A stretch of 64,000 bases of DNA from Bacillus methanolicus PB1 (GTDB lineage: Bacteria > Bacillota > Bacilli > Bacillales > Cytobacillaceae), in assembly GCF_000262755.1 (NCBI RefSeq), contig NZ_AFEU01000003.1:992001-1056000 (forward strand). The letters are read 5' to 3'. Shown here piece by piece: positions 1-64,000 of this stretch. The translations under genes and the position numbers were made by a program. Numbering within the stretch: the stretch's first letter is position 1; every line of letters starts with the position of its first letter. The notes under the pieces are model-generated. The model was given only the letters and a program-made list of their open reading frames with translations. It was not told where the DNA came from and did not search any database.

Positions 1-387
1 ATAGAGACAAAAAATTTCGGTACAGCTGTTTTGTACGGGCTTATAGGAATATTCTTGTTCGCAATAATAAGCAGCTTTATCTTTTCACTTATTTTGCGGT
101 TCACTTCTGCCCAAGAATCCGGAATCGAAATGATCGTGACAATCATTTCCTTTATTTCACTGTTTATCGGCGGTTTTATTTCAGGGGGGAAAGGAAAGCA
201 AAAAGGGTGGCTGCTTGGAGGCTTAACGGGTCTTTTATATTCAATAATCGTTTTCTTGTTCCAATTTCTTGGCTTTGACAGTCTGTTTACATGGAAACAG
301 CTCATTTATCATGTCTGTTATGTGCTTGTGGCGATGATGGGGGGAATTCTTGGGGTAAATTTGTCGTCAAAATCAAGAAATTCCTAA
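1..387 (+). CDS. yrzE: YrzE-type (TIGR04086 family) membrane protein, 5' end outside window
   Basis: The reading frame is open from base 1 to the stop at 385-387, giving 128 residues without an initiator that fits; a TTG at 31 is in frame but lies inside the first membrane helix context, so the true start is probably to the left of the window. Four hydrophobic segments are visible, separated by short basic loops such as GGKGKQKG. The product is a small integral membrane protein of unknown function. In B. subtilis yrzE lies beside yajC-tgt-queA, and here yajC is 2.3 kb away, the gap being filled by an efflux/regulator pair. A strong hairpin terminator follows at 427-469. Confidence 0.7.
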   Translation: METKNFGTAVLYGLIGIFLFAIISSFIFSLILRFTSAQESGIEMIVTIISFISLFIGGFISGGKGKQKGWLLGGLTGLLYSIIVFLFQFLGFDSLFTWKQLIYHVCYVLVAMMGGILGVNLSSKSRNS

Positions 388-426
388 AAAGAAGCAGGCG
401 ATAAACATAACTATACTAAAATGGTT

Positions 427-469
427 AGAGGATATTATGTTCAATATAAGAACATATATCCTCTTTTTA
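427..469 (+). terminator. intrinsic terminator of yrzE
   Basis: A long stem formed by AGAGGATAT and ATGTTC paired with GAACAT and TATCCTCT, with a seven-base AT loop, is followed by a T tract on the plus strand. It sits 40 bp past the yrzE stop and has no T tail in the other direction. Confidence 0.85.
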
Positions 470-490
470 ATAGTACAATAGAGAACATAA

Positions 491-1147
491 TCATTCGGTC
501 TGTTCTACTCCTAACAATTTTTTAAGCGTTTGACGTAATGTATTCATTTGTTGCTGTATTTTTACTTCTTCTGTACCTAAATAAATTGCTTCCATAATTA
601 ATCCATCTAAAAAGGCCACTACAAAACGGGCGACTTGAGAAATAGGAATAACCGGCTTAAATTCCTCTTCGTCGACTCCTTTTTGAAACAAAAGCTCAAG
701 TATTTCCACCGCTTTTTGATAGCGATTGGATAAAAAAGCATCTTTAGTCTTTTCACGCAAATCAATCATGTAATACTCAAGAATTACCGGAGTCAAGCTT
801 TCATCTACTTCCTTAATTTCTTGTTCTTGAGCCTCCAAAAACCGAAGAACTCCTTCCCAAGTTGATGAAACATTTTGATACAAAAGATCAATCTCTTCTA
901 CTTGTTGCTTATCAAAAAAATTGATTAATTCTTTTTGTTGCTTATCAAAAAAATTGATTAATTCTTTAAACAAATCTTCGCGATTGGAAAAGTATAAATA
1001 GACCCCTCCCCGGCTCATTCCTGATTCATCAACGATATCTTGCATAGTTGTCTTTTCAAATCCTTTTCTTTTAAAGACACGAATAGCTGCTTCTAAAATT
1101 TTGCGACGACGATATTCACGGTGTTCTTCAGAAACTTTCGGTGACAT
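491..1147 (-). CDS. TetR-family transcriptional regulator (YfiR-like) with an 11-residue tandem duplication
   Basis: 218 residues. The N-terminal helix-turn-helix (about residues 14-60, with TTMQDIVDESGMSRGGVYLYF) is a standard TetR DNA-binding domain; the remaining helices form the ligand-binding part. ATG at 1147 is preceded by GGAGGAG and overlaps the end of the upstream MFS gene by 20 bp, so the two are translationally coupled. It probably represses its own operon through the palindromes in the promoter at 2392-2438. The block KELINFFDKQQ occurs twice in a row, just after the DNA-binding domain, caused by a perfect 33-bp duplication at 902-967. Ligand unknown. Similarity to B. subtilis YfiR is from memory. 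Confidence 0.9.
   Translation of the reverse strand: MSPKVSEEHREYRRRKILEAAIRVFKRKGFEKTTMQDIVDESGMSRGGVYLYFSNREDLFKELINFFDKQQKELINFFDKQQVEEIDLLYQNVSSTWEGVLRFLEAQEQEIKEVDESLTPVILEYYMIDLREKTKDAFLSNRYQKAVEILELLFQKGVDEEEFKPVIPISQVARFVVAFLDGLIMEAIYLGTEEVKIQQQMNTLRQTLKKLLGVEQTE
902..967. repeat. perfect 33-bp tandem duplication inside the tetR gene
   Basis: Bases 902-934 and 935-967 are identical. The unit is in frame and adds 11 residues (KELINFFDKQQ twice) to the helix that joins the DNA-binding and ligand domains. Absence of any mismatch between units suggests a recent slippage event. Confidence 0.95.
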
Positions 1148-2369
1148 CTGACTCCTCCATTTCCATTTTTCTATTGCTTAACAATAACAAACCAACAACA
1201 AGCAGTAAACCGCCAGAAACGATAAAGACGGGGATTATTCCAAAGAAAGTAGCTAAAATGCCTCCACTCAAAGGACCGACAATGGTAGCAAATGTACTTA
1301 CACTATTGATCACACCAAATACCCGACTGGTTAAATTCTCCGGTGTTTTCTTCTGGGCAGTTGCTTGAAATGGTACGATCACTGCGCCAGCCATGCCTCC
1401 ACCCAACAAGGCAAGTAATGGACACCAAATCCATATCAATCCTAAGTTAATTTGTGTAAAGCAGGCCAACAAACCAAATGCGATTCCTATGCCCATAGAA
1501 CCGATGGACATGGCCGGGATCGCAGGAACACCGCTTCGGCTGCTTAGCCATCCTGCTACAGCAAGAGTCCCCAGTCCAGTTGCTCCCATAATTACACCAA
1601 ATAACTCCGTCGTTCCGCCTGGAATGAGGCGAAACAATGTAATGAGCTGTGCATCAGCTAAAGTTATGACAAACATCGCTAAACTAAATACAAAAGTTCC
1701 ATACATCAAAAAGGAGGTTCTCTTAATAAATGAAAAACCTTCTTTCATCTGAACCAGCATAGGAATACTGTCTGATTTAATTTCTTCGCGATACTTTTCT
1801 TGCCGCTTTGGTACTCCTAATAAAAACAAGGCAGAAAGTAAAAATCCTCCTGCATTAATATAAAATGCAGACATAGTTCCAAATACTGCAACAAGTACTC
1901 CTCCCACAGCCGGGCCAATAATTCGGCAGCCATAATCAATCACGGTGCTGATTCCAACTGCTTGATCCATTTGTTCAACAGATACAATTTCACGTAATTT
2001 TCCATTTTTTGCTGGAGTAAAAATAGCTTCAAAGGTACCTTTTAGTACAAGCAGAAGATATATTTGCCACGTGGCAGTAGTAAATACGATAGTAAACATA
2101 ATGACTGCACGTGCAATATCTGACAACATCATTAAATGCTTTCTTTCTAATCGATCGGCAAACAAACCGGAAATCGGGCCAAATACTACAGTAGGAACAC
2201 TTGTTGCCAATACGACCATAGCCATTTCCAATGGTGTCGCATCTTTTTCAAAACCGAATAAGGCAAGTAAAGCTAATATTACAATACCTTCACCAAGTGC
2301 AGAAGCAAATTGAGCTGTAATTAGAAAAAGGAAAGAACTGTTTTTCCATATTTGCTTTTTTTGATTCAT
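1128..2369 (-). CDS. MFS drug-efflux type transporter (YfiS-like)
   Basis: 413 residues with about 12 hydrophobic segments. The conserved loop between helices 2 and 3 reads GLFADRLERKHLMM, typical of the major facilitator superfamily, so it is a proton-driven exporter of an unknown small molecule in the cytoplasmic membrane. The start is the ATG at 2369 (MNQKKQ), preceded by AAAGAGGTGATATTC; an in-frame ATG at 2438 lies inside the -35 box and is rejected. It is the first gene of a two-gene operon with the TetR regulator, whose start lies within the last 20 bp of this gene. This arrangement is common for self-regulated efflux pumps. Substrate cannot be told from sequence. Confidence 0.88.
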   Translation of the reverse strand: MNQKKQIWKNSSFLFLITAQFASALGEGIVILALLALFGFEKDATPLEMAMVVLATSVPTVVFGPISGLFADRLERKHLMMLSDIARAVIMFTIVFTTATWQIYLLLVLKGTFEAIFTPAKNGKLREIVSVEQMDQAVGISTVIDYGCRIIGPAVGGVLVAVFGTMSAFYINAGGFLLSALFLLGVPKRQEKYREEIKSDSIPMLVQMKEGFSFIKRTSFLMYGTFVFSLAMFVITLADAQLITLFRLIPGGTTELFGVIMGATGLGTLAVAGWLSSRSGVPAIPAMSIGSMGIGIAFGLLACFTQINLGLIWIWCPLLALLGGGMAGAVIVPFQATAQKKTPENLTSRVFGVINSVSTFATIVGPLSGGILATFFGIIPVFIVSGGLLLVVGLLLLSNRKMEMEESDVTESF

Positions 2370-2391
2370 GAATATCACCTCTTTAAAAAAT

Positions 2392-2438
2392 AACGACGTC
2401 GTTGTCATTATTATAAAAGACATTAGTGTCGTTTTCAA
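2392..2438 (-). promoter_or_regulatory. promoter and probable TetR operators of the MFS/TetR operon
   Basis: On the minus strand a -35 TTGAAA (2433-2438) and a -10 TATAAT (2410-2415) are separated by exactly 17 bp. The spacer holds GACACTAATGTC, an inverted repeat, and the expected transcription start region holds the perfect 12-bp palindrome AACGACGTCGTT (2392-2403). Two dyads overlapping the promoter and start fit repression by the TetR protein encoded downstream. Confidence 0.8.
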
Positions 2439-2552
2439 CCGTTTTTTGTTAAGAATTCATGTTTTACTATCTGTATTTTTTTTCTCTTTTCATATGTTCA
2501 GCCACCAATTTACATTGGATGTAACCCATTGATCATTCAAGTCCAAACAACA

Positions 2553-2677
2553 AAAGAGGCTGTCTCAAAACCCTAAGGGTCAGACCCCATAACACAATAT
2601 ATAGGACATATTGTTGCATAAATGTGCTATATATTGATAAATGCACATGGGGTCAGACCTTATGAGACAGCCTCTTT
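2553..2677. repeat. palindromic repeat, subfamily 1, copy A (125 bp)
   Basis: Full-length copy. Perfect 15-bp terminal inverted repeats AAAGAGGCTGTCTCA (2553-2567) and TGAGACAGCCTCTTT (2663-2677). Inside lie GGGTCAGACCCC and GGGGTCAGACC boxes and facing ATATATAG and CTATATAT blocks, so the whole unit can fold back on itself. It lies 52 bp after the yajC stop, between yajC and the MFS promoter, and may end the ruvA-yajC transcript. Confidence 0.93.
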
Positions 2678-2728
2678 ATTTGTTAAAACTTTTTAGATTT
2701 TAGATAATAATTCGATCTGCTGCATCTT

Positions 2729-3010
2729 TTATTTTCCTGATCCTTCGCCGGCCGGCTGTGTTACTTCACGAACTGCAGCACGGTCATATGTCAGACGGCT
2801 TCCATCTCCGCATTTGATAACGATTGTATCTTCGTCAAGCGCATCGATAATTCCATGAAGGCCGCCAATTGTCACGATTTTATCACCTTTTTTCAAATCG
2901 TTTTGCATTTGCTGAACCGCTTTTTGGCGTTTTTGCTGCGGGCGGATGAGTAAAAAGTAGAAAATCACGAACATTAACAAAAATGGGATTAAAGAACCGA
3001 TTGCTTCCAT
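2729..3010 (-). CDS. yajC: YajC, Sec translocase accessory subunit
   Basis: 93 residues: one N-terminal membrane helix (about residues 5-23), the family motif RPQQKRQK right after it, then a small soluble domain with KGDKIVTIGGLHG. YajC associates with SecDF and the SecYEG translocon. It is the last gene of the ruvA-ruvB-DUF2905-queA-tgt-yajC run, 27 bp or more after tgt, in the same order as in B. subtilis (yrbF). An SD-like AAGGAGAATAAAG precedes the ATG. Confidence 0.95.
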   Translation of the reverse strand: MEAIGSLIPFLLMFVIFYFLLIRPQQKRQKAVQQMQNDLKKGDKIVTIGGLHGIIDALDEDTIVIKCGDGSRLTYDRAAVREVTQPAGEGSGK

Positions 3011-3036
3011 CTTTATTCTCCTTTCAAGCCAGTATT

Positions 3037-5245
<2,209 letters not shown>

Positions 5246-5284
5246 TGTTTTCACCTTGTGTCTTTCAGAAAAATTTATATGCAT

Positions 5285-5491
5285 TTACCGAAAACGTCCA
5301 ATAAAGTAAAAAATGGCAGATAGTATTACACTTAATAAGATTGACGTTGCAATTGGAAAGTAAAAGGTTGTATTCCCTTTTTTTATAACAATATCTCCCG
5401 GAAGTTTTCCAATGGAAATAAATTGCATTAAAAATCCGCCAATAAAAATGATCGCACCGATCATCATAAGCATTTTAGGCAAACCTGTCAC
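5285..5491 (-). CDS. DUF2905 small membrane protein (YrzS-like)
   Basis: 68 residues with two membrane helices (about 8-26 and 45-65) joined by the conserved loop [20 protein letters not shown], the hallmark of the DUF2905 family. Function unknown. The start overlaps the 3' end of ruvB by 17 bp, so translation is coupled; it is found at the same place in other bacilli. Confidence 0.9.
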
Positions 5492-6488
5492 TTGTAGGCA
5501 CCTCCATATTAAAATGGCGATAAACTAATTCAGTAACCATTCTTCCCCTCGGCGTTCTTTGAAGAAAACCAATCTGCAATAAATAAGGTTCGTAAACATC
5601 CTCAATTGTATGCGGTTCTTCGCCGATTGTTGCTGCAATCGTTTCAAGGCCGACCGGTCCACCCCTGAATTTTTCAATAATTCCTTTTAGTAGTTTATGA
5701 TCGATGTAGTCAAGACCAAGACGGTCTACCTGCATTAATTCTAGTGCTTTTTCGGCAAGCTCCGCATAAATGGAGCCGTTCCCTATTACTTGGGCAAAAT
5801 CCCTTACGCGTCTTAACAATCTGTTTGAAATTCTTGGTGTTCCCCTTGATCTTTTGGCGATCTCTCTCGCAGCTTCATGATCAATTTTCGTATCTAGCAA
5901 ACTTGCGGTTCGTGTAACAATATTTATTAATTGCTCTTCAGTATAGTATTCCAATCTGCTTAGAACTCCAAACCGGTCTCTTAAAGGCGCCGACAAAGAA
6001 CCTGCTCTCGTAGTAGCACCGACTAGTGTAAACGGCGGAAGATCAAGGCGGACGGAACGTGCGCTTGGCCCCTTTCCAATGACAATATCAAGGCAAAAAT
6101 CTTCCATTGCCGGATATAATACTTCTTCGATTGATCTCGGCAGCCTGTGAATTTCATCAATAAAAAGAACATCGCCCGGATTAAGAGAGGTTAAAATGGC
6201 TGCCAAATCGCCGGGCCTTTCGATCGCAGGTCCTGCTGTTGTCCTTAAATTGACTCCCATTTCGTTGGCAATAATCGCTGCCAATGTTGTTTTTCCAAGT
6301 CCCGGCGGGCCGTAGAGGAGTACATGATCCAATGTTTCCTGGCGAAGCTTGGCTGCTTCAATAAAAACTTCAAGATTTGCTTTTACTTTATCTTGTCCAA
6401 TATACTGTTTTAACGTTTGCGGCCGCAAACTGAGTTCAAAAGACATATCATGAACATCAGCTTCACTAGAAATAATCCTTTCTTCCAT
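5475..6488 (-). CDS. ruvB: Holliday junction branch-migration ATPase RuvB
   Basis: 337 residues. Walker [10 protein letters not shown], Walker [11 protein letters not shown] and sensor/arginine-finger region [16 protein letters not shown] are all present, followed by the winged-helix C-terminal domain ([16 protein letters not shown]). Works as hexameric motor with RuvA on Holliday junctions. The ATG at 6488 ([13 protein letters not shown]) is chosen since GGGTG precedes it by six bases; a GTG nine bases upstream is inside that site. ruvA lies 67 bp upstream. Confidence 0.97.
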
Positions 6489-6555
6489 CCGTATCACCCT
6501 TTTGAATTCACTTCATACTGGTTTTATCCGGCTGAAATGATCCGTGCTAAAAAAC

Positions 6556-7164
6556 TTATTTCAAGAGCTTTTGCAAAGCTTTTTTTAAGTATTGATCTGT
6601 TGAAAGCTTTTCCTTTTTTAATTCCGGAGAAATTTTATTAATTTCTTTTTCCGAATACCCAAGTGCTTTTAAAGCGAGCACCGCTTCCTCAAATTCTGCA
6701 GAGTAGCCTAGCGGCCGCTGTTTATCATCAGATGCAAATAAATTTGTAATGGAATCAGGCACAAAATCATGCAGCTTCCCTTTTAAATCCAGGATCATTT
6801 GTCTTGCAGTCTTTTTACCAACCCCAGGGAATTTTACTAGAAAAGCTTCATTTTCATTTTCAATTGCCTGGACAACCTGTTCCGGCTCTCCTGAAGCAAG
6901 AATCGCAAGGGCTCCCTTCGGACCTATTCCGGAAACGTTAAGAAGTTTCGTAAAAAGTATTTTTTCTTCCCTTGACCGGAAACCGTATAAAGCCATTATA
7001 TCCTGTCTGACATAATGATAAGTAAAGACACGAACCTCTTTTCCGCTTTCTTTTGAATATAGAAATGGATTTGGAGTAGCAATTTGATAGCCTATGCCGT
7101 TATTTTCAATAACAATATACTCAGGTCCAACGAATTCAACAGTTCCTTTAATAAATTCAAACAA
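6556..7164 (-). CDS. ruvA: Holliday junction DNA-binding protein RuvA
   Basis: 202 residues. Domain I OB-fold ([20 protein letters not shown]), domain II with two helix-hairpin-helix motifs ([15 protein letters not shown] and [18 protein letters not shown]) and a C-terminal RuvB-contact domain ([17 protein letters not shown]). Start is taken as the TTG at 7164 because GGGGAGAG lies just upstream and homologues begin at this point; an ATG at 7209 would add 15 residues not seen in the family. First gene of the ruv-que-yajC operon. Confidence 0.95.
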
Positions 7165-7331
7165 TGACCTTCTCTCCCCTGTTTTGCTGTACCTCATTGT
7201 ATCATACAATTTTTACTGATACGAAAAATTTTAGTTGCTCATTTTAATTTTTTCTATATAATAGAAATCGATTTTTTTTTAGAAGATTCAAATGAAGTTG
7301 AATTAAAAAACAATAAGAGCAAAATCGCAAG

Positions 7332-7366
7332 AAAGAGGCTGACATTGATCGTCAGCCTCTTTTTTT
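7332..7366. terminator. hairpin terminator between bofC and ruvA
   Basis: AAAGAGGCTGAC and GTCAGCCTCTTT pair around a seven-base loop; T-rich on both sides, longer on the plus strand. The stem matches the terminal inverted repeats of repeat subfamily 2 (GAGGCTGAC/GTCAGCCTC) and could be a minimal remnant of that element. It lies directly after the bofC stop. Confidence 0.8.
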
Positions 7367-7925
7367 ATGATTGATTTCCTTCTTTGGAGTAGTTTTTAAA
7401 AGATTCAAGTACTTCTTCATACCTGTCTTTAGTTTTTATGGGTATCCCTTTCTTAAGCTGCTCCCATTTTGCGCTCTCTAATTTCCCTAAATCAATATGA
7501 AAAAATGATTGTATAATTTTTGAGCGACCGGGTTTTCCATTATATATTGATAAAATTCCATCATCTGTTATGCCGAAATATCCGTTTGCTTTTAACAACG
7601 GCGAAATATCATCAATTTTCTGCCGGAATACAACTTGATTTTCCGTCATATCCAGCAGCTTCCATTCCTTGTATTTTGACAAAAAATCTTCCATTGACCA
7701 GATCGTTTCGATTACTTTCTCTTCACTTATTTCCCCGTCTAAATATTTTCTTTCTAAAATGACCGTAATTTTGACTGGGCCGGGGCCGATAATGCCATTA
7801 TCAGTTCTTTCTGTTTCTTGAGCAGATGCTAATCCGTCCACAGGTGCTCCATATTCCGGGATATAAAGACCAGAAACAAATACCGCTAATAAAGTGAACA
7901 CGATCATTGCCCATTTGGTTCTCAT
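7365..7925 (-). CDS. bofC: BofC, forespore regulator of SpoIVB signalling
   Basis: 186 residues. N-terminal signal/anchor segment (residues 5-22) then the BofC domain, with the family stretches SEEKVIETIWSMEDFL and ISPLLKANGYFGITDDG and IQSFFHIDLGKLES. In B. subtilis BofC is a forespore-secreted inhibitor of the SpoIVB protease, so it tunes the sigma-K checkpoint; SpoIVFA and SpoIVFB, the targets of this pathway, are in the same window at 24-25.6 kb. Monocistronic, with the 7332-7366 hairpin at its end. B. subtilis has csbX next to it; no such gene is present here. Confidence 0.93.
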   Translation of the reverse strand: MRTKWAMIVFTLLAVFVSGLYIPEYGAPVDGLASAQETERTDNGIIGPGPVKITVILERKYLDGEISEEKVIETIWSMEDFLSKYKEWKLLDMTENQVVFRQKIDDISPLLKANGYFGITDDGILSIYNGKPGRSKIIQSFFHIDLGKLESAKWEQLKKGIPIKTKDRYEEVLESFKNYSKEGNQS

Positions 7926-8013
7926 AAATGATCACCTCGTTTTAGATACGGAATTCCCATCCGCTTTTCAAATTATACACCCATAGTCTCACCATTTTAT
8001 TCAAGTTTATTCC

Positions 8014-8067
8014 TGGGGCCTGGCCCGCAACACGTTAAAGCGTTAATGCATTGAGGGCCTGACCTTC
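8014..8067. repeat. dispersed repeat, third family, copy 1
   Basis: Contains GTTAAAGCGTTAATGC followed by TGAGGGCCTGACC, matched in inverted orientation at 18524-18568. A second GC-rich box GGGGCCTGGCCC stands at the left end. Both boxes recall the GGGTCAGACCC box of the large repeats but the rest is unrelated. Confidence 0.6.
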
Positions 8068-8083
8068 TATAAGATTAAATATT

Positions 8084-8115
8084 AAAAGCAGTACACCGGG
8101 TGGTGCACTGCTTTT
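8084..8115 (-). terminator. intrinsic terminator of the yebC-family gene
   Basis: AAAAGCAGTACACC pairs with GGTGCACTGCTTTT (one mismatch pair) around a short loop, five bases past the gene's stop, followed on the minus strand by an AT-rich tail TTTTAATATTTAAT. Confidence 0.8.
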
Positions 8116-8120
8116 ATTTG

Positions 8121-8849
8121 TTAAGCTTCTTCATAATTATGAAAGATGTCCTGAACATCTTCATCATTTTCGAGCATGTCGAGCAATTTTTCCATTTTCG
8201 CTGCCATCTCTTCATTTAATTGTGTATAGGTTTGGGGAATCATCGTGATTTCAGCTTCCTCGAATGTAAAGCCTAATTTTTCTAAATTTTCTTTCACTTC
8301 CATGAAATGCTCAGGGTCGGAAAAAATTTCGAAAGCTTCTTCGCTTGTTTCCATTTCTTCAGCCCCGGCTTCAATTGCTTGCAGGAGCATTTCATCTTCA
8401 TCGATTTCTAACTCTTCACGGTCGATAACCAAATACCCTTTTCGATCGAACATATATGAAACGCTGCCGCTTTCCCCTAAGTTTCCGCCATTTTTTGAAA
8501 AAGCAAGCCTAATATTTGATGCCGTTCTGTTCTTATTATCCGTTAAACATTGAACCATTACAGCCACTCCGCCAGGACCGTAGCCCTCATAAATGATTTC
8601 CTCATATTTTGCCGAGCTTCCGACTCCGATTGCTTTGTTGATGGCACGCTGTATATTTTCATTCGGCATATTAACAGCCTTCGCTTTATCAATAACTAAG
8701 CGCAAACTCGGATTAGTAGCAGGATCGCCTCCGCCATTTTTAGCTGCAACATATATATCTTTCGCATACTTCATAAAAATCTTTCCGCGCTTTGCATCTT
8801 GCGAATTTTTCCGACGTTGAATGTTTTTCCACTTAGAATGTCCTGCCAT
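8121..8849 (-). CDS. yrbC: YebC/PmpR-family regulator (YrbC)
   Basis: 242 residues starting [20 protein letters not shown], the invariant opening of the YebC family; ATG at 8849 follows GAGAGGGG. The acidic C-terminal third ([26 protein letters not shown]) is also typical. YebC-type proteins are described as DNA-binding regulators and, more recently, as translation factors that relieve ribosome stalling at proline stretches; which role applies here cannot be judged from sequence. Same position (between bofC and coxA) as in B. subtilis. Monocistronic with its own terminator. Confidence 0.93.
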
Positions 8850-8964
8850 TCTAAATCCCCTCTCATCTACAAAATCCTTATATAATATATCATAATTCCA
8901 AAAAGAATAACAGACGCTGCACATTTCTATTTCTATAGAAACAAAGGCCATAAAATTTTCCATT

Positions 8965-8996
8965 TAAAAAAGAGCAAAGCCAGAAAGCTCTGCTCT
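8965..8996 (-). terminator. terminator of the coxA-like gene
   Basis: AGAGCA and AGC pair with GCT and TGCTCT around a short loop; on the minus strand the stem is followed by TTTTTTAAATGG. It lies just after the stop at 9003. Confidence 0.7.
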
Positions 8997-9002
8997 TCTC
9001 AT

Positions 9003-9770
9003 TTAATCATTGTTGCGATCTTGAAAACGATTTTTCAACGATCGCATCATGTTTTTCATATCCATATCTATATATTCACGCGGGCCGCCGTCTCGAAGAT
9101 CATTATCAATGTTCCGAATACGGCTGAAAGTTCCTTCATCAGTTACTACAGTACAGGATCTTCCTTTTAAATAAGGCTGCACAGCCTCGCGAATGTTTCG
9201 CTTTGTTTCTTCTTCCTTGCTGTAATCTGTTAAATCGACTGCAATTAGAACATCGCTGCCATATGCAACGGAACGGACATCTTCTACGTTACGAACAGAT
9301 GCCGTAACATCACCGATCTTATCGGCCAGCTCTCCTTCATAAGCAGTATAGTAAGAGCTGCTCGGTTGACGGGTGTTATCATCTAAATGCCCATGATAAT
9401 TCGCATCACTGCGGCTGAATCGATTGTCTCGCTGGAAGAAATTACGGTCATAATTTGCCAGCGGGGCAGAAGGATTTTGCGGATTTCCATTTTCGTCTTT
9501 TACCTGAAGCATTTTATTTCTTTCCCTGCGGGCTTCCCGGCCCTCTGCACCAAAGGTATGATCCATCATCTCAGTTATCGGTCCATCATTGTCGTTTAAA
9601 ATATTGACGTTGCCATTTCCCTGTTCATGATTTTCATTTGAGTAATACCCCATTGCCTGTCCACGATTTGAATACCTGTTTTGTACAGCAGCTTCATCAT
9701 CATTTCCGCAGCCTGTTAACCCTGTTGTTAAAAGGGCTGCAAAGGAAACGATGTAAATTTTTTTGTTCAA
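9003..9770 (-). CDS. coxA: YhcN/YlaJ-family spore lipoprotein (CoxA-like)
   Basis: 255 residues. Lipoprotein signal with lipobox LTGC near residue 20, a polar Asn/Arg-rich middle, and a C-terminal YhcN/YlaJ domain (ADKIGDVTASVRNVEDVRSV, then AVDLTDYSKEEETKRNIREA). Proteins of this family sit in the spore membrane or cortex; B. subtilis CoxA (YrbB), coded at the equivalent position, was described as a cortex protein. Start is the TTG at 9770 preceded by GAAGGGGG; an ATG at 9803 has no ribosome site. In B. subtilis safA follows next, but here a kinase-like gene intervenes. Confidence 0.82.
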   Translation of the reverse strand: MNKKIYIVSFAALLTTGLTGCGNDDEAAVQNRYSNRGQAMGYYSNENHEQGNGNVNILNDNDGPITEMMDHTFGAEGREARRERNKMLQVKDENGNPQNPSAPLANYDRNFFQRDNRFSRSDANYHGHLDDNTRQPSSSYYTAYEGELADKIGDVTASVRNVEDVRSVAYGSDVLIAVDLTDYSKEEETKRNIREAVQPYLKGRSCTVVTDEGTFSRIRNIDNDLRDGGPREYIDMDMKNMMRSLKNRFQDRNND

Positions 9771-9884
9771 GCGAAAAACCCCCTTCGCTAACATCGTGAG
9801 CAATAAATATGCTCAATTTTATAGTGTGAGCGTTTGAGGCTTTTCATTCTGACAGTTAAGTCCAATTAAATCGCAAATTTCTCT

Positions 9885-10874
9885 TTATTTTGCCATTTTT
9901 TCAAGTTGTTTCATAAAATGCTGTCGCATATAAAACTGATCAACTGTCATAATATAGACCTGTCTAACTTTAGTATGATTGTTTAAACTCTTTTCTCTTA
10001 CTAATCGGTTCCATTCGCGAAAAATGTCTGTCGGAAACATCAAGGCATAAAGAAACGCTTTTTCCTTTACATAGTTTTTCATTTCTGAATAAACCATCAA
10101 TTCCTTTATTGACCAGTTTAAAAAGGGTAAAATTCTGTTTGCATATTGCAAAATATCCGTGCTTACAGGGCCTTTACTGATTAAATCAAAATCAATTAAA
10201 TACAGCTTATTTTTTTTTGTTCGGATAAAATTATGATGGGCAACATCACCGTGAAGAATTACGTGAGGGGATGAGTAAAAATAATCATATTCTTTTTCAA
10301 GATGATATAAGGAAAAATTAGCCCAATCCAATATTTCATGCAAGATGTTGTCAGCAACAAAATATTTAACAACCGAAAGATTCTCGGAAAATAAAGCCAT
10401 TCTTTCTTTCCATTTTTCCAGAAGATCAAATGATGGGAGAAGTGATTCATAACGTTTTATAAGCGTCGATGTTACACGGTGGTAATCACGAAGCAGATTT
10501 AATCCATCACTTCTGTTTTTATGACTTCGAAAAGAAAAAGCTTCTGGATGAGGTTCAATATATTGTAAGCATCCGTAATAATTTTGTTCAAAAAATAGTG
10601 TTTTTTCTTTCGTAAAAGAATAAAAAGAGTAGGTATTTAAAAATCCTTCTTTTTTTAAAGAATCAGTAAAAGCTTCCTGAAGTTTCAAACGCTTAAGCTT
10701 GGAATAGCCTTTTAAAATAAATTCTGTTTCATTTGTCTTTACATAATAAACATTTTTGCGGATAGGCCTGAACTCTTTAATCTTAGAGGGGATTTGTTTT
10801 TTCAAATAGGCGAGGAGACGATTTTTAAAAACATCGTCTCCTCCTGCCTCACCCTTCATATTCACTGCTTTCAT
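9885..10874 (-). CDS. CotS/YutH-like kinase-fold protein next to safA
   Basis: 329 residues or slightly fewer. Aminoglycoside-phosphotransferase/choline-kinase fold: the catalytic loop VILHGDVAHHNFI has the expected Asp and Asn, and the metal-binding LIDFD follows, so the active site looks intact. Such proteins occur in spore coats (CotS, YutH, YsxE). The gene overlaps the last codons of safA, so it is co-transcribed with it. Start is uncertain: ATG at 10874 or 10859, neither with a clear site, while a good GGAGGAG lies further down inside an 11-bp hairpin. Substrate unknown. Low GC compared with safA. Confidence 0.8.
   Translation of the reverse strand: MKAVNMKGEAGGDDVFKNRLLAYLKKQIPSKIKEFRPIRKNVYYVKTNETEFILKGYSKLKRLKLQEAFTDSLKKEGFLNTYSFYSFTKEKTLFFEQNYYGCLQYIEPHPEAFSFRSHKNRSDGLNLLRDYHRVTSTLIKRYESLLPSFDLLEKWKERMALFSENLSVVKYFVADNILHEILDWANFSLYHLEKEYDYFYSSPHVILHGDVAHHNFIRTKKNKLYLIDFDLISKGPVSTDILQYANRILPFLNWSIKELMVYSEMKNYVKEKAFLYALMFPTDIFREWNRLVREKSLNNHTKVRQVYIMTVDQFYMRQHFMKQLEKMAK
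10812..10843. other. perfect 11-bp hairpin at the safA/kinase junction
   Basis: GAGGAGACGAT (10812-10822) pairs with ATCGTCTCCTC (10833-10843) over a ten-base AT loop, just past the safA stop and within the first codons of the kinase-like gene. On the minus strand it contains a GGAGGAG sequence. It could hold back translation of the second gene or mark an RNA processing site. Confidence 0.6.
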
Positions 10875-12618
10875 CTTCCGTTCTCGGCAAGCCGTAAGGA
10901 CCGCTGCCTATCTGGCCAGGGTAACCATAATTCATATATGGCGGCTGGGCAAACACATATGGCTGGGCATAATGCGGCGAATAGATTGGTGTTGTTCCTG
11001 GTGCAGGTCCGTACACAGAGCCAAACGGAGCTCCCTGTGATCCAGGTCCTCCGCAGCCGCAGTCATCAGAAGTGCCTTTCACCCCCTGAACAGGTGCTTG
11101 ATGCGGCATTTGCGCATCCATTTCAGGAGACTCCATTGCTTCCTGAACCTGTGGCATTAGCGGCATTTGATAATCCATTGCTCCATGAATTTGAGGCATT
11201 GGCATTTGGTAATCCATTGCTCCATGAACTTGCGGCATTGGCATTTGGTAATCCATTGCTCCATGAACTTGCGGCATTGGCATTTGGTAATCCATTGTTC
11301 CCAGAACATGCGGCATTGGCGGATAACAATATGGGACCGGTCCATGAGGAGGGCAATGTCCAAATCCAGGACCAGGCATTACTGGTGAAACAGCGGTGCC
11401 AAAAGGCGGACATGGCCCAAACGGCATATGATAAGCCGGCATCTGTGCCGGCATCTGTGCCGGCATTTGATGAGGCATTTGGGCTCCCATATCCGGATAT
11501 TCCATCGTTCCTTGAACTTCAGGCATTAATGGCATCTGACTGTCCATAGTTCCCTGTTCAGAAGATATCTCAGGCATGAATGGAGATGATTCATCAAAAT
11601 CCATGCTCTCAAATTCAGGCATCACTCCATATTGATCAGGCATTTGGGCAGCTTGTGATGTATAAAAAGGCATTTGGTTCATCGGCATAGTTGACGCCCC
11701 TTGCACATAAGGGAAAGGCACTTCTTGCGGCTGATAACCTCCCGGATAATTATATCCTGTTCCAGGCAATGCAGGTAAAACTGGATTAAAATTTGGGGGA
11801 TATGGATACATTGGCTGCTGAAAACCTCCTTGTTGTGTTGGCATAGAAAGAGGAAACTCTTCTTCCTTTATTAAAGGACCCGTGTCGTCTTTTATCATCC
11901 CTGGAAAATAATTATCAAGTTTAGGTGGAATTTGTGGTACAGACATATCGGCCATATTTTGCATATAGTAGTTTTGAATGTCCATTTCTGGGATAACTGG
12001 TTGAGGCATTTTTGGAGAATAAGGTGTTTTCGGTTTTTCTAGTTTTGGAAGTTCTTGTATTGGCGAAATGGGTATTTGCTTTTCTGGTTTTGGCATTTCC
12101 TGTATCGGTGAAACTGGCATTTGCTTTTCTGGTTTCGGTTTTTCCTGTATCGGTGAAACTGGCATTTGCTTTTCTGGTTTCGGCTTTTCCTGTATCGGTG
12201 AAACTGGTATTTGCTTTTCTGGTTTCGGCTTTTCCTGTATCGGTGAAACAGGTTTCGGCTTTTCGGCTTTTGGTAATTCTTTTTTAGGTGCAGCTGGTTT
12301 TAGTGCTTTTTCAGGCATTACCTGGGGCGCTTCCTCAACTGGCAAAGGCTTCGGCTTCTCTTTTGCAAACGGATGCTCAGTGATTGGCATTTCCTTCTTT
12401 GGACCCATTTTGATATATGCTTCCTTTTTCCCTCCAGCCGTCGGAGCTTCTTTTTTAATTGTTCCGCCTCCTGTTGGAATTTTTATTTTCATCCCGGGCA
12501 TAATCATATCAGGGTTGCTTAGCTGTGAATTCAACTTTTTCAGCTCTTCAAAATTTACGCCGTATTTCTTGGCGATTTTCCAAAGAGTGTCCCCTTTCTG
12601 AACGATATGGATTTTCAC
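10849..12618 (-). CDS. safA: SafA-type spore coat morphogenetic protein (LysM, repeat-rich)
   Basis: 589 residues. An N-terminal LysM domain (residues 3-48; HIVQKGDTLWKIAKKYG) that binds cortex peptidoglycan, then Lys/Pro-rich repeats ending in SPIQE (about 121-191), a long Met/Pro/Gln/Tyr-rich region, and 13-residue repeats with GAMDYQMPMP near the C terminus plus a CGCGG cluster. This matches SafA, which guides inner coat assembly and contacts SpoVID (coded at 54 kb). Start is the GTG at 12618, after AGGAGG; an ATG at 12648 lies upstream of that site. A sigma-E-like -10 (CATACAAT) is at 12651-12658. B. subtilis SafA is shorter (387 residues, from memory), so this copy is expanded. Confidence 0.9.
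   Translation of the reverse strand: MKIHIVQKGDTLWKIAKKYGVNFEELKKLNSQLSNPDMIMPGMKIKIPTGGGTIKKEAPTAGGKKEAYIKMGPKKEMPITEHPFAKEKPKPLPVEEAPQVMPEKALKPAAPKKELPKAEKPKPVSPIQEKPKPEKQIPVSPIQEKPKPEKQMPVSPIQEKPKPEKQMPVSPIQEMPKPEKQIPISPIQELPKLEKPKTPYSPKMPQPVIPEMDIQNYYMQNMADMSVPQIPPKLDNYFPGMIKDDTGPLIKEEEFPLSMPTQQGGFQQPMYPYPPNFNPVLPALPGTGYNYPGGYQPQEVPFPYVQGASTMPMNQMPFYTSQAAQMPDQYGVMPEFESMDFDESSPFMPEISSEQGTMDSQMPLMPEVQGTMEYPDMGAQMPHQMPAQMPAQMPAYHMPFGPCPPFGTAVSPVMPGPGFGHCPPHGPVPYCYPPMPHVLGTMDYQMPMPQVHGAMDYQMPMPQVHGAMDYQMPMPQIHGAMDYQMPLMPQVQEAMESPEMDAQMPHQAPVQGVKGTSDDCGCGGPGSQGAPFGSVYGPAPGTTPIYSPHYAQPYVFAQPPYMNYGYPGQIGSGPYGLPRTEDESSEYEG
11162..11320. repeat. 39-bp coding tandem repeats in safA
   Basis: About four copies of a 39-bp unit (13 residues, QVHGAMDYQMPMP with small changes). 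Two neighbouring copies are almost identical at DNA level, which points to recent unit gain. Confidence 0.9.
12046..12258. repeat. 45-bp coding tandem repeats in safA
   Basis: Five copies of SPIQE spaced 15 residues apart, with the unit KPKPEKQMPVSPIQE, encoded by a 45-bp DNA repeat. Prone to length change between strains. Confidence 0.92.
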
Positions 12619-12650
12619 TCTGATTTCCCTCCTATGGCATAAGTCCATAC

Positions 12651-12658
12651 ATTGTATG
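12651..12658 (-). promoter_or_regulatory. sigma-E-like -10 element of safA
   Basis: The minus strand reads CATACAAT, the consensus -10 of sigma-E promoters, 33 bp before the GTG start. B. subtilis safA is sigma-E dependent. The -35 region is not a clear match, so this stays tentative. Confidence 0.45.
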
Positions 12659-12764
12659 TCAAAATGGGCAAATTGCTAACAATCTACACAAAAACTTATG
12701 CACTTATGAAACAAAATATGATTTTTGGCCGTGAAACTTTATATGAAAGCTTAAAATATCAATA

Positions 12765-12811
12765 AAAGGGTCAGACCCCTCCAATGGAGGAATCGGACCC
12801 TTATGAGTCAA
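12765..12811. repeat. palindromic repeat, subfamily 2, shortened copy C
   Basis: Has the GGGTCAGACCCCTCCAAT left part joined directly to TGGAGGAATCGGACCC and TATGAGTCA of the right part, lacking the AT-rich centre and the left terminal repeat. Ends 10 bp from the nadA stop and can still form a GGGTC-CCTCC hairpin that may terminate the nad transcript. Confidence 0.85.
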
Positions 12812-12820
12812 CGCTTTTTC

Positions 12821-13930
12821 TTAGGACAGCTCAAGCATCCGTTCAAGAGCAAGTTTTGCTTTGGAAGCAACTGTATCTTCAACTTCGATAATGTTGTGTT
12901 GTTCACCTTTTTCGATCGATTCTAAGCACCAGACGAGATGGGGCAGATCGATTCGATTCATTGTCAAACATGCGCACATATATGGATTTAAAGAAATGAT
13001 ATGCTTGTCAGGATGCTGCTGAATTAACCGGTTAACAAGATTATGTTCCGTGCCGATTGCCCAGGCTGAACCTTTTTCCGCCTGTTCAATCGTCTTTATA
13101 ATATAATTCGTGGAACCGGCGTCATCCGATAATTCAACTACTTCTCTGCGGCATTCTGGATGGACGATAATCTTCATGTCCGGATACTGTTCTCTGACTT
13201 GTTTAATATTTTGAACGGTAAAGTTTTCATGAACGGAACAATGTCCCTTCCAAAGAATTACTTTAATTTTTTCTAACTCCCCATCGTATTCGAGGGAATC
13301 CGTAATAGGATTCCACACTGCCATTTCAGTTAATTTTATACCTAAATTGTAAGCTGTATTTCTTCCCAAATGCTGATCCGGCAAAAAGAGAATTCTATCT
13401 TTTTGCTGGAATGCCCACTTCACCATTCTTTCAGCGTTCGATGATGTAACTGTTGCTCCTCCGTTTTCCCCGACAAATGCTTTAATAGCTGCGGTAGAAT
13501 TGACGTAAGTTAAAGGGAGAATCGTATCTCCGAAAAATTCGGTTAATTTGGCCCAAGCTCTTTCCGTCTGATAAACGTCTGCCATATCGGCCATGGAACA
13601 CCCAGCCCGCATATCAGGCAAGTATACTTTTTGATTTTTTGCTGTTAAAATATCCGCTGTTTCAGCCATGAAATGAACACCGCAAAATACGATGAATTCA
13701 GCGTCTTTGTTTTCAGCTGAAATTTGTGCAAGTTGTAATGAATCTCCTGTCGCATCTGCAAATTGTATAACTTCATCTTTTTGATAATGATGACCGGGAA
13801 TAAACAATTTGTTTCCCAATTTATTTTTAATTGCTTTCGCCCGTTCTTCAAGTTCCGAAACAGTCATGTTTAGGTATCGGTCCGGAATCATATTCCCCTG
13901 TGTTTTAACCAAATCTAAAATATTCACCAT
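12821..13930 (-). CDS. nadA: quinolinate synthase
   Basis: 369 residues, the length of the Bacillus type. Condenses iminoaspartate with dihydroxyacetone phosphate to quinolinate using a [4Fe-4S] cluster. Conserved stretches seen include [22 protein letters not shown] (partly), [32 protein letters not shown] and the cysteine-rich MCACLTMN. Third gene of nadB-nadC-nadA, 9 bp after nadC. Controlled with nadB from the promoter near 16.37 kb. Confidence 0.97.
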
Positions 13931-13939
13931 TAATCCCCC

Positions 13940-14776
13940 TTAGAAAACGTTTACTTTTACACTTATATCAAGCGATTTTATCGTATGAGTCAAAAAACCG
14001 AGAGAAATATAATCGACCCCAGTGTCGCGATAAACAGCCAGGTTTTCTAACGTTATTCCTCCAGATGCTTCCGTTACTATATGTTCCGGCACAAATTTTT
14101 TCCATTCCTTGATTTCATCCGGATGACGATTATCAAACATAATTACATCAACACCTGCTTGAACGGCTTCAATAACTTGCTCTTTCGTTTCTGTCTCAAC
14201 TTCAATTTTCACCATATGCCCGAGATTTTCTTTCACAGATGCTACTGCATTTGTGATTGAACCTGCAAAATCAATATGATTGTCTTTAATCATGACAGCA
14301 TCATATAAGCCAAAACGGTGATTGTAGCCGCCTCCGCATGTGACTGCATATTTTTCAAACATCCGCAAACCGGGAGTTGTTTTGCGAGTATCGCAGATTT
14401 TTGTATGGTCGCTATTTAATATAGTAACGGCTTCTCTCGTTTTCGTTGCAATTCCGCTCATTCTTTGAATAAGATTTAACACAACCCGCTCGCCTTTCAA
14501 AAGGGCGGAAATATTTCCCGAAACGGTTGCCAGTCTCTGTCCGGACTCAATAAGAGCTCCGTCACTAGAGAACATTACCACTTTGGAAGCGGGATCCAGT
14601 AAAGAAAAACCTGTCCGGATTATCTCTTCCCCGCAAAAAATTCCGTTTTCTTTTGCCAAGAACACAATCTCTCCGTTTCGGCGGTTTCCAAAAATAAGAT
14701 CACTCGTTACATCTCTGTCACCAATGTCTTCAATGAAAAATTGTTCAAGTTGCAACCGCAGTTTTAATTGGTTCAT
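13940..14776 (-). CDS. nadC: nicotinate-nucleotide pyrophosphorylase
   Basis: 278 residues. Converts quinolinate and phosphoribosyl pyrophosphate to nicotinate mononucleotide. Motifs: AKENGIFCGEEI, LNLIQRMSGIAT, CDTRKTTPGLR and IMFDNRHPDEI. Start at ATG 14776 (MNQLKLRLQ) with GAAGAGGA upstream; it overlaps the end of nadB by 32 bp, so translation is coupled. An open frame up to 14857 is an upstream extension inside nadB. Confidence 0.97.
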   Translation of the reverse strand: MNQLKLRLQLEQFFIEDIGDRDVTSDLIFGNRRNGEIVFLAKENGIFCGEEIIRTGFSLLDPASKVVMFSSDGALIESGQRLATVSGNISALLKGERVVLNLIQRMSGIATKTREAVTILNSDHTKICDTRKTTPGLRMFEKYAVTCGGGYNHRFGLYDAVMIKDNHIDFAGSITNAVASVKENLGHMVKIEVETETKEQVIEAVQAGVDVIMFDNRHPDEIKEWKKFVPEHIVTEASGGITLENLAVYRDTGVDYISLGFLTHTIKSLDISVKVNVF

Positions 14777-16334
14777 CTTTTTCGTCCTCTTCCCATATTC
14801 TTCGTTGAATGATTTGTATGCCTTTCCAGGTAAGATCATCCTCATATGGATAATCACTGCGGAAGTGTCCGCCGCGGCTTTCAGTCCTTTTTAATGCTGA
14901 ATCGGTAATCAGCCAGGATGTAATTAGCATAAATACTTTCATAATTTCTTCAGGCGGCAATTTGTCTAAATTGGCATAAGACCAATTGTGAACATCAAAA
15001 GATTCAAGCCAGCGCTTCTGTTCGGACAATGTCTCTTTCGTTCTTACAATTCCTGCATTATCCATCATTCTGGTTTGCATTTCTTGAATTTGAGGCAAAT
15101 TCAAGCCCGGTGCAAAATTCGACTTAAACTCTCTTGGAATAAGTTGCGAGTTTATTTTTGCAGACTTGTCGCTATTTAAAAGTCGGGCAAGCCGTTCTCC
15201 ATATACAAGCCCTTCAAGCAAAGAATTGCTTGCCAATCGATTGGCTCCATGTATTCCAGTGCATGCCGCCTCTCCGATTGCGTAAAGGCCATTAACACTT
15301 GTACGCCCGTAAAGATCTGACTTTATCCCTCCCATTAAGAAATGACTCCCTGGAGCTACAGGTAATAAACCGTCCTCAATAGAAACTCCGTTTCGTTCAC
15401 ACAAGGATGTTATCGTAGGGAACCGCGATCTAAAATGGCTGATCATTCGAATATCGAGAAAGATTTGTTCCCCTTTTTTTAAATAATCATAAATGGTTTG
15501 GGAAACAACATGGCGCGGTGCAAGATCTTTTAATGGATGAACATCATCCATAAACGGGATGCCGTCTTTTGTTACAAGCCTTGCGCCTTCTCCGCGGACA
15601 GCTTCGGATATAAGACCTCTCGTTTTTCCATCTTTAAACAAAAGCGTAGGATGGAATTGAACAAATTCCATATCAACAAGTTCTGCTCCGGCTCGATAGG
15701 CGAGCGCCAGTCCGTCTCCAGTCACTGTTTCGGCATTTGATGTAAAGCTGTACAGTTGGCCGCATCCTCCGGTAGCAATAACTACACGATCGGCATAAAA
15801 ATATTCAATGTTTCCATGCTTGTCTTTTCCTTTTACTCCAATGCACCGTTTTGACTGCTTATCTATTAGCAAGTCATATACAAACACATTTTCTGTAATG
15901 GACACATTCTTTTTCAATTGGCTTAACAAAAAATCTATAATTCTGCTCCCGGTTGCATCACCGCCCCCGTGGACAATTCTTTTTTCGCTGTGTGCTCCCT
16001 CCATGCCGAGAAGCAATTCAGCACGTTCGTTTTTATCAAATGAACAGCCCGAAGCATAAAGATTTTGAATTAATTTCGGTGCTTCCGAAGTCATCTTGAA
16101 AACGGCTTCTTGATCGTTATGATACCTTCCTGCCTTTATGGTATCAACATAATGTTGATATGGGCTGTCTTTCTCACCTAGAGCAGCCGCAACACCGCCT
16201 TGCGCAAGATAAGAATTTCCATTTCTTACATGCGACTTTGTGATAATTCTAACATTTATTTCAGATCGAAGGTTCCTTGCCAGCTGTAATGCTGCCACGC
16301 CACTTCCGATAATGATTACATCTGAAAAACTCAT
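14745..16334 (-). CDS. nadB: L-aspartate oxidase
   Basis: 529 residues. FAD-dependent oxidation of aspartate to iminoaspartate, the first step of de novo NAD synthesis. N-terminal dinucleotide-binding motif IIGSGVAALQLARNL, GGVAAALGEKDSP, HGGGDATGSRI and the SNSLLEGLVYG signature are present. Starts at ATG 16334 with GGAAGGTG upstream. First gene of the nadBCA operon, divergent from nifS; the shared 96-bp gap holds a probable NiaR operator. Confidence 0.97.
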   Translation of the reverse strand: MSFSDVIIIGSGVAALQLARNLRSEINVRIITKSHVRNGNSYLAQGGVAAALGEKDSPYQHYVDTIKAGRYHNDQEAVFKMTSEAPKLIQNLYASGCSFDKNERAELLLGMEGAHSEKRIVHGGGDATGSRIIDFLLSQLKKNVSITENVFVYDLLIDKQSKRCIGVKGKDKHGNIEYFYADRVVIATGGCGQLYSFTSNAETVTGDGLALAYRAGAELVDMEFVQFHPTLLFKDGKTRGLISEAVRGEGARLVTKDGIPFMDDVHPLKDLAPRHVVSQTIYDYLKKGEQIFLDIRMISHFRSRFPTITSLCERNGVSIEDGLLPVAPGSHFLMGGIKSDLYGRTSVNGLYAIGEAACTGIHGANRLASNSLLEGLVYGERLARLLNSDKSAKINSQLIPREFKSNFAPGLNLPQIQEMQTRMMDNAGIVRTKETLSEQKRWLESFDVHNWSYANLDKLPPEEIMKVFMLITSWLITDSALKRTESRGGHFRSDYPYEDDLTWKGIQIIQRRIWEEDEKDEPIKTAVAT

Positions 16335-16354
16335 CTAGTTTTCACCTTCCTTTT

Positions 16355-16401
16355 TACAGGTGTCTTGACACTTATATTTACATAGATTTAATATATTGAC
16401 A
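16355..16401. promoter_or_regulatory. divergent nadB/nifS promoter region with probable NiaR operator
   Basis: The inverted repeat GTGTCTTGACAC (16360-16371), preceded by ACAG, resembles the NiaR (YrxA) nicotinate-repressor site. On the plus strand TTGACA (16365-16370) and TAATAT (16389-16394) with an 18-bp spacer make a promoter for nifS whose -35 is inside the operator. On the minus strand TTGTCA (16396-16401) is a candidate nadB -35. One bound repressor would therefore block both directions. Confidence 0.6.
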
Positions 16402-16442
16402 AGTATTTTTTACAATAAAAAGTTTGAAAGTTGGGAAAAATC

Positions 16443-17582
16443 ATGAAATATTTTGATTACGCCGCTACTTGTCCGCTTGATGAAGAAGCTGCACAAATTT
16501 TTTTAAAAGCTTCGCAAAATTTTTTTGGAAATACACAAAGTCTCCATGATATTGGCAGCAATGCTGCTGCATTGCTCGATCAGTGCCGTATAAAGTTAGC
16601 TCAACTTCTAAAAGTTGAAAAAGAAGGAATTTATTTTACAAGCGGAGGATCGGAAAGTAATTTCCTTGCCATCCATGCACTTTCATCAGCAACAAGAAAA
16701 AAAGGCCGGCATATTATAGCATGCCTAGCCGAGCATTCTTCAATTCATAGCTCATTAATGCATCTCGAAAAAGATGGCTATGAGATTTCCTACCTTCCAT
16801 TTAACAGTGATGGGATTATTGACCTTGAAAAATTACAGGCTGCGATACGGGAGGATACATTCCTTATCACCATTCAACATGCAAATCCGGAAATCGGAAC
16901 TATTCAGCCGATTGAGGAAATTGGCTTACTTTGTAAACAAAACGAAATTTTATTTCACAGTGACTGTGTCCAAACGTTTGGAAAAATTAATTTAGACAAA
17001 TTAATAAAATGGGCGGACAGCTTTTCTATATCGAGCCATAAGTTTTACGGTCCAAAAGGGGTTGGAGCCGTTTATGTCAATCCGTTTTTATCTTGGAAAA
17101 CTTTTTTTCCGGCGGCTGTACATGAAAGGGGTTTCAGGCCCGGAACAGTAAATGTACCTGGAATAGCGGCTATGGTTGCTGCAGCCGAGAAATCTTATGC
17201 GAATCAAACTGAATATACGAAAAAATTTTTAAAACTAAGAGATATATTTAAACATTCCGTAAAAGAGATTAGCGACCGAATTACTATTTATGAAGCGAAG
17301 GATCCGAATATGCAGCTTCCATCAATTATTGGGTTGAGATTACATGGGTTAGAAGGCCAATGGGTAATGCTTGAGTGCAACCGGCGGGGATTTGCTATAT
17401 CAACAGGAACGGCATGCCAAATAGGCTTGCAGTCTCCTTCGAAAACCATGCAAGCACTCGGAATCAATAATAAAGAAGCGAAGGAATTTATCCGTATTTC
17501 AGTTGGAAGAGAAACAGCCGAGAAAGATGTCGAGTCTTTAGGCCTAACCATTGTCCAAATTGCCCGTCAAGCAGGCGTTTAA
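16443..17582 (+). CDS. nifS: cysteine desulfurase for NadA cluster assembly (NifS-type)
   Basis: 379 residues. PLP enzyme of the NifS/IscS class: FTSGGSESNFLAI, the PLP lysine region SSHKFYGPKGVGA, and the sulfur-accepting cysteine in STGTACQIG. Placed divergently from nadBCA as in B. subtilis, where it supplies sulfur for the NadA iron-sulfur cluster. ATG at 16443 is used; a TTG at 16431 is also in frame, and the ribosome site is weak for both. In B. subtilis niaR follows nifS; here the next gene is pheA, read from the other strand. Confidence 0.93.
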   Translation: MKYFDYAATCPLDEEAAQIFLKASQNFFGNTQSLHDIGSNAAALLDQCRIKLAQLLKVEKEGIYFTSGGSESNFLAIHALSSATRKKGRHIIACLAEHSSIHSSLMHLEKDGYEISYLPFNSDGIIDLEKLQAAIREDTFLITIQHANPEIGTIQPIEEIGLLCKQNEILFHSDCVQTFGKINLDKLIKWADSFSISSHKFYGPKGVGAVYVNPFLSWKTFFPAAVHERGFRPGTVNVPGIAAMVAAAEKSYANQTEYTKKFLKLRDIFKHSVKEISDRITIYEAKDPNMQLPSIIGLRLHGLEGQWVMLECNRRGFAISTGTACQIGLQSPSKTMQALGINNKEAKEFIRISVGRETAEKDVESLGLTIVQIARQAGV

Positions 17583-17616
17583 AAGCTGACTTTTTAATTT
17601 TATCTAAGTATAAATC

Positions 17617-17643
17617 AAAAGGATCCTCTAACTGGATCCTTTT
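17617..17643. terminator. bidirectional terminator between nifS and pheA
   Basis: AAAAGGATCC (17617-17626) pairs with GGATCCTTTT (17634-17643). A tract before and T tract after make it usable from both strands; one arm lies in the last codons of pheA. Confidence 0.85.
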
Positions 17644-18500
17644 GCTGCTTTTTTCAGTTGAAAAGAAGGGTAGCTACCCAGCACTTTTACTTTGCAGCCG
17701 AGAGCTTTGAGTTCTGCAATCGCACCAGGAATTAATACATCATCCATTTTCATTTCAATATCAATAATAAAGAAATAATTACCGAGCCCTGTTTTCATCG
17801 GGCGGGATTCGATTTTTGACAAATTCAGCTTTCTCCATGCGAATGCAGATAAAACTTGATGCAAAGTTCCTGCCTGGTCTGTTGGCAGAGTGACCATTAT
17901 CGATGTTTTAAAACTGTCGGGAACACGTTTTATGTCAGGTTTATCTTTGTTACTTTTTGATAAAATCACAAAACGTGTATGGTTGTGCCCGAAATCGTGA
18001 ATATCTTCTTTTACAATAATCAATCCATATTCTTTTGCCGACAGTGCATTTCCAATCGCGGCAGCCTTTATTTCGGGATGGTCTTTGACATATTTCGCAG
18101 CTGCAGCTGTAGAAGTTGTCGTTTCACAGCGGACTCCCCTAAATTGCTGATGCAAGAATCGATGGCACTGGGCAATGGCATGTGCGTGGCTGTATATCAA
18201 TTCAATTTCTTTCCATCTGTGCTGATTTTCCTTATGTACCATAAAATGCTGACGAATCGGCAAAGTTGTTTCTCCAATAATGGGCAGCTCTACTTCATGT
18301 ATTAAATAATCAAGTGTGATATTAACGGACCCTTCCAGGGCATTTTCAAGCGGGACAAGGCACATATCAGTTTTCCCCTCTTCAACTGCGTCCATACATT
18401 CCGGAATCGTTTGAAATGGAATTGATTCTGCACCCGGAAATATTTCCCTGACAGCCATTTCCGTGAATGTTGCCCTCGGCCCCAAAAAACCAACTCTCAA
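17628..18500 (-). CDS. pheA: prephenate dehydratase
   Basis: 290 residues. Catalyses prephenate to phenylpyruvate in phenylalanine synthesis. N-terminal catalytic domain (VGFLGPRATFTE; HNHTRFVIL) and C-terminal ACT regulatory domain (GTLHQVLSAFAWRKLNLSKIES has the ESRP-like KIESRP). Start is a TTG; two adjacent TTG codons (18503 and 18500) follow GGAGGAG and the second has better spacing. Its last codons form one arm of a terminator. pheB, its usual partner, is 180 bp upstream, with a short dispersed repeat between. Confidence 0.95.
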   Translation of the reverse strand: MRVGFLGPRATFTEMAVREIFPGAESIPFQTIPECMDAVEEGKTDMCLVPLENALEGSVNITLDYLIHEVELPIIGETTLPIRQHFMVHKENQHRWKEIELIYSHAHAIAQCHRFLHQQFRGVRCETTTSTAAAAKYVKDHPEIKAAAIGNALSAKEYGLIIVKEDIHDFGHNHTRFVILSKSNKDKPDIKRVPDSFKTSIMVTLPTDQAGTLHQVLSAFAWRKLNLSKIESRPMKTGLGNYFFIIDIEMKMDDVLIPGAIAELKALGCKVKVLGSYPSFQLKKAAKGSS

Positions 18501-18523
18501 CAAAATCTCCTCCCAAGACTAAA

Positions 18524-18568
18524 TTGAGGGTCTGGCCCTCATCGCGTTAACGCTTTAAAGCAGCGCCT
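18524..18568. repeat. dispersed repeat, third family, copy 2
   Basis: GAGGGTCTGGCCCTC followed by GCGTTAACGCTTTAAAGC; the reverse complement matches 8036-8067 in about 30 bases. Located in the pheB-pheA gap. It holds two small palindromes (GAGGGTCTGGCCCTC and GCGTTAACGC). Confidence 0.6.
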
Positions 18569-18682
18569 TATCTTTAAACAATACATCACTTTATCACTTT
18601 AATAAAGTAAAAATTCAAATTTTTTTCATCGAATGAATGAGATCAAATAAAACAAAAAACAGCCGGGAATAAGGCGGCAGTT

Positions 18683-19138
18683 CTACGCACCTGAACCCAG
18701 CACTTCAACTTTATCTACAAATTCAAGCCTGCGGAGACGTGTTAAAAGCTCATCAATTTCAATTCCCATTTCCGTTATATTCAGCGATAAAGTTACGTTT
18801 GCTCTTCCCTGTAATGGAATGGTTTGATGGATCGTAAGAACGTTGCATCCAGCCGAAGCGACGACACTTAACAGCTGCGAGAGCGTCCCGGAGCGGTCTT
18901 CGAGGTGAAAAAACAGTGAGATCAACTTCTCTTTAACAACTGTATGGAAAGGAAAGACCGTATCTCTGTACTTATAAAAAGCACTTCGGCTTAGATCAAC
19001 ACGCTTAACGGCTTCCCAGACAGACTCGGCTTTTCCCCTTTCAATCATTTCCTTTGCTTCAAGGGTCTTTTTCATCGCTTCTGGAAGAACATCTTCACGG
19101 ACTAAATAAAATTTTTTATTAAATTTATCATGTCTCAT
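18683..19138 (-). CDS. pheB: ACT-domain protein PheB
   Basis: 151 residues. N-terminal winged-helix-like segment ([30 protein letters not shown] in part) followed by an ACT domain ([19 protein letters not shown] and [20 protein letters not shown]). Formerly called chorismate mutase, but the family is better described as an ACT-domain regulator of uncertain ligand. Lies 26 bp after obg, in the spo0B-obg-pheB-pheA order of B. subtilis. ATG at 19138 follows GGGGTGGAG at short spacing. Confidence 0.92.
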
Positions 19139-19163
19139 TTCTCCACCCCGTTAATCATAAAAG

Positions 19164-21049
<1,886 letters not shown>

Positions 21050-21176
21050 AAAAAAAACTCCTACACAGTAATTAAACGACAGAAGACTGCTTGCTGATAG
21101 TATATCAAAAAAGTGTGAACGCGTAAGCAAAATTACACAGAAATGTGAAAATTGTTCTCTCCGAAAGATAAAAGAA

Positions 21177-21297
21177 AGGGGCTGACTCAAAAGCAAAGGG
21201 TCAGACCCCTCCAATACAATATATAGACTATCACTGATAAAACCTTCTATATATTGCTATTGTTGGAGGGAATCAGACCCTTATGAGTCAGCCCTGT
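21177..21297. repeat. palindromic repeat, subfamily 2, copy D
   Basis: Full-length. Ends AGGGGCTGACTCA (21177-21189) and TGAGTCAGCCCTG; inner GGGTCAGACCCCTCCAA and TTGGAGGGAATCAGACCC; facing ATATATAG and CTATATAT. Starts 12 bp after the rpmA stop and 128 bp before spo0B. The outer arm has GGGGC/GCCCT where copy F has GAGGC/GCCTC. Confidence 0.93.
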
Positions 21298-21308
21298 CTT
21301 TTATTGGT

Positions 21309-21942
<634 letters not shown>

Positions 21943-21954
21943 CGGTAAACAACC

Positions 21955-22263
21955 TTATGCGTTGATTTTTTCAATCACAACTTTTGTGTAAGGCTGACGA
22001 TGACCTTGCTTTTTGCGCTGGTTTTTCTTCGCCTTGTACTTGAAGACAATGATTTTCTTTTGACGTCCTTGCTTTTCAACTTTCCCTGTAACAGTAGCGC
22101 CTTCTACTAATGGGCTTCCTACTTTTACATTATCGCCGCCTACGAAAAGGACCTTGTCAAAAGTAACTGTGTCGCCTTCTTGAGCGTTAAGCTTTTCGAT
22201 ATAGATCGTTTGGCCTTCTTCTACTTTAACCTGCTTACCGCCAGTTTCGATTATAGCATACAT
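21955..22263 (-). CDS. rplU: 50S ribosomal protein L21
   Basis: 102 residues starting [18 protein letters not shown], with the C-terminal basic part [20 protein letters not shown] typical of L21. ATG at 22263 follows AAGGAGGTGCAATTC. Expressed from the promoter at 22379-22407 through a structured leader thought to bind L21 for autoregulation. Confidence 0.97.
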
Positions 22264-22371
22264 GAATTGCACCTCCTTATGGACTAAGACTCGCCATCAC
22301 AGGTGTTTTGCAGCAACAAAATCTTAATACCTGCTCTGTGCGGTTGTAGCACGGGTGCGCTACAAACATAA
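22264..22371 (-). ncRNA. L21 leader (autoregulatory 5' UTR of rplU)
   Basis: About 108 bases between the predicted start site and the rplU ATG. The leader carries the strong hairpin TTGTAGC/GCTACAA (22344-22365) at its 5' end and further paired segments. Firmicutes have a known L21 leader family upstream of rplU; assignment here rests on position and this hairpin. Confidence 0.65.
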
Positions 22372-22378
22372 CATGAAA

Positions 22379-22407
22379 ATACTATCACGATTTTTGCAGA
22401 GTGTCAA
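22379..22407 (-). promoter_or_regulatory. sigma-A promoter of rplU-prp-rpmA
   Basis: Minus strand TTGACA (22402-22407) and TAGTAT (22379-22384) with a 17-bp spacer. The -35 box lies only 4 bp from the end of repeat copy E. Confidence 0.85.
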
Positions 22408-22411
22408 TAGG

Positions 22412-22514
22412 AAGGTCAGACCCTTCAAATACAACATCTTTTTCAAACTCAAATAAAGCCATTCTATATATTGTCATTGTTGGAGGGTGAAAGCCCTCTA
22501 TGAGTCAGCCTCTC
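22412..22514. repeat. palindromic repeat, subfamily 2, copy E (one end missing)
   Basis: Right end TGAGTCAGCCTCTC is intact; the left end starts at AAGGTCAGACCC, so the terminal GGCTGACTCA is missing on the rplU-promoter side. Inner TTGGAGGG and CTATATATTG blocks are kept. The right 51 bp are read through by rng and give its final residues. Confidence 0.9.
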
Positions 22515-23960
22515 AAAGCGTCTGATATGATAAAAAGGTTTCGGAGAATCGTCTTTAATCTCAAATTTTATTTTCAATCCAAGCAGTTCTTCAAGCCGGA
22601 TTTGGTGAATATAATTTTCCCCGGTAAAAATATTAGCTACCTCTCTAGTTGTTTCAATTAACACACCGTCATAATCAGAATGCCGGTATTCCCAAAGTTC
22701 CCGTTCAAGCCGGAAAGCAATCGTTTCAGGGCTTAATACCCTGCCAGTTCCTTCACAAACAGCGCATTTTACGGTCAAAGCCTCGGAAATGGCCACCTTC
22801 GTTTTCTTCCTTGTCAGCTGCAAAATTCCTAGCGGAGTAAATCCAATCACTTTTGTTCTTCTGTCATCTTTTGTTAACTCGGATTGTATTTTCTGAAGGA
22901 CCCGCTCACGGTCTTCCTCTTTCTGCATATCTATAAAATCAATTAAAATAATTCCACCAATGTCCCTAATCCTTATTTGGCGCGCAGCTTCTTCTGCAGC
23001 CGCTAAATTCACGGAAACAACCGTATCATGCAAGTCATTTTTGCCTGAATATTTCCCGGTATTTACATCAATGACCGTAAGTGCCTCCGCTTCATCAAAA
23101 ATAAGGTAGGCCCCATTTTCAAGCCAGACAATGCGCTTTAATGCTTTTTCGATCTGGTGTTCGATTTCCCAGGCACTGAAAATATTTTCCTTGCCTTTAT
23201 ATAATGTTACATTCATATTAATTTTTTCAGCTTTGACATATCGTTCGATTTTGTTTTTTAGACGAATATCATCAACAATAACTTCTCCTCTGCCATACGT
23301 TTTTATTTCCGAAATCAATTGTTCATAAAACAAATCTTTTTCAAAGAGCAGCCCAGGATTTTTCCTCGAGGAGGCAGTCCTTTCAAGCTCCTTATACATA
23401 TTTCTAAGCTCCTCAAGTTCACTCGCAAGCGCTGCTTCTGATTGATTTTCTGAACTGGTTCTAAAAATCAGCCCTTCGTATTCAGTTTTAAGTAGTTTTC
23501 CGAACCTTCTCCATCGTTCCCTGTTTCGCTCATCAGCAATTTTTTTTGACACTGCTACATACCGGCCATTTGGCAAATATATAATATGTTCCCCTTTAAG
23601 CTCGATAATACCGGTAAGCCTGGGCCCTTTCGTTCCGGTAGCATCTTTCTCTACCTGAACGAGAATTTTTTCACCTTGGTGAACTAAAGATGAAATAGAT
23701 CGGCTGTTCCGCACCTCTTTCGGTCCATCCGATTTTACAAACGCCGGCAATTTATCTCTATGTAAATACCCTGACTTCTCTTCGCCAATATCTACAAATG
23801 CCGCGTTCATTCCAGGGAGTATTTTTGAAACAACTCCAAGATACAAATTTCCAACAATTGAATGGCTTTTAGGCTGCTCGATAAAAAATTTTTCAATTGT
23901 TTGTCCGTTAAGAAGAGCAAACCGCTTCTCCCTCGTTAGACTGTTGACAATTATTTTCAT
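22464..23960 (-). CDS. rng: ribonuclease G/E family endoribonuclease, 3' end supplied by a repeat
   Basis: 498 residues. S1-like RNA-binding domain (GNLYLGVVSKILPGMNAAFVD in part), RNase E/G core with the metal residues in VIDVNTGKYSGKN and IILIDFIDM, and the zinc-link CAVCEGTGRV. Involved in mRNA decay and rRNA processing; B. subtilis itself has no such gene at this position. The last 16 residues (ERLTHRGLSPSNNDNI) are translated from repeat copy E, including its terminal repeat, so the original stop has been lost or shifted. ATG at 23960; GAGGAAAC upstream. Downstream of spoIVFB by 41 bp. Confidence 0.93.
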   Translation of the reverse strand: MKIIVNSLTREKRFALLNGQTIEKFFIEQPKSHSIVGNLYLGVVSKILPGMNAAFVDIGEEKSGYLHRDKLPAFVKSDGPKEVRNSRSISSLVHQGEKILVQVEKDATGTKGPRLTGIIELKGEHIIYLPNGRYVAVSKKIADERNRERWRRFGKLLKTEYEGLIFRTSSENQSEAALASELEELRNMYKELERTASSRKNPGLLFEKDLFYEQLISEIKTYGRGEVIVDDIRLKNKIERYVKAEKINMNVTLYKGKENIFSAWEIEHQIEKALKRIVWLENGAYLIFDEAEALTVIDVNTGKYSGKNDLHDTVVSVNLAAAEEAARQIRIRDIGGIILIDFIDMQKEEDRERVLQKIQSELTKDDRRTKVIGFTPLGILQLTRKKTKVAISEALTVKCAVCEGTGRVLSPETIAFRLERELWEYRHSDYDGVLIETTREVANIFTGENYIHQIRLEELLGLKIKFEIKDDSPKPFYHIRRFERLTHRGLSPSNNDNI

Positions 23961-24001
23961 CAAAATGTTTCCTCGCTTTAATCCAGATCATGAATCTTAT
24001 T

Positions 24002-24874
24002 CTACCATTTATAAGTGTATAGCAAATCTCCGACTTTCGCAGAGGTCATTTTTTCAGAAAAATAGGCATGAAGCAGTTCATTTTCGTCAAGAGTACCCTT
24101 TTCCTTCCCGTTCTTTTCAATAATAATCGGGTGCTTGCATCCCCGGTGAAACCGTTCCAAAATCTTGATGACCAATTCATCTTCCGTGACGGTAATGGGC
24201 TTTAAAGAGCGGATATCACTATTCTTACCGTAATATCTTTCAAGTAAAAATCGGATAAAGACAAACCGCATTTGCTTCCATTCATTATAAACGGAATATG
24301 CCAAGAATGCGATAACGATCCAAACATTCAAATTCAAAGGGGCCGTTAATAAAGTAATAATAGTCAAAAGAACGATGGAGCCGATTGAAATGAGTAAAGT
24401 AAATTTGTGTGCATCCGGAAACGAATGTTTTAATGAAAAAAATAAAAACAAGAGTTTTCCTCCATCCAGCGGCCAAATCGGCAGAAAGTTAAAAATCAAA
24501 ATCATAAAATTAAATTGAATAAATAAACCATACCAATAATCCGGCAGCAAGGAAAGTTCATAAAAAAGAAAAGCCAAGCCCATCATCCAAACATGTTGAA
24601 GAGGACCTCCAAGAATTATGGCTGCTTCCTCCATTAATGGACGATTTCCGTGTTCTTCAACTTCTGCTACACCGCCAAAAGGCAGCAAAGAAATTTTCTT
24701 GATCCTCCATGAAAACAACGAAGCTGCTGCCGCATGTCCCATTTCATGAATAAAAATAATCAACAGGAACAGGCACAGTTCAATAAAACGCGCTGTCAAA
24801 ACCGCAATTGCAATAACAACCCACAAGAGCGGATGAATGTGAATATGTGAAAGTATGGAAATGATTTTATTCAA
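24002..24874 (-). CDS. spoIVFB: SpoIVFB, intramembrane metalloprotease
   Basis: 290 residues. Membrane-embedded site-2 protease that cuts pro-sigma-K. Zinc motif HEMGH at residues 43-47 and the third ligand Asp137 in FLPIWPLDGG agree with the B. subtilis numbering. About six membrane helices, then a C-terminal CBS-like part (TVTEDELVIKILERFHRGC) that senses ATP in the B. subtilis protein. Overlaps the end of spoIVFA by 8 bp, giving coupled translation of the complex partners. Confidence 0.97.
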   Translation of the reverse strand: MNKIISILSHIHIHPLLWVVIAIAVLTARFIELCLFLLIIFIHEMGHAAAASLFSWRIKKISLLPFGGVAEVEEHGNRPLMEEAAIILGGPLQHVWMMGLAFLFYELSLLPDYWYGLFIQFNFMILIFNFLPIWPLDGGKLLFLFFSLKHSFPDAHKFTLLISIGSIVLLTIITLLTAPLNLNVWIVIAFLAYSVYNEWKQMRFVFIRFLLERYYGKNSDIRSLKPITVTEDELVIKILERFHRGCKHPIIIEKNGKEKGTLDENELLHAYFSEKMTSAKVGDLLYTYKW

Positions 24875-25640
24875 AGCGGATCACCTGAATAGGGTCAATA
24901 AAATCATCCCCTTTTTTAATTGCAAAATAAAATGCCCCTTTTGTCTCATCTTTCCCTTCAGAAACCGTTCCGACTGGCATGCCTTTTTCAATGTACTGAT
25001 ATAAGATCACATTGATGTTTTCCAAGTTGCCATACCATGACTCGCTTTCATCGCCATGCTTAATTATCACTGTTTTGCCAAATCCTTCTTTTTCACCGGC
25101 AAAACGAACATATCCTTCATTCATTGCTTCTACAACCGCACCCTTACCGGTTTCAACCATAATCCTTTGTCCGTTCGCATTAAAATCTTCAAGTATTTTC
25201 CCGGAAGCTGGGAGTGCATAATCCTGGCTTGATTCCGATTGGCTTTTCTCCCTATCATCTGTAAAAGGAAGCAGCGCAAGTGGTTTTCCAAATTGTTTTT
25301 CATACCAGTCCGATACAGCAGCAAATTGAAAATCTTCTTCCATAGAATTTTTCACAAAATTGCGTGCCGGTTCTAACATATCAGATGGATTGCGAAAAAT
25401 AATTGCAATAATCAGAACTAAACAAGCCGATAACAAAATTTTCAACATGACGATCTCTTTTCGAAAAAGAGGATGTTCTCCTTCTCCCGGTCCGCCCTCA
25501 AAAGTGGAAAGCTTTTCAAACCCGTATTTTTCTTCATCTTCAGCCAAGAAAAAACGGTTTTGAAAATCCCGGGCTGCCCGTTCCTTCTCTTTCTTTCTTT
25601 TTGCAATTCTTCTCCGAATATCGTCAGCTCTAGATCCCAT
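24867..25640 (-). CDS. spoIVFA: SpoIVFA, regulator of SpoIVFB
   Basis: 257 residues. Basic cytoplasmic N terminus (RRRIAKRKKEKERA), one membrane helix near residue 75-92 (ILLSACLVLIIAIIF), and a C-terminal LytM-like domain (VEAMNEGYVRFAGEKEGFG, HGDESESWYGNLENINV) that lacks the full zinc set. Holds SpoIVFB inactive until SpoIVB and CtpB act. ATG at 25640 follows GGGGAGAG. Repeat F lies upstream, between this operon and minD. Confidence 0.95.
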   Translation of the reverse strand: MGSRADDIRRRIAKRKKEKERAARDFQNRFFLAEDEEKYGFEKLSTFEGGPGEGEHPLFRKEIVMLKILLSACLVLIIAIIFRNPSDMLEPARNFVKNSMEEDFQFAAVSDWYEKQFGKPLALLPFTDDREKSQSESSQDYALPASGKILEDFNANGQRIMVETGKGAVVEAMNEGYVRFAGEKEGFGKTVIIKHGDESESWYGNLENINVILYQYIEKGMPVGTVSEGKDETKGAFYFAIKKGDDFIDPIQVIRFE

Positions 25641-25723
25641 TCTCTCCCCACCAATCACTTTTAAAATTTGTACAAGTGTATGAGTTGTTCATTAAGAAAA
25701 TGACTGTTAAAAGGGAAAAAGAA

Positions 25724-25846
25724 AAGAGGCTGACTCATTAACAAAGAGCCAGCCCCCTCCAAGACAACATATAGACAAACACTAATAAAGCGATTCTATA
25801 TATTGTCTTTTTCGGAGGGGGTCAGACACTTATGAGTCAGCCTCTT
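25724..25846. repeat. palindromic repeat, subfamily 2, copy F
   Basis: 123 bp with perfect 14-bp ends AAGAGGCTGACTCA and TGAGTCAGCCTCTT. Inner boxes are changed to GAGCCAGCCCCCTCC and GGAGGGGGTCAGACAC, still largely complementary. Starts 10 bp from the minD stop; spoIVFA starts 84 bp further on. Confidence 0.93.
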
Positions 25847-25855
25847 CCTTAATGA

Positions 25856-26662
25856 TTATGAACGAACACCAAAAAATTTTTTGATCTTCGAGAAGACGCT
25901 TTTGCTTTCTTCTTCTAACTGTTGCAGCGGAACAGATTCACCTAAAATCCGGCGGGCAATGTTTCGATATGCAATAGAAGCTTTGCTGTTTGGATTGAGG
26001 GCAATCGGCTCCCCATGATTGGAAGCTTTAATTACTTCATCATCATCAGCAACAATTCCGATTAAATCGATGGACAGATGAGCTGTAATTTCATCCACAT
26101 CCAGCATATCTCCATTTTTCATCATGTGTGTACGAATACGGTTAATAATTAATTTCGGCGGTTCAATATTTTTTTCTTTTTCTAATAATCCGATAATTCG
26201 GTCTGCATCCCTTACGGCTGACACTTCAGGAGTAGTAACAACAATAGCTCTGTCTGCACCTGCTACGGCATTTTTATAGCCTTGTTCAATTCCGGCAGGG
26301 CAGTCGATAATAATATAGTCATAGTCTTGTTTCAGTTCCATTACTAAATTCTTCATCTGTTCGGGAGCAACGGCTGATTTATCACTAGTTTGTGCAGCTG
26401 GGAGCAGAAATAGCAAATCTTCAAAACGCTTATCTTTTACAAGAGCCTGATGAATCTTGCATCTTCCCTCTACAACATCAACAAGATCATAAATAATCCG
26501 GTTTTCAAGCCCCATAACCACATCTAAGTTGCGAAGGCCAATATCTGTATCTATAAGACATACACGTTTCCCTTGAAGAGCCAAAGCCGTCCCTAAGTTT
26601 GCTGTAGTTGTTGTCTTTCCGACTCCGCCTTTTCCCGATGTCACTACTATTGCTTCTCCCAT
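25856..26662 (-). CDS. minD: septum-site determining ATPase MinD
   Basis: 268 residues. Deviant Walker A SGKGGVGKTTT, IIDCPAG, and the C-terminal amphipathic membrane-targeting helix SVFSKIKKFFGV. Works with MinC and DivIVA/MinJ to block division at the poles. One base after minC, so co-translated. Ends 10 bp before repeat F. Confidence 0.98.
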   Translation of the reverse strand: MGEAIVVTSGKGGVGKTTTTANLGTALALQGKRVCLIDTDIGLRNLDVVMGLENRIIYDLVDVVEGRCKIHQALVKDKRFEDLLFLLPAAQTSDKSAVAPEQMKNLVMELKQDYDYIIIDCPAGIEQGYKNAVAGADRAIVVTTPEVSAVRDADRIIGLLEKEKNIEPPKLIINRIRTHMMKNGDMLDVDEITAHLSIDLIGIVADDDEVIKASNHGEPIALNPNSKASIAYRNIARRILGESVPLQQLEEESKSVFSKIKKFFGVRS

Positions 26663-26663
26663 A

Positions 26664-27344
26664 TTAGCGTCCCCCTTCCAATCTTGTTAACTCTGGTCTG
26701 AGATGCATTAATGCTTGTATTCTATCAACGACAATTTGATTGTTTTCATCTATGTATGCACATTCCATTTCCCGGGTTTCCCCTTCCGGATACTGATCGG
26801 GTGCACGGTTGATGCAATCACCTATTCGAAGCTGGGAAGGTTTCATAACGAAAGCCGCAATGATTGCCTGCTTGTTCCCTAAATAGCCTGCATGGGCAAT
26901 TCCTTTTAAGGCCCCCATGATAAAAATATTCCCTCCTGCCATTACGGTTCCGCCAGGGTTCACATCTCCAATCAAAAGAAGATCCCCAGGAACATCGAGG
27001 ACTTGTCCAGAGCGAATAATCTTTGCGATAGTCACAATTTCACTTTCTGATTTTAAGCGTTCAGCTTCTTCAATCGTCATTACATTTGTTTCAATTTCTT
27101 CGACAACAAGATTTTTTTTATGGCGAATAAGCTCTTTTATTTCTGCTTTTTGTTCTTCCGTTAGATATCTATTCCCAACTTTTACTTTAACCGAGATAAG
27201 CTGGCGGTCCTCATTAACTCGGTATGCAACAGAAAGCTTCTCATTCAGTTCCTTCTTTAAATCTTCATAAGAACAGGTATCATCCAAGTAGAGGGTCAAA
27301 CCGGACTTAGTCCCTTTAATCATTACATTTTGTAATTTTTTCAT
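26664..27344 (-). CDS. minC: septum-site determining protein MinC
   Basis: 226 residues. N-terminal FtsZ-inhibiting domain and C-terminal beta-helix domain with the signature [19 protein letters not shown] and LKGIAHAG. Division inhibitor recruited by MinD. Separated from mreD by an unusual 434-bp non-coding stretch. Confidence 0.97.
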
Positions 27345-27778
27345 AGCAGGATGTTCACCTCAAAATAGAAAACAAAAATCGCCTCGCTTAGCCCGACAAG
27401 CATAGAAAAGATATGCGGAGTCCGCTTCTGTACAAAACAAAAATCATGATTTCTGAAATAACCAAAAAGGCCATTTTAGCGGAGCTCCACCCTTTTTCCA
27501 CAAAAAACTAACATGAGTTTAAACTCCTAACCACAACATCGAAATTGGATTCATTTTGAAAAATAACCCCAACATAATAAGGCGGTGTGAGCGAAGCCAG
27601 GCTTTAAAATATTTACAAAGCTAAACATGTATCTTGCTCTAACAGCTTGTTATTTCTATTTTTGTTAGCGCAGCTCCGCTCCTTTTCCACAAAAAAGAAT
27701 TCGACAGAAACTGCTTTTTTCCTCTTTTCCATATAAGAAAAGAAGGCCCTTTGAAGCACCTTGCGAAAACCGATCGTC
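27345..27778. other. 434-bp intergenic region between mreD and minC with direct repeats
   Basis: No convincing gene is seen. Two 32-bp direct repeats with four mismatches start TTAGCG, contain AGCTCC and end TTTTCCACAAAAAA (27476-27507 and 27665-27696). A segment near 27500 (AAACTAACATG, then AACTCCTAACC) resembles one at 31803-31834 after maf. The promoter for minCD may also be here. Confidence 0.6.
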
Positions 27779-28294
27779 TCATTCTGTCAGATGCTCCGCG
27801 AATTTTTCAAATTGTCTTTTCAAAGGGTATGCAGCAATAATCGAAAATGCGAGATTTAAAATAATAGTAGGAAGAAACCTTAATGAAACAAAATGAGGAA
27901 AGTTCATATCGGTTCGATGAATTAAAAAATTCATCTCGTACACTCCCAGTTCAAGCAAGGCCACTCCAATAATCGATACAATTGTTACAATCACAATATT
28001 CGTTTGAAGAACCTTCATTATTTTCGACACTGCGTAAGCCATCAGCGGAAAAAGGAACAAATAAATTCCCAGAATTTCCGTATAAAACACATCAAATAAA
28101 AGCCCGAATACAAATCCGTAAATGATTCCGTATTGTTTATTTCCGTAAACCGTTAAGAAAAAAATTGCAATGATTAAAAAACGTGGAACTAAAATACGGT
28201 CACTTGTAAAAGTTCCATCAGGCAATAGATGCACAAAAACACTTTCAATTACAAAAAATGCTGCCAACATAACAGGAAGAAGGAAGCGATTCAC
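27779..28294 (-). CDS. mreD: rod-shape determining protein MreD
   Basis: 171 residues, nearly all hydrophobic, five or six membrane helices, with the family-typical YGIIYGFVFGLLFDVFYTEI in its middle. Part of the elongasome that directs lateral wall synthesis. Start overlaps the mreC stop by 4 bp. Confidence 0.93.
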   Translation of the reverse strand: MNRFLLPVMLAAFFVIESVFVHLLPDGTFTSDRILVPRFLIIAIFFLTVYGNKQYGIIYGFVFGLLFDVFYTEILGIYLFLFPLMAYAVSKIMKVLQTNIVIVTIVSIIGVALLELGVYEMNFLIHRTDMNFPHFVSLRFLPTIILNLAFSIIAAYPLKRQFEKFAEHLTE

Positions 28295-29175
28295 AGTTCC
28301 TCCTCCTCTTCATTATCATCAATATCACTTACATCCGGCTTCGTCATCTTTCTTTTTACAACCATCACATGGCTAATATCGTAAAGATTAGCTGACGGTT
28401 TCACATAGGCCGTTTGTGTTAAGCCGTATTGGTCGGGAACGACATCCACTACTTTTCCGATTTGCAGCAATTTCGGAAAAACGACGCCCAAACCGGAAGT
28501 AATCACATTTTGGCCTTTCTTAATTTTCGCATCATAAGGGATTTCTTTAAGCAATAATAATTTTTTCTTCTCGTCATACCCTACAATAAAGCCGTAAAAA
28601 TTTTTTTCGCCCTGGACAACCGCTGAAACGCGGTTTTTAGGATCCATTGCACTTAGCAGCTGAACAGTCGATGTGAACTTACTTACACTTTTTACTTTTC
28701 CGATCAGCCCCTGGGAAGTTATAACAGCCATATCGGCTTCAATTCCATCTGTTTCACCTTTATTAATAATTAACAGTTCATGCCAGCGATCAGGGTTCCT
28801 TGCAATTACAGTTGCCTGGGCAGGATCATAATCCCGTAAAGAGTCTTTTTTATCAAGTATATCCTTCAACTCTTCATTTTCTTTCTTTAATTCATGTACT
28901 TCTGCCTCCAGACGGGCCAAATCATCAAGACGTGCTTTTAACTCTTTGTTTTCATTATATGTATTTTGCAAGTCCTGCAAGTTTTCAATAAAACCGGCAA
29001 TAGATTGTGCTGGCCTTGAAACAAGGGATTGAACCCAGCCGGTTGTATCTTTGATTAGCTGTTCCGGCCAGGTGAGTTGTTTCCGATCCCTTAAAGAAAA
29101 CCCAATCAATGCCACTAGAATAATGATGCTGACAAGTAAGACAATCAGTCTTTTATTCAGGAAGAACTGTGGCAT
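28291..29175 (-). CDS. mreC: rod-shape determining protein MreC
   Basis: 294 residues. Short cytoplasmic tail, one membrane helix (residues 9-28), a coiled coil (about 60-110, NENKELKARLDDLARLEAEV in part), then two beta-barrel domains with INKGETDGIEADMAV and TSGLGVVFPKLLQIGKV. Scaffold outside the membrane linking MreB with penicillin-binding proteins. Between mreB and mreD. Confidence 0.96.
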   Translation of the reverse strand: MPQFFLNKRLIVLLVSIIILVALIGFSLRDRKQLTWPEQLIKDTTGWVQSLVSRPAQSIAGFIENLQDLQNTYNENKELKARLDDLARLEAEVHELKKENEELKDILDKKDSLRDYDPAQATVIARNPDRWHELLIINKGETDGIEADMAVITSQGLIGKVKSVSKFTSTVQLLSAMDPKNRVSAVVQGEKNFYGFIVGYDEKKKLLLLKEIPYDAKIKKGQNVITSGLGVVFPKLLQIGKVVDVVPDQYGLTQTAYVKPSANLYDISHVMVVKRKMTKPDVSDIDDNEEEEEL

Positions 29176-29199
29176 GATTTACACCTCTGTTTTTCTGCA

Positions 29200-30222
29200 T
29201 TAGCGAGATTCCTTCGCTTTGTTCTTAAATAAATCGATATGGTCAAGTGCCTTTCCTGTTCCAATTGCCACACAATCGAGCGGATTTTCTGCAATTAAGA
29301 CAGGCATTTTCGTTTCCTCGCTGATAACCTTGTCCAAATTGCTGAGTAAAGCCCCTCCGCCTGTCAGCACAATTCCCCGGTCCATAATATCCGCTGCTAA
29401 TTCCGGCGGTGTTTTTTCCAGCGTTACTTTTACAGCATCAACAATTGCATAAACCGTATCATGCAAAGCATTTGCAATTTCTTCAGCAGTAATTTCAATC
29501 GTTTTTGGAAGCCCTGTCAACAAGTCACGGCCGCGGATTTCCATGTTTTCAATGCCAACCGGATCGCCGGCAGATCCGATTTCTACTTTAATTGTTTCTG
29601 CAGTACGCTCACCAATCATTAGGTTGTAATTTTTACGGATATAGTTAATGATCGCTTCATCCATCTCATCACCGGCAACGCGGATAGATTGGCTTGTAAC
29701 AATTCCTCCTAAAGAAATGATCGCCACTTCTGTCGTTCCGCCGCCGATATCAACAACCATGCTTCCGGTAGGTTCCCAGACAGGAAGATTGGCGCCAATT
29801 GCCGCCGCAAATGGTTCTTCAATTGTAAAAGCATCACGCGCCCCGGCCTGGCGGGTTGCATCGATAACGGCACGTTCTTCAACAGCAGTAATTCCGGATG
29901 GAACACAAATCATGACATATGGTTTTCCCGCAAACCAGCCCTTGTTTTTCAGTGCTTGTTTAATATAATATTTCATCATCGTCGCAGTGGTCTCAAAGTC
30001 AGCAATTACGCCGTCCTTCATCGGCCGGAGAGCCACGACATTCCCCGGCGTCCTTCCGATCATGTTTTTCGCATCATTTCCGACGGCAACAATTTGCTTT
30101 GTGTCCGTTTGTATTGCAACAACGGAAGGTTCTCTGACAACAATTCCTTTCCCTTTTATATACACAAGGGTATTCGCTGTGCCTAAATCAATTCCAAGAT
30201 CTCTTGTCCCAATTCCAAACAT
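29200..30222 (-). CDS. mreB: actin-like cytoskeletal protein MreB
   Basis: 340 residues. Actin-fold ATP-binding motifs: [36 protein letters not shown] (19 residues), and ILTGGGALL-like [11 protein letters not shown]. Polymerises under the membrane to steer wall synthesis. First gene of mreBCD; radC and maf upstream are apparently a separate unit with the same direction. Confidence 0.98.
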
Positions 30223-30378
30223 AATTGTATCTCCCTTTCTGATACTTTTGCAAAATAAAATTTGGCGATTTATAATGAAGTTTTTCTTAATTGTTGGTTA
30301 TAATGGTTGATTTGCCAGCCCGCAGCCAGCAAAAATCATAAATAATATTATATCGCAACGTCAAATAAAATCATAGTG

Positions 30379-31074
30379 TCATAAATAACCTTTTTCTTTT
30401 AAACTCACATATTTATTTTCTCCGATCACTAAATGATCGAGAAGGTCAATTCCAATAATTTTCCCGCACTCGGCAAGCCGTTTTGTGACCTCAATATCCT
30501 CTCTGCTTGGTGTAGGGTCTCCCGAAGGATGATTATGAGCGCAAATGATCGATGCCGCAGATCTGCGGAACGCCTCTTTAAATACTTCCCGCGGATGGAC
30601 AATGGATGCGTTCAAACTTCCAATAAAAATAGTTTGTCTATGAAGCACCTGATTTTTTGTGTTTAAATACAGGCAAACGAAATGCTCTTGTGACAAAAAC
30701 CTCAAATCATTCATTAAATATTTTGCCCCGTCTTCCGGCGAACGGATCACATAACGATCATCATAACTAAGATTTGCAATTCTCCGTCCTAATTCAACAG
30801 CTGCCAAAACTTGAATCGCTTTCGCTTTTCCAATTCCTTTAATTGCCGTGATTTCTTCCAGCGTTGCATCTTTAAGGAGCCTTAACCCCTCAAAATGAGT
30901 TAGCAGCCGGTTTGCTAACTGTAACACCGATTCCTCTTTCGTACCGGTCCTTAATAAAATCGCCAATATTTCATGATTAGATAAACTTTCCGGTCCACTT
31001 TGGATGAAGCGCTCCCTCGGCCGTTCGTCCTCTGGAAAATCCCGAATCATTAAAGATTGTGTATCCAAATTCAT
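30379..31074 (-). CDS. radC: RadC/YsxA family JAB1/MPN-domain protein
   Basis: 231 residues. N-terminal helix-hairpin-helix (EITAIKGIGKAKAIQVLAA) and a C-terminal JAMM domain with metal motif HNHPSGDPTPSRED. Once linked to DNA repair, but its true role is unsettled. ATG at 31074 has AAGGGGG very close; a TTG at 31068 is a possible alternative start. 57 bp after maf, as in B. subtilis. Confidence 0.94.
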   Translation of the reverse strand: MNLDTQSLMIRDFPEDERPRERFIQSGPESLSNHEILAILLRTGTKEESVLQLANRLLTHFEGLRLLKDATLEEITAIKGIGKAKAIQVLAAVELGRRIANLSYDDRYVIRSPEDGAKYLMNDLRFLSQEHFVCLYLNTKNQVLHRQTIFIGSLNASIVHPREVFKEAFRRSAASIICAHNHPSGDPTPSREDIEVTKRLAECGKIIGIDLLDHLVIGENKYVSLKEKGYL

Positions 31075-31131
31075 TCCCCCTTAATGTGTCAAAGGGACCT
31101 TTTGAGGCGCTGATTTTTGCAGCAATGTTTT

Positions 31132-31704
31132 TCAATAAGGCAACGAATATCCTGCCTTCCGAAGTTCTCGAACCGTTTTTGACACCGGCAGGCCGACTAC
31201 ACTGAAATAATCTCCGCTGATTTGTTTTACGAGAATGCTTCCAAAGCCTTGAATTCCATAGGCTCCTGCCTTATCAAACGGCTCCCCCGTGCTGATATAA
31301 GCTTTGATTTCCTCATCGGTCAGCTCCCAAAATGTGACATCTGTTTTCTCAAAAAATGTTGCGTTTTTTTCAGGAGAGACGATTGCCACCCCTGTAAAAA
31401 CAGAATGAGTTCTGCCAGACAATAGCTTCAGCATTCCGAAAGCTTCTTCCTTTGTGTGCGGTTTTCCAAGCACCTTTCCATCGACAACAACAATCGTATC
31501 GGAGCCAATAATAAATGAAGAAGGATTTTTTTCCGCAACAAAGCTTGCCTTTCGAAACGCCAATTCCATGACAATCTCTTCCGGTTTCATTCCGGGATCA
31601 AAGGTTTCATCGACTTCGCTTTTGGAGATTTCAAAAGTTAAGTGAAGATTTTCAAGAAGTTCTTTTCGCCGTGGAGAAGATGAGGCTAAAATGAGGCGCT
31701 GCAC
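31132..31704 (-). CDS. maf: Maf-type nucleotide pyrophosphatase
   Basis: 190 residues. Begins with LASSSPRRKELL, the phosphate-binding signature, followed by ADTIV-like SDTIVVVDGKVLGKP and YGIQG. House-cleaning dTTP/UTP pyrophosphatase; overexpression blocks septation in B. subtilis. Upstream is the terminator of the spoIIB/pilus transcript, so maf must have its own promoter. Confidence 0.95.
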   Translation of the reverse strand: MQRLILASSSPRRKELLENLHLTFEISKSEVDETFDPGMKPEEIVMELAFRKASFVAEKNPSSFIIGSDTIVVVDGKVLGKPHTKEEAFGMLKLLSGRTHSVFTGVAIVSPEKNATFFEKTDVTFWELTDEEIKAYISTGEPFDKAGAYGIQGFGSILVKQISGDYFSVVGLPVSKTVRELRKAGYSLPY

Positions 31705-31856
31705 AAAAAATCACCTTACCTTTACAATCGCATCAATTCGGGAGATACAAGATAATCGTATCAAACTTTTCCTTATCAAACAATTTATAAAAGATATTTT
31801 CATAAAAAACGAACATGTTTTTTAACTCCCAACCCTAAAAACGAAAAGAGATTCCA

Positions 31857-31890
31857 CAAAAAAAGTCTGTCGAATAATATTCAAACAGAC
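31857..31890 (-). terminator. terminator after spoIIB (end of the pilus transcript)
   Basis: On the minus strand GTCTGT pairs with ACAGAC (31865-31890) with extra GAAT/ATTC pairing inside, followed by seven T residues. Confidence 0.8.
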
Positions 31891-31976
31891 GTTAATATTT
31901 TGTCTTATTTCCCAGAAAATATGCAGAAATTATCTTTTTTCGGAATTACAGCTGAGAGGAAAATGTTTGAAGTTTT

Positions 31977-33020
31977 TTATAAGCTTTGATAGGCAGCTAG
32001 AAAAGAAAGGAGTTCATTTTGCAGTTCTTTTACCTTTTCTAGTTCAGTAGATTTTTGAATGGCATTTGCTCTCTCAATTGCATTAACGAGACGATCTCTA
32101 AGTTTTTTTAAATTATTATTTTTGAGGGCGGCCTCTTCTATTTGAAAAATCACTTCTCCCTGCTTATTGAGGCTTTCAGCAGTTTCCCGGGAGATAGAAT
32201 TGGTCAAGGACGCTTCTGAAGCGGCTCTTGCAAGTATTTCATAGAGAGCGGGAGCTGACTCAAGAAGCTTTCTCTCTGTTTCTTGTAGACCACTCAGTTG
32301 TTTTCCGCCAAAATCAAGCGGCTTTGCAAAAACGTTTATCCCGTTGCTTTTCAATCCACTCCCGATTTCCTTTGCATTTTCCATACTGTCTGCCACACTC
32401 AAATATACAAAAAATTGTTCGTTCATATTCACGATATGGGCCGGAGCTCCTTTTTGTTCAACAGCAGATTTCGCTTTTTCTGCTGCTTCACTCGTTGAAT
32501 AAACGCCTTCCTGGACAATAAAAGCAGAAATAGGCGGCACATTTGCCGAAGCAGTTCCTGCTGCAGGCTTTACTTCATCTGCTGCAGGAATAGGTTCTTC
32601 AATTTCTTCTGCCGAATTATCAGTGATAACGGACTTTAATAAAATAAGACCAAAGCTGACTCCTAATAAAATGGCAAGAAACACAGAAAAAAAGATAGAG
32701 GTGAAAATTCCTTGCGATGTTTTTCGATTTGCAGCTCCGCTCCATCCTTTGTTCTTATTCTTTATTGTCTCATCTGCAATTTTTTTTTCTGCCACTTTCG
32801 GTTCATCAGTCAATTCAGGAAGAATCCAATCGAAACTCTCCTCTAAAGATTCCTCAGCAGCTGCCGTTTCATATCTTGTTACGTATTCATCCTTATCCAA
32901 ACGCTTGTTATATTCGGTCTTTTTTTTTGTATCAGCGTCTTCTGAATGGGCTTCTTTAAACGGACGGTCTTTACCGTTAATTTTGATCGTAATCGTCTGT
33001 CCTTTTTCACGCTTGTCCAC
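31977..33020 (-). CDS. spoIIB: SpoIIB-like sporulation septum protein
   Basis: 347 residues. Cytoplasmic charged N terminus (VDKREKGQTITIKINGKD), one membrane helix near residue 107-130 (FFSVFLAILLGVSFGLILL) and an extracellular SPOR-like domain (FIVQEGVYSTSEAAEKAKSA, GAPAHIVNMNEQFFVYLSV). SpoIIB localises to the division septum and helps switch to engulfment. GTG at 33020 follows AAGGGAGGATG and is preferred to an upstream frame to 33062. Same place as in B. subtilis, between maf and comC, but here the pilM/N/O genes are inserted between spoIIB and comC. Confidence 0.85.
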   Translation of the reverse strand: MDKREKGQTITIKINGKDRPFKEAHSEDADTKKKTEYNKRLDKDEYVTRYETAAAEESLEESFDWILPELTDEPKVAEKKIADETIKNKNKGWSGAANRKTSQGIFTSIFFSVFLAILLGVSFGLILLKSVITDNSAEEIEEPIPAADEVKPAAGTASANVPPISAFIVQEGVYSTSEAAEKAKSAVEQKGAPAHIVNMNEQFFVYLSVADSMENAKEIGSGLKSNGINVFAKPLDFGGKQLSGLQETERKLLESAPALYEILARAASEASLTNSISRETAESLNKQGEVIFQIEEAALKNNNLKKLRDRLVNAIERANAIQKSTELEKVKELQNELLSFLAAYQSL

Positions 33021-33107
33021 TTTCCATCCTCCCTTCCTGTCATCAATTCTAGTTTTTAACATCCTAACATATCGGCAAAAAAAAATAACAAGACTTTTGT
33101 CGTCTTG

Positions 33108-33893
33108 TTATCGAATGCTTTCGTCAAATTTTTTGCTAGACTGGATATCAGAAAATCCGCTGAATGGATTTTTCTTGTTTGAAATTCCAGGCGTATCGAT
33201 AGGTGGCAGTTCTTTTTGCAAATCTTCGAGTTTAGGATAATAATAAGCTGCGATCGTGATTTCAAATTCGATCGGTTTTCGTTCCTGGTCAACCTTATAA
33301 ATCTCTTCCGGTGCAGTAAAGCTTAAGCTCTCAACTTTGACTATTCGCTGCAAAGATTGAAGGGAATCAATGAACTTTTCCAATTCGAAATACGTATCGG
33401 CTTCGCCAATTATGGTTATCGAAGTTTTCTTTACTCCGTTGGGTAAAGTTTCATCTTCGCTTGAGGACGCTTCATCATCCGTTTCTTTCTTATTTGTTTC
33501 AGCAATTTTTTCTATAGCCTCTACAGAATCATTCTCGGTGCTTTCAATCGATTCGTCTTCTTCTGTACCGTTTAATTTCATTTCGCTAATATATGTGTCC
33601 GAAACGATTTCCGCTTTCTCAATATCAAGCAGCAATTGATCCAAAAGCCTTTTAACCGGTACTTTCTTTTGAAGCTCCATCGTGCTTAAAACTTTTTCGT
33701 CTTTTGATTGGTTTAACTTGCTTTCAATGATCGCCGTTTCCTGGTTTATCATTTTCAGTTCCGCTTCTTTTCGATCAATCTTTTGTTTTAACGGCACCAA
33801 TAGCAGATAGTAACTTCCTGTAAAAAGACTGATAAATAGAAACAAAGCAAGGATTACGAGCAATATTTGCTTTTTCGTAATGTGAAGGTTCAA
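33108..33893 (-). CDS. pilO: PilO-like type IV pilus alignment protein
   Basis: 261 residues. One membrane helix (residues 9-31), a coiled coil (PLKQKIDRKEAELKMINQE), a Ser/Glu/Asp-rich insert (about 110-150) and a ferredoxin-like domain (TSITIIGEADTYFELEKFI). Fits PilO, which pairs with PilN across the membrane. Start is a TTG that overlaps the pilN stop (TTGA), giving coupled translation. The acidic insert makes it longer than many PilO proteins. Confidence 0.82.
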   Translation of the reverse strand: MNLHITKKQILLVILALFLFISLFTGSYYLLLVPLKQKIDRKEAELKMINQETAIIESKLNQSKDEKVLSTMELQKKVPVKRLLDQLLLDIEKAEIVSDTYISEMKLNGTEEDESIESTENDSVEAIEKIAETNKKETDDEASSSEDETLPNGVKKTSITIIGEADTYFELEKFIDSLQSLQRIVKVESLSFTAPEEIYKVDQERKPIEFEITIAAYYYPKLEDLQKELPPIDTPGISNKKNPFSGFSDIQSSKKFDESIR

Positions 33894-34564
33894 GGGGAGT
33901 CTCCCCCTTCCTCTTCGCCTTTATTTCCTTCCTTTGATTTTTCCATTTCTGATTTATACGCTTGTTTCAGTTCAGCGATATTTAACCTGATTTCATATTC
34001 AGCGTAATACCGCGGAAAAAAATTTTTTTTGGCCAAATCTGTTAGTTGATCGTCTGATAGAGGAGTTTTGTTATTGATAATTTCCCAGTCGCCGGCTTTT
34101 TCCTTGGTGATTACCGCCTCATCGATCCATTTATAATTCAAAAGCGAGTTCAAATAATAAGCCGCTTCACTTTTCGTATCAAATTGTATGATTAGGTTAA
34201 TGATGCTGTCCTTTTCAAGGTTGAATTCAGTTAAAAATCCTCTTTCTGGCAATATTTTCGTAAGCTTTTGTAAAACATAAACGAGGTTATATGGCTGTTT
34301 TTCTGCCCATTTTATGGCTTTTTCGAGTTCTTGTACAGAGCTCGCCGACTGGAAATCAGCGAGCTTCGTTCTTTTGGCTTCCAAAATTTCATTCGTTAAT
34401 TGAACTTGATTTTCTACATTTGCAAGTTCCTCTTTCTTTTCGTTCATTTGCCAAATTAAAAAGGCTGCACCAATAAGGATCATTCCTGAGAACGTTACTA
34501 TGGCAAATAATAAAGATAGGTTTCTCGGTTCTTTTTTGGGAAGGAGGTTGATTTCAACTAGCAT
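33890..34564 (-). CDS. pilN: PilN-like type IV pilus protein
   Basis: 224 residues. Starts MLVEINLLPKKEPRN; the INLLP motif near the N terminus is the PilM-binding hallmark of PilN. One membrane helix (about 18-40), a coiled coil, then a periplasm-facing alpha/beta domain. Ends in an acidic tail. 2 bp after pilM and overlapping pilO. Confidence 0.88.
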   Translation of the reverse strand: MLVEINLLPKKEPRNLSLLFAIVTFSGMILIGAAFLIWQMNEKKEELANVENQVQLTNEILEAKRTKLADFQSASSVQELEKAIKWAEKQPYNLVYVLQKLTKILPERGFLTEFNLEKDSIINLIIQFDTKSEAAYYLNSLLNYKWIDEAVITKEKAGDWEIINNKTPLSDDQLTDLAKKNFFPRYYAEYEIRLNIAELKQAYKSEMEKSKEGNKGEEEGGDSP

Positions 34565-34566
34565 GT

Positions 34567-35556
34567 CTACACCTCTTTTAATCCTAACCCGATATTCAAG
34601 TGAAAAGGAGAAACTGCTCGATCTTCCGGTGCAGCCTCAATTGTCCGGCTCTCAATTGTGACAGTCGGAATTTCAAAACGTACTTTGATTTCTTTATAGA
34701 TTTCCTCTATCCACGGATGGTCCCCATCAATCAGTATTTTTGTAATTTGCCGGTTTCCTTGATTAAGAGAATAACGGTAAAAATTCATGACTCTTTCTGC
34801 TTCTTTATAAATGTTTTCGAGCGGATTCAACACTTCCTGACTATCGCCGGAATAGCTGTTCTCTTGATCAGTGGAAGTTGTATGATCCCATTTTGAGACA
34901 TCAAATTCCAGTGGAAGATGCCTCATAAATACCGGAAGATGGCCCTCAAAAATGCTTATATTAACGGTTAATAAATCAATATGCATCATCATTAAGTTTT
35001 CATTCTCGCTGTATTTTTCTTGTTCAAAATACAGTCTGTATAAGGCTAAACATGAGATATCCGCTGCTGCAGGTTTTAATTTTACTTGTTCAAACAAACT
35101 TGCATATTCCGTTACCATTTCTTCAGGGGCAGCAAACAAAAGAATTTCTTTTTTCTCATGATCCGAACTGCTGATCGGAAAGTAATCAAATACAGGTTCA
35201 TCAAATGGCAAATGAATGCTCGTTCCTAGTTCCATATATAAGTACCCTTTTATTTCATCATCTTGAATATCTGCAGGAATCGAAATCTTTCGGATAACCA
35301 CAAATTGGTCCGGTACGAGGAAACGAATCGGCCTTTTTGCTATTTTCCAATCTTCTACGCATTCTTCGAGTATGGACTCTATCATTTCGAAATCTTTTAT
35401 TTTGCCATCTTTTATTAAACCAGGCGGCAAAAAACGTTCGCCCCAGCGGGAAATAACTGGCGGATAGGCTTGTTTTAGCTCCGCAAACCGAATCACATAA
35501 TCTTTCATTGTTAAATTTATCGTCCGTTTATTCCCGAACCGAAAATGCATTCCCAT
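34567..35556 (-). CDS. pilM: PilM-like actin-fold pilus protein
   Basis: 329 residues. Cytoplasmic, no membrane segment; conserved parts of the PilM/FtsA-like fold are visible (FLVPDQFVVIRKISIPADI, YLYMELGTSIHLPF, DISCLALYRLYF). PilM binds the PilN N terminus and ties the platform to the ATPases. It lies directly upstream of pilN and 12 bp after the prepilin peptidase gene. Confidence 0.88.
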   Translation of the reverse strand: MGMHFRFGNKRTINLTMKDYVIRFAELKQAYPPVISRWGERFLPPGLIKDGKIKDFEMIESILEECVEDWKIAKRPIRFLVPDQFVVIRKISIPADIQDDEIKGYLYMELGTSIHLPFDEPVFDYFPISSSDHEKKEILLFAAPEEMVTEYASLFEQVKLKPAAADISCLALYRLYFEQEKYSENENLMMMHIDLLTVNISIFEGHLPVFMRHLPLEFDVSKWDHTTSTDQENSYSGDSQEVLNPLENIYKEAERVMNFYRYSLNQGNRQITKILIDGDHPWIEEIYKEIKVRFEIPTVTIESRTIEAAPEDRAVSPFHLNIGLGLKEV

Positions 35557-35568
35557 GATGAAAACTCC

Positions 35569-36321
35569 CTAAAAGAAAGATTTTAAATACCAGTAAACGA
35601 TTGTTTCGCCACAGAAATATGCACATAGAGTCCCCAAACCGATAAATGGCCCAAAAGGAATTGGGTTTCCTTTTTCAAGCTTTCCCGTTATGCGCCCCGC
35701 CAGGCCAAAAACGGCACCAAACACTGTTGCGAAGAAGAAGGAAAGAAGGACGAGCTTTGTTCCAAGCGCTAAGCCGATGACAGCAAACAGTTTAATGTCT
35801 CCTCCGCCTATTCCGCCGTTGCTGATGACTGCTATAAATAGCAGCAGGCCAAAGCCGGCAGCTGCACCCGCAATCGAATCCCACCATGGGGAAAGCGGCA
35901 GAAAAATCCGCTCTAATAAAAAAATCACTGCAAATACAAGCAGGACTTTGTCTGGGATAATCATATATTTATAATCTGACACAAATACGATAACAAAAAG
36001 AGAGATGAGCGTCCAAGCGATGAAGAGCTCGGCATTCCATCCGATGACAAACGGAGCGAAAACAAAAAGCACTCCCGTCATCAGTTCTACGAATGGATAT
36101 AAGGGAGAAATGGACGCCTTGCAGCGTCTGCATTTTCCCCCTTGTATGACAAAAGATACAACCGGTATAAGTTCAAGCGGCCCTAACGTATGTCCGCAGC
36201 TCGGACAATGTGAGCGCGGCTTGACAATGGATTGCTTTAATGGCACCCGCAGGCCGACGACGTTGAAGAAGGAGCCTAAGATAATCCCATAAAAGAAAGT
36301 AATAATATAAAGAATATTCAT
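35569..36321 (-). CDS. comC: prepilin peptidase/N-methyltransferase
   Basis: 250 residues. Cytoplasmic zinc-type CPSCGH and CRRCKA pairs, catalytic aspartates in VSDYKYMIIPDK and GGGDIKLFAVIG, and eight hydrophobic segments. Cuts and methylates prepilins, so it processes the pilin at 36.5 kb and the pseudopilins at 43-44 kb; in bacilli it also serves the competence ComG pseudopilus. B. subtilis comC lies at the same place between folC and spoIIB. Confidence 0.95.
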   Translation of the reverse strand: MNILYIITFFYGIILGSFFNVVGLRVPLKQSIVKPRSHCPSCGHTLGPLELIPVVSFVIQGGKCRRCKASISPLYPFVELMTGVLFVFAPFVIGWNAELFIAWTLISLFVIVFVSDYKYMIIPDKVLLVFAVIFLLERIFLPLSPWWDSIAGAAAGFGLLLFIAVISNGGIGGGDIKLFAVIGLALGTKLVLLSFFFATVFGAVFGLAGRITGKLEKGNPIPFGPFIGLGTLCAYFCGETIVYWYLKSFF

Positions 36322-36323
36322 AT

Positions 36324-36734
36324 CTAATTGGCATTTGTATAAGTTTGAAGTTCTGCTTCAGTTACTGTATTATCATTTCCTGCATCTGGTACAATACTCG
36401 CTGCACCATGATCAACTAAGGTGTAGGTATGTTTGTTTCCGCTTTTTCCCACAGTTACGCTAAAATCATTGTCTTTCACATTATCTAAATATTGTGAAAG
36501 ATCATTAGCAGAAATGGAAGTTACATTTGGATTGGTTGTAACATATAGCTTTGCTGCGTTAATGATTTGAATACCCTCTGCTACAGTGGCATCACTTTTG
36601 CTCTTATTAATCAATCCCCCAATACTCGGTACGGCAATCGCAGAAATAATCCCTAAAATAACGATTACTGCCAAAAGTTCAATCAACGTTAACCCCTTCT
36701 GATTTTTAAGTCTTTTTCTTAATTTTTGCAGCAT
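36324..36734 (-). CDS. pilA: major type IV pilin
   Basis: 136 residues. Class III signal with short basic leader and cleavage site KGLTLIELLAVIVILGIIS (Gly before the mature Leu? cut after KG, Glu at mature position 5), then a small globular domain with no Cys pair. ATG at 36734 follows AAGGGAGAGAG; an ATG 18 bases upstream lacks a site. It has its own TATAAT promoter (36788-36793) in the gap after pilC, which fits higher expression than the assembly genes. 2 bp before comC. Confidence 0.92.
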   Translation of the reverse strand: MLQKLRKRLKNQKGLTLIELLAVIVILGIISAIAVPSIGGLINKSKSDATVAEGIQIINAAKLYVTTNPNVTSISANDLSQYLDNVKDNDFSVTVGKSGNKHTYTLVDHGAASIVPDAGNDNTVTEAELQTYTNAN

Positions 36735-36787
36735 AACTCTCTCCCTTTCCATAGTAATTTTGGACTAAAAATGATTCTTTCGACCTT

Positions 36788-36793
36788 ATTATA
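36788..36793 (-). promoter_or_regulatory. -10 element of the pilin promoter
   Basis: Minus strand TATAAT 54 bp before the pilin ATG, in a 110-bp AT-rich gap. The -35 (TTTAAA-like) is weak. Confidence 0.5.
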
Positions 36794-36845
36794 CTAGAAT
36801 TAAAAGGTATTTAAAGGTGAATTTTTTAAAAATTTGTAAAAAATA

Positions 36846-38051
36846 TCAGCGAACTTGTTGGAAAATCTTGAACATTGGAACCATTATCGAAGTTACAATG
36901 GTGCCGACTATGCCGGCAAGAACGACGATCATGATCGGTTCGATCAGGGACTTTATCCGGTCGGTGGAATTTTCTACTTCCCGTTCATAAAAGTCAGCTA
37001 CTTTTGCTAGCATTGAATCAAGTGATCCCGATTCTTCTCCGATCGCGATCATTTGCGATACTAATGGAGGAAATGCCCAATGTTTTCGCATTGGTTCCGT
37101 CAGTGATTTTCCTTGTTCAAGAGAATCACGGGATCTGCGGAGCACACTTGCAATCACTTCATTTTCGACGATGCTTTCAACAATAGTAAGTGCCTGAAGA
37201 ATCGGCACTGAACTTGCAAAAAGCGAACTGAGCGTTCTTGTCATTCTTGCCAGGGCGGCTTTTTGGAGCATCTTCCCGAAAACCGGAATTCGGAGCAAAA
37301 AATAATCTAAATAATACTTTGTATTTCTATTATTTCTAATTACGCCGACTACGCTCAAACAGGCTGCAAAAAATAAAATAAACAGCCACCAAAACTTTTG
37401 CAAAAATTTGCTGGAATTCAGCACAAATTGCGTAATTGCCGGAAGTTCACCGCCAAAATCTTTAAACATATCAATGAACGTCGGTACAACCTTTACTAAC
37501 AAGAAAGTAACAATGGCTATGGAAAACAGGCCGACGGCAATCGGATATGCAAGCGCTGAAACGATTTTTTGTTTCGTAAAATGTTGTTTCTCAAAATGAA
37601 CGGCTAATCGCTCAAGCGTGTCATCCATATTTCCTCCGGCTTCTCCCGCTTTTACCATATTGACAAACATGCTCGAAAAAATCTTTTTATGCTTCCCAGC
37701 TGCCTCAGACAACGGCTTTCCTTCCCGCAAGTCTTGTTCAATCGCAATGAGCGCTTTCTTTAACGCTTTGCTTTCTGTCTGCTGCGCTAATATAGCTGTC
37801 GCTTCAACTACAGAAACTCCTGCCCTTAACAGCGTTGAAAACTGCCGCAAATAAATGACAAAATCTTGCAGCTTGACCGGTTTTCCGATCGTAATCTCCT
37901 TCGTCCACAGCGTTTCGGGAATTTCATTCATTTCAAGAACGCGAATGCCTTTTTGTTTTAGCTGCAGCATCGCTTCTCTTTTTGAAACTGCAGTGACAAT
38001 TCCGGTTCTTTTCCCTTTTAGGTCGCGTCCGCTGTATTTGAAACGAGGCAT
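36846..38051 (-). CDS. pilC: PilC/GspF inner-membrane platform protein
   Basis: 401 residues. Two tandem GspF domains, each with cytoplasmic helices and membrane segments; FSTLLRAGVSVVEATAIL and SSLFASSVPILQALTIVES are the two repeat signatures, and GEESGSLDSMLAKVADFYE is the family motif. Anchors the pilus motor. 1 bp after pilT stop codon region, same operon. Confidence 0.95.
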   Translation of the reverse strand: MPRFKYSGRDLKGKRTGIVTAVSKREAMLQLKQKGIRVLEMNEIPETLWTKEITIGKPVKLQDFVIYLRQFSTLLRAGVSVVEATAILAQQTESKALKKALIAIEQDLREGKPLSEAAGKHKKIFSSMFVNMVKAGEAGGNMDDTLERLAVHFEKQHFTKQKIVSALAYPIAVGLFSIAIVTFLLVKVVPTFIDMFKDFGGELPAITQFVLNSSKFLQKFWWLFILFFAACLSVVGVIRNNRNTKYYLDYFLLRIPVFGKMLQKAALARMTRTLSSLFASSVPILQALTIVESIVENEVIASVLRRSRDSLEQGKSLTEPMRKHWAFPPLVSQMIAIGEESGSLDSMLAKVADFYEREVENSTDRIKSLIEPIMIVVLAGIVGTIVTSIMVPMFKIFQQVR

Positions 38052-38052
38052 G

Positions 38053-39093
38053 TTAATTCACCTTTTCCTGTATATAAGGAATCGTTGCATCCGCTGACAC
38101 ACGGCCCGACTCGATAAGCTCTTTTATGCTCGCTTCAAGCGTATGCATTCCTTGGACTCTCGATGTTTGCATGATGTTAACGATTTGGTGGACCTTCTCA
38201 TTTCTGATTAAGTTTGAAACTGCTGAATTGTTAATTAATATTTCCGTTGCTGCTACTCTCCCTTTTTTATCGACTTTTGGAAACAAGCGTTGCGAAATGA
38301 TCGCCACAAGAACGGATGCAAGTTGTATTCTGATTTGTGCTTGCTGGGAAGGAGGAAATACGTCGATAATTCTGTTAATCGTCGCCGGTGCACTTGATGT
38401 ATGAAGCGTACCGAAGACGAGATGGCCTGTTTCCGCTGCAGTGATGGCAGTGTGAATCGTTTCAAGATCTCGCATTTCTCCAACCATAATGACATCGGGA
38501 TCCTGCCTTAGCGCTGCTCTTAATCCGTTTGCAAAATTGTTTGTATCAAACCCGACTTCCCGCTGGTCAATGATGCATGTTCCATGTTTATGCAAATATT
38601 CAATCGGATCTTCAAGAGTAATGATATGCTTCCGCATGGTTTGATTCATATAGTTGATCATCGCGGCAAGTGTTGTCGATTTGCCGCTCCCTGTCGGCCC
38701 TGTGACGAGAACGAGGCCTTGAGGTTTTTCAGCGATGGTAGAAAGGACAGGCGGCAGATCCAGCTCCAGTAGTGACGGAATTTTTGTCGGAACAATCCGA
38801 ATGGCCATGGAAATGCACGATCTTTGAAAATACGTATTGATACGGAAACGGGAAACTCCAGGAATCCCGTATGAAAAATCAAGCTCTCCTTTTTCCTTAA
38901 ATTGCACCCACAAATTTTCCGGAATGATTGCTTTTGCCATTCCCTCGGTATCGGCAGGGGTAAGCGGGTCCTTTCCAAATCGCTTCAATTCGCCATGAAT
39001 TCGAAAGACAGGTGGAACCCCGACGGTAAGATGAATATCGGACGCTTTTAATTCAAAACCGGCACGAAGCAAATGATCCATTTTGTTTTTCAT
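38053..39093 (-). CDS. pilT: pilus retraction ATPase PilT
   Basis: 346 residues. Walker A GPTGSGKSTTLAAM, Asp box and the retraction-ATPase AIRNLIREKKT-equivalent region NLIRNEKVHQIVNIMQTS; HTSSAPATINRIIDVFP is typical. Drives pilus disassembly, so these pili may retract and support twitching. ATG at 39093 has GGAGGTG upstream. 12 bp after pilB. Confidence 0.93.
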   Translation of the reverse strand: MKNKMDHLLRAGFELKASDIHLTVGVPPVFRIHGELKRFGKDPLTPADTEGMAKAIIPENLWVQFKEKGELDFSYGIPGVSRFRINTYFQRSCISMAIRIVPTKIPSLLELDLPPVLSTIAEKPQGLVLVTGPTGSGKSTTLAAMINYMNQTMRKHIITLEDPIEYLHKHGTCIIDQREVGFDTNNFANGLRAALRQDPDVIMVGEMRDLETIHTAITAAETGHLVFGTLHTSSAPATINRIIDVFPPSQQAQIRIQLASVLVAIISQRLFPKVDKKGRVAATEILINNSAVSNLIRNEKVHQIVNIMQTSRVQGMHTLEASIKELIESGRVSADATIPYIQEKVN

Positions 39094-39105
39094 GGCTTGC
39101 ACCTC

Positions 39106-40767
39106 CTATTCAGGGATGGCGACACGCAAAATTTCTTCTGTCGTCGTGATGCCCTGCTTCACTTTTAAGAGACCGTCATCGATTAAAAAGATCGTTTTGT
39201 TTTTTATCGCCAGTTCTCTTAATTTCGAAAAAGCTTCTCCATTCATAATGACTTTTCTCATGTCATCATCAACAACAAGTACTTCATGAATGGCGATCCT
39301 TCCTTTATAGCCTGTCATATTGCAAGATGCGCACCCTCTGCCGCGCACCACTTTCTCAATCTTCAATCCGCGTCTTCCGAAAATTTCAATCTCTCGTTTA
39401 GTCGGAAGCTGCGTTTCAGCGCAATCACGGCACACTTTCCGAACGAGGCGCTGGGCTATGATGCCGCTTATGGATGAAGCAACCAGGAACGGTTCAACTC
39501 CCATATCCAACAGCCTTGTAATCGTTCCTAAAGAATCATTTGTGTGAAGGGTGCTAAGCACGAGATGCCCTGTTAAAGACGCCCGAATGGCGACTTCAAC
39601 CGTTTCTTTATCGCGGATTTCCCCGACCATAATGACATTCGGATCCTGCCGCAAGATGGCCCGGAGCCCTTGTGCAAACGTCATGCCAACATTCGGATTT
39701 ACCTGGATTTGGTTAATGCCTTCGAGCTGGTATTCGACCGGATCTTCAATAGTGATAATATTTACTTCTTCACTGTTTAATCGGTTCAAGGCTGCGTAAA
39801 GGGTGGATGATTTTCCTGAACCAGTAGGCCCTGTAATCAGTACAATTCCATTCGGTTTTTCAATCATTCCTATAAACCTGGCCAGGTTCACTTTATTAAA
39901 CCCGAGTTTATGAATGTCATTCAATGCGCTGCCAAGGTCTAGCAAGCGTATGACGATTTTCTCGCCATAAACGGTGGGCAGCGTCGACACCCGGAGATCA
40001 ACAGGATGAAAATCCAAATTGATCTTCATTCGCCCGTCCTGGGGAATGCGTTGCTCCGTAATATCCAATTTCGCCATTATCTTAATTCTTGCTGTCAAAA
40101 CGCTTTGCATATGTTTTGGCAGAACGCGCTCCGTTCGTAGCACACCATCAATTCTGTAGCGAATGGCAACCTTTGTCTCCTGCGGGTCAATGTGGATATC
40201 GCTCGCTTTCATCTCTGCGGCGGTCGATAAAATTTGATTAACGAGACGAACAACGGGTGAATCTTGATCGGCTATTTTTTCTTCTTCCGCTTCCTGCCCC
40301 GCCGATGCATCCGTCAACAGCTCCTCGAAACCCTCATTTATGTCATAGTACTTGTTAATCGCTCGAAGAATATCATCTTTCGTGGCAATTGCCGGTTCGA
40401 TTTGAAAACCGGTTGAAAGCCTTAAGTCATCTATCGTGTAAAAATCCATCGGGTCTGCCATGGCAATATACAGCTTATCTCCGTCTTTCTTTAGAGGAAA
40501 TATGAGATTTCTTTTTGCAACATCCTTCGGAACAATGTGAAAAAGTTTCGGGTCAAAAGGATAACGATATAAACTCACATGAGGAATTCCAAGCTGAAAC
40601 TCTAAAACTTCAATCAACTGCTGTTCGGTAATATAGCCCAGTTGGAGCAAAGCATCCCCCAGTTTTTGATCTTTACTCTTTTCCTTTAAAGCCGTTTGCA
40701 GCTGCTCCTCTGTTATTAAGCCGGCATCAACTAAAAGATCTCCAAGCCTTTTACGTGTTTGTTTCAT
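39106..40767 (-). CDS. pilB: pilus assembly ATPase PilB/GspE
   Basis: 553 residues. N-terminal MshEN-type domain (RKRLGDLLVDAGLITEEQL, DALLQLGYITEQQLIEVL), Walker A GPTGSGKSSTLYAA, Walker B region, and zinc-binding CRDC and CASC pairs. MshEN domains in this class can bind cyclic di-GMP, notable since a diguanylate cyclase remnant sits in the same locus (47.9 kb). ATG at 40767 is preceded by AGCAGGG; a long frame to 40992 overlaps the vanW-like gene and is rejected. Confidence 0.93.
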   Translation of the reverse strand: MKQTRKRLGDLLVDAGLITEEQLQTALKEKSKDQKLGDALLQLGYITEQQLIEVLEFQLGIPHVSLYRYPFDPKLFHIVPKDVAKRNLIFPLKKDGDKLYIAMADPMDFYTIDDLRLSTGFQIEPAIATKDDILRAINKYYDINEGFEELLTDASAGQEAEEEKIADQDSPVVRLVNQILSTAAEMKASDIHIDPQETKVAIRYRIDGVLRTERVLPKHMQSVLTARIKIMAKLDITEQRIPQDGRMKINLDFHPVDLRVSTLPTVYGEKIVIRLLDLGSALNDIHKLGFNKVNLARFIGMIEKPNGIVLITGPTGSGKSSTLYAALNRLNSEEVNIITIEDPVEYQLEGINQIQVNPNVGMTFAQGLRAILRQDPNVIMVGEIRDKETVEVAIRASLTGHLVLSTLHTNDSLGTITRLLDMGVEPFLVASSISGIIAQRLVRKVCRDCAETQLPTKREIEIFGRRGLKIEKVVRGRGCASCNMTGYKGRIAIHEVLVVDDDMRKVIMNGEAFSKLRELAIKNKTIFLIDDGLLKVKQGITTTEEILRVAIPE

Positions 40768-40789
40768 TATCAATCCCTGCTTTATTTCC

Positions 40790-42160
40790 TTATTTGACCA
40801 TTTCGTTCGGTTTTCCCCATAAATCGCTTTCCTGTTTTGTTTCATGATCGGTTTGATTAGAAGGTTCTTCACGGCTTCCATTTTCAGGAATAGAAGGTTC
40901 CTTTTTCTTATCTGCAGTTTCAGGATTGGACGCGGCAGGAGTCTCCGTTGATTGTCCACTCTTTTCATCAGCGAAATTGTTTTCTTTTTCATTTATCGAA
41001 GAATCTTTTTCAATTAAACTTCTTCTGATTACGATCGGAACCGGCGGATAAAAATCTTCTGATAGCAGCTCTTTTTTTAAACGATTCCCATTTTTATCCG
41101 CAGTTTCCCGAAAAACTTTCACCAAGATACCTTCTTTTCTTTTATCAATTGTGATTATTTTGCCGAAAGGCAGCTGTGCACTGTATTGAATAATTGTCTT
41201 AGGTTTAAAAGTTTGTTTGTCTTCTGTTTTAACTTTGTATTGATAGGCAAATGTTGTTCCTTTTAAAGATACATAGAAAAGATCATTAATCATTTTAAAT
41301 TCTAATAGATACTTTTCGCTATTCGGGTTCGTAAACACTAGGTCCATATTTTTATTTCGATTGATTTTTGCTTCATACCCTGCATCTATATATGACGGCA
41401 ATTCTCTGCCTATATGGCGTTCAGTAATGGCGAAATTTGTCGGAAGCACCGTTTTGTAAATCGCAGTGGCTATCATACTTAATGCCTCAGAAGGAAAAGA
41501 TTCCGCATTGCTTTCCTTGATCGTTTTTAAAATAGAAAATTGTGACTGTGGAACGATCTCAATGGATGGGAACTGCTCGGTCCATTTCTGCAAATACTCC
41601 AAATTTCCGTCTGCTTTGATCGTCGTTTCAGAAATGACCTCTTTTTCTTCACCTGCCAATAAATATTCATCTATATTAATAGAATGCTCTCCTGCTTCAA
41701 GCATAGAGGCAAAAATAACGAGATCCTGTATGAACCGATCGAAATCAAATGTATCGGTATGAATCTCTTGCAACGTGAATTCTTCTATAAAAGCCAGCAA
41801 TCGTTCTTCATCCACTTTTACAACAAGCTGATTGGCCTTTCCGTTTTCGACCGTATCGATCGACTTCTTAAGGTCAAAAAGAAAATAATCCAAATCCATT
41901 TTTGTAGCCGTTTCTTTATAATGAAACGTTACAGTTGTGTTTTCAGACCATTCTTTTTGTTTTTCCATAACGAGATTCAAAGCTTCAGCTTTTGATAATC
42001 CTGAAATATCAATTTCGCTTATTCTCGTATTTTTTTCATAAACATCTTTATTTGATACGAATTTATCGAACGCCGCCGCTCCAAAATGAGAAAAACTGAA
42101 TAGAAAAGCAGTACAAAAAATTAGGACGAGAAAGAGCTTTGCTGCCTGAGGTTTCCTCAC
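40790..42160 (-). CDS. VanW-family exported protein of the pilus cluster
   Basis: 456 residues. N-terminal signal or membrane helix (residues 8-30), then an extracellular region; the VanW signature lies at about residues 270-330 (IDAGYEAKINRNKNMDLVFTNP, in part). The C-terminal 70 residues are a Glu/Ser/Pro/Thr-rich low-complexity tail. VanW proteins have no proven activity. Operon position directly before pilB (22 bp), and overlapping the next upstream gene by 4 bp, ties it to pilus function, perhaps in the wall or at the pilus exit. Confidence 0.8.
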   Translation of the reverse strand: MRKPQAAKLFLVLIFCTAFLFSFSHFGAAAFDKFVSNKDVYEKNTRISEIDISGLSKAEALNLVMEKQKEWSENTTVTFHYKETATKMDLDYFLFDLKKSIDTVENGKANQLVVKVDEERLLAFIEEFTLQEIHTDTFDFDRFIQDLVIFASMLEAGEHSINIDEYLLAGEEKEVISETTIKADGNLEYLQKWTEQFPSIEIVPQSQFSILKTIKESNAESFPSEALSMIATAIYKTVLPTNFAITERHIGRELPSYIDAGYEAKINRNKNMDLVFTNPNSEKYLLEFKMINDLFYVSLKGTTFAYQYKVKTEDKQTFKPKTIIQYSAQLPFGKIITIDKRKEGILVKVFRETADKNGNRLKKELLSEDFYPPVPIVIRRSLIEKDSSINEKENNFADEKSGQSTETPAASNPETADKKKEPSIPENGSREEPSNQTDHETKQESDLWGKPNEMVK

Positions 42161-42888
42161 GATGGGCCTCCTCCTTTACCAAGTTTGTTTGATTGAGAAA
42201 GAAAATCATCCTCCCTTGGTTCTTCATGTACAATTTCAGATTCCATGATGATCTTTTCCAGTTCAGCCATGTAATCCGCTTCATTTTCAATTTCCTTGCT
42301 CGCTTCTGATTCATTATCTGTTTTCTCGGAAATTTCAGCCTCTTCTTGAACAAGATCTGTTAATAATGAATCGTCCAAATAAAGATTCTCCATATCTTCA
42401 GCCAATGAAGGGACTGTTTCTTCGAGTAATTCCGAATTTCGAGCTAAAGTGACATTGTCCTCATCGAAGCTTTCGGAAACTTCATTTTGAAGAGAATCAC
42501 TTAATTCGATTTCATCCATTTCAACGGTTTGCGAAACATCCAAATCATCATTTTCAGTCGGGATATGTACTGGATAAGAATGAGATTGATGCGCATTTAC
42601 AGGTTCTAACAGCTGATCAGCTCCCTCTGCGATCTTTTCAACGTCTTCAAATAGAGCAGACTCCATTCTTTTAATTAAGATATAAGTTATGCAAATGGTT
42701 AGAATAAAAAGGATAAGTCCTGTTTTCCATAAACCGAGAGACCTATTCGCAACCAAACCGAAAGAAGCTAGTAAAAAAGAAACGGTCAAGACTATTAATT
42801 TTCCTTTTTTCGTTAAGCCGGTGGGTATAAAATAAAGTATAGGAACTAAAAAAATGAGTGAAAGCGTGAGAAATAGAAAGGATATCAT
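42157..42888 (-). CDS. membrane protein with long acidic C-terminal domain, first gene of the pilus operon
   Basis: 243 residues, not recognised. Three membrane helices in the first 75 residues (FLFLTLSLIFLVPILYFIP; VLTVSFLLASFGLVA; GLILFILTICITYILI), followed by about 165 residues rich in Glu, Asp and Ser with few positives, probably disordered in the cytoplasm or outside. ATG at 42888 has GGGAGGAG upstream. It overlaps the VanW-type gene by 4 bp, so is co-translated with it. Divergent from the minor-pilin operon, sharing a 162-bp control region. Confidence 0.7.
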   Translation of the reverse strand: MISFLFLTLSLIFLVPILYFIPTGLTKKGKLIVLTVSFLLASFGLVANRSLGLWKTGLILFILTICITYILIKRMESALFEDVEKIAEGADQLLEPVNAHQSHSYPVHIPTENDDLDVSQTVEMDEIELSDSLQNEVSESFDEDNVTLARNSELLEETVPSLAEDMENLYLDDSLLTDLVQEEAEISEKTDNESEASKEIENEADYMAELEKIIMESEIVHEEPREDDFLSQSNKLGKGGGPS

Positions 42889-43013
42889 TCTTTCACTCCT
42901 CCCATAATAGGATAAAAGAATTAATAGAGCAGTTTTTGCAAATTTTCAACGTTTTTTTGGCGTTTTTCCTTATTTCGACCATTTAAGACAAAGTTTAAAG
43001 GCTACAAGTATTG

Positions 43014-43019
43014 TATAAT
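43014..43019 (+). promoter_or_regulatory. -10 element of the minor pilin operon
   Basis: Plus strand TGTATAAT ends 31 bp before the ATG at 43051, in the gap shared with the divergent pilus operon. No good -35 is seen. Confidence 0.45.
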
Positions 43020-43050
43020 ATTATAAGATTTTTTGAAAGAAGGGAGCAAA

Positions 43051-43563
43051 ATGAATCTAAAAAAATTCCTTCATAATTCAAAAGGATTAACATTAATCGA
43101 AATTTTGGTATCCCTTACGATATTAGGAATTATTATGATAGGTTGTATGAAATTTTTCACACAAGCTTATTCTTATACGAATATGAATCAAAAGAAAACA
43201 GCGGCCATCAATGTGGCAAGAAATGCGATGATGTATATCGAAAATGAGAGTTTTATTGAAATCCGACAAAAATTTGAAGAGGATCCGAAGGAAGAACTAA
43301 CGTTAATGATTTGCGATAATCCAGAGGATAAAGATGATCCGAATGATCCTTACGAAAAATTTTGGAATGGAGAAGCTCCCGGTTCATCGTGTTCGCCAAT
43401 TACTGTGAACGATATAAAATATGATGTAAAAGTTCGTGCAGATTTAGACAAAGACAATCGTGATTTTTTTCTGCCTATTACAGTTGAAGTGCAATGGGTC
43501 ATTAATGACAAGGAGAACAAGATCGAAATTGAAGGGGTAATGAAGAGTGAAGATATTCGATGA
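43051..43563 (+). CDS. minor pilin/pseudopilin (PulG/PilV-like)
   Basis: 170 residues. Class III signal peptide: basic leader MNLKKFLHNSKG and mature LTLIEILVSLTILGIIMIG with the Glu at position 5. C-terminal domain small and acidic with two or three Cys residues (MICDNPED, GSSCSPI), possibly a disulfide. Start at 43051 has GAAGGGAGC. First gene of a plus-strand operon of three prepilin-like proteins, probably tip or priming components of the pilus. Confidence 0.87.
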   Translation: MNLKKFLHNSKGLTLIEILVSLTILGIIMIGCMKFFTQAYSYTNMNQKKTAAINVARNAMMYIENESFIEIRQKFEEDPKEELTLMICDNPEDKDDPNDPYEKFWNGEAPGSSCSPITVNDIKYDVKVRADLDKDNRDFFLPITVEVQWVINDKENKIEIEGVMKSEDIR

Positions 43564-44143
43564 AAAAGGGGTTACTTTATATGAGCTACTCGCGACCTTT
43601 GCGATCACGATGATTGTTCTCCCTGTTATATATGGCGTTTTTACATCCGGAATCAAGTTGTACAATAAAATTCAAATTGAGGGGCAGCTGCGGGACGAAG
43701 CAGATTATGCCGCAACGATGGTGATGAATACCTTTTATTCCTTCCCATTTGATTATGTGAAGGGATGCGGTGAAAATGAAAGTAAAAATTGTATCGTACT
43801 TATTGATGGAACGTATACCGATATCCAAGATGTCAAAGGTATCGAAAAAGGCCAGAGCGGACACTTTTACGATATTAATCAAGAAAAAAAATATGATGAA
43901 GAGCGTACTTTGCGTATCGCTTTAACAGATGAAAATAATCAAGAAAAAACACAAATCACGATCGACGGAACACCCTTAGAAGGAATTGCTGACTTTAAAG
44001 ACTCCAAGATTTCGTTTGCTTGCTATAAATATAAAGATAACGAAACGAATGAATGTGAAAGCGGCATCATTTACCTTGACTTTTTTTTGCAACATGAAAG
44101 ATTGGAAAAACCGCTAGAATTAGAGAGCGAATTCGGATTCTAA
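43547..44143 (+). CDS. minor pilin (PilW-like)
   Basis: 198 residues. Prepilin signal KGVTLYELLATFAITMIVLP; Glu at mature position 5 is kept. The rest is a globular domain with Cys residues in VKGCGENESKNCIVL and ISFACYKYKDNETNECESG that could form disulfides. Overlaps the previous gene by 17 bp, so coupled. PilW-type proteins act at the pilus tip. Confidence 0.85.
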   Translation: MKIFDEKGVTLYELLATFAITMIVLPVIYGVFTSGIKLYNKIQIEGQLRDEADYAATMVMNTFYSFPFDYVKGCGENESKNCIVLIDGTYTDIQDVKGIEKGQSGHFYDINQEKKYDEERTLRIALTDENNQEKTQITIDGTPLEGIADFKDSKISFACYKYKDNETNECESGIIYLDFFLQHERLEKPLELESEFGF

Positions 44144-44157
44144 AAGGGGGAAACAGC

Positions 44158-46032
44158 ATGCTGAAAAATGAACGCGGAAACAGTTTAATAACGGTTTTGT
44201 TAGTTTCCCTTGTTTTTACGACCCTCGGCCTGGCCATTATCGCTTCTTCCATCGGCGGGGCAAAGAGAGTTGAAACGAGAGAAAGTGATATCCATATAAC
44301 ATATGATGCTGTAAAAATAATCGAAAAGTTGACGGCTGATTTGGCAACCTCAATGGGGTCAATTAGTTTGGATTGGGAAGATGACAGCTTTAAGCCAAAT
44401 ATAAGCGATTACGAGACACAATTAAGGAATTTATTTAATGAAAAAGTACAACAATATAGTGGCGAGGAGATGGTTGAGTGTTTGACGATTGTCGACATAA
44501 GCAACTCCACTCCTACTAAGTACGTTGATTCATCCAACAGTTGTTTGGAGCAAGTTGATCATAACTCCATTCATTATGAAATAGATACAAATAATGATAT
44601 TACAAGAGCTTTTGAAATTGTGCTTGTTACAAAAAATCCGCTTGAATATGAAGGAAAAATTACGCGGATTCTTAGAAAAAGGTTCATCCTTTCCCCATTG
44701 TCAAGCTTTTTAAAATATGCAGCAGGCTCTTATTCCGAGGAGAAAAATAAAGGTTTATTCTTAAATGGATCAGCAAATATTTATGGAAATATTTACGCAA
44801 ACCAAATGGCGATTAATGAAAATGCGAAATACCAAGAAAGGGACGGTGATTGGTCCGAACAATCTACACCGATGAGTTCGATCAATGGAGACATTTTTAG
44901 TAATACATCCAACCTTTTTCCGCTCATGAAAGAAGAAAACTTTTATAAAGGCGAAGTTCCGGATCTAAAGCATGACAGTCAATTTGTAAACATTGATTTT
45001 GATAAGACGATGAATGTTCAAACGAACAAAATTTTAGAAGATAGCGAACTATCCACTGAAAGAATTGGAGATGGTACTGGTTTTTCAGAACAGTTGAAGA
45101 ATGAAATAAAAAGCAAAAGCCAAGAAGAATCTAGCTCGAAGGACATAAAGGTTGACGGTGATCTCGTTATCAACAGTAAAAAGAATCCCATTTTTATCGA
45201 TAAAAAAGTGTGGGTAAATGGAGACTTATATTTGCTAAGTTATAATGATATCAATCTTCTGGAAAATGTATATGTCTCAGGGAAGCTTCACATCATCAAC
45301 CATGACGGGAAAATAGAATTTCAGAAAAATATTTTATGTGCTGATTCGATTAACATTGAATCTAACGCAGACAACAAAAATGACAGGGCATCAAAAGGAT
45401 TAAAAGTCAATGGGGATATCGTTACCGGCAACAAACTTTCTGTTAAGGCATTCAATACTGCGATTGAATTTAACAAAAATATAATTGTCAACGGTTCTCT
45501 AACCATATCAGGAGATGAATCAGACAATGATCATGAAGATGATGAGGTTATTTTTGATTCCGTAGTATATGTTGGAGGGAAAGCCTTTTTATCAAATGTG
45601 AATATTCTTGGTGCAGAAGAAAATAAGAAACATCTTGTATTAATGACGAAAAAAGATCTCGTTATTACGAGAATGAATGAGTTTAATAATTTTCAGGATA
45701 CTGCCGAAGGGGAAAAACCGTACTTGCCGTCTGCCGACGATAAGATAAAACCACTCAAAGCATTTTTCTACACAGAAGAAAAGGCAGAGTTGTACGGGGT
45801 CGGATCTCTTTTTTACATTAACGGCGGCATCTTCGCAAAAGAACAGCTTGAAATTAACGCTGTACGTGGCAAAGTGACAGACATTAATGACTTACCGTCC
45901 AAATCATCACAAGAAGACCAGTTATCCAGATTTATTGTTGAATATAACAAAAATGTTTTGCTGGAAAAAATAGAGGCTCTTCCAATTGTTGAACATCTGC
46001 AATTTTTTTCGGATGAATTAATTATAGAATAG
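44158..46032 (+). CDS. large PilX-like protein with bactofilin-like repeats
   Basis: 624 residues. N terminus resembles PilX (ERGNSLITVLLVSLVFTTLG) with a hydrophobic helix but no Glu at position 5, as in other PilX-type proteins. Residues 200-520 carry a run of short beta-strand repeats with Gly-Asn/Asp turns (NGSANIYGNIYANQ, VDGDLVINSKKNPIFID, WVNGDLYLLS, VSGKLHII, NGDIVTGNKLSVKAF, VNGSLTISG) like the right-handed beta-solenoid of bactofilins. It may be a surface-exposed tip adhesin or scaffold. RBS AAAAGGGGG. The stop codon adjoins repeat copy G. Confidence 0.8.
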   Translation: MLKNERGNSLITVLLVSLVFTTLGLAIIASSIGGAKRVETRESDIHITYDAVKIIEKLTADLATSMGSISLDWEDDSFKPNISDYETQLRNLFNEKVQQYSGEEMVECLTIVDISNSTPTKYVDSSNSCLEQVDHNSIHYEIDTNNDITRAFEIVLVTKNPLEYEGKITRILRKRFILSPLSSFLKYAAGSYSEEKNKGLFLNGSANIYGNIYANQMAINENAKYQERDGDWSEQSTPMSSINGDIFSNTSNLFPLMKEENFYKGEVPDLKHDSQFVNIDFDKTMNVQTNKILEDSELSTERIGDGTGFSEQLKNEIKSKSQEESSSKDIKVDGDLVINSKKNPIFIDKKVWVNGDLYLLSYNDINLLENVYVSGKLHIINHDGKIEFQKNILCADSINIESNADNKNDRASKGLKVNGDIVTGNKLSVKAFNTAIEFNKNIIVNGSLTISGDESDNDHEDDEVIFDSVVYVGGKAFLSNVNILGAEENKKHLVLMTKKDLVITRMNEFNNFQDTAEGEKPYLPSADDKIKPLKAFFYTEEKAELYGVGSLFYINGGIFAKEQLEINAVRGKVTDINDLPSKSSQEDQLSRFIVEYNKNVLLEKIEALPIVEHLQFFSDELIIE

Positions 46033-46084
46033 AAAGAGGCTGTCTCAAAGCCCAAGGGTCAGACCCTTATGAGACAGCCTCTTT
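46033..46084. repeat. palindromic repeat, subfamily 1, short copy G (52 bp)
   Basis: Perfect 15-bp ends AAAGAGGCTGTCTCA and TGAGACAGCCTCTTT with just AAGCCC and a single AAGGGTCAGACCCTTA box between. It lacks the AT-rich centre and one box. It starts at the base after a stop codon on the plus strand and ends 3 bp before a stop on the minus strand, so it can serve as bidirectional terminator for convergent genes. Confidence 0.95.
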
Positions 46085-46087
46085 TGT

Positions 46088-47689
46088 TTACCAACGTCCG
46101 GCGCCTGGTGGCCCGTCGTCTTCATCATCATTAGAATTTGTTATTACTTCAAACAGCACAGATGCTTGCGGCTGATTACCATTGCGCTGTTTTTCTGCCG
46201 TTGCCGTTACTGTTGAGTATCCGATTTCCTTTCCGATGACATACCATTTTCCATTTTCCTCTATAACTTGAACTTTGTTTTTCATTTCTGTTACAACGTC
46301 AACAATATTCTTTTGTGTCGCATTGTCAGGGTTGAAAATGAGCAAATCTGTCAGTGGGATTTTTTCTCCAAGGCCTATTTTAAAGACCGTTTTCTTAAAT
46401 TTAAGTTCTTCCAGTGGTATATATGGATCTTTGACTTTGATCTGAACAGTCACAACGATATTTGATCCGTCTTTTGTACGCACAACCAGCTCAGTCTCAC
46501 CTTCGGTCTTTCCAAGAATCCGATTCGCCTCAGTGAATTCAGCAATCGTTTCGTCACCGATTTCAAAATCTAAATCCTGATTCGTCGCATCAGAAGGATG
46601 AATGTTTACTGTAAAAGCTGCTGTTTTACCTGTTTCAATTTCAATCGGATTAGGTTGGACGGTAATGGATTCAATCCGTTTTTCAATCGTTATTGTCTTC
46701 GTCATTATATTCTCCGGAAGGGAAAATCCGCCTTCACTTTTTACGGATATAACCGTTGTCCCATATTTAGTTACACTAATAGAATCTCCTTGAGAAAACT
46801 GCTTCCAGTCTTCGTTGTTAAGTCTATAAAAATATTTTACATTTTCACCCGGAACGAGACGACTTAAATTTACAATAACGTCACTATCTGTTACAGAACC
46901 GCTTGATAAAATCTGATTCGTTTTCGAGTTTTTCATTGTAAAATCAGGCTGCAAATACAGGTTGGCCGTTTCATCATTTGCATAAGTGATTTTTATAGTA
47001 TAGTCATTTTCCTTAACCATAGACTTTACCGGCTGATTTAATAATTTTGTTTGCGCGCCATAATTAGTCGAGTTGTATGAAATCATCCCACTGCTGTCCC
47101 CTTCATAATAATAATCAGGGAATGTTAATCTCACTTTCATGTTGATAATTTGAGAACGCGGCGGGGGAGAAAGTGAAGATTTTAGTTTGCCGTTTCGGGA
47201 ATCTGTGAACTCCATTTCTGCTTTTGGCATGCTGACATTTTGCAAAGCCCAGTCAGCCTGCAATACTACGGAGAACCCGATTTTGTCCGGTGTGAATTTT
47301 TTCTTGTCATAGGCAATTGTGTTATTTAGTACAATCTCAAGTGTTCGTTTTCCATTAACTATTTTTTCGGAAACAGATGGTTTTGTTTCTAATCCTTCAA
47401 GATCTCGTATAGAATCCTCGATGTCTGCTAACTTGATCCCATCCGGCAATGGCTGGAATATTTTTATATCGGATAATTTTCCTTTTTTGTTCCCTTCAAT
47501 TGGCTCTAAAGAAAATAAAAGTTTAAACCGGTTGCTTTCACTGTTTTCATCACGAAACTTAATCAAATTTTCAGGAGGAAACTGTGGATTCACTGCCTGA
47601 AGGCTTACATTTCCTTTAAGCGAAGGTTCATCCGAATCACAAGCCGTTATAAAGACTATTAACAACAAAGCAACTAGAACTTTCTTCAT
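46088..47689 (-). CDS. lipoprotein with Big2-type Ig-like domain, pilus locus
   Basis: 533 residues. Lipobox ITAC after an 16-residue signal. Residues about 60-200 form a region of beta-rich sequence not recognised; residues 335-415 are a Big2 (bacterial Ig-like) domain (ITVQPNPIEIETGKTAAFTV, GKTEGETELVVRTKDGS), and a second similar module may follow. Ends in a Gly/Pro tail. Anchored outside the membrane. Convergent to the minor-pilin operon and close to it, so probably an accessory for pilus or adhesion, but this is inferred from place only. Confidence 0.8.
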   Translation of the reverse strand: MKKVLVALLLIVFITACDSDEPSLKGNVSLQAVNPQFPPENLIKFRDENSESNRFKLLFSLEPIEGNKKGKLSDIKIFQPLPDGIKLADIEDSIRDLEGLETKPSVSEKIVNGKRTLEIVLNNTIAYDKKKFTPDKIGFSVVLQADWALQNVSMPKAEMEFTDSRNGKLKSSLSPPPRSQIINMKVRLTFPDYYYEGDSSGMISYNSTNYGAQTKLLNQPVKSMVKENDYTIKITYANDETANLYLQPDFTMKNSKTNQILSSGSVTDSDVIVNLSRLVPGENVKYFYRLNNEDWKQFSQGDSISVTKYGTTVISVKSEGGFSLPENIMTKTITIEKRIESITVQPNPIEIETGKTAAFTVNIHPSDATNQDLDFEIGDETIAEFTEANRILGKTEGETELVVRTKDGSNIVVTVQIKVKDPYIPLEELKFKKTVFKIGLGEKIPLTDLLIFNPDNATQKNIVDVVTEMKNKVQVIEENGKWYVIGKEIGYSTVTATAEKQRNGNQPQASVLFEVITNSNDDEDDGPPGAGRW

Positions 47690-47794
47690 TGCCTACTAGC
47701 TCCATTTCAAGAACTGCGAATTTATTACTACTATTATACCAAATTACCTATCTATGCCAATCTGCAAAAATTAATATTTTGTAAACGAATAATA

Positions 47795-47914
47795 AGGCTG
47801 TCTCAAAAGCCCAAGGGTCAGACCCCATAACATAATATATAGGACATAATGTTGGATAAATGTGGCTATATATTGATAAATGCACATGGGGTCAGACCCT
47901 TATGAGACAGCCTC
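47795..47914. repeat. palindromic repeat, subfamily 1, copy H
   Basis: 120 bp with ends AGGCTGTCTCA and TGAGACAGCCT, GGGTCAGACCCCAT and ATGGGGTCAGACCC boxes and facing ATATATAG and CTATATAT. Lies 13 bp beyond the stop of the GGDEF remnant. Confidence 0.94.
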
Positions 47915-47926
47915 CATTAACTTTTT

Positions 47927-48086
47927 CTATTTTACATATTCCGCAAATTTGTTCCTTCCGGCACGTTTTGCTCCTACATATAATGCCCTGTCAGCGTGAC
48001 GGATGAGAGCAAGGGCATCGTCCGGATCTTCAAGGGCAGCTGCTGAGTATTTTGGCAAATTTTCAATATTTTCACAGGATGCCAAG
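47927..48086 (-). pseudogene. 3' remnant of a GGDEF (diguanylate cyclase) gene
   Basis: About 52 codons starting at the folC stop and ending in a TAG at 47927. They read ASCENIENLPKY, then LEDPDDALALIRHADRALY and GAKRAGRNKFAEYVK, the typical end of a GGDEF domain (helix ADRALYxAKRxGRN). The GGDEF active-site loop and the rest of the gene are missing, and an in-frame TGA precedes it inside folC. No start or ribosome site is present, so it is a deletion remnant. Repeat H lies next to it. Intact GGDEF genes next to folC occur in related bacilli, as far as I recall. Confidence 0.85.
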
Positions 48087-49394
48087 TCAATTTTTCAATA
48101 GATCAACAAGTTCAAATCTTGCCTCGGAAAGAAAATAAAGAGATCCGGTAATCACAAGAACATCTTGTTCTTTTAATTGCTCAATTTCTGTTTGCAAAAA
48201 AGCTTTCCAATCATTAACCGCATGTTTATTTTCCGACATGCTCAACTTAAGCAGATCTTGAGGGGATGCTGCTCTTGGGAAATCAAAATCAGTAAACGTG
48301 ATTTTTTCAGCAATGCTGTCCAACATTGCAATCATGTTATCCAGTTTTTTGTCTTTTAAAGCTGTGAATAAAATCTTTATTTTTTTCTCATTAAAACGGC
48401 TTTTAAGTTCATTTATGAGAGCTGTAATTCCTTCTTCATTATGGGCTCCATCGATGACAACAAATGGGTTTTCGGAAAGAATCTCAAATCTTCCCGGCCA
48501 CCGGGCTGATAACAAGCCTTTTCTCAAATGTTTTTCTTCGATTTGAAAAGAATAATAATGTACAAGAAGTTCTGAAGCCATTACCGCTAAAGCTGCATTT
48601 TCGATCTGATGTTGACCAATCATTTCAATTTGCAGATCCGGGAAACTTTTAAACAGCGTTGAAACTGTAAATCTTTCCCCTTTAGGCAATGAAGAGCGGT
48701 CTTCTATCAAGATGTCCTTCCCAAGTTGAACTAGAGAAGCTTTTTTAGAATCTGCTTGTTCTTTAATTACATTTAAAGCGTCTGCTTGCTTGACAGCAGT
48801 TACGACCGGTACACCGTTTTTTATAATGCCTGCTTTCTCAAAAGCAATTTCACGCAAAGAATGCCCCAATATGTTTGTATGGTCCAACCCGATATTTGTG
48901 ATGATTGAAAGAAGCGGATAGATTATATTCGTTGAATCAAATCTCCCGCCAAGGCCAACTTCAAAGATGACGATATCGACCGGATTTACTTTTGAAAAAT
49001 AATAGATCGACATCGCAGTGATCACTTCAAATTCCGTCGGCCCGCCGAGCTCGGTTTTTTCAAGCTCTTCTGCCAGCGGAAAAATAACATTGGCAAGCTC
49101 GGTAATTTCGTGATCAGTGACAGGTGTTCCATTTACGCTGATTCGTTCATTGAATTGTTCAAAATACGGCGATGTAAATGTACCGACATCATATCCGGCA
49201 TTCTGTAAAATAGAACGAAGAAATGTTACCGTTGATCCTTTTCCGTTTGTTCCGCCTACATGGACGGTTTTTAATCTTCTTTCAGGATGATTTAGCTTTT
49301 CCATCATCCACTCCATTCGTTTTAATCCCGGTTTCATTCCGAGCCGAAGTCGTGAATGAATCCAGTTAAGAGCTTCGCTATATGTATGAAACAT
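48087..49394 (-). CDS. folC: folylpolyglutamate synthase/dihydrofolate synthase
   Basis: 435 residues. Mur-ligase fold with P-loop VGGTNGKGSTV, the family pattern VGLGGRFDSTNI, DHTNILGHS and GAHNEEGITALI. Adds glutamate to folates. ATG at 49394 with GGAGATGG upstream. Directly after valS as in B. subtilis, yet here repeat I separates the two genes. At its 3' end the GGDEF remnant starts within two bases of the stop. Confidence 0.96.
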   Translation of the reverse strand: MFHTYSEALNWIHSRLRLGMKPGLKRMEWMMEKLNHPERRLKTVHVGGTNGKGSTVTFLRSILQNAGYDVGTFTSPYFEQFNERISVNGTPVTDHEITELANVIFPLAEELEKTELGGPTEFEVITAMSIYYFSKVNPVDIVIFEVGLGGRFDSTNIIYPLLSIITNIGLDHTNILGHSLREIAFEKAGIIKNGVPVVTAVKQADALNVIKEQADSKKASLVQLGKDILIEDRSSLPKGERFTVSTLFKSFPDLQIEMIGQHQIENAALAVMASELLVHYYSFQIEEKHLRKGLLSARWPGRFEILSENPFVVIDGAHNEEGITALINELKSRFNEKKIKILFTALKDKKLDNMIAMLDSIAEKITFTDFDFPRAASPQDLLKLSMSENKHAVNDWKAFLQTEIEQLKEQDVLVITGSLYFLSEARFELVDLLKN

Positions 49395-49426
49395 ATCACC
49401 ATCTCCTTTTGTTTAAGAACAAAACG

Positions 49427-49545
49427 GAAGAGGCTGTCTCATAAGGGTCTGACCCCATGTGCATTATCAATATATAGCACATTAATCCAACATTATGTCC
49501 TATATATTGTGGGGTCTGACCCTTAGGCTTTGAGACAGCCTCTTC
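49427..49545. repeat. palindromic repeat, subfamily 1, copy I (inverted orientation)
   Basis: 119 bp, perfect 15-bp ends GAAGAGGCTGTCTCA and TGAGACAGCCTCTTC. Relative to A, H and J it is inverted. The outermost pair is G-C where copy A has A-T. Stands 17 bp after the valS stop and 32 bp before folC. Confidence 0.95.
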
Positions 49546-49562
49546 TCATTGAGTACGTGTTT

Positions 49563-52211
49563 TTAAGATTCGCCTTTCAGTTCTCGAATACGGGCTTCGA
49601 CAGCTGCTCTCTTTTCTTTATAATCTTTTTCTTTTGCCCGCTCTTCTTCAATTACTTTTTCAGGCGCTTTTTTCAGAAAACCTTCATTGCTTAATTTTTT
49701 CTGTACCCGTTCGACTTCTTTATTCAGTTTCTCAAGTTCTTTTTCAAGACGGGCAATTTCTTCTTCAATATTTATGAGCCCTTCAAGCGGAAGAATAATC
49801 TCCGCTCCGGTTACAATCGCTGTCATTGCTTTATTAGGAATTTCGATTTCGGTTGCTACCGTTAATTCTTCCGGATTACAGAACCGCTCAATATAAGCGC
49901 GGTTTTTTTCGATAACTTCCTGAACATCTTTGTCTTTTGCTTTAAGGAGCATTTTGATTTTCTTGCTCATCGGTGTATTCACTTCAGCACGAATGTTGCG
50001 AACCGATCGAATGACGTCTACCAGTAGCTTCATCTCTTCCGCAGCTTGTTCATCATTCAATTCAGGCCTTGCTTCAGGCCATTTTGCAATCGTAATCGAC
50101 TCTCCTTCATGCGGAAGGTTTTGCCAAATTTCCTCCGTGATAAACGGCGTAAACGGATGGAGCAATCGCATAATATGATCAAGCACGTAAGCTAAAATGG
50201 AACGGGTTGTTTTCTTCGCGGCCTCATCTTCCCCATATAATGGGAGCTTCGCCATTTCGATATACCAATCGCAAAAATCATCCCAAATAAAGTTGTAAAG
50301 AACGCGGCCCACTTCACCGAATTCGTAGCGGTCAGCAAGGCGGGTAACCGTTTCAATTGTTTCATTTAACCTTGTTAAAATCCATTTATCTGCTACAGAC
50401 TTTTCACCGCTTAAATCGATTTCTTCAAATGTTAAACCATCCATGTTCATTAATGCGAATCTTGATGCGTTCCAAATTTTGTTTGCAAAGTTCCATGCAG
50501 CCTCAACTTTTTCAATGCTGAAGCGCAAATCTTGACCGGGCGAACTTCCTGTAGCCAAGAAGTAGCGCAGCGAGTCAGCACCGTATTGATCGATCACTTC
50601 CATCGGATCAACCCCGTTGCCGAGAGATTTACTCATTTTGCGCCCTTGTGCATCGCGTACAAGTCCATGGATTAATACATCTTTAAATGGGCGCTTTCCT
50701 GTAAACTCGACTCCTTGGAAAATCATACGGGATACCCAGAAGAAAATAATATCATAGCCGGTTACAAGGCAATCAGTCGGATAGTAGCGCTCGTAATCTT
50801 TTGAATCAGTATCCGGCCAGCCCATTGTCGAGAACGGCCACAATGCAGAACTGAACCAAGTATCAAGAACATCTTTGTCTTGTTCCCAGTTTTCAATATC
50901 AGCAGGCGGTTCATGGTCCACATAGATTTCCCCGGTTTCTTTATGATACCAGGCAGGAATGCGGTGGCCCCACCAAAGCTGACGTGAAATACACCAGTCA
51001 CGGATATTTTCCATCCAGTGAAGATATATTTTTTCGAAGCGTTCCGGAACAAAGTTTACTTTGTCTTCCCGTTTTTGAAGGGCAATTGCTGCATCAGCAA
51101 GCGGCTGCATTTTTACGAACCACTGGGTGGAAAGGTAAGGTTCTACAACCGCACCGCTTCGTTCAGAATGACCTACGGAATGAACGTGTTCTTCAATTTT
51201 GAAAAGAACTCCCTGTTCCTGCAAATCTTTCACAATTTGGCTTCGGCATTCAAACCGGTCCATGCCTTGATACTTGCCGGCTTTTTCATTCATCGTTCCG
51301 TCTTCGTTCATGACTAGAATTCGCTCAAGGTTATGGCGGTTGCCGATCTCAAAATCGTTCGGGTCATGTGCAGGGGTGATTTTTACAGCCCCGGATCCGA
51401 ATTCCATATCTACATAGTCATCGCCGATAATCGGAATTTCCCGACCGACAATTGGCAAAATGACCGTCTTCCCGATTAAATGCTTATAGCGCTCATCTTC
51501 CGGATGAACAGCAACAGCTGTATCACCAAGCATCGTTTCCGGACGAGTAGTTGCGACTTCAATATAGCCTGAACCATCCGCAAGAGGATACTTCATATGA
51601 TAAAAGGCACCTTGAACATCTTTATAAATAACTTCGATATCGGAAAGTGCCGTTTTCGTCGACGGATCCCAGTTGATGATGTACTCCCCGCGGTAAATTA
51701 AGCCTTTCCGGTAAAGGCTGACGAATACTTCACGAACAGCTTTTGATAAGCCTTCATCAAGGGTAAAGCGCTCCCGGCTGTAGTCGAGACCGAGGCCAAG
51801 CTTTGTCCATTGCTGGCGAATATGTTCCGCATACTCTTCTTTCCATTTCCACGTTTCTTCAACAAATTTTTCCCGTCCTAAATCGTAGCGGCTTTTGCCC
51901 TCATTACGCAGTTTTTCTTCTACTTTTGCTTGAGTGGCAATGCCGGCGTGATCCATTCCCGGCAGCCAGAGAACGTCATAGCCCTGCATCCGTTTCATGC
52001 GTGTAAGAATATCTTGTAAAGTTGTATCCCACGCATGTCCAAGGTGCAGTTTCCCCGTCACATTCGGAGGCGGAATAACAATTGTATACGGCTGTTTCTT
52101 TTCATCGTCTTTCGCTTCAAAAAATTTTCCTTTCAGCCACCACTCATATCGACCCTGTTCAATCGCTTTAGGGTCATACTTGGTTGGCATCGTCACTTCC
52201 TTTGTACTCAT
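49563..52211 (-). CDS. valS: valyl-tRNA synthetase
   Basis: 882 residues, standard length. Class I signatures [16 protein letters not shown] and [14 protein letters not shown], a CP1 editing domain ([20 protein letters not shown]), and a C-terminal coiled coil ([20 protein letters not shown]). ATG at 52211 (MSTKEV) follows GGAGGAAC; upstream open frame belongs to the leader. Controlled by a T-box element upstream. Confidence 0.98.
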
Positions 52212-52240
52212 TTCTAAAGTTCCTCCAATCCATCCAAAAA

Positions 52241-52278
52241 ATAAAAAACTCCATTCGCCATAAAAGGACGAATAGAGT
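52241..52278 (-). terminator. T-box regulated terminator before valS
   Basis: ACTCTATTCG and CGAATGGAGT pair around an AT-rich loop, followed by TTTTTTATTTT on the minus strand, 30 bp before the valS ATG region. Confidence 0.88.
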
Positions 52279-52503
52279 GAATTTCGCGGTACCACCTTTT
52301 TTCCAACCAAATTATTGATTGGCTCTCATTCAGATAACGGTTTTCCCGTCTTCCGCTAATAAGAAAAAAACCGTTCGCAGAAGATGCTCAAGGGCGACCT
52401 TCCGAAGCACCCGCTTAGGAAGCCTCCCAGCTGTTGGCTTCCCTCTCTTGAAGCTGTTTTCTTCGTACTCTTCCCCGTCTTTGCAAGAACTTTTCAGTTT
52501 CTA
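52265..52503 (-). ncRNA. T-box leader riboswitch of valS
   Basis: Between the promoter and valS the minus strand has the T-box core AAGGTGGTACCGCG (52285-52296 holds GGTGGTACCGCG), preceded by a long stem I with AGAGAGGGAAGCC-type distal loop sequence, and followed by a terminator (52241-52278). A GUC within GGAAGGUCGCC is a candidate valine specifier codon. Uncharged tRNA-Val binding should favour the antiterminator. Confidence 0.93.
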
Positions 52504-52509
52504 TTAGTT

Positions 52510-52538
52510 ATACTACGGAAAAAGGCAATTCTCGTCAA
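52510..52538 (-). promoter_or_regulatory. sigma-A promoter of valS
   Basis: Minus strand TTGACG (52533-52538) and TAGTAT (52510-52515) with 17-bp spacing, just upstream of the T-box leader. Confidence 0.82.
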
Positions 52539-52656
52539 TAAGAATAACCTAATTTTTTATATAATATACTTTTTACAACAGGATTGTTCGAAAGACACGT
52601 TCGGCAGGGCAAAAACATAAAATGAAGATAAAAGAACATAAAGGGGCTGAGCTCAT

Positions 52657-52848
52657 TTGAGGAGAAGATACAACCCGTATACACTGCCTCCATGGCTGAA
52701 AACTTTCAGAAACGTCTGCAACCAGTTTATCATCCCATTTTGTGTATTTCAAGGAATTCGAACGATTTTACTCCCGACAACATTTGACGTTCTCCTGTTA
52801 ACCATCTTTGTTTTACTGGCTCTTGCTCTCCATTTTGACATCATATAG
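52657..52848 (+). CDS. small membrane protein, 63 residues, unknown function
   Basis: TTG start at 52657 with AAAGGGGCTG about ten bases upstream. Sequence starts MRRRYNPYTLPPWLKTFRNV, a positive amphipathic part, followed by two short hydrophobic segments (FIIPFCVFQGI and VLLLTIFVLLALALHFDI). A TATAAT lies at 52560-52565. It has its own terminator at 52848-52883, which argues that it is a real gene. Function not recognised; the only plus-strand gene between 46 and 62 kb. Confidence 0.65.
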   Translation: MRRRYNPYTLPPWLKTFRNVCNQFIIPFCVFQGIRTILLPTTFDVLLLTIFVLLALALHFDII

Positions 52849-52883
52849 AAAGCCCTGGAATGAGTATCTATTCCTGGGCTTTC
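52848..52883. terminator. bidirectional terminator between the small gene and ysxE
   Basis: GAAAGCCC-T-GGAAT pairs with ATTCC-T-GGGCTTTC around a short loop, with T-rich tails on both strands; it overlaps both gene ends. Confidence 0.85.
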
Positions 52884-53902
52884 TCTTGGGCTTCTTTTTT
52901 TCTTTGTTCTATTTCTTCAATCCTCATAACGACATACTCCGTATTTTTTAATTGCCAATAATTACGCTGCAACTGCTGGACAAACTTCCGTTCATTCTTT
53001 CTTGCATGTTTTTTGAAATAATTTTCTGCGGTGCGGATGATTTTTCCGGGATGAGCAAGATATGCAAGGAATAATAGCATCTCGTCCTCTTTAAAAGGGA
53101 AGTATTTAAAATAAGTGTAAACCAGGTTAACGTTATCTTCAGTCTGTTTTGGCAGGCTATTTAATGACCTTGAAAGGAACGGGAGCAAATCATGAAAGGG
53201 AGAGCCGAGTTTGGATCTTTCAAAATTAATAAAATATCCGTAGCCCCTTTCATCTAAAAGAAAGTGTTCTGCTGAAACCTTTCCGTGAACCAAAACAGAG
53301 CGGGCTTTTTCTTGGTCTTTTGTTTTTTCATACCAATCTTCCAGCTTTCGTTTCGAAAACATAAGCGCCTGGCTTATTTCATAATAGTAAAGGCAAAACA
53401 GCAATTCAAACGGGGACATGTACCATTTTTTTTCGCTCGTCTCCATAAACCCTTCGATAAACTCTTTCTCTTTATCCCACTCAAGCAACGTATTTTCATA
53501 ATGTTCTTTTCGTTCTTCTTTATTTATGTTTATTTCTCGGGCTGACAAAATATGGATCCTGGCTAATTCCCGGACAAGCTGTTTATTTCTTTCAGACTGA
53601 TTCTCCCTTTCTTCATTAGGCATCCACGGCATTAAATAATAAAGATGATTTTGATGCAGGACCGCATACCGCCCATCAGCAGATGGATAGATTGGAACAA
53701 TCCGGTTATAGCCTTTTTTATATAAAAATTGCACATGGCGGATAAAATCTGTGCCGTTTGAAGGAGGTATCTTTTTAAGAGCGAAAACGCCCTTATTTGA
53801 ATAGACCTTTTGGATTCTGCCAAAATCCTCTACAAAATAAGGTTCAACTTGATATGCTCGCAATATTGGTGCAACTTCTTTTAATCGATTTTGATCAATC
53901 AT
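52868..53902 (-). CDS. ysxE: YsxE-like spore coat protein, kinase fold with lost catalytic residues
   Basis: 344 residues. Choline/aminoglycoside kinase-like fold, but the catalytic loop reads VLVHGKVSAEHFLL (Lys where the catalytic Asp should be) and the metal site reads YFINFERSK (Asn for Asp), so it is probably a pseudokinase. YsxE is a SpoVID-dependent inner coat protein in B. subtilis. Start: the ATG at 53902 (MIDQNR), nine bases after TTTGGAGG; the open frame up to 54064 is translated repeat J and is rejected. Follows spoVID as in B. subtilis. Confidence 0.87.
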   Translation of the reverse strand: MIDQNRLKEVAPILRAYQVEPYFVEDFGRIQKVYSNKGVFALKKIPPSNGTDFIRHVQFLYKKGYNRIVPIYPSADGRYAVLHQNHLYYLMPWMPNEERENQSERNKQLVRELARIHILSAREININKEERKEHYENTLLEWDKEKEFIEGFMETSEKKWYMSPFELLFCLYYYEISQALMFSKRKLEDWYEKTKDQEKARSVLVHGKVSAEHFLLDERGYGYFINFERSKLGSPFHDLLPFLSRSLNSLPKQTEDNVNLVYTYFKYFPFKEDEMLLFLAYLAHPGKIIRTAENYFKKHARKNERKFVQQLQRNYWQLKNTEYVVMRIEEIEQRKKEAQEKAQE

Positions 53903-53943
53903 TACTTTCATCCTCCAAAGGTGAAAACAAAAAGAAAAAAGCC

Positions 53944-54062
53944 GAGGCTGTCTCAAAAGCCTAAGGGTAAGACCCCATAACACAATATATAGGACATAGT
54001 GTTGGATAAATGTGCTATATATTGATAATGCACATGGGGTCAGACCCTTATGAGACAGCCTC
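53944..54062. repeat. palindromic repeat, subfamily 1, copy J
   Basis: 119 bp, ends GAGGCTGTCTCA (53944-53955) and TGAGACAGCCTC (54051-54062); one box is mutated to GGGTAAGACCCC. Lies 16 bp after the spoVID stop and 42 bp before ysxE, i.e. inside a conserved gene pair. Confidence 0.94.
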
Positions 54063-54077
54063 ACTTTTTTAAACTTA

Positions 54078-55358
54078 TTATTTTTGTTTTACTGCCACTG
54101 GTATATATAGGACTTGCCCCTCATATACATCCTGATTAGCTTCCAGATGATTTACCCGAAGCAGCTGGGCAATCGTGATGTCGTACCGTTCTGCAAGCTG
54201 GTCGAGTGTTTCGCCCTGCTGTACAATACAGACTTTCAATTTAGCTTGCCTTTCCTCTTCTTTTCTGGCGAGAAACTCTGTGATTGAAAGAGACTTCTTT
54301 TTCGAAAGTTTCTTTTTTTTCGTCTCCACTTGCTCCGGTGAAGATTCGCTCTCATCCGCTTCCTCTAATACAGGTTCTTTTTCCTGCTTAACTTCTAATT
54401 CTTCTGTTTCGGTTTCTTCAGCAATTTCTTCCACTTGATTGTTTTCGAAAAGTTCTGCTGCTTGTGGTGCAGGAGCTTCTTTTCTTTGTACAGAAAATGA
54501 AATCTCAGGGGTAAAAACTCCGGATTCTACTGTCACTTCTTCTGGCGCTTTTTCAGCGTTTTCGCTTGCAGGGGTCAATTCAATTAAAGCAGGAGAGGCT
54601 TCCTGTTCGTGAACAGGCTGCTGATTCAGTTCCGCTTCAGGCTGTTTTCTTGCCTCTGCTTCAAATGTTTCATATACATTTTCTTCTTTTTTCTCTTCTT
54701 CCGAATCTACAAAAGGAGAAAAGCGGGAAAGGAACTGCAATTCTTCTTCACGTTCTTCAAATACTTCGTCTGCTTTTTTTAATTCAATTTCTTTTCCTAA
54801 ATCGTCTGTTTCTTTTAATTCAGTGGCTTTTTCTGCTTCATCATCTTCTTCCTCAGCTGGAGTGTAATCATCGCGAAAAGAATCGTCTTGCACGTATTCT
54901 AGCTCTTCATCGGAAGCAGGCACTTTTTGCTGCTCGCCGTACAAGCCGGATATTTTAAGATCAGCAGTTAATTTCATGCAGCTTCTTTCCGGAAAAAGAT
55001 AATCAAACGATTCCACAACTACATCAATATCGTAAACGCTTTGAATACGGTTATTTGGAATCGAGATATCTACCGGAAAACGATGCAAAAATTCACAAAT
55101 TCCTTCTTCGCGTTCTTCAACGGAATGAATAAACCGGGCGGCTGAAACAGGTTCTTCTTCAGTTTCTTCGGTTTGATAACGCTTATATTCCCCCGACAAT
55201 TCCAGAGTGCCCTGAATCGTCACATACTGTTCGTTCTCCTGAATCGTTATATTTGGGTCAAGAGAAATCGATACTAGCTCTTCGACTTCCTGTCCTTTTT
55301 GAAACCAGACCGATTCTTCCAAAGAAAATCTCAAACTCGATAGATTCCCTTGAGACAA
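54078..55358 (-). CDS. spoVID: SpoVID, spore coat encasement protein
   Basis: 426 residues. N-terminal folded domain (LRFSLEESVWFQKGQEVEEL, TIQGTLELSGEYKRY), a very acidic low-complexity centre with Glu runs, and a C-terminal LysM (CIVQQGETLDQLAERYDITI, ANQDVYEGQVLYIP). SpoVID binds SafA and coats during encasement; the SafA gene is at 11-12.6 kb. Start is the TTG at 55358, placed five bases after GGAGGAG; a nearby ATG at 55376 overlaps that site. Monocistronic or with ysxE, from which repeat J separates it. Confidence 0.92.
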   Translation of the reverse strand: MSQGNLSSLRFSLEESVWFQKGQEVEELVSISLDPNITIQENEQYVTIQGTLELSGEYKRYQTEETEEEPVSAARFIHSVEEREEGICEFLHRFPVDISIPNNRIQSVYDIDVVVESFDYLFPERSCMKLTADLKISGLYGEQQKVPASDEELEYVQDDSFRDDYTPAEEEDDEAEKATELKETDDLGKEIELKKADEVFEEREEELQFLSRFSPFVDSEEEKKEENVYETFEAEARKQPEAELNQQPVHEQEASPALIELTPASENAEKAPEEVTVESGVFTPEISFSVQRKEAPAPQAAELFENNQVEEIAEETETEELEVKQEKEPVLEEADESESSPEQVETKKKKLSKKKSLSITEFLARKEEERQAKLKVCIVQQGETLDQLAERYDITIAQLLRVNHLEANQDVYEGQVLYIPVAVKQK

Positions 55359-55445
55359 AGCGACTCCTCCTTTCATATCCTCTCACGTATAATCACTATG
55401 TCATTACCACTCTATGATTTGCCTAATAGTTTTATGATAAAAGAA

Positions 55446-55481
55446 AAAGCACAATCACGAAAATTCGTGATTGTGCTTTTC
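55446..55481 (-). terminator. terminator of the hem operon after hemL
   Basis: Perfect 17-bp stem: AAAAGCACAATCACGAA pairs with TTCGTGATTGTGCTTTT across a two-base centre, nine bases beyond the hemL stop. Confidence 0.92.
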
Positions 55482-55489
55482 AAAACAGA

Positions 55490-56779
55490 TTATCCTTTTA
55501 ATTTTGAAAATGCTTTTTCAGCAGCCTGAATCGTTTTCTCAATGTCTTCATCGGTATGGACTGTTGATAAAAACAGGCCTTCAAATTGGGATGGAGGCAA
55601 GAATATGCCTTCGTTCGCCATTTCTTTATAAAATGATGCAAAATAATCTAGATTTGATGTTTTTGCTTTTTCATAATTAATTACTTCTTCATTTGTAAAA
55701 AAGAAGCCTATCATTGATCCGGCGCGATTAATCGTATGCGGAATTTCATATTTCTCTGCAGCTCTTCTTAATCCTTCTTCAAGCTTGTCTGCTTTACGTT
55801 CAAATTCTTTATAAGTTTCAGGAGTCAGCTGGCTTAGTGTTTCATAACCTGCTGTCATTGCCAGCGGATTTCCGGATAGAGTGCCAGCCTGATAAATAGG
55901 GCCGCTAGGAGCGATTCGTTCCATAATTTCCGCTTTTCCTCCATATGCCCCTACAGGAAGTCCTCCGCCGATGACTTTTCCTAAACATGTGATGTCAGGC
56001 GTTATGCCGAAATACCCTTGTGCACAGTTATATCCCACGCGAAAACCTGTCATTACTTCATCAAAAATTAACAATGCTCCGTATTCGGTTGTAATTTGCC
56101 GCAAACCTTCTAAAAATACCGGAAGCGGCGGAACTACGCCCATATTGCCGGCAACAGGTTCAACAATCACTCCTGCAATATCATCACCGTATTGTTCAAA
56201 GGCATATTTAACGCCTTCAAGATCATTATAAGGAACCGTAATTGTATTATTAGCCACTCCTTCAGGTACGCCCGGGCTGTCAGGAAGTCCTAACGTCGCC
56301 ACACCTGAACCTGCTTTGATTAAAAGGGAGTCGCCATGCCCATGGTAGCAGCCTTCAAATTTTAAAATCTTGTTTCTTCCGGTAAACCCTCGTGCCAGGC
56401 GAAGAGCACTCATCGTTGCTTCTGTTCCGGAAGAAACCATCCTGATGATTTCAATGGACGGAACCCGTTTTTTCACGAGTTTTGCCAGTTCATTTTCAAT
56501 TAGAGTCGGTGCGCCAAAGCTTGTGCCAAGCTCCGCCACTTTCTTAATTGCTTCTACGACACGATCATTAGAATGCCCTAGAATAAGCGGGCCCCAGGAA
56601 AGTACGTAATCAATATACTCATTTCCATCAATATCATAAATTTTTGAGCCCTTCCCTTTTGCCATAAAAATCGGATCCATTTTTACCGATTTAAAAGCGC
56701 GTACAGGACTGTTCACTCCGCCGGGCATTAAGGTTTGAGCTTCTTTAAAAGCGGAAATTGATTTTTCATATGAGCGCAT
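55490..56779 (-). CDS. hemL: glutamate-1-semialdehyde 2,1-aminomutase
   Basis: 429 residues. PLP-dependent; the lysine lies in [17 protein letters not shown], with [13 protein letters not shown] near the N terminus and [15 protein letters not shown]. Makes 5-aminolevulinate from the semialdehyde produced by HemA. Last gene of hemA-hemX-hemC-hemD-hemB-hemL; the strong hairpin at 55446-55481 ends the operon. Confidence 0.97.
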
Positions 56780-56801
56780 AAACCCTTCCCCTCTTTTCGT
56801 C

Positions 56802-57779
56802 TTATTGTTCTCTCAGCCAGCGGGCTGCATCTTTGGCATGATATGTAATAATCAAGTCCGCACCCGCACGTTTCATTCCCGTTAACATTTCCATTACTAC
56901 ATTTTTCTCATCAATCCAGCCATTCTGAGCAGCAGCTTTCACCATCGAATATTCACCACTGACGTTATAAATCACAACAGGCAGATTAAAATTGTTTTTA
57001 ACGTCACGTACAATATCCAAGTATGGCATACCCGGCTTTACAATCAGAAAATCTGCGCCTTCTAGTGTATCGGATTCAGCTTCCCGGAGCGCTTCAAGCC
57101 TGTTGGCAGGATCCATCTGGTAAGTTTTTCGATCGCCGAATTGCGGTGCACTGTCAGCAGCATCGCGGAAAGGACCATAAAAAGATGAAGCATATTTTAC
57201 CGCGTATGACATAATCGGAACATTTTCAAAACCTGCTTCATCCAGACCATGACGGATCGCAGCAACGAAACCGTCCATCATATTTGATGGAGCAATAATA
57301 TCAGCGCCAGCCTTTGCCTGGCTTACAGCAGTTTTCGCAAGCAGTTCAAGAGAAGGATCGTTTAATACTTTTTCACCTTCAATTACGCCGCAGTGGCCAT
57401 GGCTTGTATATTCACACAGGCAAGTATCTGCAATCACAATAAGATCCGGAAAATGCTTTTTAATATAACGGATTGCTTCTTGAACAATCCCGTGATTATG
57501 ATAGGCTTCTTTTCCGAACTCATCTTTTTCAGCCGGAATACCAAAAAGCAAAACAGATTTGATTCCAAGGCTCACTACTTCAGTCATTTCTTCGTGAAGG
57601 TTGCCAAGGGACAATTGAAAAACTCCAGGCATGGAAGAGACTTGATTTTTAATCTCGTTTCCTTCCACAATAAACAGCGGGTAGATTAAATCTTCCAGAC
57701 GCAAAAAGTTTTCTCGGACAAGCGCCCGCATATTTGCTGTTTGTCTCAAACGGCGATGCCGGGTAAATTGAAGATTCAT
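56802..57779 (-). CDS. hemB: porphobilinogen synthase (delta-aminolevulinate dehydratase)
   Basis: 325 residues. Joins two aminolevulinates. Schiff-base lysines in [15 protein letters not shown] and [11 protein letters not shown]; zinc-type cysteines in [15 protein letters not shown] at 57779 is used, GGAGG 12 bases upstream; a TTG-less frame up to 57815 lies inside hemD and is not supported. 19 bp after hemD. Confidence 0.96.
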
Positions 57780-57798
57780 AATTGCATGTAACCTCCAG

Positions 57799-58572
57799 TT
57801 AATTGTTATTTTCAATATACTTCACAATGCCTTTTACCATTTCCTCGATTGTAAAAATGTTCGGGACCACATCTACTTTAAGTCCGAGAGAGGAAGCCTT
57901 TTCTGCCGTTACAGGGCCAATACAGGCGACCAAACAATCTTTAATTTTTTCAAAACCATTGTTCGCATGAACAATTTCCATAAAATGGATTACCGTCGAT
58001 GAGCTCGTAAATGTCAGTATATCGAGCTTCCCGGCCTGTACGATATCTACTAATTGAGTACGGCTCGTTTCAGGTAAATATGTCTCATAGATGACAACTT
58101 CTTCGACGCATGCTCCTCTTTCCTTCAGGGAAGAAGTAATATAATCCCTTGCTAAGCTCCCTTTTGGCAGCAAAATTCTTAACCCTTTCATTACATATGG
58201 CAAAAACTCTTTAACGAAGCCCTCCGCAACATATTCAGAGGGCCGAAAGTCCGCTTTATAGCCTTTCTCATTGAGAGTTTGTTCTGTTTTTTCCCCGATT
58301 ACCGCTATCTTTGAAACAATCTTTCCGTCGCCTAAGAAAGAAAAGAAAGTATCAACAGTAACACTACTCGTAAAAATAATCCAATCATAGGAATCCAAAT
58401 TTCTGAATATCTCTCGGATTTTTTTTGTATCAGAAACAGGACGAAAAGCAATAAGTGGTATTTCTACAGGAATTCCTCCATAGTCTCTTACAAGCTTTGC
58501 AAAGGATTTTGTGTGATTTTTCCCTCTTGGGATTAAAACGTTTTTACCTTGTAAAGGAAGAGAATGACTCAT
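57799..58572 (-). CDS. hemD: uroporphyrinogen-III synthase
   Basis: 257 residues, two alpha/beta domains with the weakly conserved family features [15 protein letters not shown] and [13 protein letters not shown], and [15 protein letters not shown] near the C terminus. Closes hydroxymethylbilane to uroporphyrinogen III. Overlaps hemC by 4 bp (ATGA). Confidence 0.94.
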
Positions 58573-59504
58573 ACGCTTTCCTGCTCCCGCTTCACTTTTT
58601 CTATTAAAGCTTTGGCCCCTTTTTCAATCAGCTTATCAGCCACACATTTCCCTAATTCCTCCGCATTATGGCCTGCAGCCCGTTCCTTAAGTATTTCTTT
58701 GCCGTCAGGAGAAGCAACGAGCCCTGTCAAGACGATTTCATCGTTGTCATTGATAAAAGCATAACCCGCAATTGGAACTTGGCAGCCGCCCTCCATTTTT
58801 TGCAAAAATGTTCTTTCTGCGCGGACCGCTCTTGATGTTTTTTCAGAAGTTAATTTTTCAAATAATTGCAAAAGCTCACTGTCATCACTGCGGCACTCGA
58901 TTGCCAAAGCCCCCTGGCCAACAGCAGGAAGACAAACATCCGTTTCTAAAAACTCGGTTACTACTTCAGAAGCCCAACCCATTCTTGACAAGCCTGCAGC
59001 AGCTAAAATGATCGCATCATATTCTTCTGTTTCCAGTTTCGCCAATCGCGTATCAATGTTTCCGCGTATCCACTTAATTTCCAGATCAGGACGGTTTGCC
59101 AGAATCTGAGCCCCCCGGCGGAGACTGCTTGTTCCAATCTTCGCGCCAAGTTTTAATTCTTTTAAAGGGATATGATTTTTCGAAATCAGAGCATCCCGGT
59201 GATCCTCGCGTTCAGGAATGCATCCGATCATAAGGCCTTCAGGAAGGACTGCAGGCATGTCTTTCATACTGTGAACAGCCATATCAATTTCCTTATTCAG
59301 CATTGCTTGCTCAATTTCTTTTACAAACAAGCCTTTTCCTCCAACTTTTGAAAGGGTAACATCTAAAATTTTGTCCCCTTTTGTCACAATTTCTTTGACT
59401 TCGAAATCAAAAGATGGGGCGAGCTTTTTTAATTGCTCAATTACCCAGTTTGTTTGTGTAAGTGCCAGTTTGCTTCTCCTTGAGCCGACTATAATTTTTC
59501 TCAC
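58569..59504 (-). CDS. hemC: hydroxymethylbilane synthase
   Basis: 311 residues. [15 protein letters not shown] at the start, catalytic Asp in [11 protein letters not shown], and cofactor-binding Cys in [12 protein letters not shown]. Polymerises four porphobilinogens. 20 bp after hemX. Confidence 0.97.
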
Positions 59505-59524
59505 AATTTAACTGCCTCCTAAAT

Positions 59525-60358
59525 TTACGTATTCCAAAAATGGAATGATGACAATTTTCCAAAAAGGAAAAAGTTAATCAGAACGATTAAAAATGAAGCA
59601 AAGTTCCAAAGGGCAAGAGATTTGCCGAACAAACCTTTCGCTACCCGCAAGTACAGATAAATACTATAAACTGTCAGGACTACAAACGACCCGATCACTT
59701 TTGTATCATACCAATGCATGTCAGGAACTTTTATGTATGCCCACTGTATTCCTAATATAAGACTCAATATCAGCATTGGTACTCCGATGACATTTAATAC
59801 ATATGACATATATTCGAGCTTTGATAAATCAGCGATCCGAACGAGTCTTTTCCCCCACTTTTTCCTTTTGAGCAAATCATATTGAATCATGTAAAGAATC
59901 GAGAATACAAATGAGAGCGAGAATGCCCCGTACGATAAAATAGCCATTGTTATATGGATAAGGAGAAGTTCGGAAACGAGTTTCTGTGCCATTACTTCGG
60001 ATTCGATCTGTACTGGTGCAAAGGTATGAATGGCTATAATGATAAACCCTAGTACATTTGTAAAAAAGACAATAAAGTCAACGCGCAATAACCGGTTGAT
60101 GCCAAGCGACAAGGTAATTAAAACCCATGCATAAAAATAAAGCCCCTCAAATATGGTCAAAACGGGGAATCTTTCAGTCTCCAACATATATAAAAACAAA
60201 AAAAGCGTTTGCAAAACCCATACAAATGCAAGTAACCAGAAGGCTGCTTTGTTCGCCTTCCGGTTATTGTGAAGAAAATCAATAAAGTATAAAAGGACGC
60301 TAAAGGCATACAGAATAACGGTCAGTTCATGCAACCTAGTCATATAAATATCAAACAT
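59525..60358 (-). CDS. hemX: HemX, membrane protein affecting HemA level
   Basis: 277 residues, eight membrane helices; the WxWxxGxxWA-like core appears as GIQWAYIKVPDMHWYDTKV of the cytochrome c assembly (CcmC/CcsA-like) family. In B. subtilis HemX lowers the amount of HemA protein. 14 bp after hemA. Confidence 0.94.
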   Translation of the reverse strand: MFDIYMTRLHELTVILYAFSVLLYFIDFLHNNRKANKAAFWLLAFVWVLQTLFLFLYMLETERFPVLTIFEGLYFYAWVLITLSLGINRLLRVDFIVFFTNVLGFIIIAIHTFAPVQIESEVMAQKLVSELLLIHITMAILSYGAFSLSFVFSILYMIQYDLLKRKKWGKRLVRIADLSKLEYMSYVLNVIGVPMLILSLILGIQWAYIKVPDMHWYDTKVIGSFVVLTVYSIYLYLRVAKGLFGKSLALWNFASFLIVLINFFLFGKLSSFHFWNT

Positions 60359-60372
60359 TGACAGAACCTCTC

Positions 60373-61719
60373 TTATGATTGAAAGGAAGCCCGCTGTGAA
60401 CGAACCATAACCTGCTTAGATTCAGCTGCTTTCATCTCTTCCTGCTCGGCAACAAGCTCTTCGATATTAAAGATCTTAACGAAAAGATCGAGTGCATGGT
60501 CTGCATCCGGTTGTCCCGCTAGCTCCTTTGCCTGCAAAATCGGATCTTTCAGCAACTGATTGATGATGCTTTTCGTATGCTTATTCAACACTTTCTTTTC
60601 ACGTTCAGTTAAATTCGGCAACTTTCTTTCAATGCTTTTCATCGTTTCAGCCTGAATGCCGAGCGCCTTTTCGCGGAGCGCTGAAATAATCGGAACCACT
60701 CCGAGCATATGAAGCCATTTCTTGAATTGAACAATTTCGCCCTCAATCATAATCAAAATGTGAGCGGCCGCTTTTTTGCGTTCCTGCATGTTTGCTTCGA
60801 CAATTCCTTCAAGATCATCGATATCATACAGAAATACACTTTCCAGTTCAGCAATTGCCGGATCCAAATCACGCGGAACGGCGATATCAACCATAAAAAG
60901 CGGCTTTCCTTTTCTCATCTTTTCAACATATTCCATCATTTCTTTTGTGACAACAAAATCATTTGATCCTGTTGAACTGATGAGAATATCTGCATCAACA
61001 AGTGCGCATTGGAGTTCCTGCAATGTCCGGGCCTGTCCATTGAAACGTTTCGCCAGATCTTCCGCTTTCTCATAGGTGCGGTTTATCACCGTTACCTTGC
61101 TTGCTCCATTCCCATACAAGTTTTGGATGGCAAGTTCACCCATTTTTCCGGCACCCAATACAAGAACGTGTTTTTTTTCAAGAGAACCAAAAATCTTTTT
61201 CGCAAGCTCAACTGCCGCATAACTTACTGAAACGGCATTTGCACCGATTTCTGTTTCGGAATGGGCACGCTTCGCAAGTGTAACCGCTTGCTTAAATAGT
61301 TCGTTAAAAACCGTGCCAACAGTGTTTTTTTCCTGTGCCAGCAAGAAACTGGACCGAACCTGTCCCAATATTTGAGTCTCTCCCAATACCATTGAATCCA
61401 GTCCGCAAGCTACTTTAAACAAATGTTCAATTGCACCGTCATGCTCATATATAAACAAATATGGAGAAAATTCATCTTGATTAATTCCAAACCATTCAGA
61501 CAAAAATTCCTTAATATAATAGCGGCCAGTATGAAGCTGATCCACAACTGCGTATATTTCCGTCCGGTTACAAGTAGAGAGAATGACGTTTTCCAATATG
61601 CTCTTTTTCTCTTTAAGTGTTTTCATCGCATCCCCAAGGTTCGACGGATTAAACGTCAAACGCTCGCGGATTTCGACAGGGGCTGTTTTATAAGTAAGAC
61701 CGACAGCTAGTATGTGCAT
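60373..61719 (-). CDS. hemA: glutamyl-tRNA reductase
   Basis: 448 residues. Catalytic Cys in [18 protein letters not shown]-binding [12 protein letters not shown] and a C-terminal helical dimerisation domain. First step of haem synthesis. ATG at 61719, with GGGGGTG upstream; a TTG six bases further up is also in frame. Promoter -10 TATAAT is at 61761-61766, within a dyad (TTATA-4-TATAA) that resembles a shortened PerR box. Confidence 0.97.
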
Positions 61720-61753
61720 TATCAATTGACACCCCCAAAAATCAATAAGTCGC

Positions 61754-61767
61754 TTATACTATTATAA
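61754..61767 (-). promoter_or_regulatory. hemA -10 region inside an AT dyad (possible degenerate Per box)
   Basis: TTATACTATTATAA contains TATAAT on the minus strand and the inverted pair TTATA/TATAA with a 4-bp gap. PerR boxes have a 5-bp gap, so the match is imperfect; B. subtilis hemA is PerR-regulated. Confidence 0.35.
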
Positions 61768-61978
61768 CACTTCCATTTTTGTTTTTTAGAACGAATTGTG
61801 AACAGAAATCGAAAAGTTGTCATCATATTTATGGAATGAAACTAACAACGAAAAAACTGGACAAAGATAATATTTTTAAATAAGATTTTTTTAGTAATTA
61901 TCGACATGCATCGCCATTTGTACAGTACCAAATATAACTTGCAAATTCAAGTGATCGTTATTGAAAGTGGTGAAAAAA

Positions 61979-62464
61979 ATGAAAAATCAGCGTATTTTCC
62001 CTGGTATCATTTTAATCGGTTTTGGGGTTTACTTTTACCTTCAGCAAGCAAATATTACGGTGTTTAAAGAGTTTTACACTTGGCCAACATTGCTGATGAT
62101 TGTCGGCCTTGCCTTTCTGGGCCAAGGCTATTGGGCAAAAGATTATGAAGCGATCTTGCCAGGTGTTATTTTGCTGGGATTCGGATTGCATTTTCATGTT
62201 GTAAACCGCCTGGCCATATGGCCTGACCATATAGGCACCTTTATCATGATTATTTCTTTAGGCTTTTTCCTGCGCTATCAAAAAGTTGGAACAGGATTAT
62301 TTCAAGGCGTTTTATTCTTGATTCTTGCAGCATTACTCTTGTTTTACGATAAGATTGCCGGCTGGTTCGGCCATCTTGAAAACAACGTTTCCATGGCGTG
62401 GAAATTTTGGCCGGCTGCCCTTGTGTTGATCGGGGGTTATTTAATATTTTTTAAGAAAAAGTAG
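61979..62464 (+). CDS. ysxD: YsxD-like membrane protein
   Basis: 161 residues with about five hydrophobic stretches, including repeated IFPGIILIGFGVYFYLQQ and ILPGVILLGFGLHFH; the pattern resembles the LiaI/LiaF-type transmembrane region. ATG at 61979 follows GTGGTGA; TTG at 61961 is an upstream in-frame alternative. Plus strand, divergent from hemA, as ysxD stands between hemA and ysxC in B. subtilis. Its stop codon (62462-62464) overlaps the edge of repeat K. Function unknown. Confidence 0.8.
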   Translation: MKNQRIFPGIILIGFGVYFYLQQANITVFKEFYTWPTLLMIVGLAFLGQGYWAKDYEAILPGVILLGFGLHFHVVNRLAIWPDHIGTFIMIISLGFFLRYQKVGTGLFQGVLFLILAALLLFYDKIAGWFGHLENNVSMAWKFWPAALVLIGGYLIFFKKK

Positions 62465-62582
62465 GGGCTGACTCAGAAACAAAGGGTCAGCCCCTTCCAA
62501 AAAACACATTGACAAACATTAATAAAAATATTCTAAATATTGTCTTTGCCGGAGGGAGTCAGACCCTTATGATTCAGTCCTT
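62463..62582. repeat. palindromic repeat, subfamily 2, copy K (diverged)
   Basis: Ends AGGGGCTGACTCA and TGATTCAGTCCTT, inner GGGTCAGCCCCTTCC and GGAGGGAGTCAGACCC; the AT centre is drifted (CATTGACA / CTAAATATTG). The oldest-looking copy. Fills the whole gap between the convergent ysxD and ysxC stops. Confidence 0.88.
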
Positions 62583-62584
62583 CT

Positions 62585-63169
62585 TTAATTTACAAAACTT
62601 TTAATAATGGACCATACCTTTTCTTTTCCTTCGCCCGTCTCGGAGGAAAAAATAACGGAATGGTCATCGGGAACCAAATTTAATTTTTCTTTTGTTATTT
62701 TTAAATGCTTTTGCCACTTCCCCTTCGGAATTTTATCCGCCTTAGTAGCAATTACGATACAAGGGATTTCATAATGTTTAAGAAAGTCGTACATCATCAC
62801 ATCGTCCTCAGTCGGCGGATGCCGCAAATCCACGATTAAAACAGCAGCCTTAAGCTGTTCTCTTGAAGTAAAATACGTTTCAATCATTTTCCCCCATGCA
62901 GCACGTTCGCTTTTTGAAACTTTTGCATAACCGTAACCGGGGACATCAACAAAATAGAACGCTCCATTAATTAAGTAAAAATTCAATGTCTGGGTTTTCC
63001 CTGGCTTCGATGAAGTTCTGGCCAGGTTTTTCCTGTTTATCATTTTATTAATAAACGAAGATTTCCCAACATTCGATCTGCCGGCTAATGCAAATTCCGG
63101 TAAAGCCTGACCGGGATACTGGTCAGGCTTTACCGCACTAACGACAATTTCAGCACTGTTTATTTTCAT
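62585..63169 (-). CDS. ysxC: ribosome biogenesis GTPase YsxC/EngB
   Basis: 194 residues. P-loop [24 protein letters not shown] (G3), [11 protein letters not shown] (G4). Needed for 50S subunit assembly. Overlaps the lonA stop by 4 bp (ATGA). Confidence 0.97.
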
Positions 63170-64000
63170 TGAACCTCACCGCCGCCAAGGGCGTGTTTGA
63201 GTACTTCATCCACATGAGATACTAAAACAAAATCGAGATCGTCTCTTACGCTTTCAGGAATATCATCAATATCCTTTTCATTTTCCTTCGGAAGAATAAT
63301 TTTCGTTAATCCGGCACGATGGGCGCTTAATGTCTTTTCCTTAACGCCGCCAATTGGCAGAACCCGCCCCCTGAGTGTAATTTCTCCTGTCATTCCCACT
63401 TCTTTTTTAATTGGCTTTCCGGATAATGCGGAGACAAGTGCCGTTGCGATAGTGATGCCGGCAGAAGGTCCGTCTTTCGGAACAGCACCTTCCGGTACAT
63501 GGATATGAATATCATACTTTTCATGGAAGTTTTCTTCAATCCCAAGCTCTTTTGCTTTTGAACGGACATAGCTGAAAGCAGCCTGAGCTGACTCTTTCAT
63601 TACATCCCCAAGTTTTCCGGTTAAGACAAGCTTTCCTTTTCCTGGTGACAACGATACTTCGATATGCAGCGTATCCCCGCCAACCGTGGTGTAAGCAAGT
63701 CCAGTGGCAACGCCAACTTGGTCTTCCAACTCTGCCTGGCCATAACGAAATTTCGGCTTTCCTAAAAATTCTTCTACATTCTTCTCGGAAACAACAACTC
63801 GTTTCTTCTCTCCGGAAACGATAATTTTAGCTGTCTTACGGCAAATAGCGGCAACCTGGCGTTCCAATCCGCGCACTCCCGCTTCCCGGGTATAATGGCG
63901 GATAACCTTTTGAATCGCATCTTCGCGAACTTGAAGCTGCGATTTTGTTAACCCGTGTTCTTTAATTTGCTTAGGCAAAAGATGATCTTTTGCAATATGA
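63166..64000 (-). CDS. lonA: ATP-dependent protease LonA, C-terminal part (runs off window)
   Basis: 278 residues of the C-terminal part; the frame is open to base 64000. Starts in the AAA+ lid ([15 protein letters not shown]), continues to the Lon protease domain with catalytic Ser in [14 protein letters not shown] and Lys in [16 protein letters not shown]. Degrades misfolded and regulatory proteins. Followed by ysxC. Confidence 0.97.

Follow-up and report, generated by a model that had tools for sequence, protein, structure and literature searches.

The window, the whole 64,000-nucleotide stretch of Bacillus methanolicus PB1 DNA that was analysed, contains rng, the product of which was assigned to the RNase E/G family by both PF10150 (E = 3e-84) and TIGR00757 (389 bits), and, beyond the 3' end of rng, a promoter-like site and the L21 leader of the rplU operon (Table 1). 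The length given for the rng product was counted from an ATG; the list of open reading frames has a TTG start one codon earlier. An operon with an L21 leader has been described for strain MGA3 (PMC4342826). At the 3' end of rng lies a copy of a dispersed repeat, here termed copy E, and the spacing between this repeat and the TTGACA (-35 box) of rplU is only a few nucleotides (~5) in all three genomes of the genus that were analysed, namely that of the window (G000), G001, which was taken as B. methanolicus MGA3 and is so called below, and G002. The rplU promoter-like site occupies the same place in other genera, in several of which the rng stop codon itself overlaps the TTGACA. Elsewhere in the window, tandem repeats of 39-bp and 45-bp period, both multiples of three, were observed at 11162-11317 and 11990-12297 and likely lie inside coding sequence, and a T-box leader (RF00230, 128 bits) was found on the minus strand at 52261-52490.

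Table 1. Features of the rng-rplU region, repeat copies in the window, and genes and insertion sequences from the wider survey (positions without a prefix are those of the window).
Feature	Position	Strand	Remarks
Second-subtype element copy	2550..2682	+	ends GGCTGTCTCA
Intact element copy	21170..21302	+	just downstream of the L27 gene (21309-21608, minus strand)
L21 leader (RF00559) of the rplU operon	22277..22355	-	Rfam match
rplU promoter-like site	22379..22407	-	TTGACA-N17-TAGTAT; few nt beyond the repeat
Repeat copy E, IS1182-type MITE-like element	22412..22514		right end intact, abuts rng; left terminal inverted repeat lost
Repeat-derived rng 3' end	22464..22514	-	(E)RLTHRGLSPSNNDNI and stop TAG
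rng, RNase E/G family ribonuclease	22464..23960	-	498 aa including the repeat-derived tail
Conserved rng body	22515..23960	-	482 codons, ending ...KPFYHIRRF; alignable to homologues
Intact element copy	25718..25851	+	hairpin then U-tract, z -11.5
Second-subtype element copy	47789..47920	+
Second-subtype element copy	49424..49549	-
Second-subtype element copy	53937..54069	+
Intact element copy	62457..62588	+
hisJ	L246:391-1206 = G000:C4:1238490-1239305	+	ends in the repeat (TGLTQE, stop)
ogt, methylated-DNA--protein-cysteine methyltransferase	L219:1254-1826 = G000:C2:453306-453875	-	ends ...KKKGTGSKEKGQTLPKQYINKH, stop
MGA3 (G001) IS1182-family copies	L183:1336-3152, L188, L193, L198

A preliminary description of this DNA had proposed that the rng frame runs 51 bp into copy E and that the protein ends in a repeat-derived tail, and the coordinates, the sequence and the TAG stop were all found to be as claimed. 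The final 17 codons of rng (22464-22514, minus strand) read ERLTHRGLSPSNNDNI followed by the stop, and these 51 nt all lie within copy E; the stop codon itself (22464-22466) is the complement of the CTA that opens CTATATATTG (22464-22473). The leading E (GAG) is the junction codon and sequence of certain repeat origin begins at AGG (R); the repeat supplies 15 residues, perhaps the E as well, and the stop codon. A profile made from 27 other copies and run against the 64 kb independently placed copy E at 22412-22513 (67.3 bits, E = 4e-20); the match covers model positions 30-130 of 140, the far end being missing. Read in the frame of rng, the consensus repeat gives GLTHKGLTPSNNDNI and a stop, or RLTHKGLTPSNNDNI and a stop in copies with GAGGCTG for GGGGCTG, and the rng tail is close to this generic reading. 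The nucleotide match over ~100 bp together with the same-frame reading of the consensus excludes a chance resemblance between the tail and the repeat.

Of 61 related genomes, 59 contained Rng, 80 further rng loci were added from a named collection, and C-termini were read to the stop at 27 loci, all from other genera. In every one of these 27 the alignment ran to ...FY.IR.F and was followed by 2-15 unrelated, differing residues, in keeping with the earlier expectation that homology would cease before the RLTH of the tail: it stops at ...FY.IRRF, directly ahead of the repeat. No repeat-less homologue with the same C-terminus was found, and the homologues that share the tail, those of the two congeneric genomes, carry the same repeat copy. 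In a profile scan the repeat was absent from every fetched rng locus outside the genus, the two far-off matches (E 0.8 and 1.7) being ascribed to chance. The same insertion is present in all three genomes of the genus and is thus older than their split; none of the three has a repeat-free rng, so the ancestral rng end is not seen among them. Rng of G002, which with G000 forms the closer pair (91% in Rng), ends ERLTFKGLAPSNNDNR, and that of MGA3 ends ERLTH through a TAG inside the repeat.

Intact copies of the element are ~115 bp long, palindromic and non-coding, with terminal inverted repeats GGGGCTGACTCA...TGAGTCAGCCCC that are often preceded by an A-tract and followed by a T-tract, and the terminal stem shows a few compensatory changes. 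The second subtype differs in its middle part and ends in GGCTGTCTCA, its four copies in the window being ~80-95% alike; an inverted pair GGCTGTCTCA...TGAGACAGCC at 46029-46079, only ~42 bp across, is apparently either a collapsed copy or a plain terminator built of element ends. At least 98 distinct copies were present in those parts of G000 that had been sampled by score; the 146-150 copies per genome among the matches listed may include both strands, hence the use of the 98. The element was abundant in MGA3 and G002 too, and 10 further genera of the family had weaker matches with the same architecture. Related elements of equal length and architecture, some with ends AAAAAGAGGCTGACTCA...TGAGTCAGCCTCTTTTTT, were also observed in G167, G117, G137 and G148, which belong to other genera (e.g. 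at L176-L178), and these constitute a wider Bacillaceae superfamily. Plasmid and phage collections held no related copies, no Rfam family matched the element at the gathering threshold, our literature searches found no description of it, and the word 'repeat' is absent from the main text of the MGA3 transcriptome paper (PMC4342826).

The three frames at the right end of the consensus translate as GLTHKGLTPSNNDNI, RG and GADS, and those at the left end as GLTQKQRVRPLQYNI, RG and GADSKAKGQTPPIQYIDKH, each closed by a stop codon after 1 to ~19 residues. Because stops occur in every frame at both ends, insertions give only short tails, and all three frames were met in the survey (RG, GTGSKEKGQ... 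and (E)RLTH.../TGLTQE, each up to a stop). Intact copies would, in addition, be expected to terminate transcription. Copy E was considered as a terminator in its own right and rejected, as one of its ends is gone and its fold is no more stable than that of shuffled sequence (z -0.98); the 3'-part folds of the MGA3 and G002 rng copies gave z values of -1.4 and -3.0, but the folded stretches include the L21 leader and these values carry no weight.

With regard to its class, the element is short (~115 bp, under the ~600 bp of MITEs), non-coding and dispersed in many copies, and intact copies have terminal inverted repeats, of which copy E itself retains just one end. Target-site duplications were sought at k = 2-10 over the 57 copies with both ends resolved and none was found; it is for this reason that we call the element MITE-like and not a classical MITE. 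As IS1272 is reported to make no duplication either, this absence argues for an element of that type and not against mobility. MGA3 carries four 1.82-kb IS1182-family copies that are 98-99% identical and encode a 522-aa transposase (NF033551, 455 bits), and their ends, GGGGCTGACCCAAAAGGAA and GGGGCTGACTCAAAAC, match those of the short element at 17 of the first 19 left-end bases and at all 12 terminal right-end bases. A T-tract follows the right end in three of the four IS copies, and an A-tract also precedes the left end in two. These matching ends make the MGA3 IS, which is intact, a candidate autonomous partner, the IS1182-family transposase of which may mobilise the short elements; L199, the copy of this kind in the genome of the window, is broken. 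Palindromes of the REP/RAYT kind (20-40 nt, Y1 transposase) were rejected as a class for the element, which is ~115 bp long and has no paired ends near the Y1_Tnp genes of the genome.

The copies occupy characteristic positions with respect to genes. For 74 of the 98 copies an ORF of at least 90 aa ends no more than 40 nt before the copy or inside it, compared with 12.2 ± 3.2 (maximum 21 in 200 trials) upon random placement within the same stretches, and most copies begin 3-40 nt past a stop codon. Among the 57 copies with both ends resolved, the flanks were complementary beyond shuffled pairing (5.30 versus 4.72 ± 0.16, maximum 5.26 of 1000), a modest signal that was concentrated in the first positions. 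Two genes could be compared in empty and occupied states. The hisJ site is empty in MGA3, where the gene ends KFF and its stop is followed by a terminator-like hairpin, AGCCGGCTTTTAGGAGCCGGTT; in G000 the element replaces this hairpin, and in G002 there is a ~40-nt collapsed remnant that still codes TGLTQ and a stop. The ogt site is empty in G002, where the gene ends KKKKQTV and its last codons and stop lie inside a terminator-like hairpin; in G000 the element stands at the place of that hairpin, reading GTGSKEKGQTLPKQYINKH up to a stop, and in MGA3 the site is also occupied, reading GPDF and a stop. Since G000 and G002 are the closer pair, yet G000 and MGA3 are the ones occupied at ogt, either one hairpin was hit twice or an insertion was lost. 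The empty-site hairpins at hisJ and ogt had z values of -4.2 and -4.9, respectively. A further gene (L013) likewise reads into an element copy and ends ...RG before a stop.

We regard it as probable that a hairpin-targeted insertion of the element removed the native last codons and stop of rng and supplied new ones. In the ancestor shared by the genus, a ~115-bp IS1182-type palindromic element would have landed at the rng 3' end. Such elements would enter hairpins, mostly intrinsic terminators, delete part of them and leave no target duplication, in the manner of IS1272; where such a hairpin begins no later than the stop codon, the insertion could remove the last codons together with the native stop. 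The rng frame would then have run into the right end of the element and stopped at its TAG after 15-16 new residues, and the tail, being beyond the conserved domains, would have been tolerated. The ancestral end of rng may have been a hairpin that was partly deleted; insertion into a hairpin with partial deletion was found at hisJ and ogt and is not directly seen at rng, and a terminator-like hairpin directly follows the rng stop in some outgroups, two of the five examined having none. The earlier wording, that the rng 3' end was 'replaced', is favoured over 'added' both by the ~5 nt left between the repeat and the rplU -35 box and by the position of the repeat at ogt and hisJ, where it occupies the place of the hairpin. 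A plain insertion that displaced the native last codons of rng, instead of deleting them, is possible.

A different order of events, in which the element first landed downstream of an intact rng stop that was later lost by point mutation or small deletion, the frame being extended and the stops of the element serving as a backstop, was judged unlikely. It would accord with the tendency of most copies to start shortly past a stop codon, and hisJ offers a concrete parallel, as TTT TGA AC of MGA3, which holds its TGA stop, aligns without gaps to the CTT CAA AC / CTT AAA AC that directly precedes the element in the two remaining species. At rng, however, homology to other genera continues right up to the element, no leftover native codons or mutated stop intervening, which places the junction at, or within, the end of the ancestral coding sequence.

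Between G000 and G002 the tail (17 codons) differs at 7 of 51 nt, distributed 2/3/2 by codon position, and the rng body differs by 27/16/68 over 480 codons; the rest of the rng repeat copy differs at 10 of 53 nt. The divergence of the tail is thus near that of the remaining element and of rng third positions (68/480), which, with few sites, is suggestive of, though not proof of, a lack of selection or codon-level constraint on the tail. A selected role of the repeat-encoded residues in RNase G, for instance in localisation, stability or partner binding, appears very improbable: nearly the full length is kept in two of the three species, but MGA3 dispenses with most of the tail by a TAG right after ERLTH, the changes between G000 and G002 fall on all codon positions, about as often as third-position changes do in the gene body, and the residues almost equal the generic reading of the repeat and lie outside the Pfam and NCBIfam domains. 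The tail is probably functionally unimportant for RNase G. That it is not made at all, because translation ends earlier or a sequencing error shifts the frame, is scarcely credible, given that the rng frame is open and collinear with homologues up to the junction and that two independently sequenced congeneric genomes likewise read into the repeat.

Short, dispersed, structured intergenic repeats, a description that also fits the present element, are familiar from Firmicutes, for instance bcr in the Bacillus cereus group and BOX, RUP and SPRITE in pneumococcus (see also PMC10969869). Fusion of repeats to gene 3' ends has been described for the enterobacterial RU-1/ERIC repeat units (Delihas 2007, PMC2759123), for example in the amidase ECA3499 and the ABC transporter ECA4072, where, as in rng, a small MITE-like repeat removes or replaces the normal stop and creates a short C-terminal extension that is absent from orthologues and ends at the stop of the repeat. 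The rng extension is likewise repeat-encoded and absent from repeat-less orthologues; the repeat family and the host, however, are unrelated, and the element described here differs further in having all-frame stops at both ends, in sitting in terminators and in an insertion common to three species. IS1272, a member of the IS1182 family, is reported to enter the stems of terminator hairpins with a blunt partial deletion and no duplication and to use the same targets repeatedly (PMC4923244). The likeness to IS1272/TnSha1 extends to hairpin targeting, partial deletion, the lack of duplication and the transposase family, which is that of the MGA3 IS. IS1272, by contrast, is an autonomous element of staphylococci, whereas the present one is short, non-coding and numbers ~100 or more per genome; the passages of PMC4923244 consulted make no mention of IS1272 supplying gene 3' ends. 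Rickettsia palindromic elements (RPE; reviewed in PMC10969869) are also palindromic repeats translated as part of proteins, but they lie in frame inside genes without ending them, whereas the present element ends rng. Repeat-derived C-termini with a lost native stop are therefore an already described kind of event; what is new is the element family, of which the papers searched held no description, together with the stops in every frame and the empty and occupied sites, which link tails of this sort to insertion targeted at terminators.

A broader reading, which we offer tentatively and with somewhat more doubt than conviction, is that the element acts as a mobile '3'-end cassette' that lands in terminator hairpins, deletes them, brings a new hairpin terminator and all-frame stops at both ends, and so replaces gene ends without serious harm. 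If true, this would explain how ~100 or more copies could build up immediately after genes, and rng, ogt and hisJ would be the instances in which the coding end was lost too. The empty and occupied sites of the sister species show in what way a mobile element aimed at terminators may give proteins new C-termini and stop codons, and the stops in every frame show why such insertions are tolerated. Annotators of this group should be aware that brief C-terminal tails confined to one lineage, RLTHKGLTPSNNDNI or GADSKAKGQTPPIQYIDKH for example, are repeat sequence.
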